Below, piece after piece: positions 1-32,337 of a stretch of DNA of 32,337 nucleotides (within the stretch, counting starts at the first letter, position 1; each line of letters begins with the position of its first letter). Below the pieces are notes generated by a model that searched no databases, was not told the origin of the DNA, and saw only the letters and a program-made list of their open reading frames with translations. The translations under genes were made by a program, and so were the position numbers. This stretch comes from an uncultured Bacteroidales bacterium (GTDB lineage: Bacteria > Bacteroidota > Bacteroidia > Bacteroidales > Muribaculaceae). The stretch covers positions 1 to 32,337 of the forward strand of contig CACWNQ010000030.1 in NCBI GenBank assembly GCA_902762385.1, read 5' to 3'.

Positions 1-354
1 ACGTTGGTTGTTGATGTAGTTTATTATTCTCTCCTTGTCGCGCACACTGCATGAGAAAGCGCCATATTCCTTACCCCAACCGCTGAACATGGGGAAATAC
101 ACCTGCTGTTTTGCCCACTTGCTGCTGCCCTGCTTGATGTCGCGTACCAAGTCACTGAGTGACAGCGACGGTGATAGTTCGACTAACATGTGGATGTGGT
201 TGCCAATGCCCCCAATGCGGTACAGCTTGCATTTGCGGCTATTGATGATTGACCAGATGTAGCGGTACATATGCTCTCTGGTCTCATCGGGGATGGTCAT
301 CTCCCGACGATATGTGTTGATAACTATGTGATAGAGGGAGTTAACTGCGCTCAT
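1..354 (-). CDS. IS200-like / REP-associated (Y1, HUH) transposase, 3' end outside window
   Basis: The reverse strand gives an uninterrupted frame of 118 codons starting at the ATG at 354 and running off the left edge. It begins MSAVNSLYHIVINTYRRE. It carries the HUH metal-binding signature HIH at residues 53-55 in the context GNHIHMLVEL, and a late segment, YGAFSCSV...INYINNQ (about residues 97-117), that resembles the region of the nucleophilic tyrosine in Y1 transposases (probably Tyr113). The family cuts and rejoins single-stranded DNA at hairpins. A -7-like box, TACTTTTG, lies upstream at 377-384. The hairpins at 426-545 lie just upstream of the gene, as is common for REP-associated transposases. 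Whether it is an IS200-type mobile gene or a domesticated RAYT cannot be told without the C-terminus and the flanks. Confidence 0.85.
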   Translation of the reverse strand, partial: MSAVNSLYHIVINTYRREMTIPDETREHMYRYIWSIINSRKCKLYRIGGIGNHIHMLVELSPSLSLSDLVRDIKQGSSKWAKQQVYFPMFSGWGKEYGAFSCSVRDKERIINYINNQR

Positions 355-425
355 AATAGTATTTGTTTTGTCAAGGCAAAAGTAGTGAAAATGGCTTACC
401 TGGGCTGGGCAATGAGGACTATGAA

Positions 426-545
426 GTTCCCCTACGGGGCACTTTTTCATTAGATTCTACTTGGACCAAGCTGCGAGGGTCTTCGACCCTCTTGCATGGT
501 CTTAACGACAAATAGCTTCTTCGAAGCACTTGGCGTCTTCGACGC
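426..545. repeat. Cluster of four short-loop hairpins (REP/BIME-like)
   Basis: Four inverted repeats follow each other in this gene-free stretch. They are CCCC-TAC-GGGG at 429-439, GAGGGTC-TTC-GACCCTC at 475-491, GCTTC-TTC-GAAGC at 515-527, and GCGTC-TTC-GACGC at 533-545. The second is enclosed by a further pair, GACCA (464-468) with TGGTC (497-501), giving a longer bulged stem. Three of the four have the same TTC loop. The location between a Y1 transposase and fcl fits a REP-like target of that transposase; this link is inferred from family behaviour. Confidence 0.6.
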
Positions 546-592
546 AACCGACCCCCAGCATTATCCGTTCTTTATTATATCGCCACTAAAAC

Positions 593-1663
593 TTAATTTT
601 TCAGATACCAGTGGTAGAGGGCAGGGACACCGTCTTCAATCTCCATTGTGTGGCGCCAACCTAGAGAGTGAAGTTTTGACACGTCGGTGAGTTTGCGCAA
701 GGTGCCATCGGGCTTGGTGCTGTCCCACTCGACCACACCATGATAGTCAACTGTTGCTTGCACCAGTTCAGCAAGCTGCTTAATAGTGATTTCCTTGCCA
801 CTGCCAATGTTGATGTGACAGTTGCGAACATCGGGGTCGGTGCCACGCACGTCATCAAAGTTGATGTGCTCAAGACAATAGACACTTGCGTCGGCCATAT
901 CCTCGCTCCACAGGAACTCACGGATGGGCGCTCCAGTGCCCCACAACTTCAGACTCTCGCTAGTTATTCCATAGCGCTTGAGCAAAGCAACGATTTCGTC
1001 TTGTGTTGCCTTGCCATCAATGCCCTCGACTGGGCGACGGTCCAAGTCAGCACGCAGAGCAACCCAATTCCCTTCGTTGAGCATCTTGGCTAGATGCATC
1101 TTGCGAATCATCGCTGGCATGACATGACTTGTCTCAAGATTGAAATTATCGTTTGGACCATATAGATTGGTGGGCATCACTGCAATATAATTGGTACCAT
1201 ATTGCAGGTTGAAGCTCTCACACATCTTAAGACCGGCAATCTTAGCTATTGCATAAGGTTCGTTGGTATACTCCAATGGTGCAGTGAGCAAAGCAGTCTC
1301 GGGTATGGGTTGAGGAGCCTCGCGCGGGTAAATGCAAGTGCTACCCAAGAAGAGCAACTTCTTCACTCCATGTCGCCAACTCTCCCCTATCACATTCTGC
1401 TGAATCTGCAGATTCTGGTAGATGAAATCGGCACGATATTTGAGGTTTGCCATAATACCACCTACATGGGCCGCTGCAAGAACAACATACTCGGGCTGCT
1501 CGTCGTAGAAGAATTTCTTGACAGCAACAGCATCCATCAGGTCAAGTTCCTTGTGGGTGCGACCAATTAGATTGGTATAGCCCTTGCTTTCAAGGTTTTT
1601 CCAAATTGCCGAGCCCACAAGTCCGCGATGACCGGCAACGTATATCTTAGAATCTTTTTCCAT
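593..1663 (-). CDS. fcl: GDP-L-fucose synthase
   Basis: Epimerase/reductase that turns GDP-4-keto-6-deoxymannose into GDP-L-fucose with NADPH in the cytoplasm. The 356-residue protein is a short-chain dehydrogenase of the extended type. It has the nucleotide-binding GHRGLVG at residues 11-17, the catalytic serine in GSTCIYP (Ser108), and the YxxxK pair Tyr137/Lys141 in YAIAK. It is longer than the E. coli enzyme because of a segment at about residues 200-235 (VALRADLDRR to KRYGI), an insertion I associate with Bacteroidetes versions. It lies 88 bases downstream of gmd on the same strand, so the two consecutive pathway steps are probably co-transcribed. The spacer holds a repeat element with a hairpin that could modulate expression of this distal gene. 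Also called wcaG. Confidence 0.96.
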   Translation of the reverse strand: MEKDSKIYVAGHRGLVGSAIWKNLESKGYTNLIGRTHKELDLMDAVAVKKFFYDEQPEYVVLAAAHVGGIMANLKYRADFIYQNLQIQQNVIGESWRHGVKKLLFLGSTCIYPREAPQPIPETALLTAPLEYTNEPYAIAKIAGLKMCESFNLQYGTNYIAVMPTNLYGPNDNFNLETSHVMPAMIRKMHLAKMLNEGNWVALRADLDRRPVEGIDGKATQDEIVALLKRYGITSESLKLWGTGAPIREFLWSEDMADASVYCLEHINFDDVRGTDPDVRNCHINIGSGKEITIKQLAELVQATVDYHGVVEWDSTKPDGTLRKLTDVSKLHSLGWRHTMEIEDGVPALYHWYLKN

Positions 1664-1683
1664 ATCTTATATATCGATTTAAA

Positions 1684-1750
1684 GGAACAGAAGACTTATC
1701 TCCTATTCCCAATTGTGCATTGTGCATTGTGAATTGTGCATCGTGCATTA
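1684..1750 (-). repeat. Degenerate ATGCACAAT tandem repeat plus hairpin element, copy 1
   Basis: Read on the minus strand, the gmd stop is followed by several imperfect copies of an 8-9 base unit (ATGCACAAT, ATGCACGAT, ATTCACAAT), then GGGAATAGGAG and an imperfect hairpin. The hairpin pairs positions 1684-1694 with 1699-1709, 11 pairs counting two G-U pairs in the minus transcript, around a CTTA loop. A second copy with the same order of parts lies at 19299-19371. It separates gmd from fcl. Confidence 0.6.
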
Positions 1751-1751
1751 A

Positions 1752-2831
1752 TTAAAGATGGTAGACCTTGCGAATGTGTTGAAGGTCGTGGTCAACCATA
1801 AGCTTCACTAATTGCTCGAAAGTGGTCTTGCGAGGATTCCATCCCAGTTGAGTCTTAGCCTTGGTGGGATTGCCAAGCAACTGGTCAACCTCGGCAGGAC
1901 GGAAGTATTTCTTGTCGACCTCGACAATCACCTTGCCTGTAGCCTTGTCGATACCCTTCTCATCAAGTCCCTCGCCTTGCCACTCAAGCTCGATGCCTGC
2001 ATAGTGGAACGCCAGTGTGCAGAACTCTCGCACCGAATGGAACTCACCAGTGGCAATCACAAAGTCGCTGGGCTCGGGCTGCTGCATGATAAGCCACATG
2101 CACTCCACATAGTCGCGAGCATAACCCCAGTCGCGTTTTGCGTTAAGGTTGCCAAGGTAAAGCTTCTCTTGAAGACCGTTGACGATGCGTGCAGCGGCAA
2201 AGGTTATCTTGCGAGTCACGAAGTTCTCGCCACGGCGCTCACTCTCGTGGTTGAAAAGAATGCCATTGGCCGTGTACATGCCGTAACTCTCGCGATAGTT
2301 CTTCATAATCCAATAGCTGTAGAGCTTGGCAACGGCATAGGGGCTGCGTGGGTAAAATGGTGTGGTCTCGCTTTGAGGCACTTCCTGAACCTTGCCATAG
2401 AGTTCGCTTGTGCTAGCCTGATAGATTTTGGTCACCTTTTCACGATGGGTGATGCGAACAGCCTCAAGCAGTCGCAAGGTGCCCACGGCGTCGGCCTCGG
2501 CAGTGTATTCAGGTACATCGAACGACACCTTCACATGGCTCTGGGCTGCAAGATTGTAGATTTCGTCGGGCTTGATAGTCTCGATTAGGCGTATGAGCGA
2601 ACTCGAGTCGGTCATGTCGCCATAATGCAGATTGATAAGTCGCTGCTGCCGCATGTCGCGCACCCACTCGTCGAGATACAAATGCTCGATGCGACCAGTG
2701 TTGAAAGAACTGCTGCGACGAATGACGCCATGCACCTCATAGCCCTTTTCAAGCAGTAATTCAGCCAAATAACTGCCGTCCTGACCGGTAATGCCAGTTA
2801 TTAACGCTACCTTTTGATTATTTTCGTTCAT
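1752..2831 (-). CDS. gmd: GDP-mannose 4,6-dehydratase
   Basis: First committed step from GDP-mannose to GDP-L-fucose: NADP-dependent dehydration to GDP-4-keto-6-deoxymannose. The 359-residue protein starts with a Rossmann motif, [23 protein letters not shown] in outline (residues about 13-35). It has the family stretches [13 protein letters not shown], the YxxxK active site in SPYAVAKLY, and a C-terminal [12 protein letters not shown] typical of Gmd. Length is normal for the family. It has its own promoter (2858-2887), so transcription need not come from upxY. The next gene is fcl, the following pathway step. The product would feed fucosylation of capsule, O-antigen or surface glycoproteins. 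Confidence 0.97.
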
Positions 2832-2857
2832 TTTACCCTAGTTTTTGTTTTAACCTA

Positions 2858-2887
2858 CAAAGGTACACACATTTTTTGGAAAGTCAA
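2858..2887 (-). promoter_or_regulatory. Promoter of gmd-fcl
   Basis: The minus strand reads TTG (2887-2885), 19 bases, then TACCTTTG (2865-2858). This fits the Bacteroidetes -33/-7 consensus TTTG-N19-TAnnTTTG. It lies between the upxY stop and the gmd start, 27 bases before the gmd ATG. Confidence 0.65.
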
Positions 2888-2902
2888 CAAGGAATGAGAG
2901 TA

Positions 2903-3478
2903 TTATTTCTCCTTGGGCAGTTTCTCAAGCAATGACGGATGTATTGAAGTAGTGACAATTGCCACCAGTCCCTGAACACTCACAACCACACGGCTGTCGC
3001 CCTTCACACGCTTAAGAATACCCTCGGCGCCCTCGAATGGACCACCAAGAATCCTCACCCTGTCGCCACGTGTGAACTGTCCTGGCTTAGGTGTGACATA
3101 AACCAATTGCTCGTCGTAGGTTCCTGCCACTGCAATAAAATTCTGCATCTCCTTGTCGGGCACCACCACGGGTTTCTTAGTCGCAGGGTTCATGATATAA
3201 CGAATGGGAAGTTTGGTTGTAGCCTTATACTCCCTCATCACCGAAGGTTCAATACGGAAAAATATAAGGTTGTGGATAGTGGGCACCAGTTTCTTCACAC
3301 GTCGACCACGCCGGGTGCCCATCACATATTTCATGGGAATGAAACTCTCGATGCCACGTAGGTCGAGGTCGTCCTTAACCTTCATCTCACGATTGAAGGT
3401 AACGCGTATGGCATACCAAACTTTCTGCTCGGGCTCTTTTAGAGGAGCATCAGTTGTGTTTATGTCGTTAATCTCCAT
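2903..3478 (-). CDS. UpxY-type transcription antiterminator (NusG paralogue)
   Basis: NusG-like factor of the kind that heads Bacteroides capsular polysaccharide operons and lets RNA polymerase pass early terminators. With the start at 3478 it has 191 residues. The NGN domain begins at WYAIRV (residues 21-26) and contains GIESFIPMKY. The KOW domain begins at GDRVRILGGPFEGAEG (about 138) and runs close to the C-terminus. A longer frame reaches 3529, but the promoter at 3499-3530 overlaps that extension, so transcription would start downstream of it. No UpxZ partner is visible; instead gmd and fcl follow. It is transcribed divergently from nadE. It is distinguished from housekeeping NusG by the low similarity of the NGN part; a few other NusG paralogues (LoaP-like) are possible. 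Confidence 0.85.
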   Translation of the reverse strand: MEINDINTTDAPLKEPEQKVWYAIRVTFNREMKVKDDLDLRGIESFIPMKYVMGTRRGRRVKKLVPTIHNLIFFRIEPSVMREYKATTKLPIRYIMNPATKKPVVVPDKEMQNFIAVAGTYDEQLVYVTPKPGQFTRGDRVRILGGPFEGAEGILKRVKGDSRVVVSVQGLVAIVTTSIHPSLLEKLPKEK

Positions 3479-3498
3479 TAGCGATTGCTTTTTTGCTT

Positions 3499-3530
3499 GC
3501 AAAAATAAAGTCAGATTTTCGATTTGCAAA
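3499..3530 (-). promoter_or_regulatory. Promoter of upxY; decides its start codon
   Basis: The minus strand shows TTTG (3530-3527), 19 bases, then TATTTTTGC (3507-3499), an exact match to the Bacteroidetes consensus. Transcription would start near 3492, which excludes the upstream ATG at 3529 and supports the ATG at 3478. Confidence 0.75.
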
Positions 3531-3597
3531 ATTTTCTTGCAAAAATAACTTGCACGCCTAAAGTAATTTGACGAAATTTGCAGAAAAAAGTAAGATT

Positions 3598-4446
3598 ATG
3601 GATTACAAGAAAGCATTCGACACCATGGTTAGCCAAACGGCTAAATATCTCAGTGAAAATGGTCTGAAGACAATGATATTAGGACTCTCGGGGGGACTTG
3701 ACTCCACAGTGACAGCTGCCATATGCCACGAGGTAGTGAACCAATATCCTGAGCATCAGTTCAAGTTTATAGGCGTGAGTCTGCCTTGCTCTTCTAATTC
3801 TGTCGAGGAGAACGACTCGGCAAGCTTGGCTATGAAGGCTTTCTGCAATGAGAGCTGGGTTGAGAACTTGCAAGCGCAGTACTTGCTCCTGAAGGCCACG
3901 TGCGAGCAACGTTATCCCTCCACTCCCATCTCGCAAGGTAACATCAAGGCTCGCCTTCGCATGATATACCTTTACAATCTCGCCTCGGTGACTGGCGGAC
4001 TGGTGATGGACACCGACAACCTCACAGAACATAACCTGGGATTCTGGACCATTCACGGCGACGTGGCCGACTACAACCCCATTGGCGGACTATGGAAACA
4101 TGAGGTGTATGAACTGTGCAAGTATATCTTTACCGAGTGCTTCGCCGATGAGAACGACCCACGTCATCAGGCACTACGTGCCGCCTACGACATCATGCCT
4201 ACCGATGGTAACGGCGTAGCAGCTGGAGGCGACATGGCACAAATAGCCCCAGGACACACCTACGAAGATGTAGACGACATCCTTAACTCCTACCTGCAGC
4301 ACGGAGAAGATGAGCAAGAGATGAAGCGTCTTATCGATGCTTATAGTGCCGAGACAGTGGAGCGCGTACTCACTCGCCATCGTCGCTCAGAATTCAAGCG
4401 CAAGCGCATGCCCCTGGTCATCGAAAGGTCACTTTACGACTCCTAA
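3598..4446 (+). CDS. nadE: NAD(+) synthetase, ammonia-type
   Basis: ATP-dependent amidation of nicotinate adenine dinucleotide to NAD, the last step of NAD synthesis. The protein is 282 residues from the ATG at 3598; the frame is open to a TTG at 3568, which lies inside the likely promoter (TAATTTG at 3564-3570). The N-type ATP pyrophosphatase P-loop SGGLDST is at residues 31-37. GNIKARLRM (114-122) and TDN...GFWTIHGDVADYNPIGGLWKHEVYEL (139-173) match conserved family regions. There is no N-terminal nitrilase/glutaminase domain, so ammonia must come from elsewhere. The sequence differs from the E. coli enzyme (for example GDVADYNPIGG where many have GDGGADIAPLG), so it belongs to a divergent branch. 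Monocistronic: upxY is divergent, and the DUF2461 gene converges 31 bases away. Confidence 0.88.
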   Translation: MDYKKAFDTMVSQTAKYLSENGLKTMILGLSGGLDSTVTAAICHEVVNQYPEHQFKFIGVSLPCSSNSVEENDSASLAMKAFCNESWVENLQAQYLLLKATCEQRYPSTPISQGNIKARLRMIYLYNLASVTGGLVMDTDNLTEHNLGFWTIHGDVADYNPIGGLWKHEVYELCKYIFTECFADENDPRHQALRAAYDIMPTDGNGVAAGGDMAQIAPGHTYEDVDDILNSYLQHGEDEQEMKRLIDAYSAETVERVLTRHRRSEFKRKRMPLVIERSLYDS

Positions 4447-4477
4447 GAACACTATCTGTATTCAGACTGTTTCATTA

Positions 4478-5152
4478 TTACTCATCGTAAACGTAATCGA
4501 GAAAATCGTGGATTGGCTTTAGGACGCTGAAGTCGTCGTTGACGCGTTGCACCCAGTCTTCGCAGTCGAAATAGTCCTCGTCGACATGTTTCACGAGGAT
4601 GTACTCTTTGCGCTTTAGGAATTCGCCCAGAGGATGGTCCTTGGGATATTCCTTGGGCACATTCTTAAACGTGTCGCCCTCGAAGGCAAATCCTGATGCC
4701 TTGAGGCGCTTGTCGGTGATTAGTCGCGTGAACTCCTCGGGCTCGGCGTCAATTAGGTGTCGCAGGGCATCGAGTTTATCCTTTGCTGGCCACCACACGC
4801 CACCGCAAAGCATCAGGTGATCGGGCTCAAAATGGAGGTAATAGCCACTCGACACACAATGCCTGCCACCACGACCAACAACTGCACTGAAATACTGCTT
4901 ATAGGGCCGCTTGTCGTGCGAGAAACGGATGTCACGATAAATGCGATAGACGGCCTGCTTCACATCAAGTCCCCTAGCCTTCTCATCCCACTCAGCCATG
5001 AGCGAGATGAGCCTTGCCATATCCTGCTCCCATGCATTGCGCAATGGGTCGTAGAGTTGCTCCTTGTTCGCTTTGAACCACGGGCGCTCATTGTTGGCAG
5101 ACAATAACCTGAGAAAGCCTATTATCTCCTTGATATTTGATTGCGATTTCAT
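4478..5152 (-). CDS. DUF2461 (TIGR02453 family) protein of unknown function
   Basis: The 224-residue protein is recognised by FLRLLSANNERPWFKANKEQ near the N-terminus and by RIYRDIRFSHDKRPYK, the hallmark of DUF2461. A GGVWWPAKDKLDALR segment follows in the middle. The family is widespread and uncharacterised; I assign no reaction. The open frame extends to 5206, but the promoter at 5180-5210 lies inside that extension, so the ATG at 5152 is chosen (it also removes a spurious hydrophobic leader). The protein is then cytoplasmic. It converges on nadE with 31 bases between stop codons and no obvious terminator hairpin. Confidence 0.85.
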   Translation of the reverse strand: MKSQSNIKEIIGFLRLLSANNERPWFKANKEQLYDPLRNAWEQDMARLISLMAEWDEKARGLDVKQAVYRIYRDIRFSHDKRPYKQYFSAVVGRGGRHCVSSGYYLHFEPDHLMLCGGVWWPAKDKLDALRHLIDAEPEEFTRLITDKRLKASGFAFEGDTFKNVPKEYPKDHPLGEFLKRKEYILVKHVDEDYFDCEDWVQRVNDDFSVLKPIHDFLDYVYDE

Positions 5153-5179
5153 TGTTTTTGTCAGTAAAAATACAACCCA

Positions 5180-5210
5180 CAAAATTAATAAAATATTTCT
5201 TATCAACCAA
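5180..5210 (-). promoter_or_regulatory. Promoter of the DUF2461 gene; decides its start
   Basis: The minus strand has TTG (5210-5208), 20 bases, then TAATTTTG (5187-5180). Transcription would begin near 5173, about 20 bases before the ATG at 5152 and after the alternative ATG at 5206. Confidence 0.6.
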
Positions 5211-5256
5211 TATCAAAAAAAAAGAACATTTTTTTACAAAATGAACCGAGAAAACT

Positions 5257-5289
5257 TTTGGAGTTTTAAAAGTTTTTTACGTACTTTGC
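5257..5289 (+). promoter_or_regulatory. Promoter of the TetR-efflux operon
   Basis: TTTG at 5257-5260 is followed by TACTTTGC at 5282-5289, a slightly shortened -7 box. The leader to the ATG at 5342 is about 45 bases and is a plausible place for repressor binding, though I see no clear palindrome. Confidence 0.5.
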
Positions 5290-5341
5290 ACCCAAATTCC
5301 ATAGTAGTATATTAACTAAATTGTAAATCAGCTATTGCTAG

Positions 5342-5962
5342 ATGGATTTAAAAGAGAAAATTTTAAGAACTTCACTAGACTTGATGATGCGCATTGGGCC
5401 TCAATCGGTGACCATGGACATGGTTGCCCGCGATTGTGGAATATCGAAGCGCACGCTCTATGAGACCTTCCCTAACAAGCACAACCTCATATGTGACGTC
5501 ATCGAGTATAACCAGCAACAAGCAAATGCACAGTTCACTCAAATCTTTGAGCAATCGGCCAACAGTTTCGAGGCTCTGATGGGAGTATATACTGTAGCTC
5601 GAGAATTCATCCGAAAAACTTCGCCAGTATTCCTTACCGACATCAAGCGCCTTTATCCCGAGGCATTCGACGAATACAAGGCCCAAGAGTTGAGCCACAT
5701 ACTGTCGCTTGCCAAGATAATAAGCAAAGCCAAGGAGGAAGGCTTGGTTCTGCCCGGCATCAAGTGCAAAATTGCCGCCTACATTTTTAACAACAACATG
5801 AAGTATCTGCACCACATGCAGGACTTCCCGTTCCAAGAATACTCAGCTACCGAGGTGTTTGATGGTGCCTTCCTCAACTTCATGCGAGGCATGGCAACTA
5901 CCAAGGGCCAAGAAATAATCGAGGATTATGTTGTAAAAAACCTCATCAACAAAGATAATTAA
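5342..5962 (+). CDS. TetR/AcrR family transcriptional regulator
   Basis: The 206-residue protein has a typical N-terminal TetR DNA-binding domain: LKEKILRTSLDLMMRIG (helix 1), then SVTMDMVARDCGISKRTLYETFPNKHNLI (about residues 22-50) holding the helix-turn-helix. The C-terminal 150 residues are the variable ligand-binding and dimer part, with no recognisable ligand signature. It is the first gene of an apparent operon, 18 bases ahead of the TolC-like gene. By family precedent it probably represses the pump and itself until an effluxed compound binds. The inducer is unknown. Confidence 0.93.
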   Translation: MDLKEKILRTSLDLMMRIGPQSVTMDMVARDCGISKRTLYETFPNKHNLICDVIEYNQQQANAQFTQIFEQSANSFEALMGVYTVAREFIRKTSPVFLTDIKRLYPEAFDEYKAQELSHILSLAKIISKAKEEGLVLPGIKCKIAAYIFNNNMKYLHHMQDFPFQEYSATEVFDGAFLNFMRGMATTKGQEIIEDYVVKNLINKDN

Positions 5963-5980
5963 CACAAACACATTATTTAT

Positions 5981-7336
5981 ATGCACTACAAATCATTAAT
6001 CAACAAGATGCTAGTACTCGTGATGGCTGTTGCCTGTGCGCTGACCACCAGCGGACAGACGCTCAACGTGACCCTCGACGAGTGCATTCGTATCGCCCTA
6101 AACGAGAATCCATCGATTATCGTTGCCGATATGGAGATTCAGCGTGTGGACTATTCCAAGAAACAGACTCTGGGACAATTGTTCCCACAAGTGAATTTCA
6201 CCGCCAACTACAACCGCACCCTCGCCAAACAAACCATGGTGATGATGGACCAGGAATTCAAGGTGGGTACTGACAACCAGCACAGTGTGGGATTTCAAGG
6301 CTCACTGCCCATTATTGTTCCAGCACTGTGGAAATCGATTAAGCTGAGCGACACACAAATCTTGCAAAACATTGAGCTAGCACGCTCATCGCGCCTGTCG
6401 CTTATCAATCAGGTAAAGAACGCCTACTATGCACTACTGCTCGCCCGTGACAGCAAGCGTGTGATTGAAGCAAATCACAGCACTGCCTTGCTCACTGCCG
6501 ACATCTTTGACAAGCAGTATGAAATAGGCGTTGCTAGCGAGTATGACAAAACTCGTGCACGTGTTGCTGCCACAACACTTGAACCATCGATTCTTGATGC
6601 AGAGAACTCCATCACAGCACTCAAGCTCCAACTCAAGGTGCTCATGGGCATGGACGTGAACGTTGATATTGAGCCAGCCGAGACTCTCGACGATTTTAAG
6701 TATAAAATTTATGAGAACACCCTTAATGTCGATACTTCACTCGTCAACAACACCAACCTGCGCCAGCTCGACTTGCAGACCGATTATCTAAATCAGGCTC
6801 TCAAAGTGCAGAAAATGGCATGGGCTCCCACACTGAATGGAACTATCAACTACATGTGGAATTCGATGAGTAACGGTAGCCCTTTCAAGAACTTTAACTG
6901 GAACCCCTATTCTCAAGCTGGCATAGCACTAACTTGGAACCTGTTCTCGGGTGGTCAGCGTTATTACAAGCAAAAGCAAGCTGAGATAGCAGTGCGCGAA
7001 ATGAAATGGCAACGCGAAAATCTTACTCGAGGACTGAATTCTCAAGTCCAAACTCAACTTAACTCAATCAAGAGCAACCTTAAGCAAATTGAGAGCAATG
7101 CCGCTAGCGTGGCACTCGCCGAGAAGAGCAACGACATCATTCAAGAAAGCTTCAAGCTGGGCGTGGGCACCTTCCTTCAAATTCAGGACACCCAAAACGC
7201 ATTGCTTGGAGCGCGCTTGTCGTATTACCAAGCCATCTACAACCTGCTCGTGTCGCAAAGCGACCTAGAGCTATTGCTTGGCAATGCCCCATTGAACAAA
7301 TATGGAGTTACAACCGATAATAAATATACAAAATAA
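5981..7336 (+). CDS. TolC/OprM-like outer-membrane efflux channel
   Basis: Outer-membrane exit duct of a tripartite pump. The 451-residue protein has a signal peptide (MLVLVMAVACALTTSGQ, cleavage near residue 26) and then TLNVTLDECIRIALNENPSI, the usual start of the first outer membrane efflux repeat. Two homologous repeats with long helical stretches are visible: NQVKNAYYALLLARDSKRV near residues 145-165, and LNSQVQTQLNSIKSNLKQIESNAASVALAEKSNDII near residues 355-390. Length is normal. There is no lipobox cysteine, so it is of the TolC rather than the lipidated OprM type. It lies between the regulator and the adaptor gene, which starts 5 bases downstream. In Bacteroidetes the channel gene often comes first, as here. 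Confidence 0.94.
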   Translation: MHYKSLINKMLVLVMAVACALTTSGQTLNVTLDECIRIALNENPSIIVADMEIQRVDYSKKQTLGQLFPQVNFTANYNRTLAKQTMVMMDQEFKVGTDNQHSVGFQGSLPIIVPALWKSIKLSDTQILQNIELARSSRLSLINQVKNAYYALLLARDSKRVIEANHSTALLTADIFDKQYEIGVASEYDKTRARVAATTLEPSILDAENSITALKLQLKVLMGMDVNVDIEPAETLDDFKYKIYENTLNVDTSLVNNTNLRQLDLQTDYLNQALKVQKMAWAPTLNGTINYMWNSMSNGSPFKNFNWNPYSQAGIALTWNLFSGGQRYYKQKQAEIAVREMKWQRENLTRGLNSQVQTQLNSIKSNLKQIESNAASVALAEKSNDIIQESFKLGVGTFLQIQDTQNALLGARLSYYQAIYNLLVSQSDLELLLGNAPLNKYGVTTDNKYTK

Positions 7337-7341
7337 ATAAG

Positions 7342-8652
7342 ATGAAAAATTTCAAATCAATTTCAGCAATCATTTTGGTGGCAGCCTTGATGGCTTCTTG
7401 CGGTGGCAAGGATAAGAAAGGCATGCAAAACACCGATGAGACCCCGTTGGTTCAAGTTCAAAGTGTCTTTGCCGAAGCAGTCGACGAGACCAGCGACTAC
7501 TCAGCAACAGTCGAGGCATTCAAGACCAACAACATCATGTCGTCGACAGGCAACCGCATCAAGTCGATTCTAGTTGACGTGGGTAGCCACGTGAGTGCAG
7601 GACAGACAGTCGTCATTCTCGACAACGTCACTTCTGTTAACCAAGAGAGTGCCGTAGCAGGTCAACACGCTTCAGTTGCTAACCAACAGGCACAAGTTGC
7701 AGGTCAAACCGCTCAGGTTGAAGGCCAACGCGCTACTGTTGCCAATCAGGATGCAGCTGTAGCCAGCCAAGAGGCACAACTTAAGACCGACGAAATAAAC
7801 CTTGCTCGACAGAAGAAAGATCTCGACCGTGCCAAGCAATTAGTAAAAATCGGTGGAGGCACCCAACAGACCGTCGACCAACTGCAGGCAGCCTACGACG
7901 CATCGCTCGAGGCGCTCAAGGCTCGCAAGCGCGCCCTCGAAGCTAGCAAGGCATCACTTCAAGCCAGCAAGGCATCGCTCGAGGCAAGTCACAGCTCACT
8001 CGAGGCAAGCCGCACCTCGCTCGGCGCAAGTCGCACCTCGCTCGGTGCAAGCCAACGCCAGATGCAGAATGTGCGTGAGAACACTACACTTACCAGTCCT
8101 ATAAGTGGTGTAGTTAGTGCCCGCAACTACGATCCAGGCGATCTTCCTGGTGGTCCAATCCTTACCATACAGCAGCTCAACCCATTAAAGGTTGTTGTCA
8201 ACGTTAATGAAGAGGAATTCCCCAAAGTAAAAGTTGGCATGCACGTTAAAGTCACACTTGATGTTGTTCCTGGCGAAACCTTCGCAGGCACAGTGCACCT
8301 AATCCACCCCGAAATCAACCAAGCCACCCGCACATTCAAAGTTGAGGTAACTATAGGCAATGGTGGCGGCAAGATCAGCGCTGGAATGTTTGCACGCGTG
8401 CAGTTCAACTATGGCACAGCCAACCACATCGTCGTTCCCGACAAGGCAATTGTGAAGATGCAAGGTTCAGGTATTCGCTATGTGTATGTACTCGAGTCCA
8501 ATGGCACAGTGCGCTATGTTGAAGTAAAACTCGGCAAGCGTCTTACCGACCGCTACGAGGTGCTCAGCGGTCTCAGCAACGGCGACAAGGTGGTAACTGC
8601 CGGTCAGTCTCGACTCACCAATGGCAAACTAGTTAAAGTACAACAAAAGTAA
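7342..8652 (+). CDS. RND efflux periplasmic adaptor lipoprotein with expanded coiled-coil hairpin
   Basis: Membrane-fusion protein linking the RND pump to the TolC-like channel. It has 436 residues with a lipoprotein signal ending MASC (Cys20). The split lipoyl domain is around residues 66-98 (GNRIKSILVDVGSHVSAGQTVVILD in outline) and 248-265 (TLTSPISGVVSARN). Between them is a long alpha-hairpin. Residues 100-148 are seven heptads of the type NQxAxVA/GQxAxVE, and residues 191-239 are seven heptads of the type SLEASRT. The tip in between (LDRAKQLVKIGGGTQQTVDQL, about 161-181) resembles the TolC-docking motif. Beta-barrel and membrane-proximal domains follow. Longer than usual adaptors because of the heptads. 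The permease gene starts 65 bases downstream. Confidence 0.94.
   Translation: MKNFKSISAIILVAALMASCGGKDKKGMQNTDETPLVQVQSVFAEAVDETSDYSATVEAFKTNNIMSSTGNRIKSILVDVGSHVSAGQTVVILDNVTSVNQESAVAGQHASVANQQAQVAGQTAQVEGQRATVANQDAAVASQEAQLKTDEINLARQKKDLDRAKQLVKIGGGTQQTVDQLQAAYDASLEALKARKRALEASKASLQASKASLEASHSSLEASRTSLGASRTSLGASQRQMQNVRENTTLTSPISGVVSARNYDPGDLPGGPILTIQQLNPLKVVVNVNEEEFPKVKVGMHVKVTLDVVPGETFAGTVHLIHPEINQATRTFKVEVTIGNGGGKISAGMFARVQFNYGTANHIVVPDKAIVKMQGSGIRYVYVLESNGTVRYVEVKLGKRLTDRYEVLSGLSNGDKVVTAGQSRLTNGKLVKVQQK
7639..7785 (+). repeat. Seven in-frame 21-bp (heptad) repeats, ascending arm of adaptor hairpin
   Basis: Codons 100-148 of the adaptor form seven consecutive seven-residue units: NQESAVA, GQHASVA, NQQAQVA, GQTAQVE, GQRATVA, NQDAAVA, SQEAQLK. 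Gln at the second position and a hydrophobic residue at the sixth recur. The DNA units are diverged but recognisable. Confidence 0.75.
7912..8058 (+). repeat. Seven in-frame 21-bp (heptad) repeats, descending arm of adaptor hairpin
   Basis: Codons 191-239 form seven units: ALKARKR, ALEASKA, SLQASKA, SLEASHS, SLEASRT, SLGASRT, SLGASQR. The later DNA units are close copies (for example CTCGGCGCAAGTCGCACCTC and CTCGGTGCAAGCC), so this arm looks more recently amplified than the ascending arm. Confidence 0.8.
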
Positions 8653-8717
8653 ACCTAAATCACCTCTCATCCTTCACTAAACGAAAATTCTAACACACAT
8701 TAAAAGATAGACACACT

Positions 8718-11700
8718 ATGAGTCTTTATTCTAGTTCGGTGAAACGTCCAGTGACCACAATCCTCATCTTTGTGGCTGTGGTTATCATTGGTCTGTTCTC
8801 ACTCCAAAAATTGCCTATCGACTTGTATCCCGATATTGAGACCAACACCATCATGGTGATGACAAGTTATCAGGGTGCAAGTGCCGAAGATATTGAGCAG
8901 AACGTCACTCGACCGCTTGAGAACACACTCAACTCGGTAGAGCACCTCAAGCACATCACGTCAAACTCCAAGGAGAACATATCGATTGTAACCCTTGAAT
9001 TTGAATATGGCTACGATATTGACGTGCTCACCAACGATGTTCGCGACAAGCTCAACATGGTGTCGAGTATGCTCCCCGACGATGTCAACACCCCCATCTT
9101 GTTCAAGTTCTCGAGCGACATGATTCCTATTGTGCTACTATCGGCACAAGCCAAGGAAAGTGTTCCGGGTCTTTACAAAATCCTCGACGAGAATGTTGCC
9201 AACTCTTTGGCACGTGTCGACGGAGTGGGTTCGGTGTCAATTGCCGGTGCCCCCAAACGCGAGGTGCACATCTATGTCGACCCTCTGAAGCTTGAGGCCT
9301 ACCACTTGACCATCGAGACCATAGCACAACTCGTTGGCGCCGAGAATCGCAATATTCCTGGTGGAACGTTCGACATCGGTAACGAGACCTATGCCCTGCG
9401 TGTAGAGGGCGAATTTGAAGATCCAAGTGAGATTGCTAATATCGTTGTTGGAGCTTCTAACGGAGCTGCTGTCCACTTGAGCGATGTAGCCCGCATCGAC
9501 GACTCCCTCGAAGAGCGTGCACAAGAGACGTTCACCAATGGTGTGCGTGGTGCTATGATTATTGTTCAAAAGCAGAGTGGCGCCAACTCGGTTGAAATTT
9601 CCAACCGCATTCAGCAACAGCTGCCACACTTGCAGAAGAATCTGCCCGCCGACATCAAGCTCGACTACATCGTCGACACCAGCGACAACATCCGCAACAC
9701 CATCTCGTCACTTGTCGAGACTGTGCTCTATGCGTTGCTATTCGTTGTGATTGTGGTGTTCTTCTTCTTAGGACGCTGGCGTGCTACTGTCATCATTGTG
9801 CTCACCATCCCAATCTCGCTTATCGCATCGTTCATCTACCTGTATGCCACTGGCAACTCCTTGAACATCGTGTCACTATCGGCGCTGTCAATCTCAATTG
9901 GTATGGTGGTCGACGATGCCATTGTGGTGCTTGAGAATGTCACGACACACATTGAACGAGGAGCCGAACCCAAGCAAGCGGCTGTGCATGGTACCAACGA
10001 GGTGGCGATTTCGGTAATCGCATCTACCCTCACCCTTATTGCTGTATTCTTCCCGTTGACGTTAATCACCGGTATGACTGGTGTGTTCTTCAACCAGTTG
10101 GGATGGATGGTAACCATCATGATGATTATCTCAACTACAGCAGCATTGTCGTTAACACCTATGCTTTGTAGTCGCATGCTTCGCCTGCAACGCACTCAGA
10201 GCAAGTTTTTCACCAAGTTCTATGGTCCCATTGAGAGAGTCCTCGACAAGCTCGACGATGGCTTCGCATGGTTACTCACCCACTGCGTTCGTCATCGCTG
10301 GATTACCTCGCTAGTGGTACTCGGTGTATTTTTGGCATCGATGTTCCTTATGAAATTTGTGGGTAGCGAGTTCTTCCCAACTATGGATAACAGCCGCTTG
10401 GGAGTAAGCCTTGAGCTGCCTATTGGAACACGTGTAGACGTTGCTAAAGATGTGTGTCAACGACTTTACAAAGAGTGGACCCAGAAATATCCTGAAATCA
10501 TGGTATTCAACTACACTGTGGGTCAAGCCAGCAGCGACAACACTTGGGGTTCGATGCAGAACAATGGTTCTCACATCATGTCGATGAACATCAGGCTCGT
10601 GAGTCCCGCCGAGCGTGACCGAAGCATCACCGATATTGCCGGCCTGATGCGTCAAGACCTCAAGCAGTATCCCGAGTTGAAGAAGGCTCTCGTAAACGTT
10701 GGTGGTCAACGAGGCGGTGGCATGAGTGGCCAGTCGGCTCTTAACTACGAGATTTATGGTTACGACTTCACTGTCACCGACAGCCTGGCCCAACAACTCA
10801 AGCGCATCCTCGAGAAAGTGCCTGGAGCTGCCGACATCAACATCAGCCGAAGCGACTATCAACCTGAATATCAAGTAGACTTCGACCGCGAAAAACTGGC
10901 TCTATATGGACTTAATCTCACTACAGCGGCCACCTACATTCGCAACCGCATCAACGGTAGCACTGCAAGCTACTTCCGCGAGGATGGTGACGAGTATGAC
11001 ATCAAGGTTATGTATGATCCCGAGCATCGTCAGTCGCTTGAGGATATCGAGAATATCACATTGTATAATGCTATGGGCAACGGCATCAAGCTCAAAGAAG
11101 TAGGCAAGGTAGTTGAACGCTTCACTCCCCCAACAATCGAGCGAAAGGACCGTGAGCGTATCATCACTGTTTCAACTGTTGTTCAAGATCGTCCTATGAG
11201 TGAAGTGATAGCCGATGCTCAACCCGAGATCGACAAGCTCGACCTGCCTGGTGGTGTAACAATTGAGCTTAGCGGTTCTTACGAGCAACAACAAGACTCA
11301 TTTGGCGACATGGGAGTACTTGCCATTCTTATTATCCTCCTCGTATATATAGTAATGGCAGCACAGTTTGAGTCGTTTACCTATCCTGGCATCATCATGA
11401 GCTCTATCATGTTTGCCTTCTCGGGTATCGTGCTCATTCTTCTGCTCACTGGCACCAACCTGAACATCATGTCGATGATTGGTTCTATTATGCTTATTGG
11501 TATTGTGGTAAAGAACGGTATTGTGCTCATTGATTACATCACCCTCAACCGCGAGCGCGGCATGAGTGTGCGCCGAGCAGTAATCGACGGTGGCAAGTCA
11601 CGTCTACGTCCTGTGCTCATGACCTCACTGACCACCATCTTAGGTATGGTGCCTATGGCAATAGGTCATGGCGAGGGTGCCGAGATGTGGCGTCCAATGG

Positions 11701-11870
11701 GTATCGCCGTGATTGGTGGTTTGACTTTCTCGACCATTCTAACCTTGCTCTTTGTGCCAACGATGTACACCATCTTTGCCTACAACGGCATGAAGCGCAC
11801 ACGCAAGAAGCTCCACAAGAGCCAAGCCAAGAAGGCTAAAAAACAACAAGATGTAGAACTTCACAGTTAA
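8718..11870 (+). CDS. RND efflux permease, HAE1/AcrB-like
   Basis: Inner-membrane proton-driven pump of the tripartite system, 1050 residues as usual for the family. The first transmembrane helix follows SSVKRPVTTILIFVAVVIIG. The large periplasmic loop includes PDIETNTIMVMTSYQGASAEDIE. TM4 carries the proton-relay acids in GMVVDDAIVVLENV (Asp399 and Asp400), and TM10 carries the matching lysine in GIVVKNGIVLIDY (Lys932). A second periplasmic loop spans about residues 545-860, and the C-terminus is basic (KKLHKSQAKKAKK). All key residues are present, so the pump should work. The substrate cannot be told: the DD pair and lack of a metal-pump signature argue for drugs, bile salts or other amphiphiles rather than metals. 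Confidence 0.96.
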   Translation: MSLYSSSVKRPVTTILIFVAVVIIGLFSLQKLPIDLYPDIETNTIMVMTSYQGASAEDIEQNVTRPLENTLNSVEHLKHITSNSKENISIVTLEFEYGYDIDVLTNDVRDKLNMVSSMLPDDVNTPILFKFSSDMIPIVLLSAQAKESVPGLYKILDENVANSLARVDGVGSVSIAGAPKREVHIYVDPLKLEAYHLTIETIAQLVGAENRNIPGGTFDIGNETYALRVEGEFEDPSEIANIVVGASNGAAVHLSDVARIDDSLEERAQETFTNGVRGAMIIVQKQSGANSVEISNRIQQQLPHLQKNLPADIKLDYIVDTSDNIRNTISSLVETVLYALLFVVIVVFFFLGRWRATVIIVLTIPISLIASFIYLYATGNSLNIVSLSALSISIGMVVDDAIVVLENVTTHIERGAEPKQAAVHGTNEVAISVIASTLTLIAVFFPLTLITGMTGVFFNQLGWMVTIMMIISTTAALSLTPMLCSRMLRLQRTQSKFFTKFYGPIERVLDKLDDGFAWLLTHCVRHRWITSLVVLGVFLASMFLMKFVGSEFFPTMDNSRLGVSLELPIGTRVDVAKDVCQRLYKEWTQKYPEIMVFNYTVGQASSDNTWGSMQNNGSHIMSMNIRLVSPAERDRSITDIAGLMRQDLKQYPELKKALVNVGGQRGGGMSGQSALNYEIYGYDFTVTDSLAQQLKRILEKVPGAADINISRSDYQPEYQVDFDREKLALYGLNLTTAATYIRNRINGSTASYFREDGDEYDIKVMYDPEHRQSLEDIENITLYNAMGNGIKLKEVGKVVERFTPPTIERKDRERIITVSTVVQDRPMSEVIADAQPEIDKLDLPGGVTIELSGSYEQQQDSFGDMGVLAILIILLVYIVMAAQFESFTYPGIIMSSIMFAFSGIVLILLLTGTNLNIMSMIGSIMLIGIVVKNGIVLIDYITLNRERGMSVRRAVIDGGKSRLRPVLMTSLTTILGMVPMAIGHGEGAEMWRPMGIAVIGGLTFSTILTLLFVPTMYTIFAYNGMKRTRKKLHKSQAKKAKKQQDVELHS

Positions 11871-11881
11871 GACTAAGAAAT

Positions 11882-12175
11882 ATGAAAGCAATATTTATAG
11901 CCTTCGATCAGGCCTACTACGAGAGAATTGTTGAGATGCTTCACAAGAGCGGTTGCCGAGGCTTCACTGCATTCAACGATGTGGTGGGACGTGGCAGCCA
12001 CACCGGTGACCCTCACTACGGCACACACGCATGGCCATCGCTGGTGCAAGGCATCCTCACTGTGGTTGAGGCAAGCCGTGTCGACAATGTACTCGAGAAG
12101 CTCCACGAGATGGATCTTGCAACTCCAAAACTGGGCTTGAGAGCCTTCGTGTGGAACGTCGAGATGTCGATTTAG
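11882..12175 (+). CDS. Small PII-like protein at the end of the efflux operon
   Basis: A 97-residue protein starting 11 bases after the permease stop and ending before a strong terminator, so it is the last gene of the efflux operon. The pattern fits a ferredoxin-like PII/CutA fold: beta-1 MKAIFIAF, helix AYYERIVEMLHKSG, beta-2 CRGFTAFNDVVGRG, a T-loop-like stretch SHTGDPHYGTHAWPS, beta-3 VQGILTVVEASRVDNVLEKLHEM and an ending LGLRAFVWNVE. Genuine PII has TEVKGFGRQKGH at the same place. Histidines and Tyr in the loop (HTGDPHYGTHAW) could bind a ligand or metal. PII-like proteins bind small ligands and contact membrane transporters; a role in gating or sensing for this pump is inference. Confidence 0.75.
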   Translation: MKAIFIAFDQAYYERIVEMLHKSGCRGFTAFNDVVGRGSHTGDPHYGTHAWPSLVQGILTVVEASRVDNVLEKLHEMDLATPKLGLRAFVWNVEMSI

Positions 12176-12198
12176 AAAGCACCTTATTCACATAAATT

Positions 12199-12236
12199 GC
12201 AAAACCGCATTTTGCTTAGACAAAATGCGGTTTTGC
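12199..12236 (+). terminator. Strong intrinsic terminator of the efflux operon
   Basis: A perfect 16-bp stem, GCAAAACCGCATTTTG (12199-12214) with CAAAATGCGGTTTTGC (12221-12236), a CTTAGA loop, and TTTAAT following. It lies 23 bases after the PII-like stop. Confidence 0.9.
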
Positions 12237-12312
12237 TTTAATATCCAGACCATTCGTAATAAACTATCAACAAAATGGCAGTTTATTGATACACTTTTTG
12301 AGCAAATTAGTT

Positions 12313-12320
12313 TATATTTG
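12313..12320 (+). promoter_or_regulatory. -7 box for the 12377 gene, with inverted repeat upstream
   Basis: TATATTTG matches the Bacteroidetes -7 element 56 bases before the start codon. No well-placed -33 TTG is seen. Upstream, AATAAACT (12258-12265) and AGTTTATT (12280-12287) form an inverted repeat that could be an operator; this is a weak inference. Confidence 0.4.
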
Positions 12321-12376
12321 TCATTTGAATTACAAACCAAACTATTTTTTATTAACCAAACTAATTCACAGAAGTT

Positions 12377-14227
12377 ATGAAGAAAACATTGACTCTACTT
12401 CTCGCCGCTGTCGCAACACTATCGATGACAGCAGCAAACCTCTTCACTGTTAACGAGACCCAAGTGGGTGCTCCCGTGAAGATGGAAAACGTGAAAAAAG
12501 CTCCTGCTGGCATGCAGGCAAAAATGATGGCAAACCTTGTCTCAAAAATCAAAGCTACTCCAAACTTCCCAGTAACCAACACCCCCGACGACCTAGTGGG
12601 CGGCTATGCTTGGACCTATCGTCAATATACTGGTGGCTTTAGCACTCAGCCCGACACCTTGTCGGCCGAGCAATACGACCAGGAGGACAATGTTGACCTG
12701 ATTGGCATGAACAAGATTTCCGACACCCAAATCCGTCTCACCGGTTTCATGCCCTTCCCTGTTACCGCTACTATGGGAACAACCAGCGGCTACACCACCT
12801 TCACCGTTGATGAGAATCAAGTTGTCTATACTCACAGCACCTACGGCGACTGCACTCTGGGAGCTGCTTGGTACTATGAGGGCGACGACACCTACGAAGC
12901 TGGCTGGTACATTGGCGACGTTTTGGGCATCATCCTCGACCAAGGCATCATCATGGATCCCGATGTTCATTTCTACATGAAGATAATGAGTGGCACCTAT
13001 GCCAACTATCGCTTAGGCTGGGTTTATGTTCCTGGCAGCACAATGGTTCCAGTAACCGACTTCAACGCAATGATGAGCTTCACCTACAACACTCGCGTCT
13101 ATGACTGGCCAGTAATCGCTACCGAGAACAACGAGACCTACGTTGTTTCAGTCGACAACTTCGCTGGTGTTGGAACCACTCCTGTAACCTTCAATCTTCA
13201 GGAAGGCAACACTTGGACTGCCGACCAAACTGTATTCTATGTTAGTGGCGACAATAACTTCGCATTCGCTAACCTCACCGACTATGGTGCAGTAACTGGC
13301 ACTGGTACCGAGAAAGTTCTCACATTTGGTGATGGATGGACCGGCTTTGACGCCAACACCAACTACTGGCTTGGCGAGCGCACCAACACTACTATCACCC
13401 TAATTGACGACAGCGAGTTTGTTTATCCAACTCCTGCTCCCGAGAAAGCTTATTACCTGATTGGCGGTTTCAATGAGTGGAACCAAGAGGCTATGATCCC
13501 ATTTGTTGAGAACAATGGCGTATTCACTTTGACCTACACCTTCGGCGGCGAGTTCAAGGTTAAGGACGAGGCTGGCAACTGGTGGGGCGGCGGCGTTACC
13601 CTCACCCAGGAGAACCCAAGCGTTACCCTGGTTGACGGTGGCAACCTCAATCTTGACCAACAAGCTGAGTACACCCTCACTATTGAGGATGGCGTTCTCA
13701 CCGTAACAGGCTTCCCCGCACCACAAGTTGTTGAATACAACGACTTCTTCGTTTGCGGTTCATTCAACAACTGGAGCCAGACCGAAGGTCTCGTTGAGCT
13801 CACACTCAACGAGGAAGGCACTGAGTTCACAGGTTCTGTAGAGCTTGAGGCTGGTGCCGAGTTCAAACTCATCAGCCATAACCTGGCTGGCGGCTGGAAG
13901 TGGTTTGGCGGACAAGCCGATAGCAATATTTTCCTCATTACTTCTGAGCTCCTGGGTGGCAACATCGCTCTTGTTGATGGTTCAAACTTCCAGGTTCAGG
14001 AAGCAGGCAAATATGACATCACCGTTAAGCAAGACAGCAGCAAGGGTCTGCAAGAGCCTCTTGTAATGATTATCACCAAGAACACAACTCCAACTGCTAT
14101 CAACACTATCGGAGCTGACGCTAAGACCGACAACGCTTACTACAACCTCATGGGTGTTAAGTTCAACGGCATGCCAAGCGTTCCTGGCATCTACATCCAC
14201 AATGGTCACAAAGTTGTAATTAAGTAA
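12377..14227 (+). CDS. Secreted protein with two CBM48/SusE-like carbohydrate-binding-type modules
   Basis: The 616-residue exported protein has a signal peptide (MKKTLTLLLAAVATLSMTAA). Residues about 50-340 form a beta-rich region I do not recognise (YAWTYRQYTGGFSTQPDTLS; repeated TxT patterns). Two modules follow, each starting with a glycan-binding-like motif. Module one is YYLIGGFNEWNQEA...FKVKDEAGNWWGGG (about 359-445), and module two is DFFVCGSFNNWSQTEG...FKLISHNLAGGWKWFGG (about 456-565). These resemble CBM48/SusE-SusF starch-binding folds (GSFNNW plus aromatic loops). The end, YYNLMGVKFNGMPSVPGIYIHNGHKVVIK in outline (from about 588), is a Bacteroidales C-terminal tail type related to T9SS sorting domains. 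The same tail ends the next two genes. Ligand and exact location are unknown. Confidence 0.8.
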   Translation: MKKTLTLLLAAVATLSMTAANLFTVNETQVGAPVKMENVKKAPAGMQAKMMANLVSKIKATPNFPVTNTPDDLVGGYAWTYRQYTGGFSTQPDTLSAEQYDQEDNVDLIGMNKISDTQIRLTGFMPFPVTATMGTTSGYTTFTVDENQVVYTHSTYGDCTLGAAWYYEGDDTYEAGWYIGDVLGIILDQGIIMDPDVHFYMKIMSGTYANYRLGWVYVPGSTMVPVTDFNAMMSFTYNTRVYDWPVIATENNETYVVSVDNFAGVGTTPVTFNLQEGNTWTADQTVFYVSGDNNFAFANLTDYGAVTGTGTEKVLTFGDGWTGFDANTNYWLGERTNTTITLIDDSEFVYPTPAPEKAYYLIGGFNEWNQEAMIPFVENNGVFTLTYTFGGEFKVKDEAGNWWGGGVTLTQENPSVTLVDGGNLNLDQQAEYTLTIEDGVLTVTGFPAPQVVEYNDFFVCGSFNNWSQTEGLVELTLNEEGTEFTGSVELEAGAEFKLISHNLAGGWKWFGGQADSNIFLITSELLGGNIALVDGSNFQVQEAGKYDITVKQDSSKGLQEPLVMIITKNTTPTAINTIGADAKTDNAYYNLMGVKFNGMPSVPGIYIHNGHKVVIK

Positions 14228-14250
14228 AATAACATTACGTTTTACAAAAT

Positions 14251-14287
14251 AAAAGGTTGAGTCAGTGTGGGCTCAACCTTTTTTTAT
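14251..14287 (+). terminator. Intrinsic terminator after the 12377 gene
   Basis: AAAAGGTTGAG (14251-14261) pairs with CTCAACCTTTT (14272-14282), followed by further Ts. The remainder of the 281-base gap up to 14508 is AT-rich and holds only the promoter of the next gene. Confidence 0.85.
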
Positions 14288-14421
14288 TATAATCTTTATT
14301 TATATATTATATATATGTGTTTTTCCACCACAAAAAACTCATTAGAAACAGTTATTAAAAAAGTAGCTATCCCACTAAATCACATAATACCACTTTTAAT
14401 AGTAAAAAATAGGCGATTTGC

Positions 14422-14452
14422 TTGCATTTATAATTTTTTTATTATAATTTTG
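14422..14452 (+). promoter_or_regulatory. Promoter of secreted paralogue A
   Basis: TTG at 14422-14424, 20 bases, then TAATTTTG at 14445-14452, a good Bacteroidetes promoter 56 bases before the ATG at 14509. Confidence 0.6.
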
Positions 14453-14508
14453 CCATCGAGAAACCAAACTCACTAATTAATTTTTTTAATTACTAAACTC
14501 TATTATTT

Positions 14509-16071
14509 ATGAAAAAAATTACTTTATTGCTGGCATTAGCAACACTGATGTCAATGACAATGAACGCCGAGGTTAAGACCTACGGTCAAATGAACAAGAA
14601 GGCTGACAAGGTTGTTGTTAGCTCAACTCCTACCTCAGTTAAGGCTATTGGCCCTAAGTATGTAACTGGCACCAAGGCCGATGTTCCCGAGGGCTATGCA
14701 CAGGTAACTCTTACCGCTGGCGATGTTTGGCAGGATGGCTCTGGCTATCAGATGCTTCTTGACGAGGACGCTATCGCTTATGGCACCATCATCCCCGAGA
14801 CTGGTGGTCTGACCACTAGCGGCGATGCAAGTGCTGAAACTTATGCTGAGTTTGAGTACAAGATTCCTGAGAATGCTGACGGTGCTCTTACTACTACCAA
14901 CATCGTTCTTGACGCCAGCGTAACCATCTTGATTCCTGCTGGTGTTTATGACTGGTGTATCACTAACCCAACTCCAGGCGATCGTGTTTGGATTGCTTCT
15001 AGCAATGGCCCAATCCCTGGACGTTACGACGACTTTGAGTTCGCTTCAGGTGCTGCTTATGAGTTCGTAGTATCTCTCGGTGGTTCTAACGATCAAGTTG
15101 AGCTTATCATCGACGACCCAACAGCTCCAGTTATTCCTACCGACGTAACTGCTGACGCAGTTTCAGCTGATGGAACTACCGCTACTATCGCTTGGGTTCC
15201 TGGCGCAAACAACGCTAGTTGGAACCTCCGCTGGCGTCCTTGGACCGATCCCGCTTTGATGAACAAGCTTTGGGACTTCCCATTGGATGGTTATGAGGCA
15301 CAGCTCGACGAGGGCTTCATGGTTTATGATGCCGATGGTGACGGCGCAACATGGGGTCTCGCTTACAGCAGCGACGCTCAGGACGACGTTTGCTTCTACT
15401 CTTCAAGCTACGATTACAATTATGGTGGCGCCCTTACTCCCGACAACTGGCTGTTCACTCCAGCAGTAGGCATGGGTGGCACTCTCAAGTTTGATGCTTG
15501 GCAGCAAAGCGCTAGCTATCCCGATAAAATCATGGTTTACGTAGCACCAGCTGAATATGAGACCATAGACGAGTTCGTTCCAGTTTCTGAGTTTATCATT
15601 CCTGCTGGCACAACTCCCGAAAGCTTCGAGATTGACCTGAGCGAGTATGAGGGCATGGGCGTTATCGCTTTCCGTCACTATGACTGCACCGACCAGTGGT
15701 CTATCTACATCGACAACATCGCAGTTGAGATTCCTGGCGCACTTGAGCCAGCTGAGTGGACACTCGTTGAGGGTGCTAAGGTTGATGGCGAAACTTATAC
15801 TATCGAAGGCCTGATGCCAGACACCAAGTATGAGGCACAAGTTATGGCTATTGGCCCTGATGGCCGCACTACTGACTGGACCGAGAGCGTTCTCTTCACT
15901 ACTGTAGCTGAGGATCCAAGTGCAATCAGCACTGTTGGCGTTGACAAGACCGACAACGTTTACTACAACCTGCTCGGTGTTAAGTTCAACGGCATGCCAA
16001 CTACTCCTGGCATCTACATCAACAACGGTCTAAAAGATGCGTCCCGCGGGACGCATCTTTTTTTATTTTAA
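14509..16071 (+). CDS. Secreted Fn3/choice-of-anchor-J protein, paralogue A, with read-through C-terminus
   Basis: A 520-residue exported protein (signal MKKITLLLALATLMSMTMNA). After a unique N-terminal beta domain (EVKTYGQMNKKADK to about residue 203) there is a split Fn3 domain. Its first half is TADAVSADGTTATIAWVPG...WNLRWRPW (about 215-247) and its second half EWTLVEG...YTIEGLMPDTKYEAQV (about 412-445). Between them is a choice-of-anchor-J/MAM-like module (WDFPLDGYEAQ...DNWLFTPAV...GTLKFDAW...IAFRHYDCTDQWSIYIDNI). It is nearly a copy of the next gene; residues 16-58 are identical. The tail YYNLLGVKFNGMPTTPGIYINNG is followed by LKDASRGTHLFLF, encoded by the terminator hairpin itself, because an apparent 8-bp deletion removed the original stop. 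Function unknown; surface binding is likely from the modules. Confidence 0.85.
   Translation: MKKITLLLALATLMSMTMNAEVKTYGQMNKKADKVVVSSTPTSVKAIGPKYVTGTKADVPEGYAQVTLTAGDVWQDGSGYQMLLDEDAIAYGTIIPETGGLTTSGDASAETYAEFEYKIPENADGALTTTNIVLDASVTILIPAGVYDWCITNPTPGDRVWIASSNGPIPGRYDDFEFASGAAYEFVVSLGGSNDQVELIIDDPTAPVIPTDVTADAVSADGTTATIAWVPGANNASWNLRWRPWTDPALMNKLWDFPLDGYEAQLDEGFMVYDADGDGATWGLAYSSDAQDDVCFYSSSYDYNYGGALTPDNWLFTPAVGMGGTLKFDAWQQSASYPDKIMVYVAPAEYETIDEFVPVSEFIIPAGTTPESFEIDLSEYEGMGVIAFRHYDCTDQWSIYIDNIAVEIPGALEPAEWTLVEGAKVDGETYTIEGLMPDTKYEAQVMAIGPDGRTTDWTESVLFTTVAEDPSAISTVGVDKTDNVYYNLLGVKFNGMPTTPGIYINNGLKDASRGTHLFLF
16032..16064 (+). terminator. Terminator of paralogue A, located inside its reading frame
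   Basis: A 30-bp perfect palindrome at 16032-16061: AAAAGATGCGTCCC then GC then GGGACGCATCTTTT, with a T-tract to 16064. The stem is the same as the one after paralogue B. The paralogue A stop codon is only at 16069-16071, beyond the T-tract. The gap 16072-16418 is AT-rich and shows nothing but a promoter for paralogue B. Confidence 0.85.
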
Positions 16072-16321
16072 AATAAAGTCGTCAGCTTTTAAGCAATCGG
16101 TCGTCTGAACACCATTTATTATTGTAATACTAAGCATAATATGTTATCGGCCATAAAAATGGTTACTCATTTATAAATATTTTATTGTTTAATGTAAAGT
16201 TTATGCATTGATAAAATCATGAAGACACAAATTAACTTTCTGCGAACACACTAAATCTTTAAACAAAACCACCTATTTTGATAGTTAAACCATTTTTTCT
16301 TTGATAAACAATGTATTTTTC

Positions 16322-16352
16322 TTGCATAAAACAAAAATAATTTTTACTTTTG
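16322..16352 (+). promoter_or_regulatory. Promoter of secreted paralogue B
   Basis: TTG at 16322-16324, 20 bases, then TACTTTTG at 16345-16352. The flanking sequence differs from that of paralogue A's promoter, so the duplication did not carry, or no longer shows, a common promoter region. Confidence 0.6.
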
Positions 16353-16418
16353 TGCACTGAGAATTTTAATAATTATTCTTTTTAATCAACTATTTTTATT
16401 AACTAAAACCAAAGTTTT

Positions 16419-17954
16419 ATGAAGAAAATTACCTTATTGTTATTGGTTGCTATGATTCTGCCAATGACCATGAACGCCGAGGTTAAGACCTACGGCCAGA
16501 TGAACAAGAAGGCGGATAAGGTTGTAGTTAGCTCTACTCCTACCTCAGTTAAGGCTATTGGCCCTAAGTATGTAACTGGCACCAAGGCCGACATTCCTGA
16601 GGGCTATGCAAGCGTAACTCTTAACGCTGCCGACGTTTGGCAAGATGGTTCTGGCTATCAGATGCTTCTTGACGAGGATGCTATCGCTTATGGCACAATC
16701 ATCCCAGAGACTGGTGGTCTGACCACTAGCGGCAATGCAAGTGCTGATGTGTATGCTGAGTTTGAGTACAAGATTCCTGAGAATGCCGATGGCTCTCTTA
16801 CTACTACTAACATCGTGCTCGACGCCAGCGTAACAATCTTGATTCCTGCTGGTGTTTATGACTGGTGTATCACCAACCCAACTCCAGGCGACCGTGTTTG
16901 GATTGCTTCTAGCAATGGTTCAATCCCTGGACGTTACGACGACTTCGAGTTCCTCTCTGGCGTTGGCTATGAGTTCCAAGTAACTCTCGGTGGCTCTAAC
17001 GACAGGGTTGACCTCGTTATCGACGACCCAACAGCTCCAGCTATTCCTACCGACCTCACTGCCGACGCAGTTTCGGCTGACGGAACTACCGCTACTATCG
17101 CTTGGGTTCCCGGTGAGAACAACTCTACTTGGAACCTCCGCTGGCGTCCTTGGACCGATCCCGCTTTGATGAACAAGCTTTGGGACTTCCCATTGGATGG
17201 CTATGAGGCACAGCTCGATGAGGGTTGGATGGTTTATGATGCCGATGGTGATGGCAACGGCTGGGGTCTCGCCTACAGCAGCGATGCTCAGGATGACGTT
17301 TGCTTCTACTCTTCAAGCTACATTAGCGGTGTTGGCGCTGTTAGCCCCGACAACTGGCTGTTCACTCCAGCAGTAGGCCTGGGTGGCACTCTCAAGTTTG
17401 ATGCTTGGCAGTATAGCACAAGCTATCCCGACAAGATCATGGTTTACGTTTGCGACAACCCCGATTGGGAGAGCGTAGACGAGTTCGTTCCAGTTTCTGA
17501 GTTCATCCAGCCAACAGCAACCACTGCTCAAAGCTTTGAGATTGACCTGAGCGACTATGAGGGCATGGGCGTTATCGCCTTCCGTCACTATGACTGCAAC
17601 GACCAATGGTCTATCTACATTGACAACATCGCAGTTGAGATTCCTGGCGCTCAAGAGCCAGCTGAGTGGACATTGGTTGAGAACGCAGCTAAGGTTGATG
17701 GTGCTTCTTACACTATCGAAGGCTTGATGCCAGACACTAAGTATGAGGCACAAGTTCAGGGTGTTGGCGCCGATGGCCGCACTACTGACTGGACCGAGAG
17801 CGTAGAGTTCACTACTGTTGCCGAGGATCCAAGTTCAATCAACACTGTTGGCGTTGACAAGACCGACAACGTTTACTACAACCTGCTCGGTGTTAAGTTC
17901 AACGGCATGCCAACTACTCCTGGCATCTACATCAACAACGGGTTAAACATCTAA
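16419..17954 (+). CDS. Secreted Fn3/choice-of-anchor-J protein, paralogue B
   Basis: A 511-residue exported protein with the same plan as paralogue A: signal peptide MKKITLLLLVAMILPMTMNA, N-terminal beta domain, Fn3 split by a choice-of-anchor-J-like module, and C-terminal tail YYNLLGVKFNGMPTTPGIYINNG. Differences cluster in loops, for example SYISGVGAVSPDNW against SYDYNYGGALTPDNW, and VYVCDNPDWESVDEF against VYVAPAEYETIDEF. It ends normally with LNI and TAA (17952-17954) directly at the terminator stem. Both paralogues lack the basic KVVIK ending seen in the 12377 protein. The two genes are probably a recent tandem duplication; mosaic identity at the DNA level also allows gene conversion. 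Confidence 0.87.
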   Translation: MKKITLLLLVAMILPMTMNAEVKTYGQMNKKADKVVVSSTPTSVKAIGPKYVTGTKADIPEGYASVTLNAADVWQDGSGYQMLLDEDAIAYGTIIPETGGLTTSGNASADVYAEFEYKIPENADGSLTTTNIVLDASVTILIPAGVYDWCITNPTPGDRVWIASSNGSIPGRYDDFEFLSGVGYEFQVTLGGSNDRVDLVIDDPTAPAIPTDLTADAVSADGTTATIAWVPGENNSTWNLRWRPWTDPALMNKLWDFPLDGYEAQLDEGWMVYDADGDGNGWGLAYSSDAQDDVCFYSSSYISGVGAVSPDNWLFTPAVGLGGTLKFDAWQYSTSYPDKIMVYVCDNPDWESVDEFVPVSEFIQPTATTAQSFEIDLSDYEGMGVIAFRHYDCNDQWSIYIDNIAVEIPGAQEPAEWTLVENAAKVDGASYTIEGLMPDTKYEAQVQGVGADGRTTDWTESVEFTTVAEDPSSINTVGVDKTDNVYYNLLGVKFNGMPTTPGIYINNGLNI

Positions 17955-17987
17955 AAGATGCGTCCCAGCAGGGACGCATCTTTTTTT
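17953..17987 (+). terminator. Intrinsic terminator of paralogue B
   Basis: AAAAGATGCGTCCC (17953-17966), loop AGCA, GGGACGCATCTTTT (17971-17984), then more Ts. The stem is identical to the one at 16032-16061 but has a proper four-base loop. Confidence 0.92.
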
Positions 17988-18105
17988 GTAATACAGCCCT
18001 CACTACTCCTAGCCATTCTTAATCACTCTTGGCAACTCATCAATCATAAAACAAAAAATGAGAAAAAACTACCCCACTAATAACAATAAAGTCAAATATT
18101 TTCAC

Positions 18106-18113
18106 TAACTTTG
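18106..18113 (+). promoter_or_regulatory. -7 box of hpt-adk
   Basis: TAACTTTG followed by C matches the Bacteroidetes -7 element 29 bases before the hpt ATG. No clear -33 TTG at the expected distance. Confidence 0.5.
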
Positions 18114-18142
18114 CGCCAACTTTTTTCAAAAAACCTCCACTC

Positions 18143-18688
18143 ATGGCTGAAATCACAATAAAAGGTCTCACTTTTGAACCTTATATCTCTCACGAGGAGA
18201 TAGCGAAACAAGTTGAACGCGTAGCTGCCGAAGTAAAGCGTGACTGCGTGACCGATTCCCCAATCTTTGTGTGCGTCTTAAAAGGCGCATTTGTGTTTGC
18301 TTCCGACTTTTTCAGAGCAATCGACATGCCCAAGAGCGAAATCGCCTTCATTCGTTATAAGTCCTACTCAGGCACCGAATCAACTGGCGAGATGAACAAG
18401 ATTTTGGGGTTAAACGACGACATTACTGATCGCGAAGTAATCATCATTGAAGACATTGTCGACACAGGACTTACTGCACATGCTCTACGCAGCGATATTG
18501 AGGCATTGAGCCCCAAGAGCGTGAAGATGGTCACTCTGCTTTACAAGCCTGAATCATTAAAGGTGGGAAAAGCCCCTGAATATGTGGGCTTTGAAATACC
18601 TCCAAAGTTCATTATTGGCTACGGACTCGACCTCGATGAAACTGTGAGAGGGCTTAAAGACATTTATGTCCTCAAGAAAGGAGAATAA
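18143..18688 (+). CDS. hpt: Hypoxanthine phosphoribosyltransferase
   Basis: Purine salvage enzyme joining hypoxanthine (and probably guanine) to PRPP to give IMP/GMP in the cytoplasm. The 181-residue protein has the type I PRTase PRPP-binding motif VIIIEDIVDTGLT (about residues 99-111). It also has VCVLKGAFVFASDF (about 43-56) and the late segment VGFEIPPKFIIGYGLDLDE typical of HPRT. Length is normal. It is followed 28 bases later by adk, a pairing I know from other Bacteroidetes. Confidence is high for the family; substrate breadth is not visible. Confidence 0.95.
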   Translation: MAEITIKGLTFEPYISHEEIAKQVERVAAEVKRDCVTDSPIFVCVLKGAFVFASDFFRAIDMPKSEIAFIRYKSYSGTESTGEMNKILGLNDDITDREVIIIEDIVDTGLTAHALRSDIEALSPKSVKMVTLLYKPESLKVGKAPEYVGFEIPPKFIIGYGLDLDETVRGLKDIYVLKKGE

Positions 18689-18716
18689 ACGTTAACTTAT
18701 TAAACACCATAGAATT

Positions 18717-19298
18717 ATGCTGAATATAGTAATATTCGGTGCCCCCGGTTCGGGCAAGGGCACACAGAGCGAAAACCTAATTGCACACTACGAGTTGTTC
18801 CACATCTCTACTGGCGACGTATTGCGCGACCATATGCGCCGTGGTACAGAGCTTGGCATGACAGCCAAGGAGTATATTAACCAAGGACAACTCATCCCCG
18901 ACGATCTCATGATCGACATTCTGGCACAAGTGATTGACGACAACAAGGAACTGGCACAAAATGGCGTAATCTTCGACGGATTCCCCCGCACCATTCCACA
19001 GGCCGAGGCTCTGGAAACATTGCTCAACGACCGTGGAACAAGCGTTAGTGCCGTTGTTGGTCTTGAAGTGCCCGAAGAGGAACTCATCGACCGTCTCGTG
19101 AAACGCGGACAGATGAGCGGTCGTAGCGACGACAACGAGGAGACTATCAAGAAGCGTCTCGACGTTTATCACAACCAAACTTCTCCACTGCAGGAGTTCT
19201 ATAAGGAAAAAGGCCTGTACCATGCCATTAAGGGCATTGGCACCATCGACGGCATCTTCGAAGACATCAAGGCTGCCATCGACTCAATCAATGCATAA
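18717..19298 (+). CDS. adk: Adenylate kinase
   Basis: Converts AMP and ATP to two ADP. The 193-residue protein has the P-loop GAPGSGKGT (residues 8-16), the AMP-binding FHISTGDVLRDHMRRGTELG, and FDGFPRTIPQAEAL. The LID is the short form (RGQMSGRSDDNEETIKKRLDVY) without zinc cysteines. Probably co-transcribed with hpt. In other Bacteroidetes hpt-adk is often followed by obg; here a repeat/hairpin element and hemW follow instead. Confidence 0.97.
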   Translation: MLNIVIFGAPGSGKGTQSENLIAHYELFHISTGDVLRDHMRRGTELGMTAKEYINQGQLIPDDLMIDILAQVIDDNKELAQNGVIFDGFPRTIPQAEALETLLNDRGTSVSAVVGLEVPEEELIDRLVKRGQMSGRSDDNEETIKKRLDVYHNQTSPLQEFYKEKGLYHAIKGIGTIDGIFEDIKAAIDSINA

Positions 19299-19371
19299 TC
19301 TTTATTAATGCATAATTCATAATGCAGAATGCACAATAGGGAATAGAAGGACGTGTTTTCCTTTTATTCCC
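19299..19371 (+). repeat. Degenerate repeat plus hairpin element, copy 2 (also possible terminator)
   Basis: Directly after the adk stop come imperfect copies of the unit (ATGCATAAT, TTCATAAT, ATGCAGAAT, ATGCACAAT), then GGGAATAGAAGG. A hairpin of 13 pairs, one of them G-T, follows: 19339-19351 with 19359-19371, ending TATTCCC. The order of parts matches copy 1 at 1684-1750. The hairpin may end the hpt-adk transcript, although the T-tract is weak, and it sits 20 bases upstream of hemW. Confidence 0.65.
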
Positions 19372-19390
19372 TTTATACCTTAAAACAAAA

Positions 19391-20518
19391 GTGGCAGGCC
19401 TTTACATCCACATACCCTATTGCAAGAGCAAGTGCACCTATTGCGACTTCTACTCTACCCCACAGGTCGATACGATGGAGCAATATGTTCACTCGCTGCT
19501 TTGTGAGGCCCGGCTGCGTGCAACCGAGATTAACGGCGAAGCATTCACCACCCTCTATCTAGGTGGCGGCACCCCATCGGTATTGCCCTTAAACCTTTTA
19601 ACCACCCTCATTACTGGACTTGACAACATCTTCGACCTAAGCAATTTGGAAGAATTCACAATCGAGGTAAATCCCGACGACGTAACACATGAGTATATCG
19701 AAGCCTTAGGTAAACTGGGCGTGAATCGCGTGAGCATGGGTGTGCAAAGTTTCAACGACGACGAACTGCGCACCATCAACCGGCGCCACTCGTCAAAACA
19801 GGCCATCGATGCGGTGCAAGCCATTAAAGATGCTGGTATCAACAACATAAGCATCGATCTTATATATGGACTACCGCACCAATCACTCGACTCATGGAGG
19901 CGCAATGTGGAGCAGGCCATAAACCTCGACGTGCAGCACATCTCGGCCTATTGTCTAAGCTACGAGCATGGCACGCGCCTGTGGGTAATGAGAGAGCAAG
20001 GCAAGGTGCAGGAAGCGAGCGATGAACTCTGCATTGCGATGCACAACCAACTCGTGTGGATGCTTAAGCAGACAGGTTTTGAACACTACGAAATTTCTAA
20101 TTTTGCTCTTCCAGGCTATCGCTCACGTCACAACTCCAGCTACTGGAATTTCACCCCCTATTTAGGTCTCGGGGCTGCTGCCCACAGCTTCGACGGCAAA
20201 ATGCGACGCTACAATCCATCGAGCATAAAGAAATATATAAACGCCCTGGATAAGAACTGCACAGCGTTCACCGAAGAACACCCTTATTGGTTTGAACGCT
20301 ACGACGAGGAAGTGATGCTGCGATTGCGCACAAGCGACGGCCTTGATATTAGCATAATCGCTAACCGATATGGCGATCAAACCGCCAATGGCCTATTGTG
20401 TAAGGCCAAAAAATTCATCGCTCAGGGACTATTAAAACTGAATAACAACACTCTCACACTCACCCCACAAGGCGTGATGATGAGCGACAACATAATTCGC
20501 GAACTCATGTGGGACTAA
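19391..20518 (+). CDS. hemW: Radical SAM heme chaperone HemW (HemN-like)
   Basis: The 375-residue protein begins MAGLYIHIPYCKSKCTYCDF from a GTG start, chosen because the family starts exactly here and no ATG is nearby. The radical SAM cysteines are Cys11, Cys15 and Cys18 (CxxxCxxC). The next position is Asp-Phe rather than the extra cysteine of true HemN oxidases, so this is the heme chaperone rather than coproporphyrinogen dehydrogenase. TLYLGGGTPSVL (about 55-66) and GVQSFNDDELRTINRRH match the family core; the C-terminal HemN region (RYDEEVMLRLRTSDGLD) is complete. It lies 20 bases ahead of the DUF3857 gene. Confidence 0.94.
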   Translation: MAGLYIHIPYCKSKCTYCDFYSTPQVDTMEQYVHSLLCEARLRATEINGEAFTTLYLGGGTPSVLPLNLLTTLITGLDNIFDLSNLEEFTIEVNPDDVTHEYIEALGKLGVNRVSMGVQSFNDDELRTINRRHSSKQAIDAVQAIKDAGINNISIDLIYGLPHQSLDSWRRNVEQAINLDVQHISAYCLSYEHGTRLWVMREQGKVQEASDELCIAMHNQLVWMLKQTGFEHYEISNFALPGYRSRHNSSYWNFTPYLGLGAAAHSFDGKMRRYNPSSIKKYINALDKNCTAFTEEHPYWFERYDEEVMLRLRTSDGLDISIIANRYGDQTANGLLCKAKKFIAQGLLKLNNNTLTLTPQGVMMSDNIIRELMWD

Positions 20519-20538
20519 TCTAAATCATTTTATTTATT

Positions 20539-22545
20539 ATGAGAAGTTTAATTTCATTTACGCTATTACTCATCGCATCTCTCTTAGCGTCAAGCAATAT
20601 TCTGGCTCAAGTGCCAGCTGAGCCTAACCTCAAGTGGAGAAATCCAACTCAGCAGGAACTAGAGATGACCAGCTACGCTCCCGACCCCAATGCTGATGCT
20701 GTAGTGCTATGCAAGACCACCGATGTGCATTATATAGTAACTAAAGATGTACTTCAGGTTATTTACGACGTTAAGGGACGTATTAAAATCCTTAAGCCCG
20801 AGGGTACAAAGCACGCTAACGTCGACATTTATTACACTGTGAACGATGGCGCTGAGGGCAACAGAGAAGAAGTGACACACGTTAAGGGCACAACTTTTAA
20901 CCTTGTGAATGGCCAGCTTGAAAGGACCGAGTTGACTAGCATTATGATTAACACTCAAAAAGCACCCAATCCCAAACAAAAGGTAATGACTCTCCTTTTT
21001 CCTGATGCCAAGGTGGGTTCGGTAATAGAATATGAGTACACTATCACTAGCGACCTGTATCGCGAAATCAAAGACTGGGTAGCTCAATGTGAGATGCCGG
21101 TCGCTTACACCCGATATGAAGTGTCGATTCCTGAATGGTTTGGATTCTATGTGCAAACAATTGGCAACGAATACAACACCAGCCGTATCACTCAGCAGCG
21201 AACCACCAAGCGCCCCACCTACATTATTGAAACCTCAGGAGCTGAGTATGAATGCTTGGGTGTGAACTTTGAATTTGAGGGTCGCAAGTTAACTGCGTTG
21301 AAACAGGAACCACTTGTCTTCTCTCCTCAGGTCTATGCACAACGTGTTATCATTGATATTAACACCGAGTTGTTGCCACGTCACACACGCCACCAATACT
21401 CCATGACATGGGATGAAATTGACCAGTATCTTCTCAAACACAATAACTTCGGCAAGCTCTTAAAGGGCAATCCACTTAAGAAGGAAATGAAAAAAGCTGG
21501 CATTGCTCAAATGAAAAACGATGACGAGAAAATTATAGCCACAGCAAAATTGCTGCGACAGCACGTGAAATGGAATGGTAAGTACGATCTCTATGGCCAC
21601 CCAACTTCTCAAGTCTTAAAGAATGGCTCTGGCAGCAATAGCGACATCAATTTAATGTTCATCAACATGCTTAACGATGCCGGCATAAATGCCTATCCAG
21701 CAATCCTATGCGCCCGTGACCGTGACATAATCGACGAAAATCACTCCACTATGAAGAATTTATCTTCAATGATTGTCGTGATTGACCAAGATGACAAATT
21801 CCAAGTCTTCGACGGCTCGGCACAGAATGCAGCGATCGATATCCTGCCCACCAAGTTTCTCGTTAGCAAAGCACGTGTTATCAAGAAAGACAACAACAAG
21901 CCTTGGATTAACCTTGAAGACAAGGGATTAGAGCGAGCAACACATAAAATCACTGGCGACATCGACAAAAACGGCAAACTGACAGCTACTTGCGTCAGCA
22001 CCTATAATGAAAAAGCAGCCGAAGAGATGCGAGAGGCTATTAAAAACCGCGTTGATGAGTGCCCTAACAAGAAGCTCCAATCATCACAAATTACTGTAAC
22101 TGACTACAAAGCACAAGGCCTTGACGACATTGAGATGCCTGTTACTGAAATCATAAACTTTGGCTGCCAGCTCAACTGTCAAGACAGTATCATCACTTTG
22201 CCACAACTCATTGTTCCATTTATCGACGACAAGTTATTTAAAAGTGACGTCCGTTACACTCCAATCGAGTTCCCAACTAAAGTGAACGAGACTATCGACA
22301 TCTCTCTTTCCATTCCCGATGGCTGGGAAGTTGCCGATGTGCCAGCGCCTATTTCGCTCAATACCAGCGACAAAACTATTGTCATGACAATAACACCAAG
22401 CTCAAAGTCTAACTCAGTCAATGTATCAACACAGCTCTCAATAAACCGACTGGTATTTAACAAGCAAGACTATAAGGGCATTAAAAACCTTGTCGACCGA
22501 ATAGTAAAGCAAAGCAAAGAGCCGTTTATCATCAAGAAGAAATAA
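20539..22545 (+). CDS. Exported DUF3857 protein with degenerate transglutaminase-like domain
   Basis: A 668-residue protein with a signal peptide (MRSLISFTLLLIASLLASSNILA). The DUF3857 region spans about residues 50-250 (LQVIYDVKGRIKILKPEG; KVGSVIEYEYTITSDLY). A transglutaminase-like core follows at about 330-430 (LRQHVKWNGKY...SNSDINLMFINMLNDAGINAYPAILCARD). Where active transglutaminases have GxCxD, this protein has GSNSD at 365-369, with Asn367 in the place of the catalytic cysteine. No typical catalytic His segment is seen, so it is probably non-enzymatic. Similar substitutions are, to my knowledge, common in Bacteroidetes members. The rest is beta-rich. Probably periplasmic; function unknown. 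It converges on the phosphoesterase gene with 10 bases between stop codons. Confidence 0.85.
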   Translation: MRSLISFTLLLIASLLASSNILAQVPAEPNLKWRNPTQQELEMTSYAPDPNADAVVLCKTTDVHYIVTKDVLQVIYDVKGRIKILKPEGTKHANVDIYYTVNDGAEGNREEVTHVKGTTFNLVNGQLERTELTSIMINTQKAPNPKQKVMTLLFPDAKVGSVIEYEYTITSDLYREIKDWVAQCEMPVAYTRYEVSIPEWFGFYVQTIGNEYNTSRITQQRTTKRPTYIIETSGAEYECLGVNFEFEGRKLTALKQEPLVFSPQVYAQRVIIDINTELLPRHTRHQYSMTWDEIDQYLLKHNNFGKLLKGNPLKKEMKKAGIAQMKNDDEKIIATAKLLRQHVKWNGKYDLYGHPTSQVLKNGSGSNSDINLMFINMLNDAGINAYPAILCARDRDIIDENHSTMKNLSSMIVVIDQDDKFQVFDGSAQNAAIDILPTKFLVSKARVIKKDNNKPWINLEDKGLERATHKITGDIDKNGKLTATCVSTYNEKAAEEMREAIKNRVDECPNKKLQSSQITVTDYKAQGLDDIEMPVTEIINFGCQLNCQDSIITLPQLIVPFIDDKLFKSDVRYTPIEFPTKVNETIDISLSIPDGWEVADVPAPISLNTSDKTIVMTITPSSKSNSVNVSTQLSINRLVFNKQDYKGIKNLVDRIVKQSKEPFIIKKK

Positions 22546-22555
22546 TATACACGAC

Positions 22556-24412
22556 TTACTTGTGGCTGATGCGCCAAATGGTGCCTTCAATCAGTGAGCA
22601 GTAAATATCACCAGTAGCGGGGTCGACTTCAAAGCCGTTGACCTCGCTACTGCCCATTTCATACCGGAACACTAGTTTGCCCGTTGCTGCGTCGAGCACG
22701 GCCAGCATGCCACGACGCGAGCCTGCATAGATATAGCCGTTATACTCAAGCACAATGCACGGAGCATGCTCGTAGCCGAAGCCACAATCGGTGTCCCACA
22801 GCTGGTGATAGTCGTCGCTCTCAGTGTCCATTGCTACAATGGTGCCATCCATCGTCTTGGCATAGGCGCGCTTTCCGTCCTCGCTCAATCCCAGGCTCTC
22901 ACGCACCTTAACGGCATTGTCGTGATGACGCCACAACTGCTTGCCTGTAGCGCGGTCGAGGGCTGTAGAATTACGGTCAGGAGCTACTATCACTACCCTA
23001 CCCTCGGTCACTGCAGGTACCACATTGCCAGGGCTGTACAGGTTTGTTTTCTTGCCGTTGTTCCACGACCAATTGAGTGCGCCACTCTTGCGATCGAGCG
23101 AGCGCAAGTTTGTGTCCCATGCGCCAAAGATGATGTCATCTTTGCCCACAAACGGCTCGGCCTGACAATAGTTGTTGATGTCGGTGTACTCCCACAGCAG
23201 TTTCATAGTATTCACGTCCCAAGCTTGGAAAGTCTTGAATCCACCTTGATAGAGGATGCCATCAGCGACAACACCATCGGCGACATATGGCCCCTCGGCA
23301 GCAACTTCATTCAGCACCTTGCCAGTCTTTTTATCAAGCCAAATCAGGCGCTTGTCGCCAGTGGGAAGAATCACCACCTTATCGGCAACAGCAGGGCGTG
23401 AGAATAGCATGCTAGTAGTCTTATACTCCCACTTGAGCTTCGCTTTCTTCTTGTCAATTACACGCAAATAACCCATCGAGTTGCCAAAGTAGATGTTGTC
23501 CTTGTCAATACCCAATCGAGTGAAAATCGACGCGTTGTCGGCATAAACTTTCTCCACTTTAAAACCTTGAGGAACACTATACTGAATCTTGCGAGTATCT
23601 ATTGAATAGTAGTTCAGATTAATCTTGTAGGCATAACGAATATCACGCTCCTTGCCAAGGGTCTTGTTATACACATGAATCCAATCGTGATCAAGGTCCA
23701 CGTCCATGAGCGTGTAGCCATAGTCGCCATCACCCATATCAAGGCAGCGAACCATCAAGCCGATGATGCCGTCGGTCTCATACTGGCGCCAGCGATGCCA
23801 ATGACCGTTAACATGGGTAATTACAGGATATTTTTTCAAGATATAGGCATAGTCACGATAATTGTCGAGGTCATCCAGAAGCGGATAATGGTTGATGCTC
23901 AACACCTTCATTCCTGGCTTCACCATCTCGCTGAGCGTCTTGTCGAGCCACGTGAGGTCTTCCTGCTTGATGTGGCCGTCACCCATCTTCATGAAGGGAC
24001 CACAGTTCATACCTATCACCACAAGCTTGCCCACAGTGAACACAAAGCGGTCGTTGCCCCACAAGTCGTTGAACGTCTTGCACGCACTCTGGCTCCAGTT
24101 GTTCTCATGGTTGCCAGGAATGACATATAGCGGCTTGGTGATGCCGTCTAGAATCGATTTCACATTGCGCAACTGCACATCACTGCCCTCATTGGTAAGG
24201 TCGCCGCTCACAATCACAGCGTCAACGTCGGAGCCATTTATTTCGGCAACAGCCTCTTTGAGCTTACCCTCATTGGCATTACCGGGCGTAACATGGATAT
24301 CACTAAGAATTGCCAACTTCTGTGTTGCCACAATCTGCGCCATGCCAGTGTTAACCACCAGCAACAAGGCAACGACTAATAAAATCTTAAAGAATGAAGT
24401 GTGTTTTATCAT
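22556..24412 (-). CDS. Exported calcineurin-like phosphoesterase fused to a PQQ-like beta-propeller
   Basis: A 618-residue protein with a signal peptide (ILLVVALLLVVNTGMA). The metallophosphoesterase domain has all metal motifs: SDIH (Asp38, His40), GDLTN (70-74), GNHE (100-103), NHYP (His175) and GHWH (203-206). From about residue 290 onward there are repeated blades of the PQQ/WD type (LIWLDKKTGKVLNEV, TALDRATGKQLWRH, VAMDTESDDYHQLWD, LAVLDAATGKLVFRYE). The catalytic part should hydrolyse a phosphoester in the periplasm; the propeller may bind substrate or a cell-wall polymer. The true substrate cannot be read. It follows yraN by 13 bases on the same strand. Confidence 0.92.
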   Translation of the reverse strand: MIKHTSFFKILLVVALLLVVNTGMAQIVATQKLAILSDIHVTPGNANEGKLKEAVAEINGSDVDAVIVSGDLTNEGSDVQLRNVKSILDGITKPLYVIPGNHENNWSQSACKTFNDLWGNDRFVFTVGKLVVIGMNCGPFMKMGDGHIKQEDLTWLDKTLSEMVKPGMKVLSINHYPLLDDLDNYRDYAYILKKYPVITHVNGHWHRWRQYETDGIIGLMVRCLDMGDGDYGYTLMDVDLDHDWIHVYNKTLGKERDIRYAYKINLNYYSIDTRKIQYSVPQGFKVEKVYADNASIFTRLGIDKDNIYFGNSMGYLRVIDKKKAKLKWEYKTTSMLFSRPAVADKVVILPTGDKRLIWLDKKTGKVLNEVAAEGPYVADGVVADGILYQGGFKTFQAWDVNTMKLLWEYTDINNYCQAEPFVGKDDIIFGAWDTNLRSLDRKSGALNWSWNNGKKTNLYSPGNVVPAVTEGRVVIVAPDRNSTALDRATGKQLWRHHDNAVKVRESLGLSEDGKRAYAKTMDGTIVAMDTESDDYHQLWDTDCGFGYEHAPCIVLEYNGYIYAGSRRGMLAVLDAATGKLVFRYEMGSSEVNGFEVDPATGDIYCSLIEGTIWRISHK

Positions 24413-24425
24413 AATAAATTGTTTT

Positions 24426-24803
24426 TCAGCGATAGGTTTTTAATCTAGGCACGAACAAGTCGGGATAATACTCCAGCTTGAAATTTCCCTCGCTGCCAAT
24501 GAGGATTACCACATCATACTGTATCTCGCATTGCAGCCCATAATAATTGATGTAAGCATTGGCCGACGCCACCATGTGCTGTTTCTTAGCGCGGGTAATC
24601 GAACGCATCGGATCAAAAAATTCATCATTGCTTCGGGTCTTAACCTCAACAATGTGAAGCACCATGTCTGATCCTTGGGCTATGATGTCAATCTCCAGCT
24701 TTTCCATGCGCCAGTTGGTCTCTCTGATGGTAAGTCCCTGCTTGATGAGGAACTCCATAGCCTCCTTTTCTCCAGCCTTTCCAAGTTGATTGTGCTGTGC
24801 CAT
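24426..24803 (-). CDS. yraN: UPF0102 / YraN family endonuclease-like protein
   Basis: The protein is 125 residues from the ATG at 24803; an upstream in-frame ATG at 24821 is only about 6 bases from the predicted transcription start, so the inner one is preferred. It begins MAQHNQLGKAGEKEAMEFLIKQGL and has the restriction-endonuclease-like core NWRMEKLEIDIIAQGSD...HIVEVKTRS (ExD...ExK pattern), the signature of UPF0102. The family is predicted to be a Holliday-junction-type or DNA repair nuclease; its role is not settled. Probably transcribed with the downstream phosphoesterase, which is functionally unrelated. Confidence 0.92.
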   Translation of the reverse strand: MAQHNQLGKAGEKEAMEFLIKQGLTIRETNWRMEKLEIDIIAQGSDMVLHIVEVKTRSNDEFFDPMRSITRAKKQHMVASANAYINYYGLQCEIQYDVVILIGSEGNFKLEYYPDLFVPRLKTYR

Positions 24804-24834
24804 TGTAATAACCTTATTCAATTATTTTTGCAAC

Positions 24835-24866
24835 GCAAAAATAGTAAAATTTGACAAAGCAGCAAA
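24835..24866 (-). promoter_or_regulatory. Promoter of yraN-phosphoesterase operon
   Basis: The minus strand has TTTG (24866-24863), 19 bases, then TATTTTTGC (24843-24835), an exact Bacteroidetes consensus. Confidence 0.75.
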
Positions 24867-24958
24867 GTGAATACCTTTTTTAAGGCAAAATCTTACTGAT
24901 AAAATAAATTAATCAGCACTTTATTGAAAAAAAATTTATTTTTTAGGAATTAAATCAC

Positions 24959-24966
24959 TAACTTTG
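24959..24966 (+). promoter_or_regulatory. -7 box of the EF-G2-like gene, with 115-base leader
   Basis: TAACTTTG fits the -7 element. The start codon is at 25081, so the leader is about 110 bases, long for this window and a possible site of regulation. I see no clear hairpin in it. Confidence 0.45.
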
Positions 24967-25080
24967 TAGGCTCAAACGGCTATACCCTATCTCCATGTAA
25001 CATAAATAGCTGTATATTAGCAAACTATTGTGAAATAAAATCAAGGAAATTCAAATATTTTAAATTCATTTATAATTTTC

Positions 25081-27243
25081 ATGAAAGTTTATAAAAGTAA
25101 CGAGATTCGTAACATCTCATTATTAGGAAACAAAGGCTCGGGTAAAACTACCCTTGCCGAGTCTATCATCTTTGACTGTGGCCTCATCAACCGCCGCGGC
25201 ACCATCGACGCTGGTAACACCGTTTGCGACTATTTCCCTGTTGAGAAAGAGTATGGCAACTCGGTATTCTCTACCATCTTCAGCGTGGAGAACAAGGGCA
25301 AGAAGCTCAACTTCATCGACTGCCCAGGTATGGACGACTATGTAGGTAACATCGTTACCGCACTCAATGTCACCGACGCAGGCCTCATGCTCATCAACGG
25401 ACAGAACGCTATTGAGGTAGGTACTCAGAACCAGTATCGCACCGTGGGCAACATCAAGAAGCCTCTCATTTTCGCTATCAACCGTCTTGACAACGATGCA
25501 GCCGACTATGACAACGCACTCAACCAGTTGCGTGAGACCTTCGGCAACAAGGTTGTTCCCGTGCAGTTCCCAGTTTCTACTGGCGCTGGCTTCAAGAGCA
25601 TCGTCGACGTGATGACAATGAAGCAGTACAACTACGACGGCGACAGCGGTAAGGCTACCGTTACCGACATCGATCCTGCTCACCAAGATCGTGCCGAGGA
25701 GCTCAATATGGCACTTGTTGAGATGGCAGCCGAGGGCGATGAAGCTCTCATGGAAAAATTCCTCGAGGAAGACACCCTCACACCCGAAGAGATGCTCGAC
25801 GGTATGCGCAAGGGTCTTATCGACTGCAGCGTTATTCCAGTAATGTGCATCAGCGGTGAGAAGAACGTGGGCGTTGACCGCCTCTTGGACTTCCTGGGCG
25901 ACGTAGTTCCCACCACAGCCGAGATGCCCGCAGTTTGCGACACCGATGGCAACGAGGTTAAGTGCGACCCCAACGGTCCAACCAGCCTCTTCTTCTTCAA
26001 GACCACCGTTGAGCCTCACATTGGCGAGGTTTCTTACTTCAAGGTAATGAGCGGTACCATCAAGGCTGGCACCGACCTTACCAATATGAACCGTGGCAGC
26101 AAGGAGCGCATCACTCAGCTCAACACAGTGTGCGGTAGCCTCGCTAAGAGCAATGTCGACGAGCTTCAGGCTGGCGACATCGGTGCAACCGTTAAGCTCA
26201 AAGACGTGCGCCGTGGCAACACCCTTAACGACAAGGACTGCGAGAGCGTTTACGACTTCATCAAATATCCTGCTCCCAAGTATCAGCGTGCTATCCGCCC
26301 AGTTAACGAGAGCGAGATTGAGAAATTAGGTCAAATCCTCAACCGCATGCACGAGGAAGACCCAACATGGCTCATCGAGCAATCTAAGGAGTTGAAGCAG
26401 ACCATCATCAGTGGTCAAGGTGAGCTCCACCTGCGCACCCTCAAGTGGCGCATCGAGAACAACGAGAAGGTTGAGATCGAGTACATCGAGCCTAAGATTC
26501 CTTATCGCGAGACTATCACTAAGGCTGCACGTGCCGACTATCGTCACAAGAAGCAGTCAGGTGGTTCAGGCCAATTTGGTGAGGTACACCTCATCATCGA
26601 GCCTTACCGCGAGGGTATGCCTGAGCCCGACGTTTACAAGTTTGGCAACCAGGAGTTCAAGATGAACATCAAGGACAAGCAAGAGATGGATCTCGACTGG
26701 GGCGGCAAGCTCGTTATCTACAACTGTATCGTGGGTGGTGCAATCGACGCACGCTTCATCCCCGCTATCGTTAAGGGTATCATGGACCGCATGGAGCAAG
26801 GACCTCTCACCGGTTCTTACGCTCGCGACGTACGCATTTGCATCTACGACGGTAAGATGCACCCAGTAGACAGTAATGAAATCTCGTTCCGCCTGGCAGC
26901 ACGCAACGCCTTCAGCAAGGCATTCCGCGATGCTAACCCCAAGGTGCTCGAGCCTGTTTACGATGTTGAGATTCTCGTGCCTAGCGATGCTATGGGTGGC
27001 GTGCAGAGCGACCTTCCAGGCCGTCGCGGCATCATGATGGATATGTCAAGCGCCAACGGTCTCGAGACTGTTAAGGCTCGCATTCCATTGAAGGAGATGG
27101 CAAGCTACTCTACCGCTTTGAGCTCTATCACCGGTGGACGCGCTTCATTCTCAATGAAGTTCGCTAGCTACGAACTCGTTCCTGGCGACATTCAGGAAAA
27201 ACTCCTCAAGGAGTACGAAGAGGCAAGCAAGGACGAGGATTAA
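25081..27243 (+). CDS. EF-G paralogue (EF-G2-like) lacking the catalytic switch-II histidine
   Basis: A 720-residue translational GTPase with all five EF-G domains. P-loop GNKGSGKT is at residues 16-23, where canonical EF-G has AHIDAGKT. Switch II reads DCPGMDD (80-86) in place of DTPGHVD, so Met84 replaces the histidine that activates water. G4 is NRLD (134-137). Domain IV is recognisable by QSGGSGQFGEV and LTGSYARDVRICIYDGKMHPVDSNE. The start MKVYKSNEIRNISLLG matches the Bacteroides EF-G2 I remember (BT_2167), reported to promote elongation without GTP hydrolysis and to matter for gut colonisation under carbon limitation. Housekeeping fusA should be elsewhere. Monocistronic, with its own promoter and terminator. 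Confidence 0.92.
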   Translation: MKVYKSNEIRNISLLGNKGSGKTTLAESIIFDCGLINRRGTIDAGNTVCDYFPVEKEYGNSVFSTIFSVENKGKKLNFIDCPGMDDYVGNIVTALNVTDAGLMLINGQNAIEVGTQNQYRTVGNIKKPLIFAINRLDNDAADYDNALNQLRETFGNKVVPVQFPVSTGAGFKSIVDVMTMKQYNYDGDSGKATVTDIDPAHQDRAEELNMALVEMAAEGDEALMEKFLEEDTLTPEEMLDGMRKGLIDCSVIPVMCISGEKNVGVDRLLDFLGDVVPTTAEMPAVCDTDGNEVKCDPNGPTSLFFFKTTVEPHIGEVSYFKVMSGTIKAGTDLTNMNRGSKERITQLNTVCGSLAKSNVDELQAGDIGATVKLKDVRRGNTLNDKDCESVYDFIKYPAPKYQRAIRPVNESEIEKLGQILNRMHEEDPTWLIEQSKELKQTIISGQGELHLRTLKWRIENNEKVEIEYIEPKIPYRETITKAARADYRHKKQSGGSGQFGEVHLIIEPYREGMPEPDVYKFGNQEFKMNIKDKQEMDLDWGGKLVIYNCIVGGAIDARFIPAIVKGIMDRMEQGPLTGSYARDVRICIYDGKMHPVDSNEISFRLAARNAFSKAFRDANPKVLEPVYDVEILVPSDAMGGVQSDLPGRRGIMMDMSSANGLETVKARIPLKEMASYSTALSSITGGRASFSMKFASYELVPGDIQEKLLKEYEEASKDED

Positions 27244-27280
27244 TACTCCCGTCACTTCTATATTTTCCTTACATAACGAT

Positions 27281-27317
27281 GAGAATCGCTTCTGGGCCAA
27301 GCCTGGAAGCGATTTTC
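27281..27317 (+). terminator. Intrinsic terminator of the EF-G2-like gene
   Basis: A hairpin of 17 pairs, including three G-T, joins 27281-27297 (GAGAATCGCTTCTGGGC) and 27301-27317 (GCCTGGAAGCGATTTTC) around a CAA loop. A short T-rich stretch follows. The rest of the 361-base gap to 27604 holds a C-rich tract (27326-27358) and a -7 box (27466). Confidence 0.8.
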
Positions 27318-27465
27318 TGTTTTCACCCACCCCCCTGAAAGCTCCAATTCCCTCCCCCTGAACTCAACCCACTACATAAACACTTTATTTCAAAAATATT
27401 GTTATTAACACAAAAATAATATTAAATCATGCGCCGAAATTATATAAAAACCTATTGTTTTTAAT

Positions 27466-27473
27466 TATATTTG
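27466..27473 (+). promoter_or_regulatory. -7 box of the 27605 gene
   Basis: TATATTTG followed by C fits the -7 consensus. No good -33 TTG is seen 19-20 bases upstream. The leader to the ATG is about 130 bases. Confidence 0.4.
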
Positions 27474-27604
27474 CACTATCAAAATAGCTATATTGCTGAA
27501 AGGAACATTTTACAAGACACATCCACTGAGTCTTTTAACCCTGCAGTTTGACTCTTTTATTGCAAAATAACCCTAATTTTTTACTAACTATAAATTTACA
27601 ACTC

Positions 27605-29380
27605 ATGAAAAAAGTTTTACTAATTCTTGTTTCGCTGCTCACAACCGCCATGGTGTGGGCTAAAGACCCAATTACTATCCACATGGGAGAGAACGAACAA
27701 TTCGAAATCTCGGCAGGAGTTACCCAGTTATTATTCACTCCCGAGGAAACCGACTACTATGTCTTCACAGCCGCCAGCACTGTGGCACATGGTTTCTGCA
27801 TCAACTTGTGGACCGACAGTCTTTACGAAATCTATTCAGAGCCTGCTCCATTACCTAACTTACACGGCTGCGATCTTGGTTATCCCAAGAAACTGGTTGC
27901 AGGGCAAACCTACTTGCTGGGAATCTTTCCACTGAATAATGAGACTTCACAGGCGCTAGTGTTTGTGCGCAAAGGTTACCTTGTCAGCACCGATGCCGAG
28001 AGCGAGGGCCTCACTCACCTGCTGGAGCCTCTGCCCGTTGCAGCCTACGAAGGCCAGGCAGTGCAACTCAACGCTATGCCAGGCACTGTAATCGACAACC
28101 TGACCGCGACTGCCAATGGCGCGCCCATTGATATCGAAATAGGTTCTAGCTCATCTGACGGCAGCTCAACATTCACGTTCACCATGCCTGCTGCCCATGT
28201 CACACTCAGCGGTTCAGGACATCTGGCTACTGACGAAGTCAACTATGTAGATGGCGACGGCACAGTTCACACCGCTAATGCTCTCCCTCTCACTGGCAAT
28301 GAAACCACACTTGGCAAAAAAGGAGAGGAGAGATGGTATGTTGCCGATGGTACACTCAATTACAATCAAACCCTCACCCTCAAAGGCGATGTCCACATCA
28401 TCCTCGCCAATGGCGCAGTGATGAACATCGGCACCGAGGCACAACCCATCAGCGGCCTTGGTATAGATGGCAGTTACACTCAATCTTCTCTCACCATCTA
28501 TGGTCAGACGCTTGACGACGACATCGCCGGACACCTGAACATAAACACCGACGATGACTGCATCTATAATGAAGGCGATTATGCCCAGCACAGCGGCAAC
28601 GTCACCATGAACTCCAGCAATGGCGCCGGTGCCGTACCTTATTACAATTTCACTTTCACTGGTGGAACTCTCTATATTGCCGTAGATAAAAATGCCATAT
28701 ATAATGGTGAGAATGTCGACATCCTCGGTGGCAAACTCACGGCCATCAGCACAGGCTATTATTACGGCATCTACCCCTTAAATGGCAATGTCACCCTCGG
28801 TTGGAAAAATGCCGATGATGAAATCACCATCAGCAACTTGACGTATGGAAGCGGCTACTGCACTATGAAGATTGTTGATGGGCAGGCATTTACCGATGGC
28901 GAGAACATCTACGACAGCACTACCCCATCCGATGTCCTTTGGGCATTGACCAACGTCACCCTGCGACCCGTTGTTCCCACCTTCGCCATCATTTTGCCTG
29001 AGTCGTTTGAAAACGGCATGGTAACTTGCGACAAGGCGACTGCAGCCCAGGGCGAGACAGTGACACTGACCGTAACCCCCAATAACGGCTATGAGCTTGA
29101 AACGCTCACCGTTACAACCGTTGCGGATGTACCTGTTGGCGCGCCACTTCGTGCCAATGTTGACCTCACCGAGGGCGAAAACGGCACCTACACCTTTGCG
29201 ATGCCCGCCGCTCCAGTAGCAGTGAGCGCATCGTTCAAAAAGAGCAATCCCACAGGAGTTGACAATCTCAACATCGACAACCCAAAGAGCGCCCAGCGCT
29301 ACAACCTCATGGGCCAGCCAGTGGGCAACAACTACAAGGGCATCGTGATCCAAAACGGCAAGAAAATTATTGTGAAGTAA
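27605..29380 (+). CDS. Secreted repeat protein with InlB-B-like repeats and Bacteroidales C-terminal tail
   Basis: The start is set at the ATG at 27605 because MKKVLLILVSLLTTAMVWA is a clear signal peptide; an open extension to a TTG at 27548 is not used. The mature protein of about 570 residues has an N-terminal beta domain (GENEQFEISAGVTQLLFTPEETDYYVFTA, resembling pre-peptidase or bacterial surface beta-sandwiches). It then has a bacterial-repeat (InlB-B-like) unit ending FTFTMPAAHVTLSG and a glycine/asparagine-rich stretch (LTLKGDVHIILANG, SGNVTMNSSNG, NVDILGGKLTAIS) that looks like a right-handed beta-helix. A second InlB-B-like unit runs from about 467 (ENGMVTCDKATAAQGETVTLTV...FAMPAAPVAVSASFKK). 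It ends RYNLMGQPVGNNYKGIVIQNGKKIIVK in outline. Probable surface adhesin or glycan binder; partner unknown. Confidence 0.85.
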   Translation: MKKVLLILVSLLTTAMVWAKDPITIHMGENEQFEISAGVTQLLFTPEETDYYVFTAASTVAHGFCINLWTDSLYEIYSEPAPLPNLHGCDLGYPKKLVAGQTYLLGIFPLNNETSQALVFVRKGYLVSTDAESEGLTHLLEPLPVAAYEGQAVQLNAMPGTVIDNLTATANGAPIDIEIGSSSSDGSSTFTFTMPAAHVTLSGSGHLATDEVNYVDGDGTVHTANALPLTGNETTLGKKGEERWYVADGTLNYNQTLTLKGDVHIILANGAVMNIGTEAQPISGLGIDGSYTQSSLTIYGQTLDDDIAGHLNINTDDDCIYNEGDYAQHSGNVTMNSSNGAGAVPYYNFTFTGGTLYIAVDKNAIYNGENVDILGGKLTAISTGYYYGIYPLNGNVTLGWKNADDEITISNLTYGSGYCTMKIVDGQAFTDGENIYDSTTPSDVLWALTNVTLRPVVPTFAIILPESFENGMVTCDKATAAQGETVTLTVTPNNGYELETLTVTTVADVPVGAPLRANVDLTEGENGTYTFAMPAAPVAVSASFKKSNPTGVDNLNIDNPKSAQRYNLMGQPVGNNYKGIVIQNGKKIIVK

Positions 29381-29420
29381 TTTAGTTCTTATTTACATAA
29401 TAGAATAAATAATTCAACAG

Positions 29421-29456
29421 AGCACCGCAAGAAATAATTTTTTTGCGGTGCTTTTT
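29421..29456 (+). terminator. Intrinsic terminator after the secreted repeat protein
   Basis: AGCACCGCAA (29421-29430) pairs with TTGCGGTGCT (29443-29452) over a 12-base AT loop and is followed by TTTT. Confidence 0.9.
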
Positions 29457-29564
29457 AATTAGTATCATCGAATTAAATAGTTTATAATCGTACTTAATCG
29501 TCTGAAAAAAACTGAGAACTTACAATTAAAATGATGGCAATTATATCGGGTTTGACCCCGATTA

Positions 29565-29879
29565 TTAACCGAACGTATCATGTATATATGTAACAGTGGA
29601 TATGCTATTAATAGCAATAACATCTATCAGTCCATTTATGTTATCGGCAAATTCCGCACAAACTTTTGCTTTTTGTGAATTATCATTAATATTTTCCCCA
29701 TTAAATTTATCTTCTATTATCCTCATAATCATATTTGTTTCATCATAATCATAATCTTCAACAAGCATTTTTTGGAGAACCCTTCTTTTGTCTATACCGT
29801 TTTTAATATCCAAGAATTTAAGATTATTAATACATGCTCTTAGTTCTGTAATCCAATGTGCAAAATTTTGATTATTCAA
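29565..29879 (-). CDS. Hypothetical protein, likely C-terminal part of a frameshifted gene
   Basis: A 104-residue open frame on the minus strand with no ATG at its start, only a TTG at 29879 that overlaps the TGA of the preceding small ORF. Sequence: NNQNFAHWITELRACINNLK..., charged, with no signal peptide, membrane helix or known motif. It is AT-rich with codon use unlike the neighbours. The region upstream of the TTG reads YCQLFDL in this frame and would continue the protein sensibly, so I think the frame is the second half of one gene of about 166 residues. Not recognised; probably acquired DNA. Confidence 0.5.
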   Translation of the reverse strand: MNNQNFAHWITELRACINNLKFLDIKNGIDKRRVLQKMLVEDYDYDETNMIMRIIEDKFNGENINDNSQKAKVCAEFADNINGLIDVIAINSISTVTYIHDTFG

Positions 29880-30064
29880 ATCAAATAATTGGCAATATTA
29901 CAGAGGCACCAATTTTCAACAAGTTGAAGCCTTAAGCCATCAACTCGGTGTTTGTAATCCTTCAATGGCACAGCCATTTCAGTTATTAAACCAATGCGAT
30001 TTATGGCATCTTTTACTGTTTCATTTACAATCTCCCTAATTTTATTTTCTGTCAGTTTATTCAT
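29876..30064 (-). CDS. Hypothetical protein, likely N-terminal part of the same frameshifted gene
   Basis: 62 codons from an ATG at 30064 to a TGA at 29876: MNKLTENKIREIVNETVKDA at the start, then KDYKHRVDGLRLQLVENWCLC. It is AT-rich like the next frame and overlaps it by four bases. One extra T at about plus position 29898-29899 (AAA for AA in the minus strand) would turn CNIANYLI-stop into CKYCQLFDLNNQNFAHW and fuse both frames. I do not recognise the family. The gap 30065-30374 to the next gene is described under the promoter at 30217-30354. Confidence 0.5.
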   Translation of the reverse strand: MNKLTENKIREIVNETVKDAINRIGLITEMAVPLKDYKHRVDGLRLQLVENWCLCNIANYLI

Positions 30065-30216
30065 TTTACATTAATATATTGTTCCACATTATCTTATTTG
30101 TTCTTTTTTTAATATACTATTTTGTTTTCAAATAAACAAGTGTCCAGTTTGTTTTTTGTGGTTCATCGCTGTACAGCAGGGTGAAATACTATATAGTTCC
30201 CAAAATGATAATTCAC

Positions 30217-30354
30217 GGGCAATTTGCGGCCATTTGTGTAGAAAAATCAAAGGGCACATTTTTGATGCTTATATCTGATTGATTTGCAGTTATTTGTAAA
30301 AAGTAAGGGCACGGGCAAAATGTTTGGTGGTTATCAGAAAACGTGCTAAATTTG
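30217..30354 (+). promoter_or_regulatory. Promoter of the TPR/HTH regulator with four GGGCAM boxes
   Basis: TTTG at 30323-30326, 20 bases, TAAATTTG at 30347-30354. Upstream boxes are GGGCAA (30217), GGGCAC (30252), GGGCAC (30307) and GGGCAA (30313). The last two are adjacent in AAGGGCACGGGCAA (30305-30318). The same arrangement is found upstream of the gene at 32248. The remaining part of this gene-free stretch (30065-30216) is AT-rich and shows only a 10-bp palindrome, GCTGTACAGC, at 30168-30177. Confidence 0.7.
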
Positions 30355-30374
30355 CAACGTTTTAAAGCATCATT

Positions 30375-32021
30375 ATGAAGAAACTATTGTACATTTCCCT
30401 CTTGGCTGTTTTGCTCTCGGCAGCGATAAGTTGCAACCGCAGTGTTGACAAGCGACTGGTTCTCGCCGACACGCTTATGTGGACACGTCCCGACAGTACG
30501 CTTGCCATCCTCTCAGCAATCAACCGAGATTCACTGCAAGGTGACGAGAACCAGGCATATTATGCCCTCCTTTTCACACAAGCACAGTTCCGCTGCAACG
30601 GTAATTGCACTAGCGACACTTTAATTAATAGTGCACTTGACTTCTATAGCGATAATCATAACCGTGAGCACTATACTCGCTCTTTACTCTATAAAGGTTC
30701 CTATTTCGAAGAAAGGGCCAATCCCGTCGAAGCTATAAAGTGGTTCAAACAGGCAGAAGACAACGCCGACAGCACCGACTATCGCAACCTTGCACAGATT
30801 AATATGCGCTTAGGTATGTTGTACTTTAACAACTATGCTACCAACAACCTTGATTTAAATAAGTTCAAAATGGCTGCTCATTATTACGAGATATTAAATG
30901 ACAAGAAAATGACGATGGCAGCCTTAGAATATTGCGGTAATGTGCTAAGAATTTCAGATGTTAATGAGGCAATAAAATGCTATGATAAGGCTTTGTTAAC
31001 GGCAAAAGAGTTAAAGGACACAACAAATATTTATAGCATCGATGTCAATTATGCATTGATGTATATTGAAGACTCTTTATACTCGCAGGCAAAGAAATAT
31101 ATTTTGGAGGCTTACCGGTTGAATAACAGGTTCGAAGAAAATAACAATTATTACATGCTGAGCCTTATTTATGCCAATCAAAAAGATATTGATTCTGCTG
31201 AATATTTCATCTCTTTGCCTGATAAATCACAAAACACAGCCTACGACAGTCTGCTGATGTATAAAGCTTTAAGGGAGATTGCGTTGTGCAAGAATGACAT
31301 CCCACAATATCGTAAATTCGACAAACAGTACTATAGAATCTCTGACTCTCTCGAACACAACGAAACAAAATATAAACTGCTTGACTCAGAGCAGGGATTT
31401 GATGCTGATAGAATTGCATCTAAAGGCAAGAAGGTGAACACATTAAATAAAACCATAATAATCCTTGTTGCTTTATTCTTAATCTTAGCACTGGTTACTG
31501 CAGCACTCTTTATCATCAGCCGCAGGAAAAATCGCAAAGATCAGCAGCAGATGATTGACGAACTGAAAGAAGAGAGTTTCGGCAATTATGAGGAGTTGAG
31601 GAGCAACCTTGCCGACTTTGACAACCACTTCAGCAAGACCATGAATGAGAGGTTGAAATCTCTTGAGGAGATAATGACTGGTGCCTACAATCCCAACCAG
31701 GACTCAAAGAGCAGCGAGGTGGTTCACAAGATATCGCCTATTGCTGATGACGACACTAAGTTCTGGGAAGGGCTGTATTCCTATATCAATATCAAGCATG
31801 ATGGCGCGATGGACAAGATTGCCAATGACTACCCGCAACTATCGGCGAGCGATTTGAACTTCATCAAGCTGATGTGCTGCGGTTTCTCCGATGCCGCTAT
31901 CGCCGTGTGCAGAAATTACAGGAATGTCGCTTCGGTCAGAAGTCGTAGACGCAAGATAAGAGACAAGATGGGTATAGAAGGTAACCTCACTGACTATATT
32001 AGTAGCATCACCCAAGGTTAA
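30375..32021 (+). CDS. Membrane-anchored TPR lipoprotein with C-terminal LuxR-like HTH
   Basis: The 548-residue protein starts with a lipoprotein-type signal (LYISLLAVLLSAAISC, Cys20). About 300 residues of tetratricopeptide-like helices follow (EAIKWFKQAEDNADS; EAIKCYDKALLTAKEL; YSQAKKYILEAYRLN). One transmembrane helix is at about 361-381 (TIIILVALFLILALVTAALFII), then a coiled-coil linker and a C-terminal helix-turn-helix, LSASDLNFIKLMCCGFSDAAIAVCRNYRNVASVRSRRRKIRDKMGI in outline (about 494-538). This is a known Bacteroidetes layout: periplasmic TPR sensor, one membrane pass, cytoplasmic LuxR-like DNA-binding end. It could control the exported protein encoded next, and itself, through the shared boxes. 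If the cysteine is lipidated, the protein is held twice in the inner membrane; if not, the N-terminus is just a signal anchor. Confidence 0.85.
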   Translation: MKKLLYISLLAVLLSAAISCNRSVDKRLVLADTLMWTRPDSTLAILSAINRDSLQGDENQAYYALLFTQAQFRCNGNCTSDTLINSALDFYSDNHNREHYTRSLLYKGSYFEERANPVEAIKWFKQAEDNADSTDYRNLAQINMRLGMLYFNNYATNNLDLNKFKMAAHYYEILNDKKMTMAALEYCGNVLRISDVNEAIKCYDKALLTAKELKDTTNIYSIDVNYALMYIEDSLYSQAKKYILEAYRLNNRFEENNNYYMLSLIYANQKDIDSAEYFISLPDKSQNTAYDSLLMYKALREIALCKNDIPQYRKFDKQYYRISDSLEHNETKYKLLDSEQGFDADRIASKGKKVNTLNKTIIILVALFLILALVTAALFIISRRKNRKDQQQMIDELKEESFGNYEELRSNLADFDNHFSKTMNERLKSLEEIMTGAYNPNQDSKSSEVVHKISPIADDDTKFWEGLYSYINIKHDGAMDKIANDYPQLSASDLNFIKLMCCGFSDAAIAVCRNYRNVASVRSRRRKIRDKMGIEGNLTDYISSITQG

Positions 32022-32096
32022 GAATCAAACAACTCTTTACAACATTAAGACAACAACAAAACAACCTTTTTTGCCTTTGTTTTTGTGCTCTTCATA

Positions 32097-32212
32097 GGGC
32101 AAAATGAAAAGGCACATCACAAAGTTGTTTAACGCACACAATTACAACGAGTTGCAAAAAGCAAGGGCACGGGCAATTTTCTTGCAAAATAGTTTTCGCC
32201 ACTGTAACTTTG
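32097..32212 (+). promoter_or_regulatory. Promoter of the 32248 gene with the same GGGCAM boxes
   Basis: CTTG at 32181-32184, 20 bases, TAACTTTG at 32205-32212. Upstream boxes are GGGCAA (32097), AGGCAC (32110), GGGCAC (32165) and GGGCAA (32171). The order and the 55-, 6- and 28-base spacings equal those before the 30375 gene. Confidence 0.7.
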
Positions 32213-32247
32213 CAACCAGAAAATACTAACCGATTTTAAAAATGCTT

Positions 32248-32337
32248 ATGAAAAAAATTGTTTTTGCACTTATGTGCATAATATTCACTACTGGCATAGC
32301 TAAGGCTCAGAAACAATTTACTTTTGGCCCAAAGATT
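32248..32337 (+). CDS. Exported protein, N-terminal 30 codons (probably outer-membrane beta-barrel)
   Basis: The frame from the ATG at 32248 (an alternative ATG lies two codons upstream at 32242) reads a signal peptide, MKKIVFALMCIIFTTGIAKA, then QKQFTFGPKI and leaves the window. The start of the mature part resembles porin-family (PF13568-like) outer-membrane beta-barrel proteins, which often begin FxFGxKxG after the signal. With so few residues this is a guess at the family. Its promoter boxes tie it to the TPR/HTH gene upstream. Confidence 0.6.
   Translation, partial: MKKIVFALMCIIFTTGIAKAQKQFTFGPKI

Follow-up and report, generated by a model that had tools for sequence, protein, structure and literature searches.

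Among the closest described systems are the SusR-like regulators of Bacteroides, which, in the available part of their description, are membrane regulators with a periplasmic sensor and a C-terminal DNA-binding domain (PMC3878776). The motifs predicted for them there are direct repeats whose centres lie 67 or 77 bp from each other, with a long spacer that is not conserved; the more alike the regulators, the more alike the motifs, and the targets are exported proteins of glycan-use operons (PMC3878776). A further comparison is BT_3442 of B. thetaiotaomicron, a TPR protein that heads a lipoprotein-rich cluster and adjoins BT_3441, a small Ig-like exported protein; the accessible sections of the source state no regulatory role for BT_3442 (PMC2954219). 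The promoter consensus of the phylum, as given in an excerpt of its published account, is TAnnTTTG plus TTTG near -33 (PMC7366714). The portions of the literature on TPR/HTH, BT3442, SusR and Muribaculaceae regulators to which we had access hold no description of a site or system such as the one reported here.

The window, i.e. the whole stretch of 32,337 nucleotides that was analysed, carries a gene for a TPR/HTH protein and, following it, an exported-protein gene (32242) that is cut after 32 codons because the window ends where the contig ends. The features of these genes and of their promoters, termed A and B, are collected in Table 1; the signal peptide, hydrophobic helix and C-terminal HTH of the regulator are predictions from sequence and model. 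The locus resembles those of SusR-like regulators in predicted protein layout, in direct repeats with a long unconserved spacer, in exported targets and in the way motifs follow regulators, but the repeat distance is 55 bp. SusR itself acts on glycan-use operons; here, among ten downstream proteins, Pfam finds SusF_SusE domains in two, a BspA-like LRR domain in one, dockerin in two, a transglutaminase-like domain in one, a weak MG2 match in one and no domain in four. The TPR/HTH protein probably works like a SusR-type one-component membrane regulator; the likeness is one of working, and family membership is not claimed.

The regulator shares with the BT3442 family (NF053779) its TPR domain, a similar length and exported proteins as neighbours. 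It scores 63.7 bits against this family, far under the cut-off of 940; of 23 relatives, 18 match the family with E no higher than 0.001. The model of the HTH (mean pLDDT 91.6 for the domain, 81.9 for the whole protein) matches the DNA-binding domains of LuxR/GerE regulators such as VraR, LiaR and RcsB. The best Foldseek matches of the domain are LuxR-type and weak, with no E-value below 0.001 (best 0.26) though the first VraR matches have a probability of 0.97-0.99, and Pfam GerE gives no match up to E 1. Those regulators differ in that the protein here has no receiver domain and is predicted to span the membrane, with a TPR sensor. The whole-model structure search returned general TPR proteins. 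The TPR superhelix of Rap/NprR sensors, which are cytoplasmic, is among the Foldseek matches, but this likeness is one of TPR folds in general, because the eukaryotic LGN scores better. All aligned regulators have Cys20 (30432-30434), which follows the signal peptide and is lipobox-like, despite the later membrane helix.

Table 1. Positions of the regulator gene, the adjoining exported-protein gene and their promoter elements in the window.
Feature	Position	Strand	Basis or remark
Promoter A far box AAGGGCAC	30250..30257	+	Sequence; co-varies with near box
Promoter A near box AAGGGCAC	30305..30312	+	55 bp from far box; sequence and comparison
GGGCAA after promoter A near box	30313-30318	+	Less conserved than box
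Promoter A -33 element TTTG	30323..30326	+	Sequence; TTG almost throughout the 56 sites
Promoter A -7 element TAAATTTG	30347..30354	+	TAnnTTTG in 54/56 sites
TPR/HTH membrane regulator, 548 aa	30375..32021	+	Signal peptide, TPR, TM helix about 356-380, LuxR-like HTH (predicted)
Predicted recognition helix, codons 518-532	31926..31970	+	Arg526 = 31950-31952
Promoter B far box AAAGGCAC	32108..32115	+	Sequence; co-variation
Promoter B near box AAGGGCAC	32163..32170	+	Followed by GGGCAA (32171-32176)
Promoter B weak -33 element CTTG	32181..32184	+	Sequence; TCTTGC in 26/56 sites
Promoter B -7 element TAACTTTG	32205..32212	+	Sequence and site alignment
Exported protein gene, start only	32242..32337	+	Beginning resembles signal peptide; cut by contig end

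Read at the level of sequence, the promoters of exported-protein genes and of one regulator subfamily carry two like-oriented copies of AARRGNNAC, 55 bp from start to start. The near copy lies 40 bp before TAnnTTTG and immediately precedes the -33 element. The two copies change together. When pairs of columns at least 12 columns apart were compared in 56 sites (four of 60, with more than 25 gaps, being left out), the top corrected mutual information among 4753 column pairs belonged to the C/T base of the far and near boxes, 55 columns apart. The far and near bases are C and C in 25 sites, T and T in 22, C and T in two, C and G in one, and gapped in six. This pair is still first after thinning to 34 and 17 sites, and the base adjoining it ranks 11, 32 and 58 in the full and thinned sets. 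The T/T combination was not put in by the profile used to collect sites, since its 12 training sites all had C. A motif-free scan of 63 regulator loci, in which the near 8-mer was set 40 bp ahead of an exact TAnnTTTG and at least seven of eight matches were sought upstream, gave lag 55 sixteen times, lag 56 once and every other lag at most twice. One of the loci so found, L143 of G090, repeats AAGGATGC, the core of which is unlike that of other sites; for more distant regulators of about 30% identity the scan gives no lag-55 repeat. An exception to the spacing is promoter A of G083, with 19 bp less between the boxes, which is not a whole number of turns.

Other features accompany the sites. 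In the B sites of one subfamily (L062, L067, L068, L131 and L133) the far box falls within an inverted repeat, GGCACGCTGTGCC. In the site alignment, spacer columns 25, 32, 39-40 and 46-47 (e.g. 30273-30296) show conservation, approximately TTGATTNNCAG followed by TT, which the two boxes do not explain.

An earlier note on this DNA had described the two promoters as four GGGCAM boxes in a fixed order. Several of its observations stand: the identical abutted pair AAGGGCACGGGCAA is present at 30305-30318 and 32163-32176, GGCACAT lies 38 bases before AAAAAG in both promoters, and GGGCAA lies 28 bases before the -7 elements TAAATTTG (30347) and TAACTTTG (32205). The four-box architecture itself is rejected by a reading of the A promoters and by the alignment of 56 sites. 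The outermost GGGCAA (30217) was seen in just two of 14 A promoters inspected by eye, those of the window and of L105, and the hexamer abutting the near box on its 3' side begins GGGCA in 18 of the 56 sites. The fixed spacing is real and conserved, but its unit is one box occurring twice rather than four boxes. The same note took the spacing to be selected and not the result of a recent copy, which agrees with the comparison of window promoters A and B: the boxes are alike at 15 of 16 positions, the spacers at 15 of 37 and the downstream sequences at 7 of 27. A recent copy or a simple repeat family is rejected by these unlike spacers. An RNA element is likewise rejected: positions 29900-32337 match no Rfam family up to E 0.1, and the boxes lie upstream of the -33 element.

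The exact 14-mer AAGGGCACGGGCAA occurs at two places only in the whole 2.89 Mb (2,886,330 bases) genome, and with one mismatch at six places, versus one for a reversed control pattern. In the window, nine matches with up to three mismatches compare with 2.3 expected, and none of 100 shuffles reaches nine, whereas GGGCAM alone is barely above chance (38 versus 27.7 expected; 4 of 100 shuffles get there). GGGCAA-N28-AAGGGCAC is of no use as a search pattern. Three clustered GGGCAM words (18739-18763) lie inside an open reading frame at 18717-19298.

The regulon proposed earlier is supported in relatives. When 101 genomes of the same genus were searched with a sequence-only profile built from 12 aligned sites of five genomes (A1), 12 of them yielded a total of 49 sites at E<1e-5; these E-values are rough, and weaker, chance-like matches up to E = 1 appear in every genome. 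The relatives are uncultured Muribaculaceae, Prevotellaceae or Bacteroidales genomes, several of them from rumen or omasum samples. When the regions round the sites and some weaker matches were rescanned with E up to 0.01, a set of 60 sites was obtained. The next gene encodes a TPR/HTH protein in 14 cases, a signal-like protein in 37 and another protein in three, and in six the contig ends; these tallies count sites, because some sites share one gene. Signal-like starts were called by a crude hydrophobicity rule, under which 14 of 38 background genes also qualify (11 of the 20 taken from the window, 3 of the 18 from unrelated loci). The genome of the window has further sites on contig 19, before a transglutaminase-like gene, and on contig 1, before a short lipoprotein-like gene; its two paralogues of the regulator (41% and 38%) have no AAGGGCACGGGCAA upstream. 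In G079 the 14-mer lies exactly 70 bp before two regulator orthologues (88% and 83% identical), as in the window. The exact 14-mer has 19 matches in 15 of the 101 genomes, of which eight have promoter context (two in G000, three in G079 and one each in G070, G083 and G086) and 11 do not; the latter look like coding DNA.

Sites and regulators occur in the same genomes. Sites (E<1e-5) are found in 12 of the 101 and the regulator (E<=1e-100) in 14, with both in 11 (Fisher p 2.7e-11). The remaining genome with sites, G031, carries a fragment of the regulator where a contig ends. Among the A4 regulators, a profile site follows 15 of the 19 with downstream sequence, and a site precedes 11 of the 20 with upstream sequence. 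The autoregulation proposed earlier is not general, since the other nine have no site there. Small exported proteins of one look, which we take to be DUF3244-like, follow the regulators of L062, L067, L135, L164, L186, L071 and L192; that of L062 has no Pfam match. Many regulators without an upstream site precede such proteins, as BT_3442 precedes BT_3441 in the part of its description available (PMC2954219).

The class of the box, as defined by its C/T base, tracks the predicted recognition helix of the adjacent regulator in the sequences compared. The A and B promoters of one locus agree at this base in 10 of 10 loci (six C, four T; 1 in 210 by permutation), while their spacers are 32-62% alike. 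Residue 526, which lies within the predicted helix, is Arg in 13 of 13 regulators with C sites and in none of eight with T sites (21 labelled regulators, A4), the latter having Met, Asn (five), Gln or Ser. Contact of Arg with the G of a C:G pair is of a known kind. Just two of the 544 columns, 526 and 441, set C-class and T-class regulators apart, and position 441 adjoins a stretch of low model confidence. Four T labels (L164, L064, L162 and L186) are weak, having been assigned by eye at lag 51-52 once the rule had been noticed; the profile has no site in any of these loci, and a looser scan of the second subfamily confirmed L164 only (lag 52). With the 17 firm labels alone, columns 13, 410, 441 and 526 separate the classes. 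The residue table leaves out L163, which has no site in the sequence covered, the frameshifted L155 and L156, and the fragments L070, L072 and L166. The regulators are kin, and box class changes three times on the tree of the cytoplasmic part or four times on that of the whole protein; supported independent pairs agree in 2 of 2 and 4 of 4 cases (p 0.5 and 0.125).

Not every site conforms. The far and near boxes have C and T in L126 and L113, and C and G in L112. T sites without a matching regulator were found in G000 (contig 1) and G086 (contig 7). In G083, whose sole Asn526 regulator belongs to the second subfamily, three T sites lie next to a regulator fragment on contig 81 or away from it. 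Counter to the rule, a C-class box stands before the regulator of L111 (G076 contig 33), where a type A promoter precedes a regulator of 36-37% identity with a different HTH; it looks as if regulator and promoter had been exchanged. A looser match involves residue 523, where Gly goes with A (GGACAC beside SVRGRRRK at L136, at L147 and at the near box of L154; GGATGC beside TVRGRKQK at L143) and Ser mostly with G; L144, L146, L139 and L137 are mixed in this respect.

Taken together, these observations make it quite probable that the TPR/HTH protein acts as a one-component regulator that spans the membrane, binds the repeat and controls exported-protein genes and, in one subfamily, its own gene. 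That it is the binder, as the earlier note had suggested, we infer from the match of helix and box, the agreement of A and B promoters and the co-occurrence of regulator and sites. The protein would be anchored in the membrane, its TPR domain on the periplasmic side, and a dimer would place its two HTH domains on the far and near boxes, where Arg526 would read the G at the variable C:G position. This arrangement is close to the model given for SusR-like proteins in the available part of its source (PMC3878776). Less surely, the regulator at the near box would touch RNA polymerase, and a periplasmic signal would lead to activation of the regulator's own gene and of exported-protein genes. A dimer of a large membrane protein that spans both boxes and contacts polymerase would account for the layout, with a near box ending shortly before the -33 element, a far box 55 bp beyond it and a weak -33 in B promoters. 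Judged from position alone, activation is clearly the likelier sense, and the regulator probably acts as an activator.

Repression by the same protein, for example by looping between the boxes, is compatible with distant direct repeats and with control of the regulator's own gene. We nevertheless consider it unlikely, because the near box is upstream of the -33 element and not over it, and because the weak -33 of B promoters is what activated promoters would have. A different binder, encoded elsewhere, might also recognise the repeat, the TPR/HTH gene being merely one of its targets. Such a factor could account for the sites without a matching regulator in G000 and G086, for the L111 promoter and for the nine regulators lacking a site of their own. 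That box class follows the helix of the adjacent regulator, that both promoters of a locus change together, and that regulator and sites co-occur across genomes make this distinctly improbable.

The regulators are also mosaic: in 22 of them (A3) the N-termini and HTH are nearly identical while the TPR middle (~180-340) is of several clearly distinct kinds, and several copies sit at contig ends. At L073 (G086 contig 7, 14000-20000), around 3385-3600 of the reverse strand, the greater part of the regulator gene is absent, and promoter A and the signal-peptide codons run directly into the downstream half of promoter B, before a dockerin-bearing exported protein. This mosaic structure, the contig-end copies and the largely absent gene in G086 could mean that cassettes are shuffled through the boxes, these being recombination or repeat sequences with an incidental promoter context. 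The fixed distance to TAnnTTTG in nearly all sites, the unlike spacers and the residue-to-base match in the HTH leave very little room for that explanation. With the boxes taken as operators bound by the TPR/HTH protein, a tentative extension is that the loci are a diversifying set of recombining cassettes, in which insulated regulator-operator pairs with a simple residue-to-base code are combined with an exchangeable periplasmic TPR sensor and adjacent exported protein, every pair retaining operator letters that match. In such a code Arg526 would go with C:G and other residues with T:A; at residue 523 the link would be looser, Ser going with G, and Gly or Ala going with A. If so, new surface proteins could be wired to new signals without cross-talk.

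For a family with up to 13 relatives per genome, comparison of promoters and proteins offers a putative binding site, a putative binder and a candidate specificity residue of a Bacteroidota membrane regulator. The pairing of regulator and site is directly testable, because the box changes in step with the predicted DNA-reading helix. It would let exported-protein genes be matched to their regulators in rumen genomes known only from metagenomes.
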